Source: Thioclava sediminum (lineage in GTDB: Bacteria; Pseudomonadota; Alphaproteobacteria; Rhodobacterales; Rhodobacteraceae). Taken from it: DNA of 64,000 nucleotides. The notes below the pieces were generated by a model, which worked only from the letters and a program-made list of their open reading frames with translations, was not told the origin of the DNA and ran no database searches. Made by a program: the position numbers and the translations under genes. The stretch is taken from the NCBI RefSeq assembly GCF_002020355.1, contig NZ_MPZV01000004.1, forward strand, positions 186,001-250,000, given 5' to 3'. Within the stretch, counting starts at the first letter, position 1, and each line of letters begins with the position of its first letter. Positions 1-64,000 of this stretch are shown piece by piece.

Positions 1-2
1 CA

Positions 3-896
3 ATGGCCCGTCCGGTCCAGTCAGACTTGCGTACCCGGCTTCAGGAATGGATTCCCAAGATCGTCCTCGCGCCCTCTGTCGCGTCCATGTTGATCTTCGT
101 CTACGGCTTCATCGTGTTCACCGGGTACCTGTCGTTCACAAACAGCCGGATCCTGCCGAGCTTCGACCTTGTCGGCTGGCACAATTACTGGCGGCTTTTC
201 CAATTGCCGACCTGGACGATCGCGGTGCAGAACCTTGCGATCTTCGCCTCGCTCTACATCGCGATTTGTATCGCGATCGGCCTCACCCTCGCGATCTTTC
301 TGGATCAGAAAATCCGCGGCGAGGGGATGTTGCGCCCGATCTTCCTCTATCCGATGGCGCTTTCGTTCATCGTGACGGGCACGGCGTGGAAATGGCTTCT
401 CGATCCGGGCATCGGCATCGAACATACCCTGCATCTCTGGGGATGGGAGAGCTTCCATTTCGGTTGGATCAAGAGCTCGTCCATGGCGATCTACACGGTG
501 GTGATCGCCGCGGTCTGGCAAAGCTCGGGCTTCGTCATGGCGATGTTCCTCGCCGGGCTGCGCGGCATCGACAACGAGATCCTGAAAGCGGCACAGATGG
601 ATGGCGCCTCGAACTGGAACCTCTATCGCCGCATCATCATTCCGCAGCTTCGGCCCGCGTTCCTGTCGGCCTTTGTCATCCTCGCGCACCTCGCGGTCAA
701 ATCCTATGACCTCGTCATCGCGCTGACCGGTGGCGGCCCGGGCCGGGCAACCGAACTGCCCGCGACCTTCATGTATTCCTACACTTTCACCCGCAACGAG
801 ATGGGCGTGGGCGCAGCGTCGGCGGTTATCATGCTGATGACCATCGCCGCGATCATGATCCCCTATCTCTACGCTGAACTGAAGGAGCCGAAGTAA
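3..896 (+). CDS. Sugar ABC transporter permease, MalF-like
   Basis: Inner-membrane permease (297 aa) of a carbohydrate ABC importer. Several hydrophobic segments are visible (about residues 20-45, 75-100, 115-135, 160-185, 215-240, 270-290). The cytoplasmic EAA loop with AAQMDGAS and a following IPQLRP is near residues 196-219; this loop docks on the ATPase. The ATG lies two bases from the window edge, so the start cannot be checked against upstream sequence. The stop overlaps the next permease (TAATG). The periplasmic binding protein expected for this system is not seen and is probably just upstream of the window. The substrate is not readable from the permease; neighbouring oxidoreductases and a kinase suggest a sugar or sugar derivative. 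Confidence 0.9.
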   Translation: MARPVQSDLRTRLQEWIPKIVLAPSVASMLIFVYGFIVFTGYLSFTNSRILPSFDLVGWHNYWRLFQLPTWTIAVQNLAIFASLYIAICIAIGLTLAIFLDQKIRGEGMLRPIFLYPMALSFIVTGTAWKWLLDPGIGIEHTLHLWGWESFHFGWIKSSSMAIYTVVIAAVWQSSGFVMAMFLAGLRGIDNEILKAAQMDGASNWNLYRRIIIPQLRPAFLSAFVILAHLAVKSYDLVIALTGGGPGRATELPATFMYSYTFTRNEMGVGAASAVIMLMTIAAIMIPYLYAELKEPK

Positions 897-1780
897 TGTC
901 CGGCGCCGTCGATACCGGGGTCGCGATCCGCACAAATCGCGTGACCCGCACCTTCATCTATCTCTTCCTGCTGCTGTTCGCGCTGTTCTACCTGCTGCCG
1001 CTCGCGGTGATGCTGATCAACTCGGTCAAACCTCTGAGCGAGATCACGGGCGGCAACATGATGGCGCTGCCCAATGTCTGGACCTTCGAGCCTTGGCGCG
1101 AAGCCTGGTCCTCGGCCCAGATCGGCGTTCAGCCGACCGGCCTGCGCCCCTACTTCATCAACTCGATCCTGATCGTGGTTCCGGCGGTGGCGATCTCGAC
1201 CATCATGGGCGCGCTCAACGGCTACGTGCTGACCAAGTGGCGGTTCCGCGGCGACACGATCCTTTTCGGGATGCTGCTGTTTTCGTGCTTCATTCCGTTC
1301 CAGATCGTGCTGATCCCGATGGCGCGGGTGCTGGGCATGATCGGGCTCGCAGGCTCGGTGCCGGGGCTGATCCTCGTCCACGTCGTCTACGGGCTCGGCT
1401 TCACGACGCTTTATTTCCGCAACTACTACTCGGCCTTCCCGACCGAGCTGGTGCGCGCGGCGCAGATCGACGGGGCCGGGTTCTTCCGGATCTTCTACCG
1501 CATCCTGCTGCCGCTGTCGGGGCCGATCATCGTGGTCACGATCATCTGGCAGTTCACCAATATCTGGAACGACTTCCTGTTCGGGTCGTCCTTCGCCGGG
1601 CAGGCCAGCCAGCCGATGACCGTCGCCTTGAACAACCTCGTTCAAAGCTCGACCGGCGTGAAGGCCTACAACGTTCACTTCGCGGGTGCGATCCTTGCGG
1701 CGCTGCCCACTCTCATCGTCTACATCGTCTCGGGGCGCTTCTTCGTGCGCGGCCTGATGGCGGGCTCAGTCAAGGGGTAA
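896..1780 (+). CDS. Sugar ABC transporter permease, MalG-like
   Basis: Second inner-membrane permease (294 aa) of the same importer, pairing with the upstream MalF-like subunit. It has about six hydrophobic segments, the first at residues 20-42. The EAA loop reads RAAQIDGAGFFRIFYRILLP near residues 185-204. The start overlaps the previous stop (taATG) and its own stop overlaps the ATPase start, so the three subunits are probably translationally coupled. Length and topology are normal for the family. Confidence 0.92.
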   Translation: MSGAVDTGVAIRTNRVTRTFIYLFLLLFALFYLLPLAVMLINSVKPLSEITGGNMMALPNVWTFEPWREAWSSAQIGVQPTGLRPYFINSILIVVPAVAISTIMGALNGYVLTKWRFRGDTILFGMLLFSCFIPFQIVLIPMARVLGMIGLAGSVPGLILVHVVYGLGFTTLYFRNYYSAFPTELVRAAQIDGAGFFRIFYRILLPLSGPIIVVTIIWQFTNIWNDFLFGSSFAGQASQPMTVALNNLVQSSTGVKAYNVHFAGAILAALPTLIVYIVSGRFFVRGLMAGSVKG

Positions 1781-2898
1781 TGCCAATGGGTCTCCTCGAT
1801 ATTTCAAACGTCACCAAGTCCTACGGCGCGGTCGAAGTGCTACACAGCGTCGACATCTCGGTCGATGAAGGTGAATTCCTCGTGCTGGTCGGCCCGTCCG
1901 GCTGCGGCAAGTCCACGCTTCTGAGCATGATCGCGGGGCTGGAAGGGATCACCTCCGGCGAGATTTCGATCAAGGGGCGCACGATGAACGGTGTGCACCC
2001 GTCGAAGCGCAACATCGCGATGGTGTTCCAGTCCTACGCGCTCTACCCGAACATGACCGTCGGCCAGAACATCACTTTCGGTCTCGAGATGCATGGCACA
2101 CCCAAGCCCGAACGCGAGGACGCGATGAACCGGGTGGCGGAGATGCTGCAGATCGACAATCTGCTCTCGCGCAAACCGGGGCAGCTTTCGGGCGGTCAGC
2201 GTCAGCGCGTCGCAATGGGCCGTGCTCTGGTGCGTGACCCGGATGTGTTCCTGTTCGACGAGCCGCTGTCGAACCTCGACGCAAAACTGCGCGTCGATAT
2301 GCGCACCGAGATCAAGAAGCTGCACCAGAGCCTTGGCACCACGATCGTCTACGTGACCCACGACCAGATCGAGGCGATGACGCTCTCGACCCGGATCGCG
2401 GTGATGAACAAGGGCTATGTGCAGCAGCTCGGCACGCCGAAGGAAATCTACGACACGCCGTCGAATGTCTTCGTGGCGACCTTCATGGGCAGCCCCGCGA
2501 TGAACGTGTTCCCGTCGCGGATCGTGGTGAAGGACGGTGCGCCCCATGCGGCCGTGACGGGCCATGACGGGGTGGAGCAACTGCTCCGCTTTCCGCAAGC
2601 CAATCTCGCCGCGTGGGACGGGCGCGAAATCCTTCTCGGGATTCGGCCGGAGACGATCACCGATCCGGAGGGGGCCGATCGCAACGCCGCCCATATCGCA
2701 TCGCTGCGCAACCATATCGGTGTCACCGAACCTGCCGGGTCCGATACTTTCGTGACGATGACGCTGGGCGGGCGCGACGCCATCGCCCGGATGCGGGCCG
2801 ATGTGACCGTGCGGGCGGGCGAGATCTTCGATTTCGCCGTCAACATGGACAAGGCGGTGGCCTTCGATCCCAAGACGGAGGAGCGCATCCAGCCATGA
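1780..2898 (+). CDS. Sugar ABC transporter ATP-binding protein, MsmX/UgpC type
   Basis: Cytoplasmic ATPase (372 aa) of the sugar importer. The Walker A motif is GPSGCGKST, the signature is LSGGQRQRVAMGRAL, the Walker B is VFLFDEPLSNLD and the switch histidine is in VTHDQIEAM. The C-terminal third (after about residue 240) is the OB-type regulatory domain of sugar ABC ATPases, with GIRPETI. ATG at 1780 overlaps the previous stop; a second in-frame ATG at 1786 is an alternative start. The stop overlaps the next gene as ATGA. ATPases of this class often serve more than one importer, so sharing with other uptake systems is possible. Confidence 0.93.
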   Translation: MPMGLLDISNVTKSYGAVEVLHSVDISVDEGEFLVLVGPSGCGKSTLLSMIAGLEGITSGEISIKGRTMNGVHPSKRNIAMVFQSYALYPNMTVGQNITFGLEMHGTPKPEREDAMNRVAEMLQIDNLLSRKPGQLSGGQRQRVAMGRALVRDPDVFLFDEPLSNLDAKLRVDMRTEIKKLHQSLGTTIVYVTHDQIEAMTLSTRIAVMNKGYVQQLGTPKEIYDTPSNVFVATFMGSPAMNVFPSRIVVKDGAPHAAVTGHDGVEQLLRFPQANLAAWDGREILLGIRPETITDPEGADRNAAHIASLRNHIGVTEPAGSDTFVTMTLGGRDAIARMRADVTVRAGEIFDFAVNMDKAVAFDPKTEERIQP

Positions 2899-4394
2899 GC
2901 GATGCCGACGTCATCATCATCGGCTCGGGCATGGGCGGTGCGACCACGGCGGCGGCACTGGCCCGGACGGGGCGGCGCGTGCTGGTGCTCGAGCGTGGCG
3001 AACGCCTGCCCGACACGCCGGACGCGCGCGACCCGGACGCGATTTTCGCGCGCGGTCATTACCGCCCCGAGGAAACCTGGCTCGATGGCGATGACGTGCC
3101 GTTCAACCCCGGCAATTACTACAATGTCGGCGGCAATTCGAAATTCTACGGCGCGGTTCTGATGCGCTACCGCAAGGCGGATTTCTCGCCCGTCGCGCAT
3201 CAGGGCGGGACCACGCCGGGCTGGCCAATCGCCTATGACGAGATCGAGCCGTTTTACCAGAAGGCCGAGGCGCTCTATCAGGTGCGCGGTCAGCTTGGAG
3301 AGGACCCGACGGAGCCGCGTCATTCCGGTCTCTACACCCATGCGCCGGTCCCGGACGAGCCCGATATCAAGGCGCTCCGGCGGCGGTTGAAATCGGTCGG
3401 GCTGCATCCGTCCTCCCTGCCGCTCGGGGTCGATATCGACCGCTGGCTCACGCATGGGCAGACGCCTTGGGATGCGTTCCCCGATACCTGCGGCGGCAAG
3501 ATGGATGCCGAAAGCGTCGGTCTGGCGACGGCGCTGAAATCCCCGAATGTGGAGCTGATGACGGGCGCGCGGGCGCAGCGTCTGATCGTGGACGACGAGA
3601 ACCGCATCAGCGGGGTCGAGATCGAGAAAGATGGGCAGACGCAGACACTCACGGCGTCGGTCGTGGTGCTCGCCGCCGGGGCAGTGCAAAGCGCGGCCCT
3701 CTTGCTGGCCTCTGCGAATGAGCGCCATCCGACCGGGCTGGCGAACGGTTCCGATCAGGTCGGGCGCAATTTCATGAACCACAACTGCTCGGCCGTTCTG
3801 GCGCTGCACCCGCTGCGCCGGAACCGGGCGGTCTATCAGAAAACGCTGGCGATCAACGATTTCTATCTGTCGGGCGGGGCGAACGGCGCGCCGCTGGGCA
3901 ATATCCAGCTGCTCGGCAAAATCTCCGGTCCGATCCTCGCCTCGGCCTCGCCGCTGCCGCGACCGGTGGCGAGCTGGATCGCCAACCGCTCGGTCGATCT
4001 TTACGCGATGTCCGAAGACCTGCCCAATCCCGAGAGTCGCGTGACGCTGAAGGACGGCAAGATCCGGCTCGACTGGAAGCGCTCCAACTGGGAGGCCCAT
4101 CTCGAACTCGTCGCCATGCTGCGCCGGAAGCTGCGCGCTGCGGGCTATCCGATCGTGCTCGCGCGGCCGTTCGACCGGCAGACCCCGTCGCATCAGTGCG
4201 GGACGGCGCGGATGGGTAACGATCCGGCGTCGAGCGTCGTCGATACGTTCTGCCGCAGCCATGATCACCCGAACCTGTTCATCGCCGATGCGTCCGTCCT
4301 GCCGACCTCGGCTGCCGTGAACCCCGCCCTTACCGTCGCGGCGCTCGCCCTGCGCGCAGCCGAGCATATCGCACAGACAGAGCTTGCCGCCTGA
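2895..4394 (+). CDS. GMC-family FAD oxidoreductase (sugar oxidase/dehydrogenase-like)
   Basis: Flavoenzyme of the glucose-methanol-choline family (499 aa). The N-terminal FAD-binding motif GSGMGGATTAAALARTGR is near residues 9-26. The C-terminal GMC domain carries the expected catalytic pair, His433 in SHQCGTARMG and Asn476 in AAVNPALT. Overall it resembles the pyranose-oxidase/gluconate-dehydrogenase-like branch more than choline dehydrogenase (inference from motif style). No signal peptide is visible, so it is probably cytoplasmic. It overlaps the ATPase gene by four bases (ATGA), tying oxidation to import of the same substrate. The exact sugar carbon oxidised is unknown. Confidence 0.85.
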   Translation: MSDADVIIIGSGMGGATTAAALARTGRRVLVLERGERLPDTPDARDPDAIFARGHYRPEETWLDGDDVPFNPGNYYNVGGNSKFYGAVLMRYRKADFSPVAHQGGTTPGWPIAYDEIEPFYQKAEALYQVRGQLGEDPTEPRHSGLYTHAPVPDEPDIKALRRRLKSVGLHPSSLPLGVDIDRWLTHGQTPWDAFPDTCGGKMDAESVGLATALKSPNVELMTGARAQRLIVDDENRISGVEIEKDGQTQTLTASVVVLAAGAVQSAALLLASANERHPTGLANGSDQVGRNFMNHNCSAVLALHPLRRNRAVYQKTLAINDFYLSGGANGAPLGNIQLLGKISGPILASASPLPRPVASWIANRSVDLYAMSEDLPNPESRVTLKDGKIRLDWKRSNWEAHLELVAMLRRKLRAAGYPIVLARPFDRQTPSHQCGTARMGNDPASSVVDTFCRSHDHPNLFIADASVLPTSAAVNPALTVAALALRAAEHIAQTELAA

Positions 4395-4437
4395 GCCACC
4401 CGGGCTGCGGCGAGAGACTTGGCCAAAGGAGGCCAGC

Positions 4438-6024
4438 ATGAAGACGACTTACGATTTCATCATTATCGGCGGTGGTTCGGCGGGCTCGGTGCTGGCCGGG
4501 CGTCTCTCCGAGGACCCGTCGGCTGACGTGTTGCTGCTCGAGGCGGGCGGCAGCGATCGCCACCCGTTCTATCATCTGCCCGCGGGCTTCGCGAAGATGA
4601 CCAAGGGCATCGGCAGCTGGGGTTGGGACACGGTTCCGCAGCGCCACATGCAGAACAAGGTCTTTCGCTACACGCAGGCCAAGGTGATCGGCGGCGGCTC
4701 CGCGATCAACGCGCAGGTCTATACCCGTGGCAATGCGCGCGATTACGACGAATGGCGTCAGATGGGATGCACCGGCTGGGGCTATGAGGACGTGCTGCCC
4801 TATTTCCGCAAGGCCGAGGATAACGCGAGCCTCGAGAACCGGTATCACGGCAAGGGCGGCCCGCTCGGCGTGAGCGATCCGCGTGCGCCCCTGCCGGTCT
4901 GCGAGGCCTATTTCGAAGCGGCCGCCGAGCTTGGCATTCCGCGAAATTACGACGTGAACGGCGAGAAGCAGGACGGGGTCGCCTATTACCAGCTGACTCA
5001 GCGAAATGTGCGCCGCTCCTCGGCCGCGATGGCCTATGTCGCGCCCAATCGTCACCGCGAGAACCTCACGGTGAAGCTGGGTGCTCAGGTGCGCCGGATC
5101 GTGGTCGAGAATGGCCGCGCCACCGGGGTCGAGCTTGTCGATGGCACGCGGCTTCGGGCGGAAAGCGAAGTGCTGCTCTGCTCCGGGGCGATCGGCTCGC
5201 CGCGGCTGCTGCAGCTGTCGGGGATCGGGCCGGCGGATGAGCTGGCCTCGCTCGGGATCGATGTCGTCTTCGACCAGCCGGAGGTGGGGTCCAATCTGCA
5301 GGATCACCTCGACCTTTATTGCATCAGCGAACTCTCGGGCCCCTATAGCTACGACCGTTATGCGAAACCGCATTGGGCGGCGCTGGCGGGGCTGCAGTAT
5401 CTGTTCGGACGCAAGGGGCCGGTGGCGTCGTCTTTGTTTGAAACCGGTGGCTTCTGGTATGCCGATCCCGAGGCGCGGTCCCCGGATCTGCAGTTTCACC
5501 TCGGGCTCGGGACCGGTATCGAACACGGCGTCGTCTCGATGCCGCAGGGCGGTATCACGCTCAATTCCTGTTACCTGCGCCCGCGCTCGCGCGGCAGCGT
5601 CCGCCTGCGAAGCGACGATCCGGCGAAGGCGCCGCTGATCGATCCGAACTACCTGCAGGATCCGCTCGATCGCGAAATGTCGATCCGGGGGCTGAAGCTG
5701 ACGCAGGAAATCCTGTCGCAATCGGCTCTGCGCAAATATATCCTCGCCGAGCGTCTTCCGGGGCCTGACGTCCGAACCGATGAGGATTACTTCGATTTCA
5801 TCTGCACCCATTCGAAAACGTCGCATCACTGCGCGGGGACATGTCGCATGGGCGCCGATCCGGGAGCTGTCGTAGACCCGACATTGCGGTTCAACGGGAT
5901 CGAGGGGCTGCGCGTCGTCGACAACTCGATTATGCCACGTGTGATCTCGTCCAACACCAACGCCGCGGCGATCATGATCGGCGAGAAAGCCGCCGATATG
6001 ATCCGCGCGGCACATGGAGGCTGA
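4438..6024 (+). CDS. GMC-family FAD oxidoreductase (choline dehydrogenase-like)
   Basis: Second GMC flavoenzyme (528 aa), about the usual length for choline/alcohol dehydrogenases of this family. The FAD motif GGGSAGSVLAGRLSED is near residues 10-25 and the GMC signature GGGSAINAQVYTRG near residues 84-97. The catalytic histidine is probably His464 in HCAGTCRMG, and Asn508 (TNAAAIMIGEKAAD) its partner. ATG at 4438 is chosen because AAAGGAGG lies eight bases upstream. It is diverged in sequence from the preceding GMC protein and so is not a recent tandem duplicate. It probably oxidises an alcohol group of the imported compound or its product; substrate unknown. Confidence 0.87.
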   Translation: MKTTYDFIIIGGGSAGSVLAGRLSEDPSADVLLLEAGGSDRHPFYHLPAGFAKMTKGIGSWGWDTVPQRHMQNKVFRYTQAKVIGGGSAINAQVYTRGNARDYDEWRQMGCTGWGYEDVLPYFRKAEDNASLENRYHGKGGPLGVSDPRAPLPVCEAYFEAAAELGIPRNYDVNGEKQDGVAYYQLTQRNVRRSSAAMAYVAPNRHRENLTVKLGAQVRRIVVENGRATGVELVDGTRLRAESEVLLCSGAIGSPRLLQLSGIGPADELASLGIDVVFDQPEVGSNLQDHLDLYCISELSGPYSYDRYAKPHWAALAGLQYLFGRKGPVASSLFETGGFWYADPEARSPDLQFHLGLGTGIEHGVVSMPQGGITLNSCYLRPRSRGSVRLRSDDPAKAPLIDPNYLQDPLDREMSIRGLKLTQEILSQSALRKYILAERLPGPDVRTDEDYFDFICTHSKTSHHCAGTCRMGADPGAVVDPTLRFNGIEGLRVVDNSIMPRVISSNTNAAAIMIGEKAADMIRAAHGG

Positions 6025-6025
6025 C

Positions 6026-6358
6026 ATGACAGTGCGCCACATTGTTCTCGTCAAATTCAAATCCGAGCTGAGCGAGGAAGAGATCGCGCCGCTCTGGCAG
6101 GAGCTGCATGCGATCGAGGGCAAGGTGGACGGGCTTGGCGCGATCTGCGCGGGCCGCTCCGAGAGCCCCGAGAAGATCGAGCGCGGTTACATGCACGGCT
6201 TCACGGTCGATTTCCGCGACTGGGAGGCGCTCGCCGCCTATCAGGAACATCCCGATCACCGGGCGCTCGGTGCGAAGCTCGTGGCCAACGCCCAAGGCGG
6301 GATCGACGGCATCCTCGTCTTCGACCTTGAGATCGCGGCACAGCCGCAGGGGGCGTGA
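6026..6358 (+). CDS. Dabb (stress-responsive A/B barrel) domain protein
   Basis: Small protein (110 aa). Its start TVRHIVLVKFK and the spaced GYMHGFTVDFRD and HPDHRALG segments fit the Dabb fold, a dimeric ferredoxin-like alpha/beta barrel. Known Dabb proteins include small cyclases, lyases and proteins of unknown role. GGAGG six bases before ATG 6026 supports this start rather than the in-frame ATG at 6014. It lies between a GMC dehydrogenase and the LacI regulator with one-base spacing, so it is co-transcribed. A role in handling an unstable keto-sugar intermediate is only a guess. Confidence 0.8.
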   Translation: MTVRHIVLVKFKSELSEEEIAPLWQELHAIEGKVDGLGAICAGRSESPEKIERGYMHGFTVDFRDWEALAAYQEHPDHRALGAKLVANAQGGIDGILVFDLEIAAQPQGA

Positions 6359-6359
6359 C

Positions 6360-7385
6360 ATGGCGCCGAGCGACCGCAGACCGACGATCATCGACGTGGC
6401 CCGCAAGGCCGGGGTCTCGAAATCGACCGTCAGCCTCGTGATCCAGAACAGCCCTCTGGTGAAGCAGAAAACGCGCGAGCAGGTGCAGGCTGCGATGACC
6501 GAGATCGGCTATGTCTATAACCGGGCGGCGGCCAATCTGCGCAGCGCCGGGGCAGGGCTTGTCGGTCTCGTGATCAACGACCTGCGCAACCCGTTCTTCA
6601 CCGAATTCGCGACATCCGTTCAAATGGCGTTGTCGAGCCGCGGCTATGCGGCGGTCGTGGCCAATACCGACGAAGACCCGCAGCTGCAGGCGCAGGTGGT
6701 CGAGGCGATGATCGAGCACGGCGTCTCCGCGATGATCCTCTCGCCCGCCTATGGCGACGAGGCGCTGAGCTTCGAGGCGCTTCAGCGGGCGGGCATTCCG
6801 GCGATGCAGGTGCTGCGCAAAGTCGAGATGCGGACCGAGCTTTTTCCCTTCGCCGCGCCGGACTATCCAAACGGGACGCGCATCGCGACCGAGCATCTCC
6901 TCGAACAAGGCGCGAAGCGGATCGCTTTCGTGGGCGGTCTGGAAGGCCGGGCCGTCACGCAGGAACGCATGGCGGGGTATCTGAGTGCGATCGAGATGGC
7001 CGGGCTCGAGCCCCATGTTCTGACCGGCAGCGCGAGCCGCGCTTTCGGCAGGCAGGCGGCGCACGCGTTGGCGGACGACCATCCGGAAGTGGATGGCGCG
7101 GTCTGCTTCAACGATCAGGTCGCGCTCGGGATGATTTCGGGCTGCGCCGAGATCGGGCGCAACGTCGGCCGCGATCTGCGCATTGTGGGCTTCGATGACA
7201 TCGAGGAGGCGGCCCATTCCTGGCCCCCGCTCAGCTCGGTGCGCTGCGACATTGACGGCTTCGGGAAGCTTGTCGCCGAAACGATCCTGGCCTGGCTCGA
7301 GAACGACAAGGTGCCGGCGCCGGAAATCCGCACGCCGGTCTCGCTGGCCATACGTGGATCGAGTGGCGAGACGCCTGCGGGCTGA
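6360..7385 (+). CDS. LacI-family transcriptional regulator
   Basis: DNA-binding repressor-type regulator (341 aa). The N-terminal helix-turn-helix is in TIIDVARKAGVSKSTVSLVI (residues 9-28), followed by a hinge near residue 60. The rest is a periplasmic-binding-protein-like sensor domain (LVINDLRNPFFTEF; IVGFDDIEEA). ATG at 6360 follows the Dabb gene stop with a single base between, so the regulator lies inside the operon it probably controls. The ligand is likely a sugar or an intermediate of the pathway. No clear LacI operator was found within the operon; the controlling promoter is probably upstream of the window. Confidence 0.92.
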   Translation: MAPSDRRPTIIDVARKAGVSKSTVSLVIQNSPLVKQKTREQVQAAMTEIGYVYNRAAANLRSAGAGLVGLVINDLRNPFFTEFATSVQMALSSRGYAAVVANTDEDPQLQAQVVEAMIEHGVSAMILSPAYGDEALSFEALQRAGIPAMQVLRKVEMRTELFPFAAPDYPNGTRIATEHLLEQGAKRIAFVGGLEGRAVTQERMAGYLSAIEMAGLEPHVLTGSASRAFGRQAAHALADDHPEVDGAVCFNDQVALGMISGCAEIGRNVGRDLRIVGFDDIEEAAHSWPPLSSVRCDIDGFGKLVAETILAWLENDKVPAPEIRTPVSLAIRGSSGETPAG

Positions 7386-7478
7386 GACGACAGGGAGACG
7401 GGAGGCCCGCCCGTTCGGACGAAACAGAGACGAGACCGCGCGGAGAGACACCGGCGCGAACAGGAGAGGAGTGTTCAA

Positions 7479-8648
7479 ATGACAGAGATCCGCGTTGCCG
7501 TGCTCGGCGCTTCGGGGTGGATGGGCAAAGTCCATACGATGGCCTACCAGACCTTTCCGCATTTCTTCGGGACCGAGGGAGGCACGGCGCGCGTCGTCAC
7601 CCTCGTCGATCGTAATCCTGCGCGGGCGCAGGAACTTGCCGCGCGGGTGCCCGGTGCGCGGATCGTTCAGGACTGGCGCGAGGTTATCGCCGATCCCGAG
7701 GTCGATCTCGTAGATATCTGCCTGCCCGACAACCTGCATTACGAGGTTGCGAAAGCCGCGCTCGAAGCAGGCAAGCATGTCTTTTGCGAAAAGCCCCTTG
7801 CCGAGTCCGCCGAAGAGGCGCGCGAGCTTGCCGATATCGCGAAGGCGCGCGGCCTGATCACCCGCGTCGGTCACGGCTTTCCGCGCAACCCCGTCCATGA
7901 TCTCGCAAAGGAGATCATCGATGCGGGCGAGATCGGCGAGATAACGATGTTCAAAGGGTGCCAGCATGTCGACATGTATGGCGACCCGATGGTGCCCTAC
8001 ATGTGGCGCGCCGACGGGTCGCTCGCGCCGACCGGGATCGTCGGGGATACCGGCAGCCACGTCTTCAGCTTCATGGAATTCCTCGTCGGTCGCGTCTCGT
8101 CTCTGATTGCCAACAACATCATCGTCACGCCGCGCCGTCCCAAGATCGAAGGGCTGGGGCTCGGCGAGACGGCGGAGCTGACCGGCAGCGAGGAATGGGC
8201 CGACATCACCAATCCCGACGCGAGCCAGATACTGTGCATGTTCGAGAACGGTGCCAACGGGATCGTGGATTTCAGCCGTGTCGCGACCGGGCGCAAGTTC
8301 ATGCAGACCTATGAGATCTACGGCACGAAAGGCAGCCTCGCCTATACGTTCGACGAGGTGAACCGGCTGCGCTTCTACACCAATGCCGATCCGATTGGGC
8401 GCCGCGGCTACCGCGAGATCGATGTCGGGCCCGAGCATCCGACCTACGCGGCCTTCCTGCCGCTGCCGAATTTCGCGCTCGGCTATAACGAGACCAAGAT
8501 CATCGAAGCGGCGGAGGTCATCCGCTCCATCGTCTCCGGCAAGGAGATGTGGCCGACCTTCGAGACAGGCCATCACATCACCCAGATCGTCGACGCCTGC
8601 ATGAGCTCGTCCCGGCAACGCGCCTGGGTCGATATTCCGCAAAGCTGA
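7479..8648 (+). CDS. Gfo/Idh/MocA-family NAD(P)-dependent oxidoreductase
   Basis: Cytoplasmic dehydrogenase (389 aa). The N-terminal Rossmann motif is VLGASGWMGKVH (residues 7-18). The family signature AGKHVFCEKPLAESAEEA (about residues 97-114) contains the EKP motif. The larger C-terminal substrate domain is of the GFO_IDH_MocA type. These enzymes oxidise or reduce sugars and inositols, often at C1 or C3. A strong AGGAGAGGAG ribosome site precedes ATG 7479 after a 93-base gap. Its place between the regulator and a flavoprotein suggests a second redox step on the imported sugar; the substrate is unresolved. Confidence 0.9.
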   Translation: MTEIRVAVLGASGWMGKVHTMAYQTFPHFFGTEGGTARVVTLVDRNPARAQELAARVPGARIVQDWREVIADPEVDLVDICLPDNLHYEVAKAALEAGKHVFCEKPLAESAEEARELADIAKARGLITRVGHGFPRNPVHDLAKEIIDAGEIGEITMFKGCQHVDMYGDPMVPYMWRADGSLAPTGIVGDTGSHVFSFMEFLVGRVSSLIANNIIVTPRRPKIEGLGLGETAELTGSEEWADITNPDASQILCMFENGANGIVDFSRVATGRKFMQTYEIYGTKGSLAYTFDEVNRLRFYTNADPIGRRGYREIDVGPEHPTYAAFLPLPNFALGYNETKIIEAAEVIRSIVSGKEMWPTFETGHHITQIVDACMSSSRQRAWVDIPQS

Positions 8649-8672
8649 CCGGACCGCAAACGGAGCCAAGAC

Positions 8673-10763
8673 ATGGACAGTGCAATCCCTCAGGAAATCC
8701 TAGACGCCCTGACCGATATCGAGATGCCGCGGCTGCGGGCCGACGAGGCGGTCCCGGAGATGCTCGAGATCGCGGGCCTCACCCTGCCGGTCTATCGCAC
8801 CGGCTGTCTCGTCGTCGGCAGCGGGGCCGCGGGTCTGCGCGCCGCCGTCGAACTCAAGCGGCGCGGCGGCGAGGTGATCGTCGCGAGCCAGAGCGCCTGG
8901 GGCGGGACCTCCGCCTGCTCGGGCTCCGACAAGCAGACGCTACACACCGCGAATACCGCCGATCACGGGGATGATTTCCAGGCGATGGCGCGGGCGATCC
9001 GGGCTGGCGGCGCGATGGACGAGGACACGGCCTATATCGAGGCGGTCGGCTCGCCGCGCATGATGGCCTCGCTGCAATATCTCGGCCTGCCGCTGCCGCA
9101 GGACCGGTTCGGCGCGACGCTGCGCTACAAGACCGACCATGACGAGACCGGGCGCGCCACAAGCTGCGGCCCCCGAACCTCGCGGCTGATGGTCAAGGTG
9201 CTGGCGGAAGAGGCGCTGCGGCTCCATGTGCCGATCTTCAACCACACGACGGTCGTGCAACTGCTCACCGAAGGCGAGGGCGATGGCCGCCGAGTCACCG
9301 GCGCGCTGGCCTTCCGCAAATCCGACCGCAGCGAGGCCAATCCCTACGGTCTCGTGCTGTTTGCCGCGCCGAATGTCGTGCTGGCGGCGGGCGGGCCGGG
9401 CGAGCTCTATCGCGACAGCGTCTATCCCAATGGCTGTTTCGGAACGCTGGGTCTCGCGCTCGAAGCGGGGATCGAACTGGTCAACCTCACCGAGAGCCAG
9501 TTCGGCATCGGGACGCGCCGCGAGGGGTTCCCGTGGAACCTTTCGGGGACTTACGTGCAGTCGCTGCCGCATATCTATTCGGTCGATGCCGAAGGGCGCG
9601 AGCATCATTTCCTCGCGCAATATTACCGAACGACGCAGGAGCTGGCCTCCAACGTGTTCCGCAAGGGCTATCAATGGCCGTTCCACGCGACGCGGATGCT
9701 GGATTTCGCGTCGAGCCTCGTCGATCTGGCGGTCTGGCGCGAGAGCGCTGCGGGGCGCCGGGTCTTCATGGACTTCAACCGCAATCCGCTTCCGGTGCCC
9801 GGGGATCAGCCCTTCGATCTTAACCGCCTCGACGAGGATGTGCGGACCTATCTGGGCACGGCCGGCGCGGATCAGGAGTTGCCGATCGATCGGCTGCGCC
9901 ACATGAACCCGCTCGCGATCGAACTGTACCGCCGCTACAAGGTCGACATCGCCGCCGCGCCGCTCGAATTCGCGGTGAACAACCAACATATGAATGGCGG
10001 GATCGCGGTCGATCCCTGGGGACGTTCCAACCTGCGCGGTGTCTATGCCGCGGGCGAGGCGGCGGGCACGCATGGCGTGACGCGCCCGGGCGGATCGGCC
10101 CTGAATGCCGGTCAGGTCTTCGGCACCCGCGTTGGCGAGCATATCGGCGCAAGCCGCACGGCGCATGCGCCGGATGCCGTCGGATCGGAGGCCCTCACGG
10201 CGGCGGTGACGGATCTGCTTGCACGGTTGAACACGGACAGCGCGCATTCCGTGAAGTCGGTCCGCGACGAAGTTCAGGCCCGGATGAGCGACCATGCCGG
10301 GATGATCTGCAACGGCGAGGACGTGGCCGAAGCGCTTGCAGCGGCGCGCCAGTTGAACCGGAGTTTGCGCAGCGGCGGGATCGCCCCGGAGCGCGCGGGC
10401 GATGGCGGGCGCGCGATCCAGTGGCAGCAGATGGCGCTTGCCTCCGAGGCTGTTCTTGCTGCGCTCGACCAGTATATCTCGCAAGGCGGTGGCAGCCGCG
10501 GCGCGCGCGCGATCTGTTCCGATGACGGAGAAGCGATCCCGATGGCGCGCGATACGGATCTGAGCGCGTTCCGCTTCAAGACGGAGCGCGACATCGACAA
10601 GCAGACGCAAATCCTCGTCCGTCTGGAGGGGGAAGACTTGAAGATCGACACTCGCGAAAACCGCCGCTTCGACGAGAGCGCACGCGCGTTCTTCGAGCGG
10701 GACTGGCCCGATTGGCTGACCGGCCGCATCTTTGACCTCGATGCGAAAGGCCTGCGCGAATGA
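8673..10763 (+). CDS. FAD-binding oxidoreductase, fumarate reductase/succinate dehydrogenase flavoprotein-like
   Basis: Large flavoprotein (696 aa). The FAD motif GSGAAGLRAAVELKRRGG is near residues 49-66. An FAD_binding_2 core follows, with VVLAAGGPGELY and the second FAD contact region AAGEAAGTHGVTRPGGSALNAGQ. A helical C-terminal part resembles the succinate dehydrogenase flavoprotein C-terminal domain. There is no export signal. No iron-sulfur or cytochrome subunit is adjacent, so it is not a respiratory complex II and probably works alone on a soluble substrate. It overlaps the following kinase gene by four bases (ATGA). Its function in the sugar pathway is not recognised. Confidence 0.82.
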   Translation: MDSAIPQEILDALTDIEMPRLRADEAVPEMLEIAGLTLPVYRTGCLVVGSGAAGLRAAVELKRRGGEVIVASQSAWGGTSACSGSDKQTLHTANTADHGDDFQAMARAIRAGGAMDEDTAYIEAVGSPRMMASLQYLGLPLPQDRFGATLRYKTDHDETGRATSCGPRTSRLMVKVLAEEALRLHVPIFNHTTVVQLLTEGEGDGRRVTGALAFRKSDRSEANPYGLVLFAAPNVVLAAGGPGELYRDSVYPNGCFGTLGLALEAGIELVNLTESQFGIGTRREGFPWNLSGTYVQSLPHIYSVDAEGREHHFLAQYYRTTQELASNVFRKGYQWPFHATRMLDFASSLVDLAVWRESAAGRRVFMDFNRNPLPVPGDQPFDLNRLDEDVRTYLGTAGADQELPIDRLRHMNPLAIELYRRYKVDIAAAPLEFAVNNQHMNGGIAVDPWGRSNLRGVYAAGEAAGTHGVTRPGGSALNAGQVFGTRVGEHIGASRTAHAPDAVGSEALTAAVTDLLARLNTDSAHSVKSVRDEVQARMSDHAGMICNGEDVAEALAAARQLNRSLRSGGIAPERAGDGGRAIQWQQMALASEAVLAALDQYISQGGGSRGARAICSDDGEAIPMARDTDLSAFRFKTERDIDKQTQILVRLEGEDLKIDTRENRRFDESARAFFERDWPDWLTGRIFDLDAKGLRE

Positions 10764-11698
10764 GTGAGAACCCGAAGAAGATGGTCGCCGTCGGGGAAGC
10801 GATGCTGGAACTCGCCCCGGTCGAGGGCGGCACGTTCCGCCTTGGCTATGCGGGCGATACGTTCAACACGCTGTGGCATGCGGCGCAACTGCTTGGGGCG
10901 CGTGCCCGGGCGGGCTTCGTCACGCGCATCGGCGTGGATAAGCTGTCCGGTCGTTTCCTCGCCGAGATGGAGGCGGATGGCTTGGACATCTCCACCGTTC
11001 AGCGCGATGCCGAGCGCGAGATGGGGCTCTACATGATCGAGCTCGAGGGGGCGGAGCGCAGTTTTCACTATTGGCGCCAGCTCTCTGCGGCGCGTCGGCT
11101 CGCGGATGATCCCGATACCCTCGGGCGCGCCTTGTCCGGCGCGGATCTCGTCCATGTGTCGGGCATCACCCTTGCCATTCTCTTGCCGGAGGCGCGCGAG
11201 ACGCTGTTCGACGCGATTGCCAAAGCGCGCAGCGAAGGCGCGCGAATTTCCTTCGATCCGAACTATCGGCCACGGCTCTGGCAATCGCCGGAGGAGGCGC
11301 GTGACACGTGTCTGCGCATGCTCGACCATACCGATATCGCGCTGCCGAGCTTTGACGACGAGGCTGCCTTGTGGGGCGATGCGACGCCGGAACAGACCTT
11401 GGAGCGATTGAGTGGGCAGGGGGTTGCTGAGATCGCCGTGAAGGATGGCGCGCAACCCGTCTGGTATCATGCCGAGGGCCACACTGGTCGGCGCGACACC
11501 CCGGTTCTGACAGAGTTGCGCGATACCACCGGCGCGGGCGATGCGTTCAATGCGGGCTATCTTGCCTCCCGTCTTCTTGGGCATTCGGTCGAACAGGCGA
11601 TCGGCATGGGGCAGACAGTCGGCGGCGCGGTCTTGGGCGAGCCAGGCGCGCGGCTGGGCAAGGACGCAGCACGCGCCCTCGCGGCATCGCTGAAATAG
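10760..11698 (+). CDS. kdgK: PfkB-family sugar kinase, 2-keto-3-deoxygluconate kinase-like
   Basis: Carbohydrate kinase of the ribokinase/PfkB family (312 aa). The N-terminal segment VAVGEAMLELAPVEGG and the glycine pair in LGYAGDTFNTLWHAAQLLG form the sugar pocket. The C-terminal anion-hole motif DTTGAGDAFNAGY carries the catalytic base Asp261. The closest style is 2-keto-3-deoxygluconate kinase, which phosphorylates KDG at the 6-OH. No dehydratase or KDPG aldolase is in view, so the precise sugar acid is open. It is the last gene of the operon; no convincing terminator follows. Confidence 0.85.
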   Translation: MSENPKKMVAVGEAMLELAPVEGGTFRLGYAGDTFNTLWHAAQLLGARARAGFVTRIGVDKLSGRFLAEMEADGLDISTVQRDAEREMGLYMIELEGAERSFHYWRQLSAARRLADDPDTLGRALSGADLVHVSGITLAILLPEARETLFDAIAKARSEGARISFDPNYRPRLWQSPEEARDTCLRMLDHTDIALPSFDDEAALWGDATPEQTLERLSGQGVAEIAVKDGAQPVWYHAEGHTGRRDTPVLTELRDTTGAGDAFNAGYLASRLLGHSVEQAIGMGQTVGGAVLGEPGARLGKDAARALAASLK

Positions 11699-11870
11699 GC
11701 GGGTTCGGTCCATCGCGTGACCTCATGCCTATGCGGTGGTCGTCATTCCGCCGCGCCGTGACGCTTCAAACCTGTCAGGCTGCCGTGTCGGGCGCGGGTC
11801 TTCCACCCACGCCAAACCACTCTGGCATCCGAAAATAGGTAAGCGTTGACGTGTGTTCTTCGCACGAACC

Positions 11871-12310
11871 TCATTCGCCTTCAGGATGGGCATGCCTTTG
11901 GCTCTCATAGAGAGACAGGTCGGGGAGGCCTATGGCTCCGCGTGCTGCCGGGACTGCGGGCGACAGAGGATCCACATTGGCAATGGCCTCGATTCGGGAA
12001 TGGAGGTCGCTGAGAGGTCCCGTAATCAGGTCTGCCATCGGGCTGAAGCTCATGCCCCAGGCCTTCAGTATGTTGACCTAGGCGTCGAACATAGCTCGTG
12101 TATCTGCGGCACGCCCGGCGCGACGCGCCCTCCACTCGGTGAAGAGAGCAAGCCTGACGATGGCACAGCGTGGCTCGGCCTTGATGAGTCCCTCGTCTTA
12201 AGAGACCTGTTAATCTCACGGAGGGGTTCGACGTCCGTAAACTCATTCGGGACGCGCATGCGGAAGTAGTAGGTCTTGCCCGTTGCCCCACCCGGGTGGA
12301 GTTCTCGCAA
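11871..12310 (-). pseudogene. Decayed tyrosine recombinase, N-terminal fragment
   Basis: Read on the minus strand, a TTG-initiated frame from 12310 gives HPGGATGKTYYFRMRVPNEF and then INRSLKTRD, typical of the N-terminus of phage-type integrases with a DUF6538-like SAM-binding region. Near 12180 the reading frame must shift to continue as AEPRCAIVRLALFTEW. A stop codon then interrupts it (FDA-stop-VNILKAW) before MADLITGPLSDL and the end at 11871. The fragment covers roughly a third of a normal integrase and lacks the catalytic Arg/His/Tyr core. It lies in a 781-base gap without intact genes (11699-12479); the flanks 11699-11870 and 12344-12479 hold nothing else I can recognise. Confidence 0.6.
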
Positions 12311-12343
12311 ATTCCACCCGCAGTTGGGTGGAGAAATTTCTCC
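12288..12343. repeat. Cluster of nested palindromes next to the integrase remnant
   Basis: Three palindromes lie within 56 bases: CCACCCGGGTGG (12288-12299, perfect), CCACCC/GGGTGG with a 6-base loop (12314-12331), and GGAGAAATTTCTCC (12330-12343, perfect). The CCACCC/GGGTGG arms recur. They sit just upstream (minus strand) of the broken recombinase and could be its operator or a recombination-related site. Function is inferred only from position. Confidence 0.45.
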
Positions 12344-12479
12344 AAAGAAACCAGGAGCTTCCGACGCCCGAGAGAAAATTGCTTTCTCCCTCGAGGCAGC
12401 ATCTCCTGGGCACCATTACTCAAAAAGTCGCGCAACTCATCCGGGCTGAGCTTTTTCGCGCAGGCGCGCGCGCTGGGCC

Positions 12480-13358
12480 TTATTTCCTGCGGAAAAAGCG
12501 CGCACGGTCATAAAGGGCCTCCAGCCGCGCCATGCGGGCCGAGGTTTCTTCCCAAGTCAGCGACTGGATCGCGGCCATGAGCGTTTCGACCAGAACCTGA
12601 ATCGCGACCGTCGAATCCCAGGCCGAGGGCGCTTCGATCTGCGCCGAGAAGCGATAGCGTGCATGGGTCGCGGCGGGCGAGACCCATGGGTCGGTGATCA
12701 GCACGACTTCCGCGCCCTGCTCGACCGCCATCTCGACCAGTTGCAGCACGCTCGATTCGTAGCGGCGAATGTCGAAAACCAGCAGCACGTCGCCCTTCTG
12801 CATCTCGAGAAGCGCGGGCGGCCAGCTGTTCGAGAGCGGTTCGAGCAGTTCGACCCCGGGGCGGATCACCTTCATATGCGCCACGAAATAGGCCGCGATC
12901 GGGCCGGTGACCCGGCCCCCGGTCGCGAAGATGCGGCGCTTCGGGTCGGCCATCAGCGCGGCGGTGGCGTCGAACTCGGCATGGTCGATCTGTTTCAGCG
13001 TCGCCTGCAGATTGCCCAGAACCGTATCGGCGAAGCGGTTGATCATATGGGTGTCGGGCGCATCCCCTGCCCAGCGATCGTGTTTGACCAGCGGCGAGAC
13101 AAGCTGCGCCTCCAACTCGTCGCGCACCGCCTGCTGCAGCCCCGGATAGCCGCCATAGCCCATCTTCTGCGCCAATCGCACCACGGTGGGAGAGGACACT
13201 TCGGCGGCCCGCGCCAGCTGCGCGACAGATCCCAGAAGCGCCATCGGATAGTGGCGCAGGATATGTCCGGCGAGTTGTTTCTCGGTTCGGGTCATCTCTT
13301 CGATGCCCGTCCGGAGCCTGTCTTCGATGCTTTGCGTCGCTGCTGACAAATCGGGCAC
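12480..13358 (-). CDS. MurR/RpiR-family transcriptional regulator
   Basis: Regulator of the RpiR family (292 aa from the GTG at 13358). The N-terminal winged helix-turn-helix carries LGSVAQLARAAEVSSPTVVR and is followed by MGYGGYPGLQQAVRDEL. A SIS sugar-isomerase-fold sensor domain fills the second half (RIFATGGRVTGPIAAYF; GDVLLVFDIRRYESSVLQL). The start is uncertain: GTG 13358 or TTG 13373 fit the conserved domain, while a longer frame to 13616 runs through the divergent promoter. It is transcribed away from the amidohydrolase/TRAP operon and probably controls it. Family ligands are usually sugar phosphates, but RpiR proteins beside TRAP systems can sense other metabolites. Confidence 0.88.
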   Translation of the reverse strand: MPDLSAATQSIEDRLRTGIEEMTRTEKQLAGHILRHYPMALLGSVAQLARAAEVSSPTVVRLAQKMGYGGYPGLQQAVRDELEAQLVSPLVKHDRWAGDAPDTHMINRFADTVLGNLQATLKQIDHAEFDATAALMADPKRRIFATGGRVTGPIAAYFVAHMKVIRPGVELLEPLSNSWPPALLEMQKGDVLLVFDIRRYESSVLQLVEMAVEQGAEVVLITDPWVSPAATHARYRFSAQIEAPSAWDSTVAIQVLVETLMAAIQSLTWEETSARMARLEALYDRARFFRRK

Positions 13359-13384
13359 CCCCGTGCGAATCAAGTTAGAAATGA

Positions 13385-13399
13385 TTGTAACAGAATTTT
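13385..13399 (-). promoter_or_regulatory. Candidate operator, copy 1 (rpiR/amidohydrolase intergenic region)
   Basis: On the minus strand this reads AAAATTCTGTTACAA, matching 14 of 15 bases of 21336-21350 upstream of the ABC operon. It lies directly upstream of the rpiR start in the divergent promoter region. The same region holds the AT-rich stretch GAATTTTCTTCTCTGAAATT and a -35-like TTGACA at 13416-13421 facing the amidohydrolase gene. An RpiR binding site is the simplest reading, but this is inference. Confidence 0.4.
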
Positions 13400-13495
13400 C
13401 TTCTCTGAAATTTTCTTGACAGATGCGGCTTGGCGGGGCGAGCCTGACCCCAGGACGCGACGTAGAATCGCGCCGCTCAACAGAGAGGGACCGAT

Positions 13496-14266
13496 TTGAA
13501 CAGCGCGCATGCAGCGGTGGAAATCGAAGGCGCGGATCGACCGGGTGAGGTCGTTCTGGTCTGCGAACATGCGTCGAATGCCTTTCCTGCGCCTTGGGGC
13601 GATCTGGGTCTGACACCCGATCAGCGCGAGGCGCATATCGCTTGGGATCCCGGTGCGCTGGGCCTTGCGCGCGGTCTGGCTGCGCAATTGGAGGCGCCGC
13701 TGGTCGCCGCCCGCCAGTCGCGACTGATCTACGATCTCAACCGCCCGCCGCATCATCCGGGTGCAATGCCCGTGACTTCCGAGATTCACGACATTCCCGG
13801 CAATGCGGCGCTTTCGCCGGACGACCGTAGTGCGCGCACCGAGGCGCTATACGAGCCGTTCCACGCATCCCTACGTAGTCTGATCGCCGAGCGGTTGGCC
13901 CGCGGGCGGCCGACGGCGCTGGTGACGGTCCATTCCTTCACGCCGATCTGGTTCGGGAAGCCCCGCGAAGTCGAGCTTGGCGTGATCCACGATGCCGATC
14001 CGAGCCTGGCGCAGGCGGTTCTCGAGGAAGCCCGCCGTGTGACCCAGCTCGATGCGCGTCTTAACGAACCTTACTCCGGCGCGGATGGCGTCTGTCATAC
14101 GCTGGCGCTGCAGGCCACGCCGATGGGGCTGCCGAATGTCATGCTGGAGCTGCGCAACGATCTGATCGCCGATCCTACCGCGCAAGAGGCGATGGCCGTG
14201 ACGCTTGCCCCGGTGCTGCAAGCCGCGCTGTCGCAGATCACCGCAAATAACGGGGAGGCCGCCTGA
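13496..14266 (+). CDS. N-formylglutamate amidohydrolase family protein
   Basis: Zinc-dependent amidohydrolase of the HutG/FGase family (256 aa). The metal-site segment CEHASN is at residues 23-28 and a second histidine motif HSFTP at about 146-150; LIYDLNRPP and the C-terminal VMLELRNDL are also family-like. Translation starts at a TTG preceded by AGAGAGGGA. No histidine-degradation genes are near. Instead it heads an operon with a TRAP importer and lies in the same module as a gamma-glutamyl ligase. It may therefore release an amine or amino acid from a gamma-glutamyl amide rather than deformylate N-formylglutamate (inference). The stop overlaps the next gene by one base. Confidence 0.85.
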   Translation: MNSAHAAVEIEGADRPGEVVLVCEHASNAFPAPWGDLGLTPDQREAHIAWDPGALGLARGLAAQLEAPLVAARQSRLIYDLNRPPHHPGAMPVTSEIHDIPGNAALSPDDRSARTEALYEPFHASLRSLIAERLARGRPTALVTVHSFTPIWFGKPREVELGVIHDADPSLAQAVLEEARRVTQLDARLNEPYSGADGVCHTLALQATPMGLPNVMLELRNDLIADPTAQEAMAVTLAPVLQAALSQITANNGEAA

Positions 14267-14772
14267 TGCCACGCTGGAGTGTCGCCTATGTCCGCCTGAT
14301 CGACGGGTTCAACCGCAAGCTCGGCAAGGTGGCGATGTACCTGCTCTACGTGATGATGGCGATCATGTTGTTTTCGTCGCTGACGAAAATCTTCGAGATT
14401 CCCGCGCTCTGGACGCTCGAAATGGCCCAGTTCACGCTGGTTGCCTATTACATGCTCGGCGCGCCGTGGACGCTGCAGGGAGATACCAATGTGCGGATGG
14501 ACCTGCTGTATTCTCGCTGGTCGCCGAAAGGGCAGGCCTGGTGGGATGCCTTCACCGTTTTCGCGCTGATGTTCTACCTCGGGATCATGGTCTACTCGGC
14601 CTTCGATTCCACGGTCTATTCCTTCGAATATAACGAGCGAAACCCGACCGCGTGGCGTCCGGTGCTGTGGCCGATCAAGGTCATCATCACCACGGGCTTC
14701 GCGCTTCTGTTCTTGCAGGCCGTGGCGCTTCTGATCCGCGATGTCGCGACTATTCGCGGAGAGGAAATCTGA
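14266..14772 (+). CDS. TRAP transporter small permease (DctQ-like)
   Basis: Small membrane subunit (168 aa) of a tripartite ATP-independent periplasmic importer. Four hydrophobic helices are visible (about residues 22-42, 55-70, 92-112, 138-158), as is normal for DctQ proteins. It overlaps the amidohydrolase stop and its own stop overlaps the large permease start, indicating coupled translation. It pairs with DctM to import substrate using a sodium or proton gradient. Confidence 0.92.
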   Translation: MPRWSVAYVRLIDGFNRKLGKVAMYLLYVMMAIMLFSSLTKIFEIPALWTLEMAQFTLVAYYMLGAPWTLQGDTNVRMDLLYSRWSPKGQAWWDAFTVFALMFYLGIMVYSAFDSTVYSFEYNERNPTAWRPVLWPIKVIITTGFALLFLQAVALLIRDVATIRGEEI

Positions 14773-16097
14773 TGGATCACAACACCATCGCCCTTCTGAT
14801 GTTCTCGACGATGCTGCTGATGATGCTGACCGGTCAGCGTGTCTTCGGCGCGATCGGCTTCGTCGCAGTCGTCGCGGCGTTCTGGCTCTGGGGGCCGGGC
14901 GGCACGCAGATGGGCTTCGGCTCGGTCATGAAGCTGATGAAATGGACGCCGCTGCTGACGCTGCCGATGTTCGTCTACATGGGCTACGTGATGTCCGAGA
15001 GCCGTCTGGCCGAAGACCTCTACCGCATGTTCCACGTCTGGTTCGGGCCATTACCGGGCGGCCTCGCCATCGGGACGATCATGCTGATGGTGATGATCTC
15101 GGTGATGAACGGGCTGTCGGTCGCGGGCATGGCCATTGGCGCGACGATCGCGCTGCCGGAACTGCTGCGGCGCAACTACGACAAGCTGATGATCTCGGGG
15201 GTGATTCAGGCGGGCTCGTCCTTGGGCATCCTGATCCCGCCCTCGGTCGTGCTGGTGCTGTTCTCTCTGATCGCGCGGCAGCCGGTGTCGGAACTTTGGC
15301 TGGCAGGTGCGGTGCCGGGGCTGCTGATGGCCACGCTTTTTGTCGCCTATATCGTGATCCGCTGCAAACTGAACCCGGACCTCGCGCCGCCGATGGATGC
15401 GGAAGAGCGCGCCATGATCACCATGCGCGAGAAGCTGCGCCTGCTGCGCGCGGGTCTGATGCCGGTCTTCATCTTCGTTGCGATGATGGTGCCCTTCCTT
15501 AAGGGGTGGGCGAGCCTGACCGAAGCCTCGGTGATCGGCGCGCTGGCCGCTGTCTTCGCGGCGGCCATCAAGCGGCGCTTCACCTGGCAGGTCTTCAAGG
15601 TTTCGACCGAGAACACGCTCAAGATCACCGTCATGTTTATGCTGATCATCACCGCGGCGCTCTCCTTCGGGGCGGTGTTCGACGGTCTCGGCGCGGGCCG
15701 CGCGATCGAAGACTTCTTCACCGAAAGTCTCGGTCTTGGCCCGTGGCAGATCCTGATCCTGATGCAGCTGAGCTTCCTCGTGATGGGGATGTTCCTCGAC
15801 GACACGGCGATGCTGGTGATCGTGGCGCCCGTCTATGTCTCGCTCGCCCGGCATCTGGGCTTCGACATGATCTGGTACGGTGTCCTTTATACCATCACCT
15901 GTCAGGTTGCCTATCTCACGCCGCCCTTCGGTTATAATCTGTTCCTGATGAAGGCGATGGCGCCCAAGGAATTCACCCTGCCGGTGATCTACGCCTCGGT
16001 GATCCCCTTCGTGGGCGTGATGGTCCTGACGCTGATCCTCGTGATGATCTTTCCGCAGCTGGCGCTCTGGCTGCCGCATGCGGTGCTTGGAAGATAA
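14772..16097 (+). CDS. TRAP transporter large permease (DctM-like)
   Basis: Large membrane subunit (441 aa) with about twelve transmembrane helices. Family motifs include the SLGILIPPS segment and the matching QVAYLTPPFGYNLF near the C-terminus, which line the transport path in the DctM/ion-transporter superfamily. ATG 14772 overlaps the DctQ stop. Length is typical. It forms the importer with the adjacent small permease and the downstream binding protein. Confidence 0.95.
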   Translation: MDHNTIALLMFSTMLLMMLTGQRVFGAIGFVAVVAAFWLWGPGGTQMGFGSVMKLMKWTPLLTLPMFVYMGYVMSESRLAEDLYRMFHVWFGPLPGGLAIGTIMLMVMISVMNGLSVAGMAIGATIALPELLRRNYDKLMISGVIQAGSSLGILIPPSVVLVLFSLIARQPVSELWLAGAVPGLLMATLFVAYIVIRCKLNPDLAPPMDAEERAMITMREKLRLLRAGLMPVFIFVAMMVPFLKGWASLTEASVIGALAAVFAAAIKRRFTWQVFKVSTENTLKITVMFMLIITAALSFGAVFDGLGAGRAIEDFFTESLGLGPWQILILMQLSFLVMGMFLDDTAMLVIVAPVYVSLARHLGFDMIWYGVLYTITCQVAYLTPPFGYNLFLMKAMAPKEFTLPVIYASVIPFVGVMVLTLILVMIFPQLALWLPHAVLGR

Positions 16098-16140
16098 CCA
16101 TAACCCGGAAAAACCGGGATCAACCAACAAGGAGAGAGTG

Positions 16141-17178
16141 ATGACGACAAGAAGACAGTTCCTCACCACCGGTGCGGTGGGTGCGGCTGCGGCGGGCCTT
16201 GCGGCCCCGGCCGTCGCGCAGACCACGCCGATCAAGTGGCGTATGCAGACCTATGCCGGACCTGCGCTGGCCGAACAGGTCGTGGACAATTGCATCAAGA
16301 CCTTCAACGAAATCGCCGATGGCGAGATGGAGATCGAACTTTACTACGCCGACCAGCTGGTGCCGACCTCCGAGCTGTTCCGCGCGATGCAGTCGGGCAC
16401 GATCGACGCCGTGCAATCCGACGATGACTCGATGGCCTCGCCCACCGAAGTCACCGTCTTCGGCGGCTATTTCCCCTTCGGCCTGCGCTACTCGCTCGAT
16501 GTGCCGACGCTGTTCAACGAATGGGGTCTCAACGAGATCTGGGACGAGCAGTATTCGGCCGTCGGCGTGAAGCACATCTCGGCGGGCTCGTGGGACCCGT
16601 GTAACTTCGCCATGAAAGAGCCGGTGAAGTCGCTCGACGATCTGAACGGCAAACGGGTCTTCACCTTCCCGACCGCCGGGCGCTTCCTCGCGCAGTTCGG
16701 CGTCGTGCCGGTGACGATCCCGTGGGAAGACGTGGAAGTCGCGCTGCAGACGGGCGAGCTGGACGGCGTCGCATGGTCGGGCATCACCGAGGATTACACC
16801 TCGGGCTGGGGCAAGAACGCGCCCTATTTCCTGACCAACAACATCTCGGGCGCATGGATCGGCCACTTCTTCGCCAACATGGATCGTTGGAACGAGGTGC
16901 CGGATCGTCTGAAGACGCTGATGAAGACCTGCTTCGATCAATCGCATTACCACCGCCAGTACTGGTACTGGTCGGGCGAGGCGAAGCTGCGCGTCGAAGG
17001 CACCGATATGGAGCTGACGACCATTCCGGACGCCGAATGGCAGAAGGTCGAAGACGCCGCCCACAAGTTCTGGGACGAGATCGCGGCCGAGAGCGAGTTG
17101 AAGGCCAAGGTCGTCGACATCTTCAAGAAATACAACGCGACGATGGCGAAGGCAGGCCCGCCCTATCGCTGCGGCTAA
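16141..17178 (+). CDS. TRAP transporter solute-binding protein (DctP family), Tat-exported
   Basis: Periplasmic binding protein (345 aa). It starts with a twin-arginine signal (TRRQFLTTGAVGAAAAG, cleavage probably after APAVAQ near residue 27), so it may be exported folded through Tat. The DctP fold is seen in WRMQTYAGPALAEQ, LNGKRVFTFPTAGRFLAQFG with the conserved arginine, and VDVALQTG-like VEVALQTGELDGVAWSG. AAGGAGAG precedes ATG 16141. A short CCCGG/CCGGG hairpin at 16104-16118 separates it from the permease gene and may allow differential expression. The substrate is not readable; neighbours suggest an amine or organic acid. Confidence 0.93.
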   Translation: MTTRRQFLTTGAVGAAAAGLAAPAVAQTTPIKWRMQTYAGPALAEQVVDNCIKTFNEIADGEMEIELYYADQLVPTSELFRAMQSGTIDAVQSDDDSMASPTEVTVFGGYFPFGLRYSLDVPTLFNEWGLNEIWDEQYSAVGVKHISAGSWDPCNFAMKEPVKSLDDLNGKRVFTFPTAGRFLAQFGVVPVTIPWEDVEVALQTGELDGVAWSGITEDYTSGWGKNAPYFLTNNISGAWIGHFFANMDRWNEVPDRLKTLMKTCFDQSHYHRQYWYWSGEAKLRVEGTDMELTTIPDAEWQKVEDAAHKFWDEIAAESELKAKVVDIFKKYNATMAKAGPPYRCG

Positions 17179-17186
17179 GCAGAGCG

Positions 17187-17266
17187 GGGGCGGCGGAAAC
17201 GCTGCCCCTACGACGCAACATTTGCCCTCTTGTGGGGCCCCGCACCGCGCGGCAATCTCGCGCGGT
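17187..17266 (+). promoter_or_regulatory. Two intercistronic stem-loops before the ligase gene
   Basis: A 9-bp stem with a GAAA tetraloop (17187-17208, arms GGGGCGGCG and CGCTGCCCC with one G-T pair) is followed by an 8-bp stem ACCGCGCG/CGCGCGGT (17244-17266). Neither has a long T tract. The first resembles a weak terminator or mRNA 3'-end stabiliser after the binding protein gene. The second lies 22 bases before the ligase start codon. They may tune expression between importer and enzymes. Confidence 0.45.
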
Positions 17267-17288
17267 GATCTTGATCCCGGAGGAACTC

Positions 17289-18653
17289 ATGTCGCGTAAA
17301 TTATCGTTCGACGCGCTCAAGAAATCGGTCAATGCAGGCGAGGTCGATACGGTCATCGCAGCCCTTGTGGATATGCAGGGACGGCTTCAGGGCAAGCGGT
17401 TCCACGCGGCGCATTTCATCGACAGCGCATGGGAAGAGACCCATTGCTGCAACTACCTGCTGGCGACCGACATGGAGATGGTCACGGTGCCGGGCTATGA
17501 CGCGTCCAGCTGGGAGCGCGGCTACGGCGATTACGTGATGAAGCCCGACATGGAGACGCTGCGGCTGATCCCGTGGGTTCCGGGCACGGCGCTGGTGATC
17601 TGCGATCTGCTCGATCATCACAGACACGAGCCGATCCCCCATGCGCCGCGCCAGATGCTGAAATCGCAGCTCAAGCGCGCCAAGGACATGGGCTTTGACG
17701 TGATGATGGCGACCGAGCTGGAGTTCTTCCTGTTCGAGGAAAGCTATCCGCAGCTCTTTGATGCGGGTTATCCCGATCCGACCCCGGTCGCGCGCTACAA
17801 TGTCGACTATTCGCTGATGGGCAATTCGCGCGCCGAACCGGCGATGCGGGCGATGCGCAACGCGCTTTATGCGGCGGGCGTGCCGGTCGAATGCTCCAAG
17901 GGCGAGGCCGAATGCGGTCAGGAAGAGCTGAACGTGAAATATGCGGGCGGGCTTCAGACCGCCGACATGCATGTGCTGGTCAAGCAATGCGCCAAGGAAG
18001 TCGCCCAGTCCCACGGGCTCTCGGCGACCTTCATGGCGAAATACCACACCGACAAGGCGGGCTCGTCGAGCCACGTTCACCAGTCGCTCTGGAAGGGCGG
18101 CAAACCGGCCTTCTTCGACAAGGACGCGCCGAACGGCATGTCCGAGTTGATGCACCAATTCCTTGCCGGGCAGCTGACCCATGCGCGCGAGATCACCTAT
18201 TTCCTCGCGCCGTATACCAACAGCTACAAGCGCTTCTGCGAGGGGCTTTTCGCGCCGACGAAAGCGGTCTGGTCGCTCGACAACCGCACGGCGGGCTTCC
18301 GCATCTGCGGCGAGGGCACGAAAGGAATTCGCGTCGAGTGCCGCATCGGCGGGGCCGACCTGAACCCCTATCTGGCCTGCGCGTCGCTTCTCGCGGCGGG
18401 GCTGGCCGGGATCGAGGGTGAGATGGACCCGAGGCCGGAAGCCGCGGGCGACATCTACAAGGCGGGCGAAGTGACCGAGGTGCCGAAATCCCTGACCGAG
18501 GCGCTGGGCGCTCTCGAAGGTTCGGACATGCTCAAATCCGCCTTCGGTGAGGACGTGATGGCCCATTACGTGCGCGCCGCTCGCTGGGAAATCGAAGAAC
18601 AGAACCGAGTTGTGACCGACTGGGAGCGGATGCGCGGTTTCGAACGCGCCTGA
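17289..18653 (+). CDS. Glutamine synthetase family protein, probable gamma-glutamyl-amine ligase
   Basis: Glutamine-synthetase-fold ligase (454 aa). The N-terminal beta-grasp part contains VDMQGRLQGKRF. The catalytic part contains ATELEFFLF (metal-binding glutamates), the His-containing KAGSSSHVHQSLW loop and NRTAGFRICGEGTKGIRVECRIGGADLNPYL. It is close in style to GlnA-like gamma-glutamylpolyamine, -ethanolamine and -methylamine synthetases rather than to housekeeping GlnA. It lacks the adenylylation-loop sequence of GlnA. These enzymes join the gamma-carboxyl of glutamate to an amine using ATP. CGGAGGAA precedes ATG 17289. The neighbouring ADH and ALDH, with no flavin amine oxidase, suggest an amino-alcohol substrate (inference). 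Confidence 0.88.
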   Translation: MSRKLSFDALKKSVNAGEVDTVIAALVDMQGRLQGKRFHAAHFIDSAWEETHCCNYLLATDMEMVTVPGYDASSWERGYGDYVMKPDMETLRLIPWVPGTALVICDLLDHHRHEPIPHAPRQMLKSQLKRAKDMGFDVMMATELEFFLFEESYPQLFDAGYPDPTPVARYNVDYSLMGNSRAEPAMRAMRNALYAAGVPVECSKGEAECGQEELNVKYAGGLQTADMHVLVKQCAKEVAQSHGLSATFMAKYHTDKAGSSSHVHQSLWKGGKPAFFDKDAPNGMSELMHQFLAGQLTHAREITYFLAPYTNSYKRFCEGLFAPTKAVWSLDNRTAGFRICGEGTKGIRVECRIGGADLNPYLACASLLAAGLAGIEGEMDPRPEAAGDIYKAGEVTEVPKSLTEALGALEGSDMLKSAFGEDVMAHYVRAARWEIEEQNRVVTDWERMRGFERA

Positions 18654-18697
18654 GTTTTGACAGACCCGCGGGGCCCTACACCCCGCAAGGAGACATG

Positions 18698-20086
18698 ATG
18701 ACCAAGACCCTGAAATGTATCTCGCCCGTCGACGGGCAGGTCTATGCCGAACGCGAGGCGCTGAGCGCCTCCGACGCGCAGGCGCTGGCCGCGAGCCTTC
18801 GCGCCGCGCAGCCCGCATGGGCCGAACGCCCGCTGTCGGAGCGTATCGCGCTCGTCGAGGCGGGCATCGCCAAGCTCAACGAGATGAAGGATCTCGTGGT
18901 CGAGGAGCTTGCGTGGCAGATGGGCCGCCCGACCCGCTATGGCGGCGAATTCGGCGGCATGAACGAGCGCGCGGGCTACATGGCCTCGATCGCTGAAGAG
19001 GCGCTCGCCCCGATGGTGGTCGAGCAGAGCGACAGCTTCCTGCGCCAGATCGCGCGCGAACCGGTCGGCGTCGTCTTCATCATCGCGCCGTGGAACTACC
19101 CCTATATGACGGTGATCAACTCGCTGGTTCCGGCGCTGATCGCGGGTAACACGGTGATGTTGAAGCACGCGACCCAGACCATGCTGGTGGGCGAGCGTAT
19201 CGCCGAAGCCTTCCACGCGGCGGGCGTGCCGCAGGACGTGTTCCAGAACGTCTACCTCACGCACGAGACCTCGGAAGAGCTGATGGGCGCGAAGGCGTTC
19301 GATTTCGTCAACTTCACTGGCTCGGTCGGGGGCGGCCGCGCGGTGGAGCGCGCGCTGGCGGGCACCTTCACCGGGCTGGGCCTAGAACTGGGCGGCAAGG
19401 ATCCGGGCTATGTGGCCGCGGATGCCGATCTGGATGCGGCGGTCGACGGGCTGATGGATGGCGCGCTGTTCAACGCGGGCCAGTGCTGCTGCGGGATCGA
19501 GCGGATCTACGTCCATGCCAGCCTCTACGATGCGTTCGTCGAAAAGGCCGCAGCCTGGGCGAGCAAGCTGACCCTCGGCAATCCGTTCGAACCGGAGACG
19601 ACCCTCGGCCCGATGGCCAACAAGCGCTTCGCCGAAGTGGTGCGCGGCCAGATCGAGGATGCGATCACCGATGGCGCCAAGCCGCTGCTCGACCCCGAGC
19701 TGTTCCCGGCAGACGACGGTGGCGCCTATCTCGCGCCGCAGATCCTCGTCGACGTGAACCACGAGATGCGCGTGATGCGCGAGGAAAGCTTCGGTCCCGT
19801 CGTCGGCATCATGCCGGTGAAGGATGACGAGGAAGCCATCGCCGCGATGAACGATTGCGATTACGGGCTGACCTGCTCGATCTGGACCGCCGATCCCGCC
19901 CGCGCCGAGGCGATGGGCAAGCGGCTGCAGACCGGCACCGTCTTCATGAACCGCTGCGACTATCTCGACCCGGCGCTGTGCTGGACCGGCTGCAAGGAAA
20001 CGGGCCGTGGCGGCTCGCTCTCGGTGCTGGGCTACCACGCGCTGACGCGTCCGAAATCCTACCATCTCAAGAAGGTGACGAAATGA
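18698..20086 (+). CDS. Aldehyde dehydrogenase family protein
   Basis: NAD(P)-dependent aldehyde dehydrogenase (462 aa from ATG 18698; an in-frame ATG at 18695 adds one residue but leaves only two bases after AAGGAG). Motifs are the APWNYPY substrate/cofactor entry, FTGSVGGGRAV for nucleotide binding, ELGGKDPGYV with the general-base glutamate, and GQCCCG with catalytic Cys264. The C-terminal part TGCKETGRGGSLSVLGY is typical of the semialdehyde-type ALDHs. It lies between the gamma-glutamyl ligase and the alcohol dehydrogenase, and overlaps the latter by four bases. It would oxidise the aldehyde made from the bound amino alcohol. Confidence 0.93.
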   Translation: MTKTLKCISPVDGQVYAEREALSASDAQALAASLRAAQPAWAERPLSERIALVEAGIAKLNEMKDLVVEELAWQMGRPTRYGGEFGGMNERAGYMASIAEEALAPMVVEQSDSFLRQIAREPVGVVFIIAPWNYPYMTVINSLVPALIAGNTVMLKHATQTMLVGERIAEAFHAAGVPQDVFQNVYLTHETSEELMGAKAFDFVNFTGSVGGGRAVERALAGTFTGLGLELGGKDPGYVAADADLDAAVDGLMDGALFNAGQCCCGIERIYVHASLYDAFVEKAAAWASKLTLGNPFEPETTLGPMANKRFAEVVRGQIEDAITDGAKPLLDPELFPADDGGAYLAPQILVDVNHEMRVMREESFGPVVGIMPVKDDEEAIAAMNDCDYGLTCSIWTADPARAEAMGKRLQTGTVFMNRCDYLDPALCWTGCKETGRGGSLSVLGYHALTRPKSYHLKKVTK

Positions 20087-21237
20087 CTGCCCCCACCGCA
20101 AACTGGTCCTATCCGACCACGATCAAATTCGGCCCCGGCCGGATTTCGGAACTGGCCGATCACTGCAAATCCGTGGGTATCGCGAAGCCGCTTCTGGTGA
20201 CCGACAAGGCGCTGGCCGCACTGCCGATCACCGCCGGGGCGCTCGACGTGCTGGATGCGGCGGGTCTTGGCCGCGCTGTGTTCTCCGAGGTTGATCCGAA
20301 CCCGAACGAGGGCAACATGGCCGCCGGGATCGAGGTCTATAAGGCGGGTGGCCATGACGGCGTGATCTGCTTCGGCGGCGGCTCCGCGCTCGATCTGGGC
20401 AAGATGATCGCGCTGATGGCGGGGCAGGACGCTTCGCTGAGCGTCTGGGATCTGGAAGATATCGGCGACTGGTGGACGCGGGCGAATGGTGACGCCATCG
20501 CGCCGATCATCGCGGTGCCGACGACGGCCGGGACCGGCTCGGAAGTGGGCCGCGCAGGCGTTCTGACCAATTCCGAGACTCACAAGAAGAAGATCATCTT
20601 CCACCCGAAACTGATGCCTGCGATCACGATCTGCGATCCGGAGCTGACGGTCGGCATGCCGCCCTTCATCACGGCGGGCACCGGGATGGACGCGCTGGCG
20701 CATTGCCTCGAGGCGTTCTGTAGCCCGCATTACCACCCGATGAGCCAGGGTATCGCGCTCGAAGGGATGCGGCTCGTCTTCGAGAACCTGCCGCGTGCCT
20801 ATACGACGCCGGACGATCTGGAAGCCCGCGCGAACATGATGTCGGCTGCGGCGATGGGGGCGGTGGCCTTCCAGAAGGGCCTCGGCGCGATCCACTCGCT
20901 GAGCCACCCGGTCGGCGCGGTCTACGGCACCCATCACGGCACCACCAATGCCTGCGTGATGCCGATGGTGCTCGACTTCAACCGCGCCACCATCGAGGAG
21001 CGGATCAACCGCGCGGCGGCGTATCTGGCCATCGCGGGCGGCTTCGAGGGCTTCAAGGCCCGGATCGAGAGCCTGCGGACCGAATTGTCCATCCCGGCGA
21101 ACCTGACCGAGATGGGCGTGAAGCGCGAAGATCTCGACATGCTGGTCGAGATGGCGCTGGAAGATCCGTCCTGTGGCGGCAACCCGGTCGAGATGACGGC
21201 CGAGAATACCCGCGCGCTTTACGAGGCGTGCCTTTGA
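20083..21237 (+). CDS. Iron-containing alcohol dehydrogenase (group III)
   Basis: NAD(P)-dependent Fe-ADH (384 aa). The nucleotide-binding motif is GGGSALDLGK with VPTTAGTGSEV downstream. The metal ligands are the aspartate and histidine in GMDALAHCLEA, and histidines in AIHSLSHPVGAVYGTHHGTTNA. ATG 20083 overlaps the ALDH stop (ATGA), so alcohol and aldehyde oxidation steps are co-translated. In a gamma-glutamylation route it would oxidise a terminal CH2OH to CHO. The reverse (aldehyde reduction) cannot be excluded from sequence. Confidence 0.93.
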   Translation: MTAPTANWSYPTTIKFGPGRISELADHCKSVGIAKPLLVTDKALAALPITAGALDVLDAAGLGRAVFSEVDPNPNEGNMAAGIEVYKAGGHDGVICFGGGSALDLGKMIALMAGQDASLSVWDLEDIGDWWTRANGDAIAPIIAVPTTAGTGSEVGRAGVLTNSETHKKKIIFHPKLMPAITICDPELTVGMPPFITAGTGMDALAHCLEAFCSPHYHPMSQGIALEGMRLVFENLPRAYTTPDDLEARANMMSAAAMGAVAFQKGLGAIHSLSHPVGAVYGTHHGTTNACVMPMVLDFNRATIEERINRAAAYLAIAGGFEGFKARIESLRTELSIPANLTEMGVKREDLDMLVEMALEDPSCGGNPVEMTAENTRALYEACL

Positions 21238-21246
21238 CATCGGCGC

Positions 21247-21269
21247 GAGCGGGGGCTGCGCCCTCGCTC
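21247..21269 (+). terminator. Stem-loop after the alcohol dehydrogenase gene
   Basis: A 10-bp GC-rich stem (GAGCGGGGGC / GCCCTCGCTC with one G-T pair and a 3-base loop) starts ten bases after the ADH stop. No T tract follows, so it is either a weak terminator or a 3' stabilising hairpin. Confidence 0.45.
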
Positions 21270-21335
21270 GTTGGCGCGGCTCACGCGTCTGTAACTAGTG
21301 TTGATGAGGAATTTTGCTTCAACATCTGTACTGCC

Positions 21336-21350
21336 AAAAATCTGTTACAA
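21336..21350 (+). promoter_or_regulatory. Candidate operator, copy 2 (upstream of the ABC operon)
   Basis: AAAAATCTGTTACAA matches 14 of 15 bases of the rpiR-region element at 13385-13399. Related TCTGTAAC and TCTGTACT words lie at 21288 and 21325. The element is in the 239-base gap between the ADH gene and the binding protein gene, where a separate promoter for the ABC operon is expected. It is oriented towards the ABC genes as copy 1 is towards rpiR. Confidence 0.4.
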
Positions 21351-21476
21351 CGCCCGCATAAAGGGTCGCCGATGCCGGAGCCAACCGGACGGCACAACCG
21401 TCGAAAGACATTAGCTCGGGGGAGACAGGACCGCATGAGGCGGCACCGCCCTCCATCAACGGGGAGAGACCTGAAA

Positions 21477-22583
21477 ATGACCTTCAAGTTCCGTTACCTT
21501 GCAGCGGCCAGCGCCATGGCCCTTGCTGCCAGCACCGGCGTCAGCTTCGCCGACAGCATGGATGACCTCTACGCTGCTGCGAAAGAAGAAGGCAGTCTGA
21601 CCACGATCGCGCTGCCGCATTCGTGGTGCAACTACGCGGGCGTGATCGACGGCTTCAAGAAGAAGTATCCCGGGATCACCGTGAACGAGCTGAACCCCGA
21701 TGCGGGCTCGGCCGATGAACTCGAAGCGATCCGCGCCAACAAGGACAACAAGGGTCCGCAGGCGCCCGACGTGATCGACGTGGGCCTTTCCTTCGGCCCG
21801 GCGGCCAAGGACGAGGGTCTGATCCAGCCCTACAAGGTCTCGACCTGGGACACGATCCCGGACAGCGCCAAGGATGCCGAAGGCTACTGGTATGGCGACT
21901 ACTACGGCGTGCTGTCGTTCGCGGTGAACAAAGACATCGTCGACAACGTGCCGCAGGACTGGTCGGACCTGCTCAAGCCGGAATACGCGAACTCGGTGGC
22001 TCTGGCGGGCGATCCGCGCGCCTCGAACCAGGCGATCCTCGGCGTTCTGGCCGCGGGCGTCGCAGCAGGCGGCGAGCCGGGCAAAGCCTCGGGCGAAGCC
22101 GGTCTGAAATACTTCGCCGAGATGAACAAGAACGGCAACTTCGTGCCCGTCATCGGCAAGACCGGGACGCTCGCTCAGGGCGCGACCCCGATCGTCGTCG
22201 AGTGGGACTATAACGCTCTGGCCGGTCGCGACACGCTGAACGGCAACCCGCCGGTCGACGTCGTCGTGCCGAAATCGGGCGTCGTCGCCGGCGTCTACGT
22301 TCAGGCGATCTCGGCCTACGCGCCGCACCCGAACGCAGCCAAACTCTGGATGGAATACCTCTATTCGGACGAAGGTCAGCTCGGCTGGCTCGAAGGCTAT
22401 TGCCACCCGATCCGCTTCAACGACCTGTCGGCCAACGGCAAGGTTCCGCAGAAGATGCTCGACGCGATGCCGCCCGCCGAGGGCTACGCCAAGGCGGTCT
22501 TCCCGTCGCTCGACGCGCAGGCTGCGAACAAGGAAGTCGTGACCGGCGGCTGGGATAGCGTCGTCGGCGCGAACGTCCAGTAA
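21477..22583 (+). CDS. ABC transporter extracellular solute-binding protein (family 1, PotD/AEP-type)
   Basis: Periplasmic binding protein (368 aa). A Sec signal peptide is followed by a probable cleavage after VSFA near residue 24. The mature part starts SMDDLYAAAKEEGSLTTIALP, as in iron, polyamine and 2-aminoethylphosphonate binders of the spermidine/putrescine class. ATG 21477 is the first start after GGGGAGAG. It heads a four-gene ABC operon. The ligand cannot be assigned; the adjacent gamma-glutamylation enzymes suggest an amine-bearing compound. A strong stem-loop follows the gene, as is common where the binding protein is made in excess over the permeases. Confidence 0.9.
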   Translation: MTFKFRYLAAASAMALAASTGVSFADSMDDLYAAAKEEGSLTTIALPHSWCNYAGVIDGFKKKYPGITVNELNPDAGSADELEAIRANKDNKGPQAPDVIDVGLSFGPAAKDEGLIQPYKVSTWDTIPDSAKDAEGYWYGDYYGVLSFAVNKDIVDNVPQDWSDLLKPEYANSVALAGDPRASNQAILGVLAAGVAAGGEPGKASGEAGLKYFAEMNKNGNFVPVIGKTGTLAQGATPIVVEWDYNALAGRDTLNGNPPVDVVVPKSGVVAGVYVQAISAYAPHPNAAKLWMEYLYSDEGQLGWLEGYCHPIRFNDLSANGKVPQKMLDAMPPAEGYAKAVFPSLDAQAANKEVVTGGWDSVVGANVQ

Positions 22584-22603
22584 CCGAACCCGCATAAGCA
22601 CAC

Positions 22604-22627
22604 GCCCCGCGCCTGATCGCGCGGGGC
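22604..22627 (+). promoter_or_regulatory. Stem-loop between binding protein and permease genes
   Basis: A perfect 9-bp stem GCCCCGCGC/GCGCGGGGC with a 6-base loop, followed by GACTTTATT. It can act as a partial terminator or a 3' stabiliser, giving more binding protein than permease mRNA. Confidence 0.6.
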
Positions 22628-22660
22628 GACTTTATTGAAAATTCTGCAAAGCGAGGCCCG

Positions 22661-23515
22661 ATGCAAAGCCGCAAGCTGCCGCTGACTTGGGTGGGGATGG
22701 TTCCCTTCACGCTCTTCGCGCTTTTGTTCCTGATCGCACCGACGATGTATATCGTGGTGGGCGCGTTTAGGACGAGCGACGGGGGCTTCACGCTGTCGAA
22801 CCTCGTGAACCTGTTTCAACCGACGATCCTCGCGAGCTACTGGATCTCGATCAAGATCAGCCTCGCCACTGCGCTTGTAGGCTGCCTGATCGGCTTCGCG
22901 CTGGCCGCCGCCGTCACGCTGGGCGGCCTGCCGAACTGGCTTCGCGGTCCGGTGATGACCTTCTCGGGCGTGGCCTCGAACTTCGCAGGCGTGCCACTGG
23001 CCTTCGCCTTCCTCGCGACGCTGGGACGTCTGGGTCTCGTGACCGTGCTGCTGAAGTCGTGGTTCGGCTTCAACATCTACAGCCACGGCTTCAACCTTCT
23101 CAGCTTCTTCGGCCTGACGCTGACCTATCTGTTCTTCCAGATCCCGCTGATGGTGCTGATCATCACCCCGGCGCTGGACGGTCTGAAGCGCGAATGGAAA
23201 GAGGCGGCGAGCATCCTCGGTGCGACCGGCTTCCAGTATTGGCGCATTGTCGCGCTGCCGATCCTCTGGCCCTCTCTGCTGGGCACGCTGGCGCTGCTGT
23301 TCGCCAATAGCTTCGGCGCGGTGGCGACGGCCTATGCGCTCACCGGCTCGTCGATGTCGATCGTGCCAATCATGCTTTACGCGCAAATCCGCGGCGATGT
23401 GCTGCAGGACCCGCATCTGGGCTACGCGCTGGCCTTCGGGATGATCGTCATCACCGGCCTCGCCAACCTCGCCTATGTCTGGCTCCGCGTACGCTCGGAA
23501 AGGTGGATGCGATGA
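22661..23515 (+). CDS. ABC transporter permease 1 (PotB-like)
   Basis: Inner-membrane permease (284 aa) of the ABC importer with about six hydrophobic helices. The EAA loop contains EWKEAASILGATGFQYWRIV followed by LPILWP. Its stop overlaps the second permease start as ATGA. It belongs to the spermidine/putrescine- and phosphonate-type permeases, in which two different permeases form the channel. Confidence 0.92.
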   Translation: MQSRKLPLTWVGMVPFTLFALLFLIAPTMYIVVGAFRTSDGGFTLSNLVNLFQPTILASYWISIKISLATALVGCLIGFALAAAVTLGGLPNWLRGPVMTFSGVASNFAGVPLAFAFLATLGRLGLVTVLLKSWFGFNIYSHGFNLLSFFGLTLTYLFFQIPLMVLIITPALDGLKREWKEAASILGATGFQYWRIVALPILWPSLLGTLALLFANSFGAVATAYALTGSSMSIVPIMLYAQIRGDVLQDPHLGYALAFGMIVITGLANLAYVWLRVRSERWMR

Positions 23516-24300
23516 AATCCAAGAAACTCTGGTCCTGGCTCGCACTGGCGTTCGGGGCGCTTTATTTCGCGCTGCCGCTGCTCGGCACGCTGGAATTCTC
23601 GCTGCGCGCGCGGCGCGGGGTCTATTCGCTCGACGCTTACCGCTCGGTGCTCGCCGATCCGCAATTCCGCGAAACCTTCAGCTACTCCGTCGTGATGGCG
23701 ATCTTTACGATCCTCGTGGGCGCGCTGATCGTGGTGCCGACCGCCTATTGGGTGCGTCTCAAGCTGCCGCATTGGCGCCCGGTGGTGGAGTTCATCACGC
23801 TCCTGCCGCTGGTGATCCCGCCGATCGTGATCGTCTTCGGCTATATCCGGCTCTATAACACCTCGTCGATCCTGCCGCTGACCGGCACGACGACGGGCAC
23901 CAACCTCCTGCTGATGCTGGGCTATGCCACGCTCTCGCTGCCTTACATGTATCGCGCGGTCGATACCGGGCTGCGCACCATCGATGTCGGCACGCTGACC
24001 GAAGCCGCGCAAAGCCTCGGCGCCGGGTGGAGCACGATCCTCGCCCGCGTCATCCTGCCGAACGTGCTGGTAGCGGTGCTCTCGGGCGCCTTCATCACCT
24101 TCGCCATCGTCATCGGCGAGTTCGTCCTCGCCTCGCTCCTCAACCGGCCAGCATTCGGCCCCTATATGCAGCTGACCGGCGCGAACAAGGCTTACGAGCC
24201 CGCCGCGCTTGCGGTGATCGCCTTCTCGATCACCTGGATCTGCATGGGGCTGATCCAACTCGTCACCCGGTTTTCCAAACATACGAACGCAAAGCGGTAA
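23512..24300 (+). CDS. ABC transporter permease 2 (PotC-like)
   Basis: Second inner-membrane permease (262 aa). The EAA loop reads TEAAQSLGAGWSTILARVILP. ATG 23512 overlaps the preceding stop and has AAAGGTGG upstream; an upstream in-frame GTG at 23503 is less likely. It ends three bases before the ATPase gene. It pairs with the first permease. Confidence 0.92.
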   Translation: MKSKKLWSWLALAFGALYFALPLLGTLEFSLRARRGVYSLDAYRSVLADPQFRETFSYSVVMAIFTILVGALIVVPTAYWVRLKLPHWRPVVEFITLLPLVIPPIVIVFGYIRLYNTSSILPLTGTTTGTNLLLMLGYATLSLPYMYRAVDTGLRTIDVGTLTEAAQSLGAGWSTILARVILPNVLVAVLSGAFITFAIVIGEFVLASLLNRPAFGPYMQLTGANKAYEPAALAVIAFSITWICMGLIQLVTRFSKHTNAKR

Positions 24301-24303
24301 CCC

Positions 24304-25362
24304 ATGGCCTCTCTCGAGATCGAACATCTGGAAAAATCCTTCGGCGCGAACCGCGTGGTGAAGGATTTCAACCTCTCCATCGAAGAGGGCGAATTTATCT
24401 CGCTGCTCGGCCCGTCGGGCTGCGGCAAGACGACCGTGCTGCGGATGGTGGCAGGCTTCGAGAGCCCTTCGGGCGGCGCGATCCGCATCGGTGGGCAGGA
24501 CGTCACGCATCTGGGGGCGAACCAGCGCAATATCGGCATGGTGTTCCAGGCCTACGCGCTGTTTCCCAACCTGACGGTCGCGCAGAACGTGGGCTTCGGG
24601 CTGCGCGTGGCGAAACGTCCGCGCGCCGAGATCAAAGCCCGTGTGACCGAGATGCTGGAGCTGATCGGCCTGCCCGATCTGGGCAACCGCTACCCGTTCC
24701 AGCTGTCGGGTGGGCAACAGCAGCGGGTGGCGCTGGCCCGCGCGCTCGCCATTCAGCCGCGCGTGCTGCTGCTCGACGAGCCGCTTTCCGCGCTTGATGC
24801 GAAGATCCGCGTCTCCTTGCGCGAAGAGATCCGCGACATTCAGCGCCGCCTCGGCATCACCACGATCTTCGTGACGCACGATCAGGAAGAGGCGCTGTCG
24901 ATCTCGGATCGGGTGGTGGTGATGAATGGCGGTGTGGCCGAGCAGATCGGCGCGCCTTTCGAGATCTACAACCAGCCGAAGACCCGCTTCGTCGCGCAAT
25001 TCGTGGGCACGCTGAACGCGCTCGAGGCCGAAGTGGCCGATCCGGAACGCGGCGCTCTGCGCGTCGGCAGCACCGAGGTGATCCTGTCCGAACCGGTCAC
25101 CGCGGGCCAAGGCACTCCGGTCACGCTGGCCGCGCGGCCCGAAGTTCTGGCGCTGGGCCGCCGCGAGGGCAATGACACAGTGTTCACGGGGCGGATCGTC
25201 GAGACGCATTTCCTCGGCTCGATTCTGCGGGTGAGAATGGAAGTGGAAGGGCAGCTTATCGCGCTCGACACGTTCAACCGTCCCGGCAATCCGCCGCCCA
25301 AGGTCGGCACCGAGGCCGAGGTCAGCGTCGCAAGCCGCGATCTGCTCGTTCTGGCCGACTGA
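24304..25362 (+). CDS. ABC transporter ATP-binding protein (PotA-like)
   Basis: ATPase (352 aa) with Walker A GPSGCGKTT, signature LSGGQQQRVALARAL, Walker B VLLLDEPLSALD and the switch histidine in VTHDQEEAL. The C-terminal TOBE domain (about residues 275-350) contains AARPEVLALG. It completes the four-gene importer. It is distinct from the sugar-type ATPase at 1780-2898. A stem-loop follows the stop. Confidence 0.94.
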   Translation: MASLEIEHLEKSFGANRVVKDFNLSIEEGEFISLLGPSGCGKTTVLRMVAGFESPSGGAIRIGGQDVTHLGANQRNIGMVFQAYALFPNLTVAQNVGFGLRVAKRPRAEIKARVTEMLELIGLPDLGNRYPFQLSGGQQQRVALARALAIQPRVLLLDEPLSALDAKIRVSLREEIRDIQRRLGITTIFVTHDQEEALSISDRVVVMNGGVAEQIGAPFEIYNQPKTRFVAQFVGTLNALEAEVADPERGALRVGSTEVILSEPVTAGQGTPVTLAARPEVLALGRREGNDTVFTGRIVETHFLGSILRVRMEVEGQLIALDTFNRPGNPPPKVGTEAEVSVASRDLLVLAD

Positions 25363-25393
25363 CGACGCGAAACAAGCCCTGCGCCCTTCTTTT

Positions 25394-25414
25394 CTCCGGG
25401 TTTCGGACCCGGAG
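25394..25414 (+). terminator. Stem-loop after the ABC operon
   Basis: A perfect 8-bp stem CTCCGGGT/ACCCGGAG with a 5-base loop starts about 30 bases after the ATPase stop. It lacks a T tract, so termination efficiency is uncertain. Confidence 0.5.
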
Positions 25415-25471
25415 CCCCTTCTGCCGCGTTGCCGATGAAAGCTTACACGCGACCGTAGCAGAAGGATGAAA

Positions 25472-26215
25472 ATGGAGTGGCTCGTCGATCATAATCAGGT
25501 GGTGAGTATCGCGGTGCAGATCGTCACCGCGCTCGTCTGGATTATCTATCTGCAACTTCTGCTGCAGAATTTCCGGCGGGAGCGTCGCTCGAAACTGCTG
25601 CTCACCCGTGTCGCGGGCGGCCATGAGCGCGGGCATCTGATGCTCGGCAATATGGGTGCCGAGCCGATTTTCGTGAAAGCCCTTCTGGCCGATCTCGTGA
25701 TCGACGGGAAAACCTATCACTCGATCGCCAGCGATTCCGGGGGCTTTGCGCCATTCGCGGAGTCCAGCCCCAACGAGTCGATCAAGGGCCCGCTGAAAAC
25801 CGCAGCATATCGCGATCTCGGTCGCATTTCCGATCTTGTGGACGTCGCGCTGGAATTCTCCGACCTGCCCGAAGACGCAAAACGGGTGGAAACGGTGATT
25901 TTCACCGTGCTGGCAGAGGGCAGTCGCGACAATATCCTGACCGCCGGGCGGCTCTGTTTCGATGTCTATCACGCCGGGGAGCATCAGCGCTTCTTGCCGC
26001 AGACCTCTTCGACGGTGCAGTTGCGCAGTTTCCGCAAACGTCGCGAATTGGCGGCGCGGCTGAAGGAAATGCTGGAGCAGGAAGCGCGCGCTTTCCTCAC
26101 CAGTGAAGACGGCCAACGCCGCGAGCGTGGCGCAGAGCTACAGCAGCTGCGGCGTCGCCAGCGACAAAGCGAGAAGGAACGCCAGGCCGACGCTCCGCAC
26201 GAGGCTGCCGAATGA
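25472..26215 (+). CDS. Membrane-anchored protein of unknown function
   Basis: Not recognised. The protein (247 aa) has one N-terminal hydrophobic segment (about residues 10-32) followed by NFRRERRSKLLL, so it is probably anchored with its body in the cytoplasm. A beta-rich middle domain (about 45-170) follows, then a highly charged, probably coiled-coil tail rich in Arg, Glu and Gln (about 180-247). ATG 25472 has AGAAGGA at suitable distance; ATG 25466 would overlap that site. It stands alone between the ABC operon and a DedA gene in the same orientation. Confidence 0.7.
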   Translation: MEWLVDHNQVVSIAVQIVTALVWIIYLQLLLQNFRRERRSKLLLTRVAGGHERGHLMLGNMGAEPIFVKALLADLVIDGKTYHSIASDSGGFAPFAESSPNESIKGPLKTAAYRDLGRISDLVDVALEFSDLPEDAKRVETVIFTVLAEGSRDNILTAGRLCFDVYHAGEHQRFLPQTSSTVQLRSFRKRRELAARLKEMLEQEARAFLTSEDGQRRERGAELQQLRRRQRQSEKERQADAPHEAAE

Positions 26216-26290
26216 GGCTTTGCGAGACCTGTCGTCCAATATAACCGAACCCAGCGCGCCGTTCCGGCTTGAGGCGCCAAAGGAGACATC

Positions 26291-26932
26291 ATGTTCAACT
26301 GGATCACCGGCGTCATCGCATCCTTCGGCTATTTCGGTATCGCGGGGCTGATGCTGCTGGAGAACGTGTTTCCGCCGATCCCGTCCGAACTGATCATGCC
26401 ACTCGCAGGCTACATGGCGGCGCAGGGGAAATTCTCGCTCACATTGTTGATCGTTGCGGGCACTATCGGTTCGGTGCTGGGCGCGCTCCTTTGGTACTGG
26501 ATCGGCCTCAAGATCGGGATCAAGCGCCTGTGCCACCTGTCGAGCCGCCATGGCCGCTGGATCGGCATCACCCCGCGCGACATTACCCGGACCAAGAAAT
26601 GGTTCGACAAGCACGGCTGGGTGGGCGTGTTCTTCGGGCGCATGCTTCCCGGCGTCCGCACGCTGATCTCGGTGCCGGCGGGCATGGCGCGGATGCCCTT
26701 CGTCCCGTTCCTTGCCTACACGACGCTGGGCAGCGCGCTCTGGACCGCCTTGCTGACCGTCGCGGGCTATCTGCTCGGGAAGCAGTACAGCGAAGTCGCA
26801 AGCTGGGTGAACCCGGTCTCGACCGGCGTGATCGTGGTGCTCGTCCTGCTCTACGCCTATCGGGTGATTACCTGGAAGCCGCTGAGAGATGACGACGAAC
26901 CCAGCGGCGCCACGCCCGCGCGCGAGAGCTGA
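26291..26932 (+). CDS. DedA family membrane protein
   Basis: Integral membrane protein (213 aa) of the DedA/SNARE-associated family. The family motifs are ENVFPPIPSELIMPLAGYMA, the FFGRMLPGVRTLISVPAGMARM stretch (first part FFGRMLPGVRT with conserved arginines) and several hydrophobic helices. DedA proteins are linked to membrane homeostasis and to undecaprenyl-phosphate or phospholipid translocation. AAAGGAG precedes the ATG. It appears to be monocistronic. Confidence 0.92.
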   Translation: MFNWITGVIASFGYFGIAGLMLLENVFPPIPSELIMPLAGYMAAQGKFSLTLLIVAGTIGSVLGALLWYWIGLKIGIKRLCHLSSRHGRWIGITPRDITRTKKWFDKHGWVGVFFGRMLPGVRTLISVPAGMARMPFVPFLAYTTLGSALWTALLTVAGYLLGKQYSEVASWVNPVSTGVIVVLVLLYAYRVITWKPLRDDDEPSGATPARES

Positions 26933-27037
26933 ACTGCTGAGCACAAGCGACACCTAAGCCGGGTTTTGCCATCTCGCGTTGGCAAGAACGCGGCAAAAGG
27001 CTTATATGCCCGGCAAGACGTTAAAGAAGGACACGCC

Positions 27038-27652
27038 GTGGCAATCCACCTGCATCAAAACGACCTTCCCGACGGGCTCGATCTCGGTCCCGTCGTAGCC
27101 ATCGACTCCGAGACGATGGGCCTCGACCCGCGCCGCGACCGGCTCTGCCTCGTGCAGCTTTCGGCGGGCGACGGCGACGCGCATCTGGTGAAGATCGCCC
27201 AAGGTCAGACCGAAGCGCCAAACCTGTGCCGCATGCTGGCCGATCCCTCGGTGGAGAAGCTGTTCCACTTCGCGCGCTTCGACGTCGCCGCGCTTTTTAA
27301 TGCGTTCGGGGTGGAGACGAAGCCGGTCTTCTGCACCAAGATCGCCTCGAAGATGGTGCGGACCTTCACCGATCGCCACGGGCTGAAGGTGCTGGTGCAG
27401 GAGCTTGTCGGCGTCGACATTTCCAAGCAGCAGCAAAGCTCGGACTGGGGCGCGGCGGAGCTGACCGACGCGCAGATGGAATATGCGGCTTCGGACGTAC
27501 TCTACCTGCACCAGATCAAAGCCGAACTCGTGGCACGGCTGGAGCGCGAGAACCGGCTCGGGCTGGCGCAGGCCTGTTTCGATTTCCTGCCGACGCGTGC
27601 GAAGCTCGACCTGCTGGGCTGGGATGAACCCAATGACATCTTCCACCACTGA
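27038..27652 (+). CDS. rnd: Ribonuclease D (short form)
   Basis: 3'-5' exoribonuclease of the DEDD family (204 aa). It has IDSETMGLDPRRDRLCLVQ (Asp/Glu, motif I), FHFARFDVAAL (motif II) and MEYAASDVLYL with Tyr and Asp (motif III, DEDDy). It lacks the HRDC domain of E. coli RNase D, as is usual for the short alphaproteobacterial form. It starts at GTG 27038 with AGAAGGA upstream. It acts in tRNA/stable RNA 3' maturation. The 3' end overlaps kdsD by about 20 bases. Confidence 0.92.
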   Translation: MAIHLHQNDLPDGLDLGPVVAIDSETMGLDPRRDRLCLVQLSAGDGDAHLVKIAQGQTEAPNLCRMLADPSVEKLFHFARFDVAALFNAFGVETKPVFCTKIASKMVRTFTDRHGLKVLVQELVGVDISKQQQSSDWGAAELTDAQMEYAASDVLYLHQIKAELVARLERENRLGLAQACFDFLPTRAKLDLLGWDEPNDIFHH

Positions 27653-28589
27653 TTATTCCGACGTCGCCCGCCGCGTGATCGGCATCGAGGTCGCCGGGCT
27701 GGAAGCCTTGGCGGCGAGCCTCGATGGCGAGTTTTCGCGCGCGGTGGCGATGATCCTCAAGACCGAGGGGCGCGTGATCGTCTCCGGCATGGGGAAATCG
27801 GGCCATATCGGGCGCAAGATCGCGGCGACGCTGGCCTCCACCGGGACGCCTGCGCATTTCGTGCATCCGGCGGAGGCGAGCCACGGCGATCTGGGCATGG
27901 TCACCCGGCACGACCTGGCGCTGGTGCTGTCGAATTCCGGGGAGACGCCGGAGCTGGCCGACCTGATCGCCCATACACGGCGCTTTCAGATCCCGCTGAT
28001 CGGTGTCGCGAGCCGCCCGGACTCGACGCTGCTGCGGCAGGCCGATCTGGCGCTGGTGCTGCCCAAGGCCGAGGAAGCCTGCGGGACGGGCGTGGTGCCC
28101 ACTACATCTACGACGATGACGCTCGCACTCGGTGACGCGTTGGCCGTCGCGCTGATGGAGCATCGCGAATTCACCGCCGAGCATTTCCGCACCTTCCATC
28201 CGGGCGGCAAGCTGGGCGCGCGTCTGTCAAAGGTTTCCGATCTGATGCATCGCGATATGCCGCTGGTGGCGGAAGACACGCCGATGCCCGATGCGCTCTT
28301 GATGATGAGCCAGAAGGGCTTTGGCGTCGTCGGCGTCACCGATGACGCGGGCCGCCTGACCGGGATCGTCACCGACGGCGATTTGCGGCGCCACATGCAG
28401 GGGCTGCTGGAGCATAAGGTCTCCGAGGTGATGACCGCCAATCCGCGCACCATCGCGCCCGGGCAGCTGGCCGAGGCTGCCGTGGCGCAGATGAACGAGC
28501 GAAAGATCACCGCGCTTTTCGTGGTCGAAGATGAGAAACCCGTGGGCTTCCTGCAGATCCACGACTGCCTGAGGGCCGGGATCGTCTGA
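27633..28589 (+). CDS. kdsD: D-arabinose-5-phosphate isomerase KdsD
   Basis: KpsF/GutQ-type isomerase (318 aa) converting ribulose 5-phosphate to arabinose 5-phosphate, the first step to Kdo. The SIS domain (about residues 45-185) contains GMGKSGHIGRKIAATLASTG and LSNSGETPEL. Two CBS domains follow (about 210-318; GVVGVTDDAGRLTGIVTDGDLRRH). ATG 27633 lies within the end of rnd; ATG 27624 is an alternative. It starts the conserved Kdo/LPS transport operon and its stop overlaps lptC. Confidence 0.94.
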   Translation: MTSSTTDYSDVARRVIGIEVAGLEALAASLDGEFSRAVAMILKTEGRVIVSGMGKSGHIGRKIAATLASTGTPAHFVHPAEASHGDLGMVTRHDLALVLSNSGETPELADLIAHTRRFQIPLIGVASRPDSTLLRQADLALVLPKAEEACGTGVVPTTSTTMTLALGDALAVALMEHREFTAEHFRTFHPGGKLGARLSKVSDLMHRDMPLVAEDTPMPDALLMMSQKGFGVVGVTDDAGRLTGIVTDGDLRRHMQGLLEHKVSEVMTANPRTIAPGQLAEAAVAQMNERKITALFVVEDEKPVGFLQIHDCLRAGIV

Positions 28590-29191
28590 TGATGTACGAC
28601 AACAGCCATACGCGACTGGTGAACTGGGCGAAGATCGTCCTGCCGCTGCTCGCGCTGGCGCTGTTGTCGACGATCTTTCTCGTCTCGCGCCGGATCGATC
28701 CGAGCGCCGCGATTCCCTATGCCAAGGTCGATGTCGAGAAACTCGCGCGCGAAAATGCGGTCACCCGGCCCGAATATTCCGGCGTGACCGATACCGGCGC
28801 GACGCTGTCGGTGACGGCCGCGCAGGCCCGCACCCAGCCCTCGCAGGATCAGGGTGCGAGTGCCGATCAGGTCGCGGCGAAGCTGACCGCACCCGATGGC
28901 CATGTGACCGATTTGAGCGCGAATGAGGGTCTATTCCAGCCCAATTCGAACCGGATCGACCTGACCGGCAAGGTCGCGATGCAGACCTCCGATGGCTACC
29001 GGGTGAACTCCGACAAGGTCGAGTTGCAGACCGATAGCAGTATCCTGACCTCGCCCGGCCCGATCCATGGGACGTCCCCTTTCGGAACGCTCGATGCGGG
29101 CTATATGCAGATGGTCCCGACGGCGGATGGCAGCAGTCACGATCTTGTTTTCAAACAGGGTGTGAAGCTGGTATATCAGCCGCAACAATGA
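28589..29191 (+). CDS. lptC: LPS export ABC transporter periplasmic protein LptC
   Basis: Bitopic protein (200 aa) with one N-terminal transmembrane segment (about residues 12-33) and a periplasmic beta-jellyroll (LptC/OstA-like). It passes LPS from LptB2FG to LptA. Sequence is poorly conserved, as is normal for alphaproteobacterial LptC, and the assignment leans on position between kdsD and lptA. It overlaps both neighbours. Confidence 0.88.
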   Translation: MMYDNSHTRLVNWAKIVLPLLALALLSTIFLVSRRIDPSAAIPYAKVDVEKLARENAVTRPEYSGVTDTGATLSVTAAQARTQPSQDQGASADQVAAKLTAPDGHVTDLSANEGLFQPNSNRIDLTGKVAMQTSDGYRVNSDKVELQTDSSILTSPGPIHGTSPFGTLDAGYMQMVPTADGSSHDLVFKQGVKLVYQPQQ

Positions 29192-29691
29192 GGGTGTGGA
29201 TGTTTCGAGCGCGTTTTTTCACCGCCTGTGCGATGGCGGTTTCGTTCCCGGTTCTCGTGATGGCGCAAAGCGTCGATTTCGGCGGGCTGCGCGCCGACAA
29301 GACCGCCCCGGTCGAAGTCACGGCCGACTCGCTCAACGTCAATCAGGAAAGCGGGCAGGCGGTGTTCTCCGGCAATGTGGAGGTCACGCAGGGCGACATG
29401 CACATGAAAGCCGCCGAGCTTGAGGTGTTCTACGCCAGCGACAAGCGCTCCGAGATCACGAAGCTGCACGCGACGGGCGGCGTCACGCTGGTTTCGCCCA
29501 CCGAGGCGGCGGAGGCCGAGGAAGCCGTCTATGACGTGAAGGCGGGCACCGTCGTGATGACCGGCAAGGTGCTGCTGACCCAAGGCGACAACGTGATGTC
29601 CGGCAACAAGCTCAATGTCGACCTGAGCACCGGCGCCGGCACGATGGACGGGCGTGTGCGCACGCTTCTGAAGCCCGCCGGGAGCAAGTGA
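29188..29691 (+). CDS. lptA: LPS transport periplasmic protein LptA
   Basis: Periplasmic OstA-domain protein (167 aa). A signal peptide with cleavage probably after VLVMA (about residue 26) is followed by the beta-jellyroll: VTADSLNVNQESGQAVFSGN, ...GVTLVSPTEAAEAEEAVYD, ...GDNVMSGNKLNVDL. It forms the bridge carrying LPS across the periplasm. The start overlaps lptC and the stop overlaps the lptB ATG. Confidence 0.92.
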   Translation: MRVWMFRARFFTACAMAVSFPVLVMAQSVDFGGLRADKTAPVEVTADSLNVNQESGQAVFSGNVEVTQGDMHMKAAELEVFYASDKRSEITKLHATGGVTLVSPTEAAEAEEAVYDVKAGTVVMTGKVLLTQGDNVMSGNKLNVDLSTGAGTMDGRVRTLLKPAGSK

Positions 29692-30467
29692 TGGCCGAGG
29701 ATGCCGTCAAAAGCGACGCCGGGCTGGCCCCGGTCGCGGGCCAGGGCGGTTTGCAGGTCCGGGGGCTGCGCAAGAGCTACAAGCGCCGCCCCGTGATTCG
29801 CGACGTCTCGCTCGACCTGTCGCGCGGTGAGGTCGTGGCGCTTCTCGGGCCGAACGGGTCGGGCAAAACCACCTGTTTTTATAATATCGCCGGTCTGATC
29901 CGCCCCGATGCGGGCGAGGTTCTGATCGACGGGCGCGATGTGACGGGCCTGCCGATGTATCGCCGCGCGCGGCTCGGGATCGGTTATCTGCCGCAGGAAG
30001 CCTCGATTTTCCGCGGGCTTTCGGTCGAAGACAACATCATGGCGGTGCTCGAAGTCGCGGAGTCCGATCCGCACACCCGTCGCGAGCGTCTGGAAGAACT
30101 TCTGGGCGATTTCTCGATCGGCCATTTGCGTCACGCGCCCGCTTTGGCGCTGTCGGGGGGCGAACGCCGGCGCTGCGAAATCGCACGCTGTCTGGCCGCC
30201 GATCCGAAATATCTGTTGCTGGACGAACCCTTCGCTGGCGTCGATCCGATCGCCGTGTCGGAGATTCGCGCGCTCGTCGCACAGCTGAAAGATCGGGGTA
30301 TCGGGGTTTTGATCACCGATCACAATGTGCGCGAAACGCTCGAGATCGTGGATCGTGCCTACATTCTGCACGACGGGACGGTGCTGATGTCAGGCACCGC
30401 GGAAGAGGTTGTGCAGGACGAAAACGTGCGCCGCGTCTATCTCGGCCAGCACTTCCGCATCCTCTGA
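29691..30467 (+). CDS. lptB: LPS export ABC transporter ATP-binding protein LptB
   Basis: Cytoplasmic ATPase (258 aa) that powers LPS extraction with LptF/LptG. Walker A is GPNGSGKTT, signature LSGGERRRCEIARCL, Walker B YLLLDEPFAGVDP and switch His in ITDHNVRETL. The family-specific YLPQEASIFRGLSVEDNI is present. ATG 29691 shares a base with the lptA stop; the in-frame GTG at 29688 is less likely. A short N-terminal extension precedes the core. A terminator-like hairpin follows; rpoN, which follows lptB in many proteobacteria, is absent. Confidence 0.95.
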   Translation: MAEDAVKSDAGLAPVAGQGGLQVRGLRKSYKRRPVIRDVSLDLSRGEVVALLGPNGSGKTTCFYNIAGLIRPDAGEVLIDGRDVTGLPMYRRARLGIGYLPQEASIFRGLSVEDNIMAVLEVAESDPHTRRERLEELLGDFSIGHLRHAPALALSGGERRRCEIARCLAADPKYLLLDEPFAGVDPIAVSEIRALVAQLKDRGIGVLITDHNVRETLEIVDRAYILHDGTVLMSGTAEEVVQDENVRRVYLGQHFRIL

Positions 30468-30484
30468 TCGTGATCCGCGGATCC

Positions 30485-30515
30485 CTGCCGGGCGCCTCCG
30501 CCTACCGGCAGTTTT
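30485..30515 (+). terminator. Rho-independent terminator after lptB
   Basis: A 7-bp stem CTGCCGG/CCGGCAG with a 13-base loop is followed directly by TTTTG. It would separate the lpt operon from hpf. Confidence 0.65.
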
Positions 30516-30537
30516 GCACTGCAGCGAGGGAGACCCG

Positions 30538-30638
30538 TTGACACCCCCCACGATCCATCCCCAAATACATAAGAGATGCGTAATGTTCGCCCCCACTCCC
30601 CGGGCGCGCTTGCGGCCCCCGAGAGGGGTCCGGCGCGC
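30538..30638 (+). promoter_or_regulatory. hpf: Candidate promoter and structured leader of hpf
   Basis: TTGACA (30538-30543) is followed 15 bases later by CCCCAAAT (30559-30566), which resembles a heat-shock sigma-32-type -10 box; a standard -10 at 17-bp spacing is not seen. Downstream, GCGCGC arms (30604-30609 and 30633-30638) enclose CCCC/GGGG, predicting a stable hairpin in the 5' untranslated RNA. The rest of the 297-base lptB-hpf gap holds nothing else recognisable. Confidence 0.35.
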
Positions 30639-30764
30639 GGAAGGTCCCCGAAAGAGGGCCCGGGCGAATTCAGACTCAACGCGACTTTTCAAGAGATTAA
30701 CCGGCCCGAAACACCTCAGCCCAAAGGCTGGGGTCACTGGCCCAATGCGTGAAGGAGGAAATCC

Positions 30765-31340
30765 ATGCGTTACCAAATCACCGGCAAACAAATCGATGTC
30801 GGAGAGGCCCTGCAATCTCACGTCAAGTCGGAGTTGGGCGAGGTCGCCGAGAAATACATGCAGCGTCCCACCGACGCGCAGATCACCTTCTCGCGCGATG
30901 CGCATGAGTTTATTTGCGAGGCGACGGTGCACCTGTCGACCGGGCTCACCGCTTCGGCCAAGGGTCATGCCACGGAAATCTATGCGGCCTTCGATGCGGC
31001 GCGCGAAAAGATGGACAAGCAACTGCGGCGTCACAAGCGCAGATTGAAAGATCATCACCGTGACCGTGCTGAACCAGTTGAATTCGAAGCTGCAGGTCTG
31101 TATGTGCTCGCCTCGGAAGAGGATGACGATACCGGCGAGACGCACGAAGGTGCTCCGATGATCGTAGCCGAGATGGAAACCAAGGTTCCCACTCTCTCGG
31201 TCGGTGAAGCGGTCATGCAGATGGAGCTGTCTGATGCGTCGCTACTCGTCTTCCGCAACGAAAAACATGGCGGGGTCAACGTCGTTCATCGGCGTGAAGA
31301 CGGCAATGTCGGCTGGATCGACCCGCGCAACAGCAAATGA
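30765..31340 (+). CDS. hpf: Ribosome hibernation promoting factor, long form
   Basis: Long-form HPF/RaiA protein (191 aa). The N-terminal S30AE domain (about residues 1-105; RYQITGKQIDVGEALQSHV, ITFSRDAHEF, FDAAREKMDKQLRRHKRRLK) binds the decoding centre. A linker and a C-terminal dimerisation domain follow (about 130-191; PTLSVGEAVMQMELSDASLLVF and HRREDGNVGWIDP). It promotes 100S ribosome formation in stationary phase. AAGGAGG precedes ATG 30765. Its position next to ptsN is conserved. Confidence 0.95.
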   Translation: MRYQITGKQIDVGEALQSHVKSELGEVAEKYMQRPTDAQITFSRDAHEFICEATVHLSTGLTASAKGHATEIYAAFDAAREKMDKQLRRHKRRLKDHHRDRAEPVEFEAAGLYVLASEEDDDTGETHEGAPMIVAEMETKVPTLSVGEAVMQMELSDASLLVFRNEKHGGVNVVHRREDGNVGWIDPRNSK

Positions 31341-31373
31341 GCGGCCCGGAACGGGCGCGGAGTAGACGAGTTC

Positions 31374-31838
31374 ATGGACCTATCTAAACTTCTCGTGCCA
31401 GGCGCGGTCAAAGTGCTGTCGAATGTCACGAGCAAGAAACGCCTGTTTCAGGATCTCGGTGACATCGCGGCGGCGTGCTACAAGATCGACGCCGCGGAGA
31501 CTGTCGATGCGCTGCAGGAGCGTGAAAGCCTCGGGCCGACCGGTGTCGGCCACGGCGTTGCGCTTCCGCATGCGCGGCTCGACGGGCTGAGCGAAGTCGT
31601 GGGTGTCTTCCTGCGTCTGGAAAAGCCGCTCGATTTCGACGCGGTGGACCGGCTGCCGGTCGATCTGGTCTTCGCGCTCTTCGCGCCGAAGGATTCCGGG
31701 GTCGAGCATCTCAAGGCGCTGGCCCTCGTGTCGCGCACGATGCGCGATCCGGAAACCTGCGAGAAGCTGCGGGCGAATACCGATCCGTCGACGCTGCACG
31801 CAGTGCTGACGGAGGCTCAGAGCCGTCAGGCGGCCTGA
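31374..31838 (+). CDS. ptsN: Nitrogen-regulatory phosphotransferase EIIA(Ntr), PtsN
   Basis: PTS EIIA type-2 protein (154 aa). The phospho-accepting histidine is in GVGHGVALPHARLDGL (about residue 66, in LPHAR). It ends the hpf-ptsN pair and receives phosphate from the EI(Ntr)-NPr chain to regulate potassium, nitrogen and carbon responses. A bidirectional terminator follows. Confidence 0.94.
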   Translation: MDLSKLLVPGAVKVLSNVTSKKRLFQDLGDIAAACYKIDAAETVDALQERESLGPTGVGHGVALPHARLDGLSEVVGVFLRLEKPLDFDAVDRLPVDLVFALFAPKDSGVEHLKALALVSRTMRDPETCEKLRANTDPSTLHAVLTEAQSRQAA

Positions 31839-31859
31839 ACCGGTCTCGAATGAAAATCG

Positions 31860-31893
31860 AAAAAGCGCGTCGGTCCGCCCGGCGCGCTTTTTT
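31860..31893. terminator. Bidirectional rho-independent terminator between ptsN and the sulfotransferase gene
   Basis: A perfect 10-bp stem AAAAAGCGCG/CGCGCTTTTT with a 13-base loop and a T tract on both strands lies between convergent genes and can end both transcripts. Confidence 0.85.
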
Positions 31894-31905
31894 CGTGGGG
31901 TAGGC

Positions 31906-33297
31906 TCAGTCGCGCCAGTTGCCGAAGCCGAACTGCATCATGTCGCGCGTATAGGTCTCGCGCGCGGCGGCTTCGAGGTCAGGCGTCCAGATATCGGCGA
32001 GCTTGATCGGCGCGGTGTCGGTCTCGCCGGGCGCGAAGGCAGGCGCCTCCACACCGGCCATGCTGGCGAGATAGGCGAAGTCCTCCGCCATCCGCTCCTC
32101 GCGCACCAGAAGGTCGGGCAGAGCGAACTGGCCGATCCCCTGAAGCGCCGCGGATTGCGTGGCCCAAAGCGTATTCACCGGCAGGCTCGTCTGGTTCGCG
32201 AGATTGGATTTGAGCCAGCCCAGGAAAGCGATCAGCGCCTCGGCATAGTCGCCTTGCGCGATGCTCTGCCCCTCCTTCGGGATCGGCAGCTTGTAGCTTT
32301 GACGCAGGACGGCGCGGGTCTCGTCCATGTTGTCCCAGTTGAGCACCGCGTTGAACGCCAGATGCGCGCGCATCAGCGGGTGGCGCAGCACGGTGAAGCT
32401 GCGATGGCCGTGATGGCGACGTTTCCACTGGCGCAGGGTCTTCTGGCTGAACCCTTCGACCAGTTCGCCGGTCGCCGCCAGCCAGTCGCGGATCGGCGCA
32501 TCCATCGCGGGTCGAAGCGGCATATACAGCAGCCCCGCCTCGCTCGCGATGAAACCGGGCACGCCGGGACCGCGCCGGGGCTCGAAATTCGGGGTTTTCG
32601 ACAGGTTGAACCGATCGAGCCGCGCCAGCGATGCCTCCATCCCCGGGAAATTCGCGACCTTCGTCTCCAGCGGCTCGGGGTTCTGCACCTTGAGGTTCTC
32701 GGGCAACTGTTTCAGCCGCCCCGCGACGCCCAGCCAATTCGCGAGACCGTTGAGCACCTCGACCGACTGCGCATCCTCGTAATCGATATAGAAGGCCGTC
32801 TGCCCCGAGCGCTGCAGCGCGTTCAACAGTGTCACCTGAAAGTCCTGCAGCCCTTCCAAATGAGCTTCGAACTCCTCGGCGTCGAAGCGCGCCTTCGTGG
32901 CTTTGCGGTGCTTCGCATCGCCCAGCTTCCACTGGCCCGTGGCGCGCGCGATCATCAGGCTGACATAGCTCTCGATCGGATTGCGGGTCAGCACGATCTT
33001 CGCGCATTTCGGATCGTTCACGAACACGGCGAGCATCCGCGGGTCGTGATCGTGGAAATAGCGGCAGCCGTTCAGCCCGTCCTGCGATTGGATTGCGTTC
33101 CATAGCGCCAGCGGATCGTCATCGCGCTGCGCCTTGGTAACGCCCACCAGCTCCTTGCGGTTGGGATAGCCGATCAGCGCCGGATTGAACGCCTCGCCAT
33201 GGCAGGTCACGCCGTCCAGATCGTTCAGCGCAGCTTCCAGCAGATTGGAGCCGGTGCGCATCTCGGCAAAGACGACGAAACTGTCAAATTTGGGCAT
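31906..33297 (-). CDS. Sulfotransferase-family protein with two sulfotransferase-like halves
   Basis: Probable PAPS-dependent sulfotransferase (463 aa), much longer than the usual 250-300 aa. The N-terminal half has the 5'-phosphosulfate loop EMRTGSNLLE (about residues 12-21) and a 3'-phosphate-type segment VLTRNPIESYVSLMIA (about 102-117). The second half again carries a RHPLMRAHLAFNAVL segment after HRSFTVL, and a sulfotransferase-like end (YTRDMMQFGFGNW), but without a clear second phosphosulfate loop. It is the last gene of a minus-strand operon three bases after a glycosyltransferase, so a surface glycan is the likely acceptor. Nodulation-type (NodH/Stf0-like) sulfotransferases are the nearest style. 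Confidence 0.72.
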   Translation of the reverse strand: MPKFDSFVVFAEMRTGSNLLEAALNDLDGVTCHGEAFNPALIGYPNRKELVGVTKAQRDDDPLALWNAIQSQDGLNGCRYFHDHDPRMLAVFVNDPKCAKIVLTRNPIESYVSLMIARATGQWKLGDAKHRKATKARFDAEEFEAHLEGLQDFQVTLLNALQRSGQTAFYIDYEDAQSVEVLNGLANWLGVAGRLKQLPENLKVQNPEPLETKVANFPGMEASLARLDRFNLSKTPNFEPRRGPGVPGFIASEAGLLYMPLRPAMDAPIRDWLAATGELVEGFSQKTLRQWKRRHHGHRSFTVLRHPLMRAHLAFNAVLNWDNMDETRAVLRQSYKLPIPKEGQSIAQGDYAEALIAFLGWLKSNLANQTSLPVNTLWATQSAALQGIGQFALPDLLVREERMAEDFAYLASMAGVEAPAFAPGETDTAPIKLADIWTPDLEAAARETYTRDMMQFGFGNWRD

Positions 33298-33300
33298 GTC

Positions 33301-35001
33301 TTATTTCACCAGATATGGGCGACCGCGGCGGGTGGCGGCATCGCGCTGCCCGCTTTGCTCGAGCGGGAAATCCCCCATCACGAGTGGCTGCATCCCCTGG
33401 TTCTTGAGATTTTGCAGGAATTGGTTGAACCCCGACAGATCGACCATCTGCGGCGCTTCGGTCAGACGACGGGTGGCGCGGGGGCTGATCTCGTCGATGA
33501 TGGTCTGCAGGGGCTCCATCGGGTTCTCGATGAAATCCGCGACGGTCCAGATCCGCACGCGCGCCTTCACATACATCGAGCGCAGAATATCCAGATGCTC
33601 CAGCTCGCGTTTCTGCAGCATCGCGGCCTCGCGCCGGATCGTCGCGAAATTCTCGTTCTTGCGCGACAGCGGCAGCGCCCAGGCCCCGGTGATGACCGAG
33701 ATTTGGGCATTCGGATCGGTCGCGGTGAACCAGTTATTCGCCTGATTGTCGCGCGGCGAGAACATGTAGCACTGACGTTCGCCACGCGAGTTCCAGATCA
33801 GGTTTGTGAGAAAAGCACGCGGGTTGTAGTCGCGCAGCGCCGCGTCGTCGGTCAGGCAGCCGTTGAACATCCGCTCATTGCCCGCGAATTCGGCGCGCTC
33901 GGGGGCGTAGAGATGCCCATGCACCCGCGCGCCCACGTATTTCGCGAGCCAGCCGTCGAAATTCTCGAAGAGATCCGAGAAGCCGTGGAAGATCGAATAG
34001 GGCGCCGAGGTCTTGCCGTTCTCGTGGTCTTTCCTGGGAAAACGGCTTTGCATGTAGAGGCCGGGCCGCCCGCGCGTGCGCCGCTCGATCGACTTGGAAA
34101 ACAGCCGGTCGATCTTGGCGGGGTTCGGTTCCGCCATGACGGACCGCCCGGGGCTCTTGTCGAGGAAGGTCCGATAGAGCTTGTCCGCCTTGGGCCAGAT
34201 CTTCCGCGCCACGAAACAGTCCGACCGCCGCAGAAGCTGCAGGTGATCGTCGTAGAAGATATGCGGCTTGCCCTGAAAATCGAACTTCGTCAGCGTCAGA
34301 GACCGGCTCTCGATCGAGGTGGAATAGAGCCTTGCGAGGGTCTGGAAATAGCTCTCATCCGGAATCCAGACGCGCTTGAAATAGCGGTCGTAAAGCGCGC
34401 GATCCGGGTCTTCCAGAATGGCCGACAGGGTCTGGCGCGTCAGACACCACCATTGGCTGCCCAGATGCGGCACCAGCCCGTCGGGGATGCGCCGTTTGAA
34501 GCCGACGCGGCGCTGAAACTCGACATAGCGGTCGAACATGCGCCGCTGCTTCTTCCACGAAAACGGGAAGCGTAACGTGAAGCGTTCGATGTCGATCCCG
34601 CCCACGGTCCAGCCGACTTCCGTGGTGGTCACGCTCTCGATGAAATCGGTATAGGGACGCGCGTCGAGATAGTCGGTCAGCTCGTGCAGCGGGCGCAGCG
34701 GCAGGCAGGAGCCCGACGCCAGATAGACGTGGCGCACGTCGTCATGCAGTGCCAGCATCTGCTCGGCCGCAGCTTGGCTCGCCGCCACCAGCGACCACGT
34801 GCCCCAGTCGCATTTGTAGCGCCGCGAGAAGGAGACATTCTCCAGATCGGAGAGCATCTTCTTGAAGCCGTTATAGTCATGCGCGGTCACGCGAGCATCG
34901 ACATGGATCACCACGGGCGATCCGCCCTCCGACCAGAACCGCGCGACCTGCGCGGCCCGGTCGAGCGCGGTGTGGCACATCATGATGAATCCGACTGTCA
35001 C
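33301..35001 (-). CDS. Core-2/I-branching beta-1,6-N-acetylglucosaminyltransferase-like protein
   Basis: GT14-type glycosyltransferase (566 aa). The N-terminal domain (about residues 1-260) shows MTVGFIMMCHTALDRAAQVA, VIHVDARV, HVYLASGSCLPLRPLHEL and GSQWWCLTRQTL followed by WIPDESYFQTL, all typical of the branching-enzyme fold. The C-terminal 300 residues (GFSDLFENFDGWLAK; FLTNLIWNSRGERQCYMFSPRDNQ) have no function I can name. The GT14 family is best known from animals but has bacterial members. Cytoplasmic, no transmembrane segment. It lies in a run of three glycosyltransferase genes ending in a sulfotransferase. Confidence 0.82.
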   Translation of the reverse strand: MTVGFIMMCHTALDRAAQVARFWSEGGSPVVIHVDARVTAHDYNGFKKMLSDLENVSFSRRYKCDWGTWSLVAASQAAAEQMLALHDDVRHVYLASGSCLPLRPLHELTDYLDARPYTDFIESVTTTEVGWTVGGIDIERFTLRFPFSWKKQRRMFDRYVEFQRRVGFKRRIPDGLVPHLGSQWWCLTRQTLSAILEDPDRALYDRYFKRVWIPDESYFQTLARLYSTSIESRSLTLTKFDFQGKPHIFYDDHLQLLRRSDCFVARKIWPKADKLYRTFLDKSPGRSVMAEPNPAKIDRLFSKSIERRTRGRPGLYMQSRFPRKDHENGKTSAPYSIFHGFSDLFENFDGWLAKYVGARVHGHLYAPERAEFAGNERMFNGCLTDDAALRDYNPRAFLTNLIWNSRGERQCYMFSPRDNQANNWFTATDPNAQISVITGAWALPLSRKNENFATIRREAAMLQKRELEHLDILRSMYVKARVRIWTVADFIENPMEPLQTIIDEISPRATRRLTEAPQMVDLSGFNQFLQNLKNQGMQPLVMGDFPLEQSGQRDAATRRGRPYLVK

Positions 35002-35014
35002 GCGCGTTGTTTCC

Positions 35015-36025
35015 TCACGCCCAATTGCCTTTCGACATCAGCCCGAGGATCTCGAGCTGGCGCCAGTTGATATATTTCTCAGACCATTTGCACCACAAAT
35101 CGGGCTCTTTTGAGATCGTGCGGGCATAGGCGTGATATTCGCGCGAGCCCGCGTAATGCTGTTTGCGCTCCAGCTCTTCATCGACCTTGTCAGCGAGGGG
35201 CGAGAGGAACTTCGCATGCAGCAGGCAGCCCGAGACCATCTCGCCGCCGATCGTGTCGTAGACCTGATTCAGGCCACGCGGCAGCAACGCATGGGTCGAC
35301 GAGATATAGACGTTACCGCGCTCCCATTTGACGAGCGGAATCTTGTTGAGCGAGGGGGCTTTCTTGGGCGCGTCGGGAAAGAAGATGCGCGCCCGGGGCC
35401 CGCCTTGAATCCACAGATTGTTGGTCTCGGGATTGGGCGAGATCATGTAATTGCCCGCATCGAACCAGCAGGCCAGATCGAACGGGTTCTGCCCCTCGCG
35501 ATAGGGCTGCGCGTCGATCGGCCCTTTCGGATACATATCCAGCAGCATCGCCGGGAAAGACCGGATGCCATAAGTGTCGAGCCAGTCGGTCAGCGCCTGA
35601 ATGGGCCGGGTATCGCAGAACGGGTAGACGAAGAATTCATCCGGATCGAGCGTCAGCGTCCAATGCCCGGTGCCGTATTTGCGCAGCAGCCAGTTCATCC
35701 AGTCGATGCCGAAATTCGACGCCTTGTAGGAGGCCTCCGTGCGCCAGACCGAGCAGTCCACCTGCTGGGCGAGATATTCGGCGCTGCCATCGTCGCTGCT
35801 ATTGTCGACGAACAGGAAGTGCCCGACGCCCATCTCGCGGTAGTAGCGCAGGAAATAGGGCAGGCGGATGCGTTCGTTGCGGGCGGTGACGAAGACGAGG
35901 ATATCCTCGGGGCGGATGTCGCCGGTGCGATCGGAATAGAGAGAGAGTTCGCGGCTTTTGCGGAAAGCCCGAATCTGCCGAATTCTGCGTTTACGGCGCA
36001 GCCTGGCGATCTCTCTCAGTCCCAA
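35015..36025 (-). CDS. Glycosyltransferase family 2-like protein (paralogue A)
   Basis: Predicted glycosyltransferase (336 aa). A basic N-terminus precedes ILVFVTARNERIRLPYFLRY, FLFVDNSSDDGSAEYL and the acidic LTLDPDEFFVYP, which resembles a DXD-type metal/nucleotide-sugar site. It is clearly homologous to the next upstream protein (36238-37260). The start codon is TTG with GAGAGGGA upstream; a 212-base gap before it may hold a promoter (no clear one seen). It probably acts on a lipid-linked or surface glycan; donor and acceptor are unknown. Confidence 0.8.
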   Translation of the reverse strand: MGLREIARLRRKRRIRQIRAFRKSRELSLYSDRTGDIRPEDILVFVTARNERIRLPYFLRYYREMGVGHFLFVDNSSDDGSAEYLAQQVDCSVWRTEASYKASNFGIDWMNWLLRKYGTGHWTLTLDPDEFFVYPFCDTRPIQALTDWLDTYGIRSFPAMLLDMYPKGPIDAQPYREGQNPFDLACWFDAGNYMISPNPETNNLWIQGGPRARIFFPDAPKKAPSLNKIPLVKWERGNVYISSTHALLPRGLNQVYDTIGGEMVSGCLLHAKFLSPLADKVDEELERKQHYAGSREYHAYARTISKEPDLWCKWSEKYINWRQLEILGLMSKGNWA

Positions 36026-36237
36026 TATCCGTCCCTCTCCGACGTCGCGGTCATTTCGTGCCGCACTGGTCCCTTGCTACTCGCAGCGTAGTTCTCAAAT
36101 CGTTAAAGGTCGCCCTGTTCAAATCGGCAAGTTTTCAACGGCTTATCAATATCTTCCGATACTTACCCGGTTTGCGCGCGGCTGAGAAGGCCACGCCTAA
36201 CGCTTGCGTCAGCAATGTTGCCTCCAAGTCAACACGT

Positions 36238-37260
36238 TCACATCCAGCCGCCGCGCGACATCAACCCCTGCGCCTCCAGTTGTCGCCAGTCGCCGAGCCG
36301 CGTCGAATGCGGCGTCCAAAGCTCCGGATCGGCGGCCAGCGCGTCGTAATATTGGTCGAATTCCGCGGGCTGGCCGAAATGCTCGCCACGCGATTTCTCC
36401 TCCTTCGACTTGTCCACGATCTCGTCGAGAAACTTCGTGTGCAGCAGCAGCCCCGAAATCGCCTCGCCGCCCTCCGTGTCGTAGGTCTGGTTCAGATGTC
36501 GCGGCAGCAGCGCATGGGTCGAGTTCAGATAGGCCCATCGCCGGTGCCAGCGCACCAGCGGGATCTTCGAGAGCGTCGGTGATTGGCGGGGACTGTCGGG
36601 GAAAAACGCCCGCGCCCGTGGCCCGCCTTGGATCCACAGCGCATCGGTCTGCGCCTGCTGGGTGATCATGTAATTCCCGGCGTCGAACCAGCTCAGGATC
36701 TTGCGCGGATCCTGCCCCGCCTCGTAGCGCTGCGCGCCGAGCGGCCCTTTCGGGTAGAGGTCGAGCATCATGGCCGGGAAACTGCATTGCTCCGATCGGT
36801 CGAGCCAGTCGGTCAGCGCGGGAAGGGGGCGGCTGTCGTGATAGGGATAGATCAGCAACTCATCCGCATCGACGGTCAGGCACCAGTGATCGTGCCCGTA
36901 GCGCAGCATCAGCCACGTCACCCAATCGAGCCCGAAGCGCGAGGCCCGGTAGCTGCCCGTCGTCTGCCAAAGTGACACGTCGCGCGCCTCGGCCAGCAGC
37001 GCGGCGGTGTCATCCGTGCTGCCATTGTCGACGATCAGGAAGTGATCCACGCCGAGCTTGCGGTAATGCTTGAGGAAAAACGGCAGTCGCCGCGCCTCGT
37101 TGCGCATCACCGCGAAGGCGAGGATCGCGCCGGGCTTTATCTTGCCGGTGCGGTTGGTGACGGGGTCGAGCTGGTGCCGTTTGCGCAGGGCGCGCCACAG
37201 GAAATGCTTGCGCTTTAGGCGCAGCCTGTAGCTCTCCCAAAGCTCATGGCGCGATGGCAT
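36238..37260 (-). CDS. Glycosyltransferase family 2-like protein (paralogue B)
   Basis: Predicted glycosyltransferase (340 aa) paralogous to the 35015-36025 product over the whole length. Matching blocks are ILAFAVMRNEARRLPFFLKH, FLIVDNGSTDDTAALL, LTVDADELLIYP, LDLYPKGPLGAQRY and NLIQGG-like LWIQGGPRARAFFPDS. AGGAGA precedes the ATG. It is the first gene of the glycosyltransferase-sulfotransferase run on this strand and lies just downstream of galE. Confidence 0.8.
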   Translation of the reverse strand: MPSRHELWESYRLRLKRKHFLWRALRKRHQLDPVTNRTGKIKPGAILAFAVMRNEARRLPFFLKHYRKLGVDHFLIVDNGSTDDTAALLAEARDVSLWQTTGSYRASRFGLDWVTWLMLRYGHDHWCLTVDADELLIYPYHDSRPLPALTDWLDRSEQCSFPAMMLDLYPKGPLGAQRYEAGQDPRKILSWFDAGNYMITQQAQTDALWIQGGPRARAFFPDSPRQSPTLSKIPLVRWHRRWAYLNSTHALLPRHLNQTYDTEGGEAISGLLLHTKFLDEIVDKSKEEKSRGEHFGQPAEFDQYYDALAADPELWTPHSTRLGDWRQLEAQGLMSRGGWM

Positions 37261-37285
37261 TCATTCTCCTGACCCTACCTCGGGG

Positions 37286-38272
37286 TCAGTATTCATACTC
37301 TGCCGCCTGATGCCAACGCCATGCATCGGAAATCATGGTGGAAAGGTCCGACCGTTTCGGCTGCCAGCCAAGCTCCTCGGTCGCCCGTTTCGAGCCCGAC
37401 ACCAGCGCGGCGGCATCGCCGGGACGACGGTCGCCTTCGACAATCGGGACGTCTTGATTGGTCACCGCGCGCGAGGCGTCGATCACTTCGCGCACCGAGA
37501 ACCCGTTGCCCGAGCCGAGGCAGAAGACCCGCGAGGGTTTACCGTCCTCGAGCCATTTCAGACCCAGAACATGGGCATCGACCAGATCGGAGACGTGGAC
37601 GTAATCGCGGATGCAAGTGCCGTCGCGCGTCGCGTAATCCGAACCGAACACGGTGAGCGCCGGGCGTTTGCCCGCGATGGCATCCAGCATCAGCGGAATG
37701 AGGTGCGTCTCGGGGATGTGCTGCTCGCCGACCTCAGCATCGGGATCGGCGCCCGCCACGTTGAAATAGCGGAAGATCACCGAGTTCAGCCCGTGGCTCG
37801 CGCCGAAATCGCGCAGCATGTCTTCGATGGCCCGTTTCGAGCCGCCATAGGCGTTGATCGGGCGCTGTTCGGTGTCCTCGTTGAGAACCACCCCGTCCTG
37901 ATCGCCATAGGTCGCGCAGGTCGAGGAGAAGACGAAGTTGCGGCAGCCTGCGTCGACGGCCGCTTCAATCAAATTCAGCGCGCAATTCACGTTGGTGCGC
38001 CAGTATTTCGACGGGTTCTGCATCGACTCGCCGACAAGGCTCAGCGCCGCGAAATGCATCACCGCGATCGGCTGATATTTCGCGAAGACCTCGTCGAGGC
38101 GGGAACGATCGGCAAGATCGCCCTCCTCGGCGGGGCCGAACTTCACCGCCTCTTTCCAGCCGGTGGAGAAATTGTCGAAGCAGACCGGGACATAGCCCGC
38201 CGCGGCCAGCGCTTTGCAGGCGTGCGAGCCGATATAGCCCGCACCACCCGTTACCAACACATGTTGCTGCAT
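37286..38272 (-). CDS. galE: UDP-glucose 4-epimerase GalE
   Basis: Short-chain dehydrogenase/epimerase (328 aa) interconverting UDP-glucose and UDP-galactose (or the GlcNAc forms). The NAD motif GGAGYIGSHACKALAAAGY is near residues 8-26. The catalytic Ser/Tyr/Lys are in FSSTCATYGDQ and NAYGGSKRAIED (YxxxK). It supplies nucleotide sugars for the adjacent glycosyltransferases and follows galU with a three-base gap. Confidence 0.95.
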   Translation of the reverse strand: MQQHVLVTGGAGYIGSHACKALAAAGYVPVCFDNFSTGWKEAVKFGPAEEGDLADRSRLDEVFAKYQPIAVMHFAALSLVGESMQNPSKYWRTNVNCALNLIEAAVDAGCRNFVFSSTCATYGDQDGVVLNEDTEQRPINAYGGSKRAIEDMLRDFGASHGLNSVIFRYFNVAGADPDAEVGEQHIPETHLIPLMLDAIAGKRPALTVFGSDYATRDGTCIRDYVHVSDLVDAHVLGLKWLEDGKPSRVFCLGSGNGFSVREVIDASRAVTNQDVPIVEGDRRPGDAAALVSGSKRATEELGWQPKRSDLSTMISDAWRWHQAAEYEY

Positions 38273-38275
38273 CGC

Positions 38276-39169
38276 TTACTCAGCCGCCTGCCGCATCGCG
38301 GAAAGATCGGAGAGATATTCGCCGAACTCATCCTTCAGATCCGGGCGCTGGAGGCCGAAAGCCACCGTCGCCTGCAGGAAGCCCGCCTTCGAGCCGCAAT
38401 CGTAGCGCTGCCCGTCGAAGCGATAGCCATAGACCGAGTTGCCGCCATGGATTTCCTGCGCGATCGCGTCGGTCAGCTGGATTTCACCGCCAGCACCCGC
38501 CTTGCGCGCATCGAGGTTCCACATGATGCGCGGGGTGAGGATGTAGCGACCGATCACCGCAAGGTTCGAGGGGGCATCCTCGGGCTTGGGCTTTTCGACC
38601 ATGCCGTTGACCTGCAGGCGCGGGCCGTCGCCCGGGGCGACATCCAGAACCCCGTAGGACGCGGTCTTGTCGGCGGGCACTTCCATCGCCGCGACATAGT
38701 TCCCGCCGGTCTCGTTATAGGCTTCCATCATCTGCTGCAGACAGGGCTTGTCGGCGGCAATGACGTCGTCGGTCAGGATCACGGCGAAGGCTTCGTCATG
38801 CACGAGACGACGCGCGCACCAGACCGCGTGGCCCAGACCCAGCGGCTGGTTCTGGCGGACATAGGCGATCGCGCCGCTGTCCATATTGGTCTGCTGCAGC
38901 TCGTCGAGGATTTCGGTCTTGCCCTTCTGCGCCAATGCGCTTTCCAGTTCGGGGGCGTTGTCGAAATAATCCTCGAGCGCCGATTTGCCGCGCGAGGTGA
39001 CGAAGATGAATTCCTCGATACCGGCCGCACGCGCCTCGTCGATGGCGTATTGGATAAGCGGGCGGTCCACCAACGTGAGGATCTCTTTCGGGATCGACTT
39101 CGTCGCGGGGAGGAAGCGGGTTCCGAGGCCGGCCACTGGGAAGATCGCCTTCGTCACCTTGCTTTTCAT
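38276..39169 (-). CDS. galU: UTP-glucose-1-phosphate uridylyltransferase GalU
   Basis: Nucleotidyltransferase (297 aa) making UDP-glucose. It has AIFPVAGLGTRFLPATKSIPKE (G-x-G-T-R-F-LP near residues 9-24), DRPLIQYAIDEA, FAVILTDDV and YGVLDV. It forms an operon with galE. Length and motifs are normal. Confidence 0.95.
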   Translation of the reverse strand: MKSKVTKAIFPVAGLGTRFLPATKSIPKEILTLVDRPLIQYAIDEARAAGIEEFIFVTSRGKSALEDYFDNAPELESALAQKGKTEILDELQQTNMDSGAIAYVRQNQPLGLGHAVWCARRLVHDEAFAVILTDDVIAADKPCLQQMMEAYNETGGNYVAAMEVPADKTASYGVLDVAPGDGPRLQVNGMVEKPKPEDAPSNLAVIGRYILTPRIMWNLDARKAGAGGEIQLTDAIAQEIHGGNSVYGYRFDGQRYDCGSKAGFLQATVAFGLQRPDLKDEFGEYLSDLSAMRQAAE

Positions 39170-39320
39170 TCGTCACCTATAGGGTTGCTACGATTAAATC
39201 GTCAGAAGTTGGTTTATTGTGTCCCCAAAGCCGTGATCCAACAAGGGACCGGTTCTGGCGTTGAGCACTCCCGAAGGAAGAAATGCTGCAAATGCGAAAA
39301 TTGTTTCCTGCAATGCCGTG

Positions 39321-39341
39321 AAAAACCGCATTTTTAATGCG
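39321..39341 (-). terminator. Rho-independent terminator after kdsB
   Basis: On the minus strand, the stem CGCATT/AATGCG with an AAA loop is followed by GGTTTTT, 23 bases after the kdsB stop. It separates cysQ-kdsB from galU-galE. Confidence 0.7.
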
Positions 39342-39363
39342 ATAGGCGAGAAATTGCGTGCGT

Positions 39364-40164
39364 TCAGGGAAGCTGCATCTGCAGCATCATGGATTCGATC
39401 CGGGCCACATCGGACGGATTGTTGAGTTCCCAGAACTGCCGTCCGCGCGACTCGACCTCTGTGCAGAGCACCGCGCGACCGTTCTCCAGAAAGCGCAGCT
39501 GCTCCAGACCTTCGAGCGTCTCCAAGGGCCCGATCGGCCAGCTCGCATAGGCAGCCAGCGTGTCCGGCCGGTAGGCATAGACGCCCACATGGTGGAACAC
39601 CGGCGTGGGGGCTTCGTCCGCGTAAGTCTCGGAGGTGAAGGGAATAACCTCTTTCGAGAAATAGAGCCCGCGATTGCCGGCGCCGAATACTGCCGTGGTG
39701 CCGCCTACGCGCCCGTTCTGGCGATCTTCCAGCAGGCTGTTGAGCATCGCGCCTTCGCAGCGCAGCACCGGAGTCGCAAGCTCGGCCCAGTCATTCGCGC
39801 GCAGCCCGGCGACGAGGTCTTCGATGAACCAGGCGGGAGTCAGCGGCGCGTCGCCCTGCAGGTTCACGACGATGTCGAAATCACCGCCAAGGGTCGCGGC
39901 CGCTTCGGCGCAGCGCTCGGTCCCGTTGCGGCAGCTCTCGGAGGTCATCACCACCTCGGCGCCGAAGGCTTCGCAGGCCTCGCGGATACGGGAGTCATCG
40001 GTCGCTACCACGACCCGGTCGACGCCGCCGACTTGCGTCGCCGCCTCCCAGCTGCGCTGGATCAGGGTCTTTTTCTCGCCCGTGGCGCCGGTCAGTTCGA
40101 CCAGAGGCTTGCCGGGATAGCGGCTCGACGCGTAGCGCGCCGGGATGACGATCAGGACCGACAT
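39364..40164 (-). CDS. kdsB: 3-deoxy-manno-octulosonate cytidylyltransferase KdsB
   Basis: CMP-Kdo synthetase (266 aa). Motifs are IPARYASSRYPGKPL near the N-terminus, VVVATDDSRI, TSESCRNGTERCAEA and VVNLQGDAPL. It activates Kdo for lipid A core or for capsule anchoring. It has an insertion-rich middle compared with E. coli KdsB. The start shares one base with the cysQ stop. Confidence 0.93.
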   Translation of the reverse strand: MSVLIVIPARYASSRYPGKPLVELTGATGEKKTLIQRSWEAATQVGGVDRVVVATDDSRIREACEAFGAEVVMTSESCRNGTERCAEAAATLGGDFDIVVNLQGDAPLTPAWFIEDLVAGLRANDWAELATPVLRCEGAMLNSLLEDRQNGRVGGTTAVFGAGNRGLYFSKEVIPFTSETYADEAPTPVFHHVGVYAYRPDTLAAYASWPIGPLETLEGLEQLRFLENGRAVLCTEVESRGRQFWELNNPSDVARIESMMLQMQLP

Positions 40165-40958
40165 TACTTCACCAAGAGAACGCCGGGGGCATAGGCGATG
40201 AAGAACGGGTTCTCGAAGCCCGGCTTGCCATAGGTGAAGGGCGCGTGATCGTCGAAGCGGATCATCTCGCCGCCCGCCCCGCGCAGAACCGCGTCACCGG
40301 CTGCCGTGTCCCATTCCATCGTGCGCCCGAGGCGCGGATAGAGATCGGCCTCGCCGGTCGCGACAAGGCAGAATTTCAGCGACGACCCGGCCGAGGCCAT
40401 GTCCTTCACTGCGTATTTGCCAATGTAATCGTCGGTCGCCTGATCGCGGTGCGATTTCGACGCGACGACCATCAGACCGCGATTGTCGGGCATCGAGACG
40501 GTGATCGGATGCTGCTTGCCGGGGCGTTCCTTGTCGAAGGGGCCGTCCTCTTCGACCGCACGGCCCTCGGCCAGCGTGTAGAACAGACGTCCCTTGGCGG
40601 GGGCGTAGACCACGCCGCGCACGGGCTTGCCGTTCTCGACATAGGCGATGTTCACAGTGAAATCGCCGCGGCGCTTGACGAATTCCTTCGTGCCATCGAG
40701 CGGATCGACGATCAGGAAGGTCGACACGTCCTGCGAATGGCTCGCGGCCTGCTCTTCGGTGACGAGCGGCATATCGGGAAACTCGGCGCGCAGCCCTGCG
40801 GAAATCAACGCGTCGGCGGCCTCGTCGGCCTCGGTCACCGGCGAGTTATCCGACTTCGACTTCACCTCGAAATCGGGCGAGTCGTAGATCTCCATGATCT
40901 TGTCGCCTGCTTCGAGCGCCAGCCGCCGCATCACTCGCATCAGATGTTCGAAATCCAT
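40164..40958 (-). CDS. cysQ: 3'(2'),5'-bisphosphate nucleotidase CysQ
   Basis: Inositol-monophosphatase-fold phosphatase (264 aa) that removes the 3' phosphate of PAP, the by-product of sulfotransferases and of PAPS reduction. Metal-site motifs are VTEEQA and VDPLDGTKEFVKR, and the C-terminal EWDTAAGDAVLRGAGG. ATG 40958 has GGGAGAGG upstream; an in-frame ATG at 40991 lacks support. It is co-transcribed with kdsB. The nearby sulfotransferase gives it a possible local partner, although cysQ is also a housekeeping gene. Confidence 0.93.
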   Translation of the reverse strand: MDFEHLMRVMRRLALEAGDKIMEIYDSPDFEVKSKSDNSPVTEADEAADALISAGLRAEFPDMPLVTEEQAASHSQDVSTFLIVDPLDGTKEFVKRRGDFTVNIAYVENGKPVRGVVYAPAKGRLFYTLAEGRAVEEDGPFDKERPGKQHPITVSMPDNRGLMVVASKSHRDQATDDYIGKYAVKDMASAGSSLKFCLVATGEADLYPRLGRTMEWDTAAGDAVLRGAGGEMIRFDDHAPFTYGKPGFENPFFIAYAPGVLLVK

Positions 40959-41089
40959 CGTCACGCCTCTCCCGGCCTTGTTAAGGCCCAATTGCTATGC
41001 TCCAACTCCCCCCTTATGATGCGGCGATAAGGGTTGAGCAAGCAATCCGACCTAGCTTGGGCCGCAACGACGCCCGAATCGGCAGGGAC

Positions 41090-41911
41090 ATGTTCAGACC
41101 AGAGACGAAATCGACCAAGCTCGGCACGACCTTCAGCCTGCTGGAGCTGATCTATCACGCCACCGTGCGCAATCTGCGCAAGAACCACGGGAATGCGTTG
41201 ATCGGCCTGCTGCTGAACATGTTTCAGACGATGCTGCTGGTCATCTCTTTCTACATCATGTTCAGCGTGCTCGGGATGCGGTCAAGCTCGGTGCGGGGCG
41301 ATTTCCTGCTCTACATCATGACGGGCATCTTCCTTTACATGACCCACACCAAGACCCTCGGCGCGGTCTTCGGGTCGGAAGGGCCCACATCGGCGATGAT
41401 GAAACACGCGCCGATGACCACGGCGATATCGATCGCGTCGGCGGCGCTCAGCGCGCTCTATATTCAGGTGCTGTCGATGGTGACGGTGCTCTACATCTAC
41501 CACGCGGCCTTCAAACCGATTGAGATCTACGACTGGGTCGGCGCGTTCGCGATGGTGCTGCTGGCTTGGTTCACGGGGCTCGCGGTCGGGGTCGTGCTGC
41601 TTGCGGCGAAGCCCTGGGCGCCCGAAGTGGTGAGCGTAATCCAGCAGGTCTATACCCGCGCCAACATGATCGCGTCGGGCAAGATGTTCCTCGCCAACAA
41701 TCTGCCGCACAAGATGCTGATCCTGTTCAACTGGAACCCGCTGTTTCACACGATCGATCAGGCGCGGGGCTACACCTTCATCAACTACAATCCGCATTTC
41801 TCGAACTGGGAATATCCGCTCTATGTCGGGCTCGCGATCCTGATGATCGGCCTTCTGGGCGAGTTTTATACGCGCCAATACGCGTCGCTCAGCTGGGGTG
41901 CGCGGCGCTAA
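41090..41911 (+). CDS. ABC-2 type polysaccharide export permease (KpsM/Wzm-like)
   Basis: Membrane permease (273 aa) of the ABC-2 family with about six hydrophobic segments. LLELIYHATVRNLRKNHGNALIGLLL opens the protein (first 20: LLELIYHATVRNLRKNHGNA), and LFNWNPLFHTIDQARGYTF is the characteristic ABC-2 loop. Such proteins export capsular or O-antigen polysaccharides with a KpsT/Wzt ATPase. No ATPase gene is adjacent, so its partner must be elsewhere. It is divergent from cysQ and alone on its strand. GGCAGGGA precedes ATG 41090. Confidence 0.86.
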   Translation: MFRPETKSTKLGTTFSLLELIYHATVRNLRKNHGNALIGLLLNMFQTMLLVISFYIMFSVLGMRSSSVRGDFLLYIMTGIFLYMTHTKTLGAVFGSEGPTSAMMKHAPMTTAISIASAALSALYIQVLSMVTVLYIYHAAFKPIEIYDWVGAFAMVLLAWFTGLAVGVVLLAAKPWAPEVVSVIQQVYTRANMIASGKMFLANNLPHKMLILFNWNPLFHTIDQARGYTFINYNPHFSNWEYPLYVGLAILMIGLLGEFYTRQYASLSWGARR

Positions 41912-41944
41912 AAGGCAGGCAGTGCTTGCGCCGCCGCCTTGCGA

Positions 41945-42973
41945 TCAACGTTTACGGATCGTGTCGCCCGGATCGAGGGTCGGCTCCAGCTCGATCACTT
42001 CGCCGCCGATCATCCCGCTTTGCGAGCGCCCCGAAATGATCTGTGCCGCCTTGCGGCCAATCTCAGCGCGGCAGGCATTCATCGTTGCGAGCCGCACCGA
42101 CAACCCGTCAAGCAGTTCCAGCCCGTTGAACCCGGCCAGACCCATCTTGTTCGGCACGTCGATGCCGTTGTCGAGGCACCAGAGCAGACCGCCCGCGCCG
42201 ATCATGTCGTTGGAATAATAAAGGAAATCGAGATCGGGCGAGCGCTTGAGCATCGTCTCCGTCATCTCGCGCCCTTTCGCGAGCGCAGAACCGCCCGCGT
42301 AGAACTCGGTATCGGCCAGTTCGATCCCCGCTTTGGCGAGCCCTTCCTTGAACCCTTCGAGCCGTTTGCGCGCCCGGTGATCCTCGGGCATTTTCGTGCC
42401 GAGGAACCCGATCTTGCGATAGCCCGCGGCGATGATCGCCTCGGCCATATGCAGCCCGGCGCGGCGATGCGAAATACCCACGACCGAGTCGATCCCCTCG
42501 CCATCGACATCCATGATCTCGACCACCGGAATGCCCGCATTCTGCAGCATGGCGCGCGAGGCGGGCGTGTGCTCGACCCCCGCGATGATCACCCCCGAGG
42601 GGCGCCACGAGAGCATCTCATAGAGAACCTGCTCTTCCTTCTCGGGCGAGTAATTCGTCACCCCGACGACCGGCTGCAGCCCGGTATCCTCGAGCTCGTC
42701 GGACACGCTCGACAGCACTTTCGGAAAGACGAGGTTCGACAGCGACGGGATGATCACGGCCACGAGGTTCACCCGCTGAGAGGCCAGCGCGCCCGCGATC
42801 TTGTTGGGCACATAGCCAAGCGCTTTCGCGGCCTGCAGGACCTTTTCGCGTGTCGCATCAGAGACATCGCCGCGATTGCGCAGCACGCGACTGACGGTCA
42901 TCTCCGAGACGCCAGAGGCTTCGGAGACATCGCGCAGGGTCAAAGGACGGCGGGTTTCGATAGGGCGAGACAA
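41945..42973 (-). CDS. LacI-family transcriptional regulator (GntR/IdnR-like)
   Basis: Repressor-type regulator (342 aa). The N-terminal helix-turn-helix is in TLRDVSEASGVSEMTVSRVL (residues 12-31), with a hinge helix ASQRVNLVAVIIP after residue 60. The sensor domain resembles gluconate-type LacI regulators (LSNLVFPKVLSSVSDEL; FLGTKMPEDHRARKRLEGF). No sugar catabolic genes are adjacent, so its main targets are probably elsewhere. Two LacI-type palindromes upstream suggest autoregulation. Confidence 0.92.
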   Translation of the reverse strand: MSRPIETRRPLTLRDVSEASGVSEMTVSRVLRNRGDVSDATREKVLQAAKALGYVPNKIAGALASQRVNLVAVIIPSLSNLVFPKVLSSVSDELEDTGLQPVVGVTNYSPEKEEQVLYEMLSWRPSGVIIAGVEHTPASRAMLQNAGIPVVEIMDVDGEGIDSVVGISHRRAGLHMAEAIIAAGYRKIGFLGTKMPEDHRARKRLEGFKEGLAKAGIELADTEFYAGGSALAKGREMTETMLKRSPDLDFLYYSNDMIGAGGLLWCLDNGIDVPNKMGLAGFNGLELLDGLSVRLATMNACRAEIGRKAAQIISGRSQSGMIGGEVIELEPTLDPGDTIRKR

Positions 42974-42998
42974 GGGCGGTTCCTCAAGGTTCTCCTCT

Positions 42999-43057
42999 TG
43001 TTAGCGCCAAACATTTCCCTTGCGCAAGCGAATGATGCCAAGTATGTTAGCGTTAAC
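42999..43057. promoter_or_regulatory. Two LacI-type operators upstream of the regulator gene
   Basis: TGTTAGCG occurs twice: in TTAGCGCCAA (palindrome centre near 43005) and in GTTAGCGTTAAC (43046-43057, 10 of 12 bases symmetric). The centres are 46 bases apart. Both fit LacI-family operators with a central CG. The first is 26 bases from the lacI start, so autorepression is likely. A GATAAT box at 43071-43076 faces right. The gap 42974-43301 (328 bases) holds these, the terminator-like hairpin at 43137 and no credible protein gene. Confidence 0.6.
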
Positions 43058-43136
43058 GGTTGTAGGGTTGGATAATCTCCGCCCGATACCTGGAACGACC
43101 CGCGCCGGTGTCGGATTCGTCACGGCGAGGGATGCG

Positions 43137-43180
43137 AAAGGGGGCGCAGTGGGCCAATTTGCGCTCCCTTTTCTTTCTTT
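43137..43180 (+). terminator. Terminator-like hairpin with no obvious upstream gene
   Basis: A 12-bp stem AAAGGGGGCGCA/TGCGCTCCCTTT (one G-T pair, 11-base loop) is followed by TTCTTTCTTT. No plus-strand gene ends before it, so it may end a short RNA starting near the LacI operators or protect the tRNA gene from read-through. Confidence 0.5.
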
Positions 43181-43301
43181 CCCCTGAAATCCTGAAATTT
43201 CTGCACGACCCGCATGCATAGGAATATGCGCGCGGTTTTCTGTTGCAGCGCAGCGATGGACTTGCGCCACAAGCTCTTTGGCGGCATCAAAGGCGCAGCG
43301 C

Positions 43302-43378
43302 GGTCCCGTGGCTCAACTGGATAGAGCAGCCCCCTCCTAAGGGGCAGGTTGCAGGTTCGAATCCTGCCGGGATCGCCA
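43302..43378 (+). tRNA. tRNA-Arg (anticodon CCU)
   Basis: A 77-base cloverleaf with encoded CCA. The acceptor stem is GGTCCCG/CGGGATC. The anticodon stem is GCCCC/GGGGC around loop CTCCTAA, giving anticodon CCT at 43336-43338. The T-arm is CAGGTTCGAATCCTG. It reads the rare AGG codon. No integrated element is attached to it. Confidence 0.97.
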
Positions 43379-43390
43379 AGCAGACATGAA

Positions 43391-43416
43391 AAAGGCCCGC
43401 GCGATGCGGGCCTTTC
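43391..43416. terminator. Bidirectional terminator after tRNA-Arg
   Basis: A perfect 10-bp stem AAAGGCCCGC/GCGGGCCTTT with a 5-base loop lies between the tRNA and the convergent carboxynorspermidine dehydrogenase gene. Confidence 0.85.
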
Positions 43417-43435
43417 GTGTTTCTGGTGCGACCGC

Positions 43436-44683
43436 TTAAAGCTCGGTCCAGGCCTTGTCCTCGCCCTTGAGGCCACCGACCATCACGCGGGTCGGAAGGC
43501 CGATGCGGTCGAGCTGGGTGAAGAAGGGCTTGGGGTCCATCTCTTCGACGTTTTTCATCGTCTTCGCATCCCAGTCGCCTTGGGCGATCAGGATCGCGGC
43601 GGCGACCGGCGGCACGCCCGCCGTGTAGGAGATGCCCTGCGAGCCGACCTCTTCGTAAGCCTCTTTGTGATCGGCGACGTTATAGACGAAATATTCCAGG
43701 TCCTTGCCGTCCTTCGTGCCTTTCACCAGATCGCCAATGCAGGTCTTGCCGGTGTAGTTCGGCGCGAGGCTCGACGGGTCGGGCAGCACGGCCTTCACCA
43801 CTTTCAGCGGCACGACTTCCAGACCTTCAGCGGTTTTCACCGGCTGTTCAGACAACAGGCCGAGGTTCTTCAGCACGGTGAAGACGTTGATGTAGTGATC
43901 GCCGAAGCCCATCCAGAAGCGCACATCGGCCTGCGGATAGTTCGTGGCCAGCGAATGCACCTCGTCATGGCCCGACTGATAGGCCTGCGAGGGGCCGACG
44001 ACGGGCAGATCCCATTTGTGGCCCGACGCGAACATGCTCGTCTCTTTCCACTGCTGGTCTTCCCAATAGTAAACCACGCCGGTGAATTCGCGGAAGTTGA
44101 TCTCGGGATCGAAATTGGTCGCGAAATACTTGCCGTGCGAGCCTGCGTTGATGTCGACGATGTCGATCGACTTCACCTCGTCCATCTGGTCGATGGCGAA
44201 GCGCGCATAGGCGTTGACCACGCCCGGATCGAAGCCCGCGCCGAGGATCGCGGTCACGCCGTGCTCGGTGCACAGATCGCGCTTCTTCCACTCGTAATTG
44301 GCATACCACGGCGGGGTTTCGCAGATCTTGTCGGGCTCTTCGTGGATCGCGGTGTCGATATAGGCGGCGCCCGTCGCGATGCAGCCGTCGAGCACGTGCA
44401 TATTCACGAAAGCGGTGCCGACGTTGATCACGATCTGCGCGCCGGTCTCGCGGATCAGCGCTGCGACGGCCTCGGAATCGGTCGCATCCACCTCATGGGC
44501 TTCGAACGTGCCGTCCACCTTCATCGCGCCCTTTTCATGCACGCTCTCGATGATCGCGTCGCATTTCGATTTGGTGCGCGAGGCGATATGCAGGTCGCCA
44601 AGGATGTCGTTATTCTGCGCGCATTTATGCGCCACGACCTGGGCGACGCCGCCCGCTCCGATGATGAGCACGTTCTTTTTCAC
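43436..44683 (-). CDS. Carboxynorspermidine/carboxyspermidine dehydrogenase (saccharopine dehydrogenase family)
   Basis: NAD(P)H-dependent enzyme (415 aa) condensing an aspartate-semialdehyde with a diamine to carboxy(nor)spermidine. The Rossmann motif is VLIIGAGGVAQVVAHKCAQN (residues 5-24). VDATDSEAVAALI and FDPGVVNAYARFAIDQ match the Lys9/saccharopine dehydrogenase-like family. The gene lies just before the matching decarboxylase on the same strand, which fixes the pathway: the S-adenosylmethionine-independent route to spermidine or norspermidine common in alphaproteobacteria. Confidence 0.92.
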   Translation of the reverse strand: MKKNVLIIGAGGVAQVVAHKCAQNNDILGDLHIASRTKSKCDAIIESVHEKGAMKVDGTFEAHEVDATDSEAVAALIRETGAQIVINVGTAFVNMHVLDGCIATGAAYIDTAIHEEPDKICETPPWYANYEWKKRDLCTEHGVTAILGAGFDPGVVNAYARFAIDQMDEVKSIDIVDINAGSHGKYFATNFDPEINFREFTGVVYYWEDQQWKETSMFASGHKWDLPVVGPSQAYQSGHDEVHSLATNYPQADVRFWMGFGDHYINVFTVLKNLGLLSEQPVKTAEGLEVVPLKVVKAVLPDPSSLAPNYTGKTCIGDLVKGTKDGKDLEYFVYNVADHKEAYEEVGSQGISYTAGVPPVAAAILIAQGDWDAKTMKNVEEMDPKPFFTQLDRIGLPTRVMVGGLKGEDKAWTEL

Positions 44684-44734
44684 TTCGGCTGTCTCCTTTT
44701 TCTGCGGACAGGGGAAGGGGGCTCTTGTGGGCCC

Positions 44735-45829
44735 TCAGGACAATGAGGCGCGATAATCCTCATAGGTGAAGTCGCGAATCCGGTCGATGTTCCCATCTTC
44801 GCGGCGGATGGCGATGGCGGGCATCGCCACGCCGTTGAACCAGTTCTTCTTGACCATCGTGTAACCGGCGGCATCGGCAATCGAGATACGGTCGCCGATT
44901 TCGAGCGGTTTGTCGAACCGCGCCTCGCCGAAGATGTCGCCCGCGAGGCAGGTCTTGCCCGCGATCTGGTATTCGTATTCGCCCTGCTGCGGCAGCTTGG
45001 CGGTCTCGCGATAGATCAGCAGGTCGAGCATATGCGCCTCGATACTGCTATCGACGATGGCGATCTTCTTACCGTTGTCGAGAATGTCGAGCACCGTCAC
45101 CTCGAGCGAGGCGGTTTGCGTGATCGAAGCCTCGCCGGGCTCGAGATAGGCCTGCACGTCGAAATCCTCGGAGAATTTCTTCAGCCGGTCGGCGAGCGCG
45201 TCGAGCGGGTAATCGTCGCCGGTGAAATGGATGCCGCCGCCGAGGCTGACCCATTTCAGACGTTTCAGGATGTCGCCGAACTCGGCCTCGATGCGGCTCA
45301 GCTGATGGTCGAACAGCGCGAAATCGGCGTTCTCGCAATTGTAGTGGATCATTACGCCCGAGATGCGGTCCATCGCCGCCTCTAGCCGCTCGGCATCCCA
45401 TTCGCCCAGACGCGAGAACGGCCGCGCCGGGTCCGCGAGATCGAAGCCGGAGGTCGAAAACCGCGGGTTCAGGCGCAGGCCACGCTCGATATGCGCGGCC
45501 TTGTCGCCGAAGCGATCCAGCTGGCTCAGCGAGTTGAAGATGATCTTGTCGGCGTAACCGATGGCCTCGTCGATCTCACCGTCCGCCCAGGCGACCGAAT
45601 AGGCATGGGTTTCCTTGCCGAATTTCTCACGCCCCAGATGCAGCTCGAACAGCGAGCTGGAGGTCGTGCCATCCATGTAGGGCTTCATGATGTCGAAGGC
45701 CGACCATGTGGCGAAACATTTCAGCGCCAGCAGAGCTTTCGCGCCGGAACGCTCGCGCAGACGCTCGATCTTGCGCATGTTCTCGCGCAGGCGCGCCTCG
45801 TCGATCAGGTAGAAGGGCGTGTCGGACAT
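44735..45829 (-). CDS. nspC: Carboxynorspermidine decarboxylase
   Basis: PLP-dependent decarboxylase of the alanine-racemase-fold group IV (364 aa). The PLP lysine is in ALLALKCFATW (near residue 36). The phosphate/substrate motifs are WVSLGGGIHF and YLEPGEASI, and CLAGDIFGEARF supplies the catalytic cysteine across the dimer. ATG 45829 follows GGGAGAGCC; a longer frame to 45886 lacks conservation. It removes the carboxyl group from carboxy(nor)spermidine. It is the upstream gene of the pair. Confidence 0.93.
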   Translation of the reverse strand: MSDTPFYLIDEARLRENMRKIERLRERSGAKALLALKCFATWSAFDIMKPYMDGTTSSSLFELHLGREKFGKETHAYSVAWADGEIDEAIGYADKIIFNSLSQLDRFGDKAAHIERGLRLNPRFSTSGFDLADPARPFSRLGEWDAERLEAAMDRISGVMIHYNCENADFALFDHQLSRIEAEFGDILKRLKWVSLGGGIHFTGDDYPLDALADRLKKFSEDFDVQAYLEPGEASITQTASLEVTVLDILDNGKKIAIVDSSIEAHMLDLLIYRETAKLPQQGEYEYQIAGKTCLAGDIFGEARFDKPLEIGDRISIADAAGYTMVKKNWFNGVAMPAIAIRREDGNIDRIRDFTYEDYRASLS

Positions 45830-45891
45830 GGCTCTCCCTCGGGTCAACAGACCCTGCGATATAGGGCGCATGTGACAGTGGCGCAACCGGA

Positions 45892-46596
45892 TCAGTCGAC
45901 TCGGATCGCATCCTTGGCCACGCTAAGTGCATAGCCTTTGCGGGAAATGTTGCGCACGAGAAGCTCGCTGACGAGCTGATTTCCGAGGCTGTCGCGCAGC
46001 CGTTTGATCCGTGTCGCGCCCGCCGCCTCGTCGCAATCGGCCTCGTCCCGGCCCGAGATCATCGCCTCGATCTGCGCGCCGGTGAGGATGTCGTCATCCA
46101 TCCGCGCCTCGGCCAGCACCGACAGCGTCTCGATCGCGGCCGGGGTCAGCGTGAAGCCCATATCGTTGAGCATCACCGCGTTTTCCCCGCGAAGGATGCG
46201 TAAGGACTGCACCTCGATCCCGGCGCGGCGAATCTCGGTCATCCGCTTGTTCAGCGCGATCAGGAGCAGCAAGAACACGATCGTCGCGATCAGCAACGCG
46301 GCGGCGAAGATCAGCAGGATGAAGATGATCACCCGGTAATTCGCCAGCACGTCCGAGAACGCGGTGCCCGACTGTGCCAGAACCTCCAGCAGTTTGATCT
46401 CGGCCTGCGAGGTCAGGTTGTCGTTCTGCACGAAGATCTGCTCGACCCGCGCGTTGAACGCATCGGCATTGGGCAGATTCGCGAACAGCAGCACGGCGGC
46501 CACGGCGAGAATCGCGACCACGGCCACGATCCCGCCCACAACCGCGCGCGAGCCGAGTCGTAAACTATCAGTAACGGAGGAAATATTGTCCGGCAC
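45892..46596 (-). CDS. Membrane protein with C-terminal winged-helix DNA-binding-like domain
   Basis: Predicted integral membrane protein (234 aa). Two hydrophobic helices (about residues 20-42 and 88-115) flank a short presumably periplasmic region (about 43-87). The cytoplasmic tail (about 120-234) ends in RIKRLRDSLGNQLVSELLVR and ISRKGYALSV, a pattern like the recognition helix and wing of OmpR/PhoB-type DNA-binding domains. This would be a ToxR-like membrane-bound regulator, but with the DNA-binding part at the C-terminus. GTG 46596 is preceded by AAAGGAAGG; ATG 46620 is the alternative. It overlaps the end of the upstream gene by 29 bases. Confidence 0.65.
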   Translation of the reverse strand: MPDNISSVTDSLRLGSRAVVGGIVAVVAILAVAAVLLFANLPNADAFNARVEQIFVQNDNLTSQAEIKLLEVLAQSGTAFSDVLANYRVIIFILLIFAAALLIATIVFLLLLIALNKRMTEIRRAGIEVQSLRILRGENAVMLNDMGFTLTPAAIETLSVLAEARMDDDILTGAQIEAMISGRDEADCDEAAGATRIKRLRDSLGNQLVSELLVRNISRKGYALSVAKDAIRVD

Positions 46597-46849
46597 TGGC
46601 CTTCCTTTGCTCCAAGCCATCGGGGCCGAATGTGGAGAGAACCGTCAGCAAGGTCCACCCATCGGCTTTCAGCTTCGGCGCCAATTCGCGCGCCGCCGCC
46701 TGTTTCGAACAGGCCGAGTCCGAGACCTGCGCCACCCCGTATTGCAGCTGCAACGGGTTGTCGCGCTTGGCCTTGTAATCGGCATAGCACTCGGCCTGCG
46801 CGGCCGAGGCAGAGGCGAGAAGCGCCAATATGAGGACTACGTGTTTCAT
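46568..46849 (-). CDS. Small exported protein of unknown function
   Basis: Hypothetical protein (93 aa). A clear Sec signal peptide (MKHVVLILALLASASAAQA, cleavage about residue 19) is followed by a short mature domain beginning ECYADYKAKRDNPLQLQYGV, with two cysteines in the mature part. It is predicted periplasmic. It overlaps the membrane winged-helix gene downstream, so the two are probably co-expressed and may be functionally linked. Confidence 0.72.
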   Translation of the reverse strand: MKHVVLILALLASASAAQAECYADYKAKRDNPLQLQYGVAQVSDSACSKQAAARELAPKLKADGWTLLTVLSTFGPDGLEQRKASAGQYFLRY

Positions 46850-47018
46850 GTGGAACACGCTGCGCTCAACGCCCGTGTTATTCAATAGCCAAAGGGGGTT
46901 GGCCCACCTGTTATCCGATAGCAGGGGGCCGTTATTGCCTGACTTTCGCCCCTCGGCCCAATCTCGGTTCATCGACGTCATGCGGCCTTCCGGGCTGCCG
47001 AGTGAAAGGACCGAAGCC

Positions 47019-47576
47019 ATGAGCCTCAAGACCAAGGCCACCGCCGCCATCACCGCCCTCGCCCTCGCGCTGGGATCCGTTGCGATCAGCGCCACGCCCG
47101 CCGCCGCGCTGGGCAAGAAGGACCGTCAGGCGCTGAGCATCCTGCTTGGGGTCGGTGCTGCCGCGCTGATCCTCGACGGGATGAACAAGAAGGATCACAA
47201 GGCGAAGAAGGCGCAGCCGCGCTACGAGAGCTGGCAGGATCGCCAGCGTCGTCTGGAACGTGAACGCCGCGAGCGCGAGCGCCGCGAAGCCGAGGCCCGC
47301 CGCCAGCGCGCGCAGGAGCGTTACGACCGCGACCACGACCGGTACCGCGATCGCTACAGCCGCGACCGTATCCGCCTGCCCGCGCAATGCGTGCAGCGCG
47401 TGAAGACCCGCCGCGGCTGGGGCGAGGTGGTCTCCGCCTCCTGCCTCGATCGCCGCACCGAGCGCCGCCTACCCGCCAATTGCACCTTCACGATGAAGAC
47501 CGGCCGTCATGGCGTCGAGAAAGTCTATGGCAGCAACTGCCTGGAAGATCGCGGCATCCGTCTCAGCCGGCGTTAA
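47019..47576 (+). CDS. Exported Arg-rich protein of unknown function
   Basis: Hypothetical protein (185 aa). A signal peptide is followed by cleavage near ATPAAA (about residue 30). A short hydrophobic stretch (ALSILLGVGAAALILDGM) comes next, and then a long Arg/Glu-rich predicted helix (about residues 70-115). The C-terminal region has two similar Cys-pair units (CVQRVKTRRGWGEVVSASCL and CTFTMKTGRHGVEKVYGSNC), a possible tandem disulfide-bonded fold. AAAGGA precedes ATG 47019. A terminator follows. Confidence 0.75.
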   Translation: MSLKTKATAAITALALALGSVAISATPAAALGKKDRQALSILLGVGAAALILDGMNKKDHKAKKAQPRYESWQDRQRRLERERRERERREAEARRQRAQERYDRDHDRYRDRYSRDRIRLPAQCVQRVKTRRGWGEVVSASCLDRRTERRLPANCTFTMKTGRHGVEKVYGSNCLEDRGIRLSRR

Positions 47577-47614
47577 GCCATGCGGCAGACGCCATAAGAG
47601 CGTCGTCGAGCAGT

Positions 47615-47641
47615 GCGGGGGCCTTCGGGTCCCCGCTTTTT
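47615..47641 (+). terminator. Rho-independent terminator
   Basis: A 9-bp stem GCGGGGGCC/GGTCCCCGC (one G-T pair) with a TTCG loop is followed by TTTTT. It ends the Arg-rich protein transcript before rnhB. Confidence 0.85.
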
Positions 47642-47679
47642 CATTGAACAGACCTGCCGTTCCGGGGCATTCCGAAGAA

Positions 47680-48315
47680 ATGGCACAGAACCCCGATTTC
47701 TCTTTCGAAGAAGCCGCCTTCGCGCGCGGCCTGACCATCGTTGCAGGCGTGGACGAGGTGGGCCGCGGTCCGCTTTGCGGTCCCGTGACGTCAGCGGCGG
47801 TCATTCTCGATCCCGCCCGCATTCCCGAAGGTCTCAACGACTCGAAGAAGCTCACCGCAAAGCGCCGCGCCGATCTGGCCGCGCAGATCATGGACTGCGC
47901 CGAGTTCTGCGTGGCCCATGCCAGCGTCGAGGAAATCGACGAGCTCAATATCTACCACGCCTCGCATCTCGCGATGTGCCGCGCGGTCGAAGGGCTGGCC
48001 CGCACCGCCGATCATGTCCTCGTCGACGGCAACCGAGTGCCGCGCGACCTGAAGTTGTCCAGCGAACCGATCGTGAAGGGCGATGCCCGCTCTTTGTCGA
48101 TCGCGGCGGCCTCGATCCTCGCGAAAGAGGCCCGCGATTTGCTCATGGTGGATTTGGCGCAACAGTATCCGGGCTACGGCTGGGAGCGGAATGCGGGCTA
48201 CCCGACCAAGGACCATCTGCAGGCGCTTCTAGATTTAGGGGTCACCCCCGTTCATAGACGAAGCTTCAAGCCGGTCCACAATATCTTGTGCCAAGCGAAT
48301 TATATAACCCCTTGA
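47680..48315 (+). CDS. rnhB: Ribonuclease HII
   Basis: RNase H type 2 (211 aa) that removes ribonucleotides from DNA and RNA-DNA hybrids. The catalytic acidic residues are in GVDEVGRGPLCGPV (Asp-Glu) and in LVDGNRVP; KGDARSLSIAAASILAKEAR carries the next conserved Asp and Lys. ATG 47680 starts the conserved part. It lies directly before ccrM, a gene order seen in other alphaproteobacteria. Confidence 0.95.
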   Translation: MAQNPDFSFEEAAFARGLTIVAGVDEVGRGPLCGPVTSAAVILDPARIPEGLNDSKKLTAKRRADLAAQIMDCAEFCVAHASVEEIDELNIYHASHLAMCRAVEGLARTADHVLVDGNRVPRDLKLSSEPIVKGDARSLSIAAASILAKEARDLLMVDLAQQYPGYGWERNAGYPTKDHLQALLDLGVTPVHRRSFKPVHNILCQANYITP

Positions 48316-48352
48316 TTCAAAAAAGAAATTGACGATGAATCGCCTTTGACTC
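48314..48352 (+). promoter_or_regulatory. ccrM: Three GANTC methylation sites in the ccrM promoter/leader region
   Basis: GATTC (48314-48318), GAATC (48337-48341) and GACTC (48348-48352) lie within 39 bases, 77-115 bases before the ccrM start codon. GANTC is the target of CcrM itself. TTGACG (48329) and TTGACT (48346) are possible -35 elements that overlap or adjoin the sites, but no strong -10 box was found. Methylation-dependent autoregulation, known in Caulobacter, is the likely meaning. Confidence 0.6.
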
Positions 48353-48368
48353 ATTTTTATAGCCATAG

Positions 48369-49532
<1,164 letters not shown>

Positions 49533-49569
49533 GGCTCAGCCCTCTCTCAAGAATTAGAAGTTACCGCCG

Positions 49570-49630
49570 GTGCCGAGGGCCGCTCCTCGGCACGCGCCTT
49601 GCCCCGCCGTGCGAAACGGCGGGGTCTTTT
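49570..49630 (+). terminator. Tandem hairpins ending the ccrM transcript
   Basis: GTGCCGAGG/CCTCGGCAC (49570-49593) is followed by CCCCGCCGT/ACGGCGGGG (49602-49624) with loop GCGAA and TCTTTT after it. The second is a good rho-independent terminator. Confidence 0.8.
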
Positions 49631-49644
49631 CGTCTGTGAGGGGA

Positions 49645-49767
49645 GGGGGCTCTGCCCCCGCGCGTGCCGCGCTCCCCCGGGATATTTGAACAAGAGCAAA
49701 GAGCCGGATTTCGGCTTGGCGGAAATATCCCGGGGTGAATGGCCGCAGGCCAGAGGGGCAGAGCCCC
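49645..49767. repeat. Nested inverted-repeat intergenic element
   Basis: Outer arms GGGGCTCTGCCCC (49646-49658) and GGGGCAGAGCCCC (49755-49767) enclose inner arms CCCCGGGATATTT (49675-49687) and AAATATCCCGGGG (49723-49735). All are perfect, with a small AGCCG/CGGCT hairpin between. Each outer arm is also a near-palindrome. The element fills the gap between convergent ccrM and the MarR gene. It looks like a REP-type dispersed repeat; no second copy was noticed in this window. Confidence 0.7.
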
Positions 49768-49775
49768 TGCCGAGT

Positions 49776-50222
49776 TCAGGCCTGGCCGAGGCGGGCGCGC
49801 AATTCGCGCAGAACCGGCAGGGTGGCGCGGACCTTATCGGGGCCGAGATCGCGCACGATCCCCCCGATGATCGGCATCAGAGAGGCCAGCGCCGCATCGC
49901 GCGCGCGCCTGCCGGAGGGCGAGAGCGACACCCATTTGCGCCGCGCATCGTCCCAGTCGGGCCGGATATGCACATGCCCCGCCCATTCCAGCTTTGCGAG
50001 CGTGTTGGTCATCGCACCGCGGGTCACATGCAGCGCCTCGGCCAGTTGGGCGGGCGTGCGCTCTTCGTTGATATGGGCCAGCAGGTTGAGCACCGAGAAA
50101 TGCGAGATCTCCATGCCCTTCGGCAGGGCACGGCTCACCACGTTGCGCGCCAACTGATCGGCCATGAAGACCTCGGCGAACAGCGTCGCGGCAAGCGGAT
50201 CGTTCTCGGGCGGGGTGCTCAC
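49776..50222 (-). CDS. MarR-family transcriptional regulator
   Basis: Winged-helix regulator (148 aa). The DNA-binding region is RTPAQLAEALHVTRGAMTNTLAKLE followed by the wing DWDDARRKWVSLSPSGRRA. The start is a GTG overlapping the amidase stop (GTGA), so it is translated with the amidase. It probably regulates this small operon or a stress/efflux target; the ligand is unknown. Confidence 0.9.
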   Translation of the reverse strand: MSTPPENDPLAATLFAEVFMADQLARNVVSRALPKGMEISHFSVLNLLAHINEERTPAQLAEALHVTRGAMTNTLAKLEWAGHVHIRPDWDDARRKWVSLSPSGRRARDAALASLMPIIGGIVRDLGPDKVRATLPVLRELRARLGQA

Positions 50223-51046
50223 GGCGCTTCAAAGCTCCGGTCATGGAAGAGGGACCGCAGGCGCGAGCGCACCGCGTCCACCTGATCGAGATCGAGTTCG
50301 ACCTGCGTCACGCCTGGCTCGGTTCCGCCATCGGCCAGCACCTTGCCCCACGGATCGACCGCCAGCGAATGGCCCCAGGTCCGGCGCGGCCGACCGCCAT
50401 GCGCGGCATGGGTGCCGCATTGCGCGGGCGCCAGCACGAAGCAGGTATTCTCGATCGCGCGGGCACGCACCAGAACCTCCCAATGGGCGGCCCCGGTCGT
50501 GTCGTTGAACGCCGCCGGGATCGTCAACACCTGCGCCCCGGCCTGCGCCAGCGTCCGGTAGAGATGCGGGAAGCGCAGGTCGTAGCAGACCGACAGGCCG
50601 AGCTGAGCGTATTTAGTGGCGCCCAGAACCGCTTCGCGCCCGGGGCGGTAGGCCTCGGATTCGCGGTAGCGTTCGGTCTCGGACACGTCCACGTCGAACA
50701 TGTGGATCTTGTCGTAGCGGGCTTTGATATTGCCCTTGCGCCCGATCAGGAAGGAGCGATTGGCGAAGCGCGCATCGTCTCCGGATTTCAGGCAGAGCGA
50801 GCCGATCAGGATATAGACGCCGAGGCGCTCTGCCTCGTTGCAAAGCGCCTCCAGCGTCGGGTCGTGATGCTCGTGGTGCAGGACCGCGTTTTGATGGGCG
50901 CGATCCGACGAGATCAGGTTGGTGCATTCCGGCGTCGCGATCAGCTGCGCACCTTTCGACGCGGCATCGCGGATGAAGTCGAGCGTGACCGGCAGGTTCT
51001 GTGCCGGATCATCCGTTACCGAAAGCTGAACGAGCGCCGCCTTCAT
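50219..51046 (-). CDS. Carbon-nitrogen hydrolase, Nit2/omega-amidase-like
   Basis: Nitrilase-superfamily amidase (275 aa). The Glu-Lys-Cys triad is in ATPECTNL (Glu), RYDKIHMFD (Lys) and LSVCYDLRFPHLYR (Cys). This branch includes Nit1/Nit2, which hydrolyse deaminated glutathione or alpha-ketoglutaramate. ATG 51046 starts the conserved MKAALVQLSV; a longer frame to 51163 runs into the glutaredoxin gene. The neighbouring glutaredoxin gene fits a glutathione-repair role (inference). Confidence 0.9.
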   Translation of the reverse strand: MKAALVQLSVTDDPAQNLPVTLDFIRDAASKGAQLIATPECTNLISSDRAHQNAVLHHEHHDPTLEALCNEAERLGVYILIGSLCLKSGDDARFANRSFLIGRKGNIKARYDKIHMFDVDVSETERYRESEAYRPGREAVLGATKYAQLGLSVCYDLRFPHLYRTLAQAGAQVLTIPAAFNDTTGAAHWEVLVRARAIENTCFVLAPAQCGTHAAHGGRPRRTWGHSLAVDPWGKVLADGGTEPGVTQVELDLDQVDAVRSRLRSLFHDRSFEAP

Positions 51047-51050
51047 CGCG

Positions 51051-51308
51051 TCAGCTCGCCAGCATCTGATCGAGCTTGCCCGAATGTTCGAGCGCGTGCA
51101 GCTCGTCGCAGCCGCCGATCGGCTCGTCGCCGATGAAGATCTGCGGGACGGTCCGGCGGCCATTGGCGCGCTGGGTCATCGCGGCGCGCAGTTGCGGTTC
51201 GCGCCCGACATCGGTTTCCTCGTAGGAGATGCCCTTCTTGTCTAACAGGCGCTTGGCCATGATGCAGAAGGGGCAGGTTCTGGTGACGTAGATTTCGACG
51301 CGTTTCAT
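51051..51308 (-). CDS. grxC: Glutaredoxin 3
   Basis: Thiol-disulfide oxidoreductase (85 aa) with active site CPFC (residues 11-14), the cis-proline motif TVPQIFIG and the glutathione-binding GGCDEL. ATG 51308 has AAAGGGAA upstream; TTG 51314 is an alternative. It lies between comF and the amidase in a minus-strand operon. Confidence 0.95.
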   Translation of the reverse strand: MKRVEIYVTRTCPFCIMAKRLLDKKGISYEETDVGREPQLRAAMTQRANGRRTVPQIFIGDEPIGGCDELHALEHSGKLDQMLAS

Positions 51309-51343
51309 TCTCAATTCCCTTTGGTCTGCGAGACTATAGGGAT

Positions 51344-52102
51344 TTAGGGTGCCTTCGCAACGCGTGCCAGTGTCACAGTGCAGATCCGCTTTGCACCTGC
51401 GCTCAACGCCGCCTCCGTCGCGGCGGAAAGCGTGGCCCCCGAGGTCATCACGTCATCGACGATCAGGAGCGGACGCCCGTGCAGCAGCGCCGCGCGGCGC
51501 GGCGTGACGGTGATCGCGCCGTCGAGATTGGTGTGCCGCTCCTCCCGGCTTTTGCCCTTCTGGCTCGACGTCGGGCGGGCGCGGGTGAAGAGATCGGCGC
51601 AGTAGTCGTGGCCGGTGCGCCGGGCCAGCGCACGCGCCAGTTCCGCCGCTTGATTGTAGCGCCGTCGCAGCAGCCGCAGCCGATGCAGCGGGATCGGCGC
51701 GATCAGCGTGTCGGGCGTCAGGAGCGACTCCACGGTCCGCGCCATCCAATCCGCCAGCGGCGGCACCAGATCGAGCCGGTCGCCATGTTTCAGCGCTAGC
51801 ACAAGATCGCGCCCGGTGCCCGAGTAATGCATCACCGTGCGTCCCCGCGCCCAGGGCCGCGGATGGGTGAGGCAGTCATCGCAAAGGATGGCCGTCTCGC
51901 TTTCGCCGGGCAGCGGCGTGCCGCAGGCGTCGCAGACCGTGCCGCGCGCGAAGGTGGCCTCGGACCAGCACGCACCGCAAAGGCCGAAATCCGTGCCGAC
52001 CGCGTCGCCGCAAGCGATGCAGCGCGGGGGGAAGAGCGCGCGCAATCCCAGACGTCCCGCCGCTAGCATCCGGCTGCGAACCTCGTTAAGGGTTTCTGCC
52101 AT
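51344..52102 (-). CDS. ComF family protein (phosphoribosyltransferase-like)
   Basis: ComF/amidophosphoribosyltransferase-like protein (252 aa). The N-terminal zinc-ribbon-like cysteines are CIACGDAVG, CGACW, CDACGTPLPG and CDDC. The C-terminal PRTase domain has PIPLHRLRLLRRRYNQAAEL and the PRPP motif LLIVDDVMTSGATL. Homologues take part in DNA uptake or recombination in some bacteria. Its start codon overlaps that of the divergent methyltransferase gene (shared CATG), so each promoter must lie inside the other gene. Confidence 0.92.
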   Translation of the reverse strand: MAETLNEVRSRMLAAGRLGLRALFPPRCIACGDAVGTDFGLCGACWSEATFARGTVCDACGTPLPGESETAILCDDCLTHPRPWARGRTVMHYSGTGRDLVLALKHGDRLDLVPPLADWMARTVESLLTPDTLIAPIPLHRLRLLRRRYNQAAELARALARRTGHDYCADLFTRARPTSSQKGKSREERHTNLDGAITVTPRRAALLHGRPLLIVDDVMTSGATLSAATEAALSAGAKRICTVTLARVAKAP

Positions 52103-52937
52103 GGATACGCCGCCCCTTCTGACCGACCGCGCCGCGCTCGAGCGCCACAGAGTTCGCGCCGCCCGTGCCCCCGAACTGTTCTTGCACGAGGACGCGGCGG
52201 CTGAACTTGAGGAAAGGCTGCTAGAGGTTAACAGAACCTTTACGGAGCCAGCCCTGATCGCCGCATTTCCCGAACCGTGGCGCGAAATTCTTCCCGAGGC
52301 GAAGATCGTGGCTGATACGGATGTGCTCGATCTCGAGGAGGGCGCGCATGATCTGGTGGTCCACGCGCTCTGTCTGCATTGGGCGAATGATCCGGTCGGG
52401 CAGATGGTGCAGGCGTCGCGTGCGCTGAAACCCGACGGGCTTTTCATCGGCGTGATGTTCGGCGGCCAGACGCTCAACGAACTGCGCGCCGCGCTGGCGC
52501 AGGCCGAGGCAGCGATCACCGGAGGCTTGAGCCCGCGGATCGTGCCGATGGGCGAAATTCGTGATCTCGGCGCGCTGATCCAGCGGGCGGGGCTGGCGCT
52601 GCCGGTGGCCGATGCCGTGACACGCAAGGTGACCTACGAGACGCCGCTGCGGCTGTTGTCGGACCTGCGCGCGATGGGCGAGACCAATGCGCTTGCCGCC
52701 CGCGATCGCCGCTTCCTGCGCCGTGACGTGCTGACCGAGGCGCTGCGACTTTATATCGAGACCTATCAGGAGCCCGATGGCCGGGTGCGCGCGACCTTCG
52801 ATATGGTCTGGCTCACCGGCTGGAAGCCGCATCCCGATCAGCAAAAACCGTTGCGTCCGGGGTCCGCGGCACAGCGGCTCGCCGATGCGCTGGGCACCAC
52901 CGAACGCCCGAGCGGCGACAAGCCCGGCTCAGCCTAG
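52101..52937 (+). CDS. Class I SAM-dependent methyltransferase, BioC/NDUFAF5-like
   Basis: Predicted methyltransferase (278 aa). The start MDTPPLLTDRAALERHRVRA and the motif VHALCLHWANDPVGQMVQASRALKPDG (core LHWANDPVGQMVQASRALKP) match the NDUFAF5/BioC-like group. The glycine-rich motif I of typical SAM enzymes is degenerate, replaced by the LPEAKIVADTDVL area, as in other members of this group. AAGGG eight bases before ATG 52101 supports the start. Substrate unknown. Its 3' end overlaps otsA (convergent) by nine bases. Confidence 0.8.
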   Translation: MDTPPLLTDRAALERHRVRAARAPELFLHEDAAAELEERLLEVNRTFTEPALIAAFPEPWREILPEAKIVADTDVLDLEEGAHDLVVHALCLHWANDPVGQMVQASRALKPDGLFIGVMFGGQTLNELRAALAQAEAAITGGLSPRIVPMGEIRDLGALIQRAGLALPVADAVTRKVTYETPLRLLSDLRAMGETNALAARDRRFLRRDVLTEALRLYIETYQEPDGRVRATFDMVWLTGWKPHPDQQKPLRPGSAAQRLADALGTTERPSGDKPGSA

Positions 52938-54275
52938 CGCGTCGAGGAAAGACTTCGACCACCAATGCACGTCATAGGTGGTCAGCCCCGTCATCAGCGA
53001 CCGATAGCGTTCCCGCCGTTCGCCGCGCGACATCATCAGCGCGGTCAGCATCGAGGTCGCGACCTGTTCGGGATCGTGCGGGTTCACCATCAGCGCCGCA
53101 TCCATCTGCTCGGCCGCGCCCGCGAATTGCGACAGCATCAGAACGCCGGGATCGTCGGGGTTCTGCGCCGCAATGAACTCCTTCGCCACGAGGTTCATCC
53201 CGTCCATCAGGGGTGTCACCAGCGCGACATGCGAGGCGCGATAGAGCCCCGCCAGCACTTCGCGCGGCACTGCGCGGTTGATGAAGCGGATCGGGACCCA
53301 TTGGATGTCGGCGAATTGGCCGTTGATGCGGCCCGAGAGATGCTCGGTCTCTTCGCGAATATCGTCATAGGCCTGCACGCCCTCGCGGGTCGGCGGCGAG
53401 ATCTGCAAGAGCGAGACGTAACGATGCCAGTCCTCGTGCCGCTCGAGAAATTCGCCGAATGCGCGGAAGCGATGCGGCACACCTTTGGAATAATCCAGCC
53501 GGTCGACGCCGATCATCAGCCGGCGGTGATCCTTCACGATCCCGGCGGGCAGTTTATCGAACTCGGTCTCCGCCAGTTCCTGAAACTCTCGCGCATCGAT
53601 CGAAATCGGGAACGCGGCGATCCGGCATTGACGGGGCGAGAGATGCACATAGCCGGCGCCGAGATTGGAGGCGTCGGCGATCTCGATCATCGAGTGGAGA
53701 CAGGCGCGCACGTCGCGCTCTGCCTGAAGGCCCACGAGGTCGTAATTCGCGATCCACTGGCAGACCTCGCGCCCGTTGGGCAGGGCCTGCATCGCGGTCG
53801 GGCCGGGGAAGGGCGTGTGCAGAAAGAACCCGATGGGATTGGTCACGCCCATCAGGCGCAGCTCGTAGGCCAGCGGCAGAAGATGGTAATCCTGCACCCA
53901 GATCCGGTCGTCGGGTTTCAGGAACGGCGCCACGAGCTTCGCGATCCGTCGGTTCACCTGCTTGTAGACGCCCAGATATTCCTGATGGATATCCATCAGA
54001 TCGGCGCGACCGTGGAACAGCGGCCAGAGCACCGAATTCGAATAGCCCGCGTAATAGTTGTCCTGCTCTTCCTGAGTCAGATCGAAGCAGTAACGTCTGA
54101 ACGGCCCGCCCTCGATCTCGCGCAACTCAGCGGCAGGCGTGTCGGCGATCTCGCCCGAGGTGCCGATCCAGATACCGCCGGTTTCCTCCAGCACATCGCC
54201 AAGCGCCACGACCAGCCCGCCGGAGGGATTGGCCCCGGTGGGAATGCGGTTGGAGATGCAGATCAGGCGGCCCAT
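52929..54275 (-). CDS. otsA: Trehalose-6-phosphate synthase (GT20)
   Basis: GT20 glycosyltransferase (448 aa) making trehalose 6-phosphate from UDP-glucose and glucose 6-phosphate. Motifs are ISNRIPTGANPSGGLVVAL near the N-terminus, YYAGYSNSVLWPLFH, WVQDYHLLPLAYELR, VDRLDYSKGVPHRF and LMDGMNLVAKEFIAAQ. It follows otsB by 14 bases in a minus-strand operon for osmotic protection. A glucosylglycerol-phosphate synthase activity is an alternative within the family, but pairing with otsB favours trehalose. Confidence 0.93.
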   Translation of the reverse strand: MGRLICISNRIPTGANPSGGLVVALGDVLEETGGIWIGTSGEIADTPAAELREIEGGPFRRYCFDLTQEEQDNYYAGYSNSVLWPLFHGRADLMDIHQEYLGVYKQVNRRIAKLVAPFLKPDDRIWVQDYHLLPLAYELRLMGVTNPIGFFLHTPFPGPTAMQALPNGREVCQWIANYDLVGLQAERDVRACLHSMIEIADASNLGAGYVHLSPRQCRIAAFPISIDAREFQELAETEFDKLPAGIVKDHRRLMIGVDRLDYSKGVPHRFRAFGEFLERHEDWHRYVSLLQISPPTREGVQAYDDIREETEHLSGRINGQFADIQWVPIRFINRAVPREVLAGLYRASHVALVTPLMDGMNLVAKEFIAAQNPDDPGVLMLSQFAGAAEQMDAALMVNPHDPEQVATSMLTALMMSRGERRERYRSLMTGLTTYDVHWWSKSFLDALG

Positions 54276-54289
54276 TCGACGTTCCTCAT

Positions 54290-55036
54290 TCAGCGTGCCA
54301 CGGCAGCGGCGAGCCAGGCGCGCACATCCATCGGCTCGTCAAGGTGATAGCGCGCTACGCTCTCTCCGTCACCGACCTTGATGCCGAAGCCGCCATGCGC
54401 TTCGGCCCAGGCCAGCGCGGGCTCGTCGGTCGTGTCGTCGCCCGCATAGACCGGATTGCGACCGCCGAACTGCACGAGGTCGGACAGGATCGCCAGGGCG
54501 CCATCCTTCGAGAACCCCTCGGGACGTATTTCGACCGCCATTTTCGCGGGCTGGATCGTGAAACCGTCATAGCGCGCGGTCAGCTCTTCGGTGAAGGCTT
54601 CGACTTGACCTTGCTTGGCGGGGTTGGAACGGAAATGGACTGCGGCGCCGTGGCTCTTGTCTTCAAAAATGAGATCGTGGTCCTGAGCGAACCCGGCCAG
54701 ATCCTCTTTGACCGCGCCCAGATGTTGTGGGGTCTCGGCCATCGGCGGCTCCATGCCGCGCGCTTCCGAGCCGTGGGAGCCGACCATCAAACCGTCAAAG
54801 CCGTCCAGGAAACGTTCCAGCTCGTGCAGGGATCGCCCCGAGACAACCGCGAGCGCCCCGTTGAGCGCCTCCGAGAGTTGTTCGAGCAAACGCGGCAGAT
54901 TTTGCGGCACGATCACCGCATCCGGGCGGGGCGCTATGTCCACCAGACATCCGTCGAAATCTAGGAACAACGCGTCTCGCGACGGGTCGAGAGCGGGCGG
55001 GGCCGGTTTTTTCCCGGTCATGTCATCCATTGCCAT
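54290..55036 (-). CDS. otsB: Trehalose-6-phosphate phosphatase
   Basis: HAD-superfamily phosphatase (248 aa). The nucleophile motif is LFLDFDGCLVDI (DxDGxL), motif II AVVSGRSLHEL, and motif IV GDDTTDEPAL. ATG 55036 is the first plausible start; 55030 and 55021 are alternatives because no strong ribosome site is visible. It dephosphorylates the OtsA product. The gene is divergent from hemH. Confidence 0.92.
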   Translation of the reverse strand: MAMDDMTGKKPAPPALDPSRDALFLDFDGCLVDIAPRPDAVIVPQNLPRLLEQLSEALNGALAVVSGRSLHELERFLDGFDGLMVGSHGSEARGMEPPMAETPQHLGAVKEDLAGFAQDHDLIFEDKSHGAAVHFRSNPAKQGQVEAFTEELTARYDGFTIQPAKMAVEIRPEGFSKDGALAILSDLVQFGGRNPVYAGDDTTDEPALAWAEAHGGFGIKVGDGESVARYHLDEPMDVRAWLAAAVAR

Positions 55037-55149
55037 GTGAAGACCGTAAGTGATCCTGTCCCGGTTGAATAGGCCGCATTGGCACAGATCGGGAAACCCG
55101 TTAAGTCGGGTGGAAGTTCCGCGATAAATGACGACAGGACAGTGACACG

Positions 55150-56205
55150 ATGACCAACGCCGCAAATACGCGCCTTGCCCATGCCCCCGCCGATCACCCG
55201 CCCGTCAAGGAAGCGAAGATCGGCCTGCTCGTCGCCAATCTCGGAACCCCGGACAACACCGATTACTGGTCGATGCGTCGCTATCTGAACGAGTTTCTCT
55301 CGGACCGGCGCGTGATCGATTACCCGGCGTGGAAATGGCAGCCGCTGCTGCAGCTCATCATCCTGTCGAAGCGGCCCTTCACCTCGGGCGCGAACTACAA
55401 GACGATCTGGAACAACGAGGCGGGCGAAAGCCCCCTGATGACGATCACCAAGCAGCAGGTCGCGAAGCTGCGCGAGGCTGTCTCGGCGCGCTACGGTCAG
55501 GAGGTCGTCGTCGATTACTGCATGCGCTACGGCAATCCCTCGACCCAGTCGGTCGTCGACAGGATGGTCGCGCAGGGCTGCGAGAAGATCCTGTTCCTGC
55601 CGCTCTACCCGCAATATGCGGGCGCGACCTCGGCCACCGCGAACGATCAGTTCTTCCGCGCGCTGATGAAGCAAAAGCGCCAGCCCGCTGCGCGCGTCGC
55701 GCCGGAATATTTCGACAAGCCCTCCTATATCGACGCGCTCGCGCAATCGGTGGAGCGGGTCTATGCCACGCTCGACGAGAAGCCCGACGTGCTGGTCGCC
55801 TCCTATCACGGGATGCCAAAGCGCTATCTGATGGAAGGCGACCCCTACCATTGCCAGTGCCAGAAGACCTCGCGTCTGCTGCGCGAACGGCTCGGCTGGG
55901 ACAAGGACGGGATCGACACGACCTTCCAGTCGGTCTTCGGCACCGAGGAATGGCTCAAGCCCTACACGGTCGAGCATGTCGCGGAGTTGGCGAAGCAGGG
56001 CAAGAAGAACATCGCGGTGATCTCGCCCGCCTTCAGCGCGGATTGCATCGAGACGCTCGAAGAGATCAACGGCGAAATCCGCGAGGCTTTCGAGCACGCG
56101 GGCGGTGAGAAATTCACCTACGTTCCGTGCCTCAACGACGACGATCTGCACATCAAGGCGCTGATGGAGGTGGTCGGAGAAAACCTCGCCGGTTGGATCG
56201 ACTGA
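55150..56205 (+). CDS. hemH: Ferrochelatase
   Basis: Terminal haem biosynthesis enzyme (351 aa) inserting iron into protoporphyrin IX. It has LLVANLGTPDNTDYWSMRRYL, ALRYGNPS-like CMRYGNPSTQ, LFLPLYPQYAGATSAT, SYHGMPKRYLMEGDPYHCQC (with the catalytic His; first 20 residues given) and the C-terminal VISPAFSADCIETLEEI with the conserved Glu. Length is usual. Confidence 0.96.
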   Translation: MTNAANTRLAHAPADHPPVKEAKIGLLVANLGTPDNTDYWSMRRYLNEFLSDRRVIDYPAWKWQPLLQLIILSKRPFTSGANYKTIWNNEAGESPLMTITKQQVAKLREAVSARYGQEVVVDYCMRYGNPSTQSVVDRMVAQGCEKILFLPLYPQYAGATSATANDQFFRALMKQKRQPAARVAPEYFDKPSYIDALAQSVERVYATLDEKPDVLVASYHGMPKRYLMEGDPYHCQCQKTSRLLRERLGWDKDGIDTTFQSVFGTEEWLKPYTVEHVAELAKQGKKNIAVISPAFSADCIETLEEINGEIREAFEHAGGEKFTYVPCLNDDDLHIKALMEVVGENLAGWID

Positions 56206-56234
56206 TAAAACTGTCGCGATCTGCGACGTCCTGC

Positions 56235-56258
56235 CTCACAGATTCGTGAGTGTCTTTT
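56235..56258 (+). terminator. Weak terminator after hemH
   Basis: A 5-bp stem CTCAC/GTGAG with a 6-base loop is followed by TGTCTTTT, 30 bases after the hemH stop. Confidence 0.4.
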
Positions 56259-56352
56259 CTTATAAGTTCTGACGCGGGGGCAAGGGATCGCCGTGAAAGC
56301 GTACCCTGCGGACCGGCAACGACCGGGCCGCTCAGAGCAGAAAGGAAAGAGA

Positions 56353-56673
56353 ATGCTCAAGACTATGGGACTGGTCGCCTTGGCGGCTCTCTATGCTGGC
56401 GCTTCCTGGGCCGGGCACGCAAATCCGTGGGCGACCGAGGATGACGTGATTTACAACCAAGAGCACGAGGATAACCTCGTGAAATCCATCGATACGCCCG
56501 GCGAAGACGAGATGCTCGGCGTCATGGTACGAAGCGCCCATGGCAAGCTCGACGGCTTGACGGGCGGTTCGGGATCGGGCGGCGGCACTGGCGGCGGCAC
56601 GGGTTCGGGCAGCGGCGCTGGTGGTTCGGGCGGCGGGTCCGGCCATGGCGGCGGCAAAGGTGGTAACCACTGA
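56353..56673 (+). CDS. Small exported glycine-rich protein
   Basis: Hypothetical protein (106 aa). A signal peptide (MLKTMGLVALAALYAGASWA, cleavage about residue 20) is followed by an acidic segment (residues 28-60). The tail of about 37 residues is almost all Gly, Ser and Thr, ending in HGGGKGGNH. AAGGAAAGAG precedes ATG 56353. The low-complexity tail resembles linkers and cell-surface tails; function unknown. A strong terminator follows. Confidence 0.7.
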   Translation: MLKTMGLVALAALYAGASWAGHANPWATEDDVIYNQEHEDNLVKSIDTPGEDEMLGVMVRSAHGKLDGLTGGSGSGGGTGGGTGSGSGAGGSGGGSGHGGGKGGNH

Positions 56674-56691
56674 TCGCTGTCCCATGAATTG

Positions 56692-56725
56692 AAAACCCCC
56701 GGGGCTGCGCAGTCCCGGGGGTTTT
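56692..56725. terminator. Strong bidirectional terminator
   Basis: A perfect 12-bp stem AAAACCCCCGGG/CCCGGGGGTTTT with a 10-base loop lies between the glycine-rich gene and the convergent L,D-transpeptidase gene. Confidence 0.9.
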
Positions 56726-56749
56726 ACTTTGTCCGATCGGCGGCGCGGC

Positions 56750-57355
56750 TCAGATCAGCAGCACCTGCGTGCCGATCTTCGCGAAGCCGAACAGCTCCTG
56801 GATATGTTCGTTGTAAAGACCAATGCAGCCGTTCGAGCTTTTGCGGCCGATCTTGCGCGTGTCATGCGTGCCGTGGATGCGGTAATAGCGCCACGACAGA
56901 TAGAGCGCATGGGTGCCCAGCGGGTTATCGGGGCCCGGCGGCACGTAATCGGGCCATTCCGGATTGCGCTTTTTCATCGAGGGCGTCGGCGCCCAGCTCG
57001 GCCCTTCGACCTTGCGGATCACCGAGGTCCGGCCCCGCCGCGTCAGCTCTTCCGAGACCGGCACCGAAGTCGGATAGAGACGGTAGATCGACTGATCCGC
57101 CGACCAGTAATGCAATGCCCGCGAATGGGTATCCACAAGGATCGCCCCACCGCGCAGGTTCGAGAAATAGGGCTGCCAGTCGCGGTTTTGGAAACTCGAG
57201 ATATTGCGGCGCTGGTTGGTAAAGGCGTTCGTTTCGAACTGCTCCTGACCGTAATCGGGCGTTTGCGCGCGGGCGGGCAGCGCGAGCCCAGCACCAAGGC
57301 AGGCGGCGGCGCCGAGGAAGGCGCGGCGATCGAAGGGCTTGCGCGTATGGGACAT
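56750..57355 (-). CDS. L,D-transpeptidase family protein, Tat-exported
   Basis: YkuD-domain protein (201 aa). A twin-arginine signal FDRRAFLGAAACLGAG (cleavage after LPARAQ, about residue 30) directs it to the periplasm. The catalytic region is YYRIHGTHDTRKIGRKSSNG followed by CIGLYNEHIQEL, with the family His and Cys. It cross-links peptidoglycan (3-3) or attaches proteins to it. ATG 57355 starts the Tat signal. The divergent CAP-domain lipoprotein and a second L,D-transpeptidase are nearby. Confidence 0.9.
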   Translation of the reverse strand: MSHTRKPFDRRAFLGAAACLGAGLALPARAQTPDYGQEQFETNAFTNQRRNISSFQNRDWQPYFSNLRGGAILVDTHSRALHYWSADQSIYRLYPTSVPVSEELTRRGRTSVIRKVEGPSWAPTPSMKKRNPEWPDYVPPGPDNPLGTHALYLSWRYYRIHGTHDTRKIGRKSSNGCIGLYNEHIQELFGFAKIGTQVLLI

Positions 57356-57523
57356 CTCAGGCTCCGGGTTCGCGACGGGGTCAATTGCGATAAATATAAT
57401 GTGATCGCGCGGCGGCGGCAAATCAAACTGGCAGGGATGTGCCCGCAAAGCGACAGAGGGGTTTGCGCGGCTGGGGACAAGCGTGTAATGCAGATTGACG
57501 TTTTAACGAGGGACGGACCAAAG

Positions 57524-58039
57524 ATGTTGCGCGCTTCTGTATTTGCGGTCTCCGCGATTGTGGCTCTGGCGGCTTGCCAGCCGACCGACACGCAGCCCAA
57601 GCTCGGGCCCGATGGCCTGCCGCTGCCGAAAGTCTACAACATCACGGCGAGCGATCGCTCGGTGATCCCGCAGCGCGTGCTGGAATCGGTGAACAGCCTG
57701 CGTTCGGCGCGCGGTGCTGCGCCGCTGGTTCTGAACGACGCGCTGACCACCGCGGCGCTGGCCCATTCCAAGGACATGGCGGCGCAGAACCGTCCGTGGC
57801 ACTGGGGCTCCGACGGCTCCTCGCCGCTGAGCCGGGCGCAGCGCGCCGGCTATCCGGGGCAGGTGCTGGGCGAGAATATCTCCGAGACCTACGAGACCGA
57901 GATGGAGACCCTCTCGGCCTGGATGAAGGTCGCCGATACGCGCGACGTGATCCTGAACCCGGCAGCGACGCAGATGGGCTTCTCGTGGTATCAAGAGCCC
58001 TCCGGCAAGATCTGGTGGACGATGGTCACCGGCAACTGA
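57524..58039 (+). CDS. CAP-domain lipoprotein
   Basis: SCP/CAP-superfamily protein (171 aa). A lipoprotein signal with lipobox LAAC (Cys at about residue 19) is followed by the CAP fold: VLESVNSLRSARGAAPLVLN, LTTAALAHSKDMAAQNRPWHW, GENIS and MGFSWYQEP. Bacterial CAP proteins are exported and of uncertain function; some bind lipids or act near the cell wall. ATG 57524 is chosen as the start of the lipoprotein signal; an in-frame ATG at 57488 would extend it. Confidence 0.88.
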   Translation: MLRASVFAVSAIVALAACQPTDTQPKLGPDGLPLPKVYNITASDRSVIPQRVLESVNSLRSARGAAPLVLNDALTTAALAHSKDMAAQNRPWHWGSDGSSPLSRAQRAGYPGQVLGENISETYETEMETLSAWMKVADTRDVILNPAATQMGFSWYQEPSGKIWWTMVTGN

Positions 58040-58061
58040 GCCGAAGATCCGCCGCAAGCAA

Positions 58062-58087
58062 AAAGGGCCCCACGCGGGGCCCTTTGT
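58062..58087. terminator. Bidirectional terminator
   Basis: A perfect 10-bp stem AAAGGGCCCC/GGGGCCCTTT with an ACGC loop lies between the convergent CAP lipoprotein and second L,D-transpeptidase genes. Confidence 0.85.
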
Positions 58088-58108
58088 TATTTCCGGGGGA
58101 TGCTGCGA

Positions 58109-58609
58109 TCAGGGGAAGATGAAGATCGGCGTGCCGTCGCGGACCATCGCGTAGATGTCGCGGATTTCCTTGTCCTTCACCGCGATGCAGCCCGCGGTCC
58201 AGTCGCGACCCTTGCCTTTGTTTTTGCCGTCGCGGCCATGGATGAAGATGTCGCCGCCCGCTTTTTTTCCCTGCGATTCCGCGAAGGCCACCTGCTGCGG
58301 ATTCGGGTAGCTGATACCGATCGACAGGTAATAGGCCGAGTTCGGATTGCGCCGATTGATGTAATAGAGCCCTTCCGGGGTCTTGCCGTCGCCCTCGAAC
58401 CGCTTCGGCCCGACCGGATCGCCGCCAAGGCCCACCTTGTACTTCTCCAGCACCTCGTCGCCATGCAGCAGATACATCATCCGCTGCGACTTGAAGAGCT
58501 GGATCTGAGTCACGGCAGGGCCGTTATAGGATTTGAATTTGGTGGAATCGCCGCAGGCGGCGAGCGTTGCGAGGGCGCATCCGCCCAAGAGGAGGGTTCG
58601 ACGGTTCAT
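58109..58609 (-). CDS. L,D-transpeptidase family lipoprotein
   Basis: YkuD-domain protein (166 aa). RRTLLLGGCALATLAAC gives a signal with lipobox LAAC (Cys about residue 19), so it is lipid-anchored. The domain has KYKVGLGGDPVGPKRFEGDG, TPEGLYYINRRNP, DIFIHGRDG and WTAGCIAVKDKEI with the catalytic Cys. It resembles the murein-endopeptidase-like or transpeptidase DUF-type YafK group. It is a second cell-wall enzyme near the Tat-type one, in different sequence style. Confidence 0.9.
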   Translation of the reverse strand: MNRRTLLLGGCALATLAACGDSTKFKSYNGPAVTQIQLFKSQRMMYLLHGDEVLEKYKVGLGGDPVGPKRFEGDGKTPEGLYYINRRNPNSAYYLSIGISYPNPQQVAFAESQGKKAGGDIFIHGRDGKNKGKGRDWTAGCIAVKDKEIRDIYAMVRDGTPIFIFP

Positions 58610-58671
58610 GTTCGGCCTGTATTCGGAGACTGCTGTTTTGCAGTCTTTCTACCCGATTTTCGCCGTCGCAT

Positions 58672-59892
58672 CTAGCGGGTGAAAAGGGCCGCAAGCTCCA
58701 CATGAGCGGAAAACCGGAACTGATCCACCACCAGAAGCTTGTCGAGCGTGAAGCCCGCTGCAATCAGCGTCTCTGCGTCGCGCGCGAAGGTGACCGGGTT
58801 GCAGGAGACATGGACCAGCCGCTTGAGTTTTGATGCCGCGATCTCGGCGATCTGCGCCTGCGCGCCAGCCCGCGGCGGGTCGATCACCACCGCGTCGAAC
58901 TTCGCCAGCTCGTCGGGCAGAAGCGGACGGCGGAACAGGTCGCGCGCCTCGGTGGAGACCCGGTGCAGGCCCTGCGACTGACGCCAGCCCTGATCGAGCG
59001 CCTCGGTCATCGCCGCGACCCCTTCGACCGCGTGGACCTCGGCCAGTTCGGCCAGCGGCAGCGAGAAGGTGCCGCAACCTGCGAAGAGATCGGCCACCTT
59101 CTTCGCGTTGCCAATCGCCGCTTTGGCGAAGGCGGTCAGCACCGCTTCGCCATGATGGGTCGCTTGCAGAAACGCGCCCGGCGGCGGCACGACTTTCGCT
59201 TTTCCGAATTGCTGGATCGCCGGTCGCCGCCCCGCGACGACCTGTCCGTTCCAGCTGAGCCGGGCGAGATCGTGGCTGCGCGCCAGAGCCGACAAAGCCT
59301 CGAATTGGGCCGTATCAGGGTCTTTTCCGCCCTGTGCCGCGAGTTCCAGCCCGGCCTCCGACAGGGTCAGGGTGAAGGCGATTTCGCCTTTGCGCGAGCC
59401 TGCAATCGCGGTCGCCTCGTGCAGCATCGGGATCGCGGCCAGCAGCTCGGGCCGCAGGATCAGGCAGTTCGGTATCTCGACGACCGTGTCCGAGGCGCGT
59501 GCGTGAAACCCGACCAAGGTGCCCTTCTTCGTGCGCCGTCCCGAAAGCGTCGCCCGCCGGCGCGAATTCAGCGGCGAGGTCGCGATTGTCATCTCCGGCT
59601 GCGCCAAATTGCGCGCGGCCAGTGCCTGACGCACCACGTCCATCTTCCACTCGGCGGTGAACGCCTCCGACGCGTGCTGCATCGAACAGGCCCCGCAGGA
59701 GCGGTAATGCGGGCAGGGCGCTTTCACGCGGTCGGGCGACGGCGTCACGATCTTCGGCTGCGCGATGCGGCCGTCGATCACCTCGCCCTCGACCACCTCA
59801 CCGGGAAGCGCCATGGCGACATGCACGGTCCCCTCGGGGCCATGGGTCACGCCGTCGGCATGCAGGGACAGTCGCTCGATTTCGTAGGTCAT
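58672..59892 (-). CDS. RNA uracil-C5-methyltransferase, TrmA/RlmD family
   Basis: SAM-dependent RNA methyltransferase (406 aa). It has an iron-sulfur-type cysteine cluster CPHYRSCGACSMQHA (about residues 60-74) plus a later cysteine. The SAM motif is VADLFAGCGTFSLPLAEL and the catalytic segment LVHVSCNPVTFARDA with the nucleophilic Cys. The N-terminal TRAM-like part is short. It is closest to the 23S rRNA m5U enzymes RlmD/RlmCD; the exact rRNA or tRNA position is not readable. Confidence 0.9.
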   Translation of the reverse strand: MTYEIERLSLHADGVTHGPEGTVHVAMALPGEVVEGEVIDGRIAQPKIVTPSPDRVKAPCPHYRSCGACSMQHASEAFTAEWKMDVVRQALAARNLAQPEMTIATSPLNSRRRATLSGRRTKKGTLVGFHARASDTVVEIPNCLILRPELLAAIPMLHEATAIAGSRKGEIAFTLTLSEAGLELAAQGGKDPDTAQFEALSALARSHDLARLSWNGQVVAGRRPAIQQFGKAKVVPPPGAFLQATHHGEAVLTAFAKAAIGNAKKVADLFAGCGTFSLPLAELAEVHAVEGVAAMTEALDQGWRQSQGLHRVSTEARDLFRRPLLPDELAKFDAVVIDPPRAGAQAQIAEIAASKLKRLVHVSCNPVTFARDAETLIAAGFTLDKLLVVDQFRFSAHVELAALFTR

Positions 59893-59931
59893 GCGCCTTC
59901 TCTAGCTGCGCGGCGCGGGTCAGAAAAGACC

Positions 59932-61758
59932 CTATTCCGCCGCATCCTCCGCGTCGTCGCAGGTCAAGAAGCCGCCGGACTGACGTGCCCAGTAGCGTGC
60001 GTAGAGCCCGTTCATCGCCAGCAACTCGTCATGGCTGCCCTGCTCGACGATCCGGCCCTCCTCCAGCACGACGATCCGGTCCATCTCGGCGATGGTGCTG
60101 AGGCGGTGGGCGATCGCCAGCACGGTCTTGCCTGCCATCACCCGGTGCAGCGCGCTTTGGATCTGCGCCTCCACTTCCGAGTCGAGCGCCGACGTCGCCT
60201 CGTCCAGCACAAGGATCGGCGCGTTCTTCAGAAAGGCGCGGGCAAGGGCGATCCGCTGGCGCTGACCACCCGACAGCTTCACCCCACGCTCGCCCAGCTT
60301 GGCGTCGTAGCCGCGATTGCCCTCGTGATCGGCGAGGCCGCGAATGAAGTGGTCCGCTTCGGCCTGTTGCGCGGCGGCGATCATCTCCTCCTCGGTCGCG
60401 TCGGGTTTGCCGTAGAGGATGTTCTCGCGCGCGGAGCGATTGAACATCGCGGTTTCCTGCGTGACCATCGCGATATTGCGGCGCAGGCTCTCCTGCGTGA
60501 CCTCACGAATGTTCTGCCCGTCGATCAGAATAGACCCTTTTTCGGGGTCATAGAGCCTCAGCAGCAGCGCCACGAGCGTCGATTTCCCCGCGCCCGAGGC
60601 CCCGACGATCCCGATCCGCTCGCCATCCGCGATGGTCAGATTGATATCCGCGATCCCGCCGCTGCGACGCCCATAGGCGAAATCGATATTGTCGAACTGG
60701 ATCTCACCTTCCACGTGGCGCAGCGTGCGAGCATCGGGCGCGTCGGTCAGGTCGTGCATATGCGCGAGCGTCCGCATCCCGTCCTCGGCCTCGCCGATAT
60801 GGGTCCAGACGGACATAAGCGCCTGACTGACCCAGCCCGACATCTGCGACAGTCGGATCGCGATGGCGCCCGACGTGGCGATGGCCCCCGCAGTCGCCTC
60901 GCCCTGCGACCAGAGCCAGATCGCACCGCCCACCAGCATCACCGGAACGATCCCGGCATAGGCCATCTGCACCACGCGATAGAGGCTTTGGACCATGCCG
61001 AAGGAATAGGTCTTCTGGCGGAACTTCTGCATCGCCTCCAGCGCGGCGCGATCCTCGTGCTCCGCATGGGCGAACAGTTTCACCGTCTTGATATTGGTGA
61101 CCGTGTCGACGACCTGCCCCGTCACCATCGCCCGCGCCGAAGCTCGCTCGCGCGAGCGTCCGCGGATATGGGGCAGGAAAAGGCGGATGATCAGGTAGAG
61201 TCCGAAGGTCCAGAACACGAGACCCACGGCTCCCCAACGGTCGATCTGCGCCAGAACGATCAGCGAGCCGACGATCGACGCCAGTGCGAAGAGCCCGGTA
61301 TTGATGATCTCGGTGACGGTATCGGTGACGGCGCGCGCGGTCTGCATCTGCTTCTGCGCAATGCGCCCGGCGAAGTCGTTGTCGAAGAAGGTGACCGATT
61401 GGCCCATCGTCCAGCGGTGCAGGCGCGACAGCACCAAGGGCATCACATTGGGGCTGATCAGCAGGTTGTTGGTGGCGGAGCTGATGCCGAAGGTCAGGGG
61501 ACGGATCAGCAGGAAGAACGCGACGAACAGAACTAGAAGCCCGACATTGGCCCCGATCACCGCGGCGCGTTCGCTGTTGAGCGCCGCGTCGATCACCTGA
61601 CCCAGAAGCCAGGCGGAGACCACCTCCATCACGCCGGCGATGGTCGTGCCCAAGCTGGCCACGGCAATCGCGCCCCAGCTGCCCTTGAGGCACCAGCGGA
61701 AGAAAGCGCCAAGCTGGCGCGGCGGGGCGCCTTCGGCGGGGGAGAAGGGGTCGAACAT
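59932..61758 (-). CDS. ABC transporter, fused permease/ATP-binding (exporter type)
   Basis: Type IV exporter half-transporter (608 aa). Six transmembrane helices (about residues 25-320) are followed by the nucleotide-binding domain: Walker A GASGAGKST, signature LSGGQRQRIALARAF, Walker B ILVLDEATSALD and switch His in AIAHRLSTI. It forms a homodimer or heterodimer of the MsbA/multidrug/lipid class. No partner is adjacent. Substrate unknown. Confidence 0.93.
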   Translation of the reverse strand: MFDPFSPAEGAPPRQLGAFFRWCLKGSWGAIAVASLGTTIAGVMEVVSAWLLGQVIDAALNSERAAVIGANVGLLVLFVAFFLLIRPLTFGISSATNNLLISPNVMPLVLSRLHRWTMGQSVTFFDNDFAGRIAQKQMQTARAVTDTVTEIINTGLFALASIVGSLIVLAQIDRWGAVGLVFWTFGLYLIIRLFLPHIRGRSRERASARAMVTGQVVDTVTNIKTVKLFAHAEHEDRAALEAMQKFRQKTYSFGMVQSLYRVVQMAYAGIVPVMLVGGAIWLWSQGEATAGAIATSGAIAIRLSQMSGWVSQALMSVWTHIGEAEDGMRTLAHMHDLTDAPDARTLRHVEGEIQFDNIDFAYGRRSGGIADINLTIADGERIGIVGASGAGKSTLVALLLRLYDPEKGSILIDGQNIREVTQESLRRNIAMVTQETAMFNRSARENILYGKPDATEEEMIAAAQQAEADHFIRGLADHEGNRGYDAKLGERGVKLSGGQRQRIALARAFLKNAPILVLDEATSALDSEVEAQIQSALHRVMAGKTVLAIAHRLSTIAEMDRIVVLEEGRIVEQGSHDELLAMNGLYARYWARQSGGFLTCDDAEDAAE

Positions 61759-61801
61759 GAGTCTCTCTTTCCCCTCCCGATATAGGCGATTGCGGCGCGG
61801 A

Positions 61802-62941
61802 TCAAAGCGCGGCGAGCAGATCCTCGCGCGTCAGCGTGAAACCGGAGGCGATCCAGCGCGCTTCGAGCGCCTTCAGCGTATCTCCCAAAGCCTTGCCCTC
61901 ATAGCGGGGCATCAGGTCGCGCGCTTGTACCGGAAATTGCTGTTTTGCGCCGAAATAGACCCTGTTTTGCCAGCCTTCCGGCATTTCCTGCCCCATCAGC
62001 GCATGCCGCAGAAGAAGCGCATCTGCCCCGGTTTCGGCCCCGAGCCGATAGCCAAGGACCGCCGCGTCATCACCGTCGGACAGCGAGGCGCTAAGGGCCT
62101 CGAGCTGCCTTGTGTCCTTCTTCGACAGGCGCAGCCGCTCGGCGACCCCTTCGCCGCCAATCGCCGCCAGCCTGCGGATCGGATCGGCGGGGCGATCTTC
62201 GAGATGGACGAGTGGCCCGAGCGCGGTCGCATCCGCGCCGGGCAGCACGGCCGTGAGAACCCCGCATTGCGCCATCGCCGCCACCGCGTGCACGGGATCG
62301 GGCGCGGCCAGCAATTTGCGCATCTCGCCGCCAAGCCGTTCGCGCGAAAGCGTCTCTATTCCGGCGATATTCTCGGCGCAGGCGGCCAGCCCGTCGGGAT
62401 CGAGATCGTGCCCGTACCACGCGGTAAAGCGGAAGAAGCGCAGGATGCGCAGGTAGTCCTCGCGGATACGTTCCTCCGCCTCGCCGACGAAGCGCACATG
62501 ATGCGCCGCCAGATCCTCCAGCCCCGTGCCCAGCGGGTCGAGAATCGTGCCGTCCGAGCGGGCATAGAGCGCGTTCATCGTGAAATCGCGCCGCGCCGCG
62601 TCCTCTGCGATGTCGTCGGAAAACGCGACCGTGGCGTGCCGCCCATGCGTCTCCACATCGCGGCGGAAGGTGGTGACCTCATGCGGATGACCCTCCGCAA
62701 CGACCGTGACCGTGCCATGATCGACGCCGGTCGGCACCGGTTTCAGCCCGGCCGCCTTCGCAAGTTCGATCACCCGCTCGGGGCGCGCATCGCTGGCGAT
62801 GTCGATATCGTTGACCGGCGCGCCGAGGGCGCTGTTGCGCACGCAGCCGCCCACCAGAAGCGCCTGATGCCCGCCCTCTTCGAGCATCTTCAGCACGCGT
62901 TGGGTCGGCTCTGCCTCGATCCAGTCTCCGGTCAGTCTCAT
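61802..62941 (-). CDS. CCA tRNA nucleotidyltransferase family protein
   Basis: Class II nucleotidyltransferase (379 aa). The head has LLVGGCVRNSALGAPVNDIDIAS (G-G-x-V-R and DxD), GTVTVV, and RRDFTMNALYA. The RNA-binding neck contains RILRFFRFTAWYG. It adds CCA to tRNA 3' ends; poly(A) polymerase activity is an alternative in this family, but tRNA processing is usual in alphaproteobacteria with one copy. The start overlaps the NUDIX gene stop by four bases. Confidence 0.93.
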   Translation of the reverse strand: MRLTGDWIEAEPTQRVLKMLEEGGHQALLVGGCVRNSALGAPVNDIDIASDARPERVIELAKAAGLKPVPTGVDHGTVTVVAEGHPHEVTTFRRDVETHGRHATVAFSDDIAEDAARRDFTMNALYARSDGTILDPLGTGLEDLAAHHVRFVGEAEERIREDYLRILRFFRFTAWYGHDLDPDGLAACAENIAGIETLSRERLGGEMRKLLAAPDPVHAVAAMAQCGVLTAVLPGADATALGPLVHLEDRPADPIRRLAAIGGEGVAERLRLSKKDTRQLEALSASLSDGDDAAVLGYRLGAETGADALLLRHALMGQEMPEGWQNRVYFGAKQQFPVQARDLMPRYEGKALGDTLKALEARWIASGFTLTREDLLAAL

Positions 62942-63531
62942 TCCGCCATCCGGTCCGCCAATGAGCGCAATATACGCGCGGTGGCGCCCCAGATGTAATA
63001 GGGCCCGTAAGGCGCCACGAAATAGCTGCGCCGCGAGCCGCGCCAGCGGCGCGATTCGACCCGGAAATTTTCGCGCGTGATATGCGAGAGCGGCACGGTG
63101 AACGCCTCGGCCACCTCGCCCGCTTCGGGGATCACCTCGAAGGGCGTGTGGATGCGCGCCAGCACCGGCGTTACCAGAAAGGACGTCACGGTCTCATGCG
63201 GATCGAGCGTGCCCAGCACCTCGACATGGGCATGGGGCAGGCCGATCTCTTCCTGCGCCTCGCGCAACGCCGCGCCGACCGGACCTTCGTCATCGGGATC
63301 GACCTTGCCGCCGGGAAAGGCGATCTGGCCGGGGTGATGACGAAGATGCGAGCTGCGCTTCGTCAGATGCAGGCGCGGCTCCGGCCCGAAGGTGTCGAAG
63401 GCGACGAGAACGCCCGCGGGCCGCAGCTTGCGGCCTTCGGGCAGGATCACTTCCGGGTTCAGATCGTAATCCGAAGAGGGCCGCCCCGGTCGCGCCAAGG
63501 CGTCGAGAACCGGGGCGAGCGGATCACTCAT
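62938..63531 (-). CDS. NUDIX CoA pyrophosphatase (NudL-like)
   Basis: NUDIX hydrolase (197 aa). The Nudix box GKVDPDDEGPVGAALREAQEEIGL is at about residues 74-97 with the conserved REx2EE core (REAQEEIG). The upstream segment LTKRSSHLRHHPGQIAFPGG is the signature of the CoA/acyl-CoA pyrophosphatase subgroup. It overlaps the Hsp33 gene by eight bases and the tRNA nucleotidyltransferase gene by four, forming an operon. Confidence 0.93.
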   Translation of the reverse strand: MSDPLAPVLDALARPGRPSSDYDLNPEVILPEGRKLRPAGVLVAFDTFGPEPRLHLTKRSSHLRHHPGQIAFPGGKVDPDDEGPVGAALREAQEEIGLPHAHVEVLGTLDPHETVTSFLVTPVLARIHTPFEVIPEAGEVAEAFTVPLSHITRENFRVESRRWRGSRRSYFVAPYGPYYIWGATARILRSLADRMAE

Positions 63532-64000
63532 TCGATCCCTCGTCTCCCGCTTCGCGCAGCGACCCGTCGGGGTTCTTCTGCGCCTCGAAGCCGAGCGTCA
63601 GCGGATCGAAAATGTAATGCGCGCCGCAGAACTGGCAGTCCGCGGTGACCGTGCCCTCGTCCGTCGTCATATGCGCGATGTCGCGCGCCGAGTAGATCGA
63701 GAGCGACTGACGCACGCGATCGGCAGAACAGGTGCAGCCGAACTCCACCCGCTGCGGATCGAAGACGCGCGGCCGCTCTTCGTGGAACAGGCGCACCAGC
63801 AGCTCGGTCGGCTGCACGGTTGGGCCGATCAGCTCCATATCCTCGACCGTGTCGAGCAGGATATTGGCACGCGCCCAGTTCTCGCCTTCCTCGCCGTCGA
63901 GAATGTCATCGGCGGTCAGCAGCCCCTGATCGCCCGAGCCTTCCTGGGCGGCGAAGGGCGAGGCCGGCGGCATATGCTGCAGCATCACACCGCCTGCGCG
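63524..64000 (-). CDS. hslO: Hsp33 family redox chaperone HslO, partial (N-terminus beyond window)
   Basis: C-terminal 158 codons or so of Hsp33; the gene runs off the right edge. The redox zinc site is complete: CTC in EFGCTCSADRVRQSL and CQFC in VTADCQFCGAHYIFDP. In oxidised cells these cysteines release zinc and activate holdase activity. The visible part has normal spacing to the C-terminus. It is the first gene in this stretch of the NUDIX-tRNA nucleotidyltransferase operon. Confidence 0.92.
   Translation of the reverse strand, partial: RAGGVMLQHMPPASPFAAQEGSGDQGLLTADDILDGEEGENWARANILLDTVEDMELIGPTVQPTELLVRLFHEERPRVFDPQRVEFGCTCSADRVRQSLSIYSARDIAHMTTDEGTVTADCQFCGAHYIFDPLTLGFEAQKNPDGSLREAGDEGSNE

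Follow-up and report, generated by a model that had tools for sequence, protein, structure and literature searches.

Gene content and organization of the locus

The window, a 64,000-nucleotide stretch of the genome of Thioclava sediminum, carries twelve genes between positions 12480 and 25362, including those of a TRAP and an ABC importer (Table 1). All of them are present with the coordinates and strands given in a preliminary description made from the sequence alone. Family assignments were made with Pfam hidden Markov models for 10 of the 12 proteins, with NCBIfam for the ABC ATPase, and from orthologues for the second ABC permease. The ATGA overlaps that had been described for the enzyme part hold only for the ALDH and ADH genes (20083-20086); the FGase-family hydrolase gene and the DctQ gene, and likewise the DctQ and DctM genes, overlap by 1 base, and by their gene coordinates the two ABC permeases overlap by 13 bases. 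The open frame of the RpiR-type regulator extends to 13616, with the TTG at 13373 or the GTG at 13358 the likelier start; the GTT at 13391 is no start codon.

Table 1. Genes and promoter regions of the putative ethanolamine locus of T. sediminum (positions in the window)
Feature	Position	Strand	Evidence or content
RpiR/MurR-type regulator	12480..13373	-	HTH_6 and SIS domains (Pfam)
Divergent promoter region	13374..13495	.	TTGTAACAGA and conserved TTGACA
FGase-family hydrolase, GGAH orthologue	13496..14266	+	PF05013, 148.7 bits
EtoV, TRAP small permease	14266..14772	+	PF04290 (DctQ); synteny
EtoW, TRAP large permease	14772..16097	+	PF06808 (DctM); synteny
EtoX, TRAP ethanolamine-binding protein (DctP), Tat-type leader	16141..17178	+	569 bits to PDB 4uab/4xf5
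GS-like ligase (putative ethanolamine gamma-glutamylase)	17289..18653	+	PF00120 (Gln-synt_C), 343.1 bits; 595 bits to 5dm3
ALDH (gamma-glutamyl-aldehyde oxidation, predicted)	18695..20086	+	PF00171, 400.9 bits; 68% to MED193
Fe-ADH (gamma-glutamylethanolamide oxidation, predicted)	20083..21237	+	PF00465/PF25137; 69% to MED193
ABC operon promoter region	21238..21476	+	11-bp repeats; TTGTAACAGA on minus strand
ABC substrate-binding protein	21477..22583	+	SBP_bac_6; orthologues beside eto or EutBC genes
ABC permease 1	22661..23515	+	PF00528 (BPD_transp_1)
ABC permease 2	23503..24300	+	orthology only
ABC ATPase	24304..25362	+	TIGR03265, 433.9 bits (cut-off, 457.7); potA, 344.8 bits (cut-off, 355.6)

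The eto operon and its enzymes

An RpiR gene divergent from GGAH-EtoV-EtoW-EtoX-ligase-ALDH-ADH is the arrangement of the eto operon, and the genes from 12480 to 21237 are very probably an eto operon for ethanolamine use. The eto ethanolamine pathway itself had been published before this analysis. The operon described for Phaeobacter sp. MED193 (MED193_10021-10056; PMC10132767) contains the same eight genes in identical order with RpiR opposite, at 40 to 77% protein identity, and the locus of C. israelensis also has this eto gene order. Among the 80 best loci retrieved with EtoX as the query, 59 keep the complete set in this order, with the RpiR gene on the other strand; of the 67 loci with enough flanking sequence, 57 do so. 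Because 59 of the 80 loci keep both the full set and the order, the arrangement is not a matter of chance.

The sequence of reactions that had been put forward for the locus, in which glutamylation by the ligase is followed by oxidation through ADH and ALDH and by release through the FGase-like enzyme, is the same scheme as that printed for the MED193 operon (PMC10132767). That paper credits Vetting 2015 with its demonstration in C. salexigens and A. tumefaciens; PMC6529630, which proposes a similar route for Streptomyces by analogy with Chromohalobacter, describes the pathway of the latter as predicted in silico. For T. sediminum, we infer all enzymatic steps and the regulation as follows. 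Ethanolamine would be imported via the TRAP system EtoVWX and joined to glutamate by the GS-like ligase, at the expense of ATP, to give gamma-glutamylethanolamide. The CH2OH group would be oxidized to COOH in two steps, first by the Fe-ADH and next by the ALDH, giving gamma-glutamylglycine, from which the FGase-type hydrolase would release glycine and glutamate, with RpiR as the regulator of the eto operon.

In the ligase, the position of GS E327 is occupied by Phe, with loss of the ammonia-site Glu, and the protein scores below the NCBIfam cut-offs for GlnA (TIGR00653; 259.4 bits against 429.15) and for type III GS/GmaS (TIGR03105; 245.5 bits against 469.6). The assayed ligase GlnA4, a Streptomyces relative to which it is likened here by the Phe at E327 alone, has F331 at this position (PMC6529630). 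The GlnA4 pathway proposed there for Streptomyces coelicolor likewise follows a gamma-glutamyl route to glycine and glutamate and has an FGase-family hydrolase, but it uses a short-chain dehydrogenase instead of an Fe-ADH, and its figure legend names no TRAP importer (PMC6529630). In the literature consulted, we found no enzyme assay for this operon or for a tested orthologue.

The hydrolase of T. sediminum is 43 to 45% identical to the eto hydrolases of MED193 and Chromohalobacter and only 19% identical to the strongest PF05013 protein of its own genome, which is assumed to be HutG-like. Against the HutG model TIGR02017, it scores 21.9 bits (cut-off, 278.75). By sequence, it is of the gamma-glutamylglycine amidohydrolase (GGAH) type rather than HutG, GGAH itself being an assigned name.

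The combination of a GS-like ligase with an ALDH and an ABC importer resembling PotABCD, whose ATPase lies just under the cut-off of the PotA model TIGR01187 (344.8 bits against 355.6), could also be taken for a polyamine (Puu-type) pathway in which the ligase glutamylates putrescine. This is highly improbable, as the ligase scores 218.9 bits with the PuuA model GGputSyn (NCBIfam), against a cut-off of 650, and as neither a flavin amine oxidase nor a PuuD-type amidotransferase was found among the 11 proteins scanned (Pfam, NCBIfam), in agreement with the preliminary description. An alcohol dehydrogenase is not known to have a place in a Puu-type route.

Ethanolamine as the probable substrate

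As a carbon and nitrogen source, ethanolamine derived from membrane lipids is widespread. It is also used by ethanolamine ammonia-lyase (EutBC), a B12-dependent lyase, a type of enzyme that the gamma-glutamyl route avoids; neither EutB nor EutC was found in the genome of T. sediminum. Across 246 Rhodobacteraceae genomes, the ligase occurs in 151 and EutB in 18, with both in 1 genome against 11.0 expected, so that 17 of the 18 EutB genomes are without the ligase (Fisher p of 4e-7, related genera being treated as independent). This near-exclusion of ligase and EutB across the family, computed here, is new. That two routes nearly exclude each other points to an equivalent function and therefore lends independent support to the published pathway. 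In one genome (G197) EtoX adjoins EutB, and in another (G255) it lies 1.5 kb from EutC.

EtoX of T. sediminum matches the ethanolamine-bound 4UAB protein with 569 bits. This protein is Csal_0678 of Chromohalobacter salexigens, whose cluster contains an EtoX orthologue with bound ethanolamine (PMC10132767, PMC12410723, PMC4646407), held by Glu220 (PMC12410723). Glu217 of the T. sediminum protein aligns with this Glu220, so that the Glu of the ligand platform is kept, and the protein as a whole is 77% identical to the EtoX of MED193.

Of the three substrates that had been considered possible, ethanolamine is favored over alaninol and 3-aminopropanol by orthology, by the match of EtoX to an ethanolamine-binding protein, and by the EutB exclusion. 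Other amino alcohols may also be ligands of EtoX, and the chemistry of the operon would suit any primary amino alcohol; moreover, structure 4xf5, of the same protein as 4uab, is reported to have been solved with 2-amino-1-propanol. It is nevertheless improbable that the same route serves L-alaninol, serinol, or 3-aminopropanol and releases an amino acid other than glycine. The EtoX of MED193 binds ethanolamine with a Kd of 7.9 uM, and the operon responds to phosphorylethanolamine, on which five of its proteins are increased (PMC10132767). The enzyme that the ligase nearly excludes in the 246 genomes is an ethanolamine enzyme, and orthologues of both EtoX and the ABC importer adjoin EutB or EutC in some genomes.

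The ABC importer and its promoter

The ABC system at 21477-25362 is probably a second importer for ethanolamine catabolism that carries ethanolamine either as such or in a phosphorylated form. In two bacterial orders, its orthologues are found next to genes of eto or EutBC, in several layouts that differ in gene order and strand; the linkage was seen in Rhodobacteraceae and Rhizobiaceae, including one copy divergent from EutBC, and in six plasmid records among the matches listed the ABC genes lie within 7 kb of the ligase. This recurring linkage to eto or eut genes in other bacteria seems to be new, and no published tie between this importer and ethanolamine was found in a literature search that covered few subscription papers. 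By a count made by eye, 6 of the 35 Rhodobacteraceae genomes that carry the ABC genes have them no farther than 10 kb from eto or eut genes; in 4 of the 35, neither ethanolamine pathway was found. MED193, in contrast to T. sediminum, has no ABC orthologue in its 21-kb eto locus and only a 34% homologue of the binding protein in its genome, and the Chromohalobacter genome with the eto order described above has no ABC orthologue at an E value of 1e-20. Structure prediction for the binding protein, from a seven-sequence alignment, gave a pLDDT of 37.

An importer unrelated to eto, placed downstream by happenstance and carrying a polyamine, aminoethylphosphonate, or another organophosphate, would account for the remaining 29 of the 35 Rhodobacteraceae copies, for which no eto or eut genes were found nearby, and for the orthologues elsewhere that adjoin unrelated genes (amidase, agmatinase, or aminotransferase). 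The nearest named binding-protein models are also those of 2-aminoethylphosphonate importers, under their cut-offs; for the PhnS/PhnT type, the scores are 63.2 bits against 395.3 with TIGR03227 and, for the ATPase, 433.9 bits against 457.7 with TIGR03265. We consider such an importer rather unlikely, given that the linkage recurs in varied orders and strands in both families and in the copy divergent from EutBC. The class-III aminotransferases beside some ABC copies were also considered as phospho-lyases, a reading that was rejected, as NCBIfam names them only as generic aminotransferases.

The word TTGTAACAGA stands at 13385-13394 in the divergent eto promoter, which also holds the conserved TTGACA at 13416-13421, and on the minus strand at 21341-21350 in the ABC promoter. 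These are its only two occurrences in the 4.13-Mb genome, where the reversed word used as a control occurs once, and it is present in 15 of 73 eto promoters. An RpiR operator common to both promoters was considered and rejected: the word was picked after both promoters had been viewed and overlaps a Pho-box-like repeat in the ABC promoter, and co-regulation is therefore not claimed. A 45-base motif matrix built from 56 instances in eto promoters, with locus L004 left out, has no match in the ABC promoter of T. sediminum (-6.2, versus 53.7 at its own eto site), and the top-scoring ABC promoter is that of genome G122 (19.3). The word GTAACRGA occurs in 12 of 36 ABC promoters, against a random-window mean of 0.6 but at merely 2 hits to 1 in comparison with other intergenic regions.

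As a set, the ABC promoters show Pho-box-like 11-bp repeats (CTGTCAT repeats were sought), which is likewise a new computational result. In T. sediminum these are CTGCCAA-N4-CTGTTAC-N4-CCCGCAT at 21331-21359, with an 11-bp period, a Pho box of 10/14 that is weak when taken singly (shuffle p of about 0.14); shuffle p values of 0.01 or less were obtained for a minority of single promoters (L012/L014, L017, L093/L120, L125, L126, L128, and L130). Judged from these promoters, the ABC importer is possibly phosphate controlled.

It can be proposed tentatively, and with some doubt, that the ABC system is an undescribed importer, induced by phosphate starvation, of ethanolamine or of the intact headgroup (phosphoethanolamine or glycerophosphoethanolamine), feeding gamma-glutamylation or EutBC, whichever is present. 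If so, it could supply the intact-headgroup transport that the discussion of PMC10132767 leaves open, though MED193 itself has the 34% homologue only. The ABC importer is a candidate second entry for ethanolamine or its phosphate ester that may tie phosphate starvation to the use of lipid headgroups.

The eto operon and its published counterpart

The preliminary description proposed that a ligase makes a gamma-glutamyl-amino alcohol, that alcohol and aldehyde dehydrogenases oxidize it to the carboxylate, and that an amidohydrolase frees an amino acid and glutamate. This scheme was correct and is already in print, since PMC10132767 describes it for a Phaeobacter MED193 operon of eight genes that matches this one in content and order. 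We are highly confident that the eto operon is a known system and that the window carries a further instance of it. In best local matches to the MED193 locus, amino acid identities are 40% for RpiR, 48% for the hydrolase, 42% for DctQ, 59% for DctM, 77% for the TRAP binding protein EtoX, 58% for the ligase, 68% for ALDH, and 69% for ADH.

According to the same paper, MED193 EtoX binds ethanolamine (7.9 µM) and is also upregulated without phosphate, while the hydrolase (named gamma-glutamylglycine amidohydrolase), EtoX, ligase, ALDH, and ADH are all upregulated on phosphorylethanolamine (PMC10132767). That paper credits Vetting 2015 with demonstrating the pathway; by contrast, PMC6529630 calls it an in silico prediction. 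The window TRAP binding protein matches PDB 4uab/4xf5 gap-free over 315 residues (569 bits). PMC12410723 identifies 4UAB as the Chromohalobacter salexigens protein Csal_0678 in complex with ethanolamine, which is bound via Glu220; Glu217 of window EtoX corresponds to Glu220 of the Chromohalobacter orthologue (L048), in the same motif.

The window ligase falls below every curated cutoff for GlnA, type III GS, and PuuA and, like those of MED193 and Chromohalobacter, has Phe at the GS E327 position; four other GS-family genes are present in the genome. GlnA4, an assayed gamma-glutamylethanolamide synthetase that was compared with the window ligase at this residue, is reported to have Phe there too (PMC6529630). 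In global alignments, the window hydrolase shares 43 to 45% identity with its eto counterparts in MED193 and Chromohalobacter; the value is 19% for the putatively HutG-like protein that scores highest for PF05013 in the genome. The window hydrolase matches PDB 2odf (Atu2144) with 253.5 bits.

Features in the window (C4:186001-250000 of the 4.13-Mb genome) and at related loci
Feature	Coordinates	Remarks
RpiR regulator, FGase-type hydrolase, DctQ, DctM, DctP, GS-like ligase, ALDH, Fe-ADH	12480-21237	RpiR on minus strand
ABC importer, four genes	21477-25362	Window genome (G000): downstream of eto, same strand
FGase paralogue, same genome (L003)	G000:C2:504611-505225	38% identity to window hydrolase
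ABC importer, G105		Upstream of RpiR
ABC importer, G122		Downstream of eto, convergent
ABC importer, G242		Upstream, within an eto operon without TRAP genes; EtoX 1 Mb away
ABC importer, G041		Adjoins EtoVWX; ligase not found
ABC importer, G006		Divergent from EutBC; 196 bases between open frames
Amino acid permease, eto clusters of S. meliloti and R. leguminosarum	L163:5253-6800; L164:5254-6810	TIGR00907-like, below cutoff; in place of TRAP genes
ABC orthologue, then xylose-isomerase-like TIM barrel and inositol monophosphatase-family proteins	L166:7929-13696; L168:7932-13686	betA-like GMC oxidoreductase and agmatinase nearby at both (annotation; Pfam for L166 only)
MED193 ABC operon headed by the nearest binding-protein homologue (34%)	L162:6982-11493	Last gene phosphodiesterase-like (SpdA model, 111.4 bits, below cutoff of 400)
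G097 ligase adjoining another ABC importer	L143:9688-12765	SBP_bac_8 binding protein

Conservation and the alternative ethanolamine route

A search of the genome collection with EtoX returned at least 594 stretches with a pattern match and at least 589 relatives. Among the best 80 of these relatives, all with at least 72% EtoX identity (100% in Thioclava sp. JE_KL1, L004), the complete eight-gene set, colinear with RpiR opposite, was found at 59 loci. Sixty-seven of the 80 have adequate flanks (EtoX preceded by at least 4 kb and followed by at least 4.3 kb); 57 of them contain the complete set, and the ligase is present in 63, ALDH in 62, ADH in 63, hydrolase in 60, and RpiR in 61.

In an even draw of 246 Rhodobacteraceae genomes, 151 contain the ligase (E ≤1e-120), 134 EtoX (E ≤1e-100), and 126 both. 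Loci were examined for 18 of the 25 ligase-positive, EtoX-negative genomes; 8 of these (L139, L140, L141, L144, L145, L149, L151, L156) have adjacent ligase and Fe-ADH genes with no match to the operon ALDH in the stretch, possibly a variant pathway.

Neither EutB nor EutC was found in the window's genome. EutB scored above cutoff in 18 of the 246 family genomes (G041, with 28-residue fragments only, was left out of the count), and ligase and EutB avoid one another: they occur together in one genome (G208) against 11.0 expected (Fisher p 4e-7, a value that is too small, as genera are related, although the trend itself is clear). EutB is present in four of the eight EtoX-positive, ligase-negative genomes (G125, G189, G197, G232); the other four (G004, G013, G041, G143) have neither gene. 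Within the genus, EutC occurs in 3 of 16 genomes (G251, G252, G255), two of them without EtoX at E 1e-120 and the remaining one with an EtoX of just 64%, 1.5 kb from EutC; EutC is absent from G257, the third genus genome without EtoX. Because EtoX also occurs in EutB- or EutC-bearing genomes, including G197, where EutB directly follows EtoVWX (its EtoX match has one internal stop codon), the TRAP importer seems to serve gamma-glutamylation and the EutB route alike.

The adjoining ABC importer

Orthologues of the ABC binding protein (E ≤1e-40) were found in 35 of the 246 family genomes, and 31 of these 35 contain ligase or EutB, compared with 137 of the 211 others (p 0.005). Counted by eye, six of the 35 have the importer no more than 10 kb away from eto or eut genes; the remaining 29 copies are on another contig, distant on the same contig, or in a genome with neither gene. 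It is present at 6 of the best 80 of at least 589 EtoX relatives (L004, L012, L014, L015, L017, L024) and in 12 of 16 genus genomes, 5 kb from EtoX in five, all near-identical relatives. Plasmid records contain the ABC orthologue in 72 cases (60 among the matches listed) and the ligase in 26 (25 among the matches listed), and in six among the matches listed the two lie within 7 kb: Sinorhizobium K101, M103, and C101, S. meliloti Ak57 pSymB, R. leguminosarum pSK03, and Shinella PSBB067. On the S. meliloti and R. leguminosarum plasmids, the ABC genes come after RpiR on the same strand, and Shinella has both ABC and TRAP importers. We read the linkages to eto or eut genes as at least four arrangements, none of them easily derived from another. 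Against an ethanolamine link, ABC orthologues of Caballeronia, Ensifer, Terrarubrum, and Roseateles have other gene neighbors, and some family copies adjoin aminotransferase or ALDH genes.

The motif CTGTYAY occurs in 19 of 35 ABC promoters, a set in which L004 and L084 are practically one promoter. Around it, similarity to CTGTCAT peaks, among 31 offsets, at exactly -11 (3.29 of 7) and +11 (2.95), followed by -16 (2.57). The density of CTGTCAY is 3.3 per kb across 15 ABC promoter regions (12 occurrences) versus 0.17 per kb across 98 other intergenic regions (4 occurrences), as delimited by a simple open-frame caller. This repeat pattern looks like a Pho box; the window's own ABC promoter box is weak. 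PMC10132767 describes a large PhoB regulon in MED193 and leaves the import of intact headgroups undecided. The position of the ABC system makes it fairly probable that this importer belongs to ethanolamine use.
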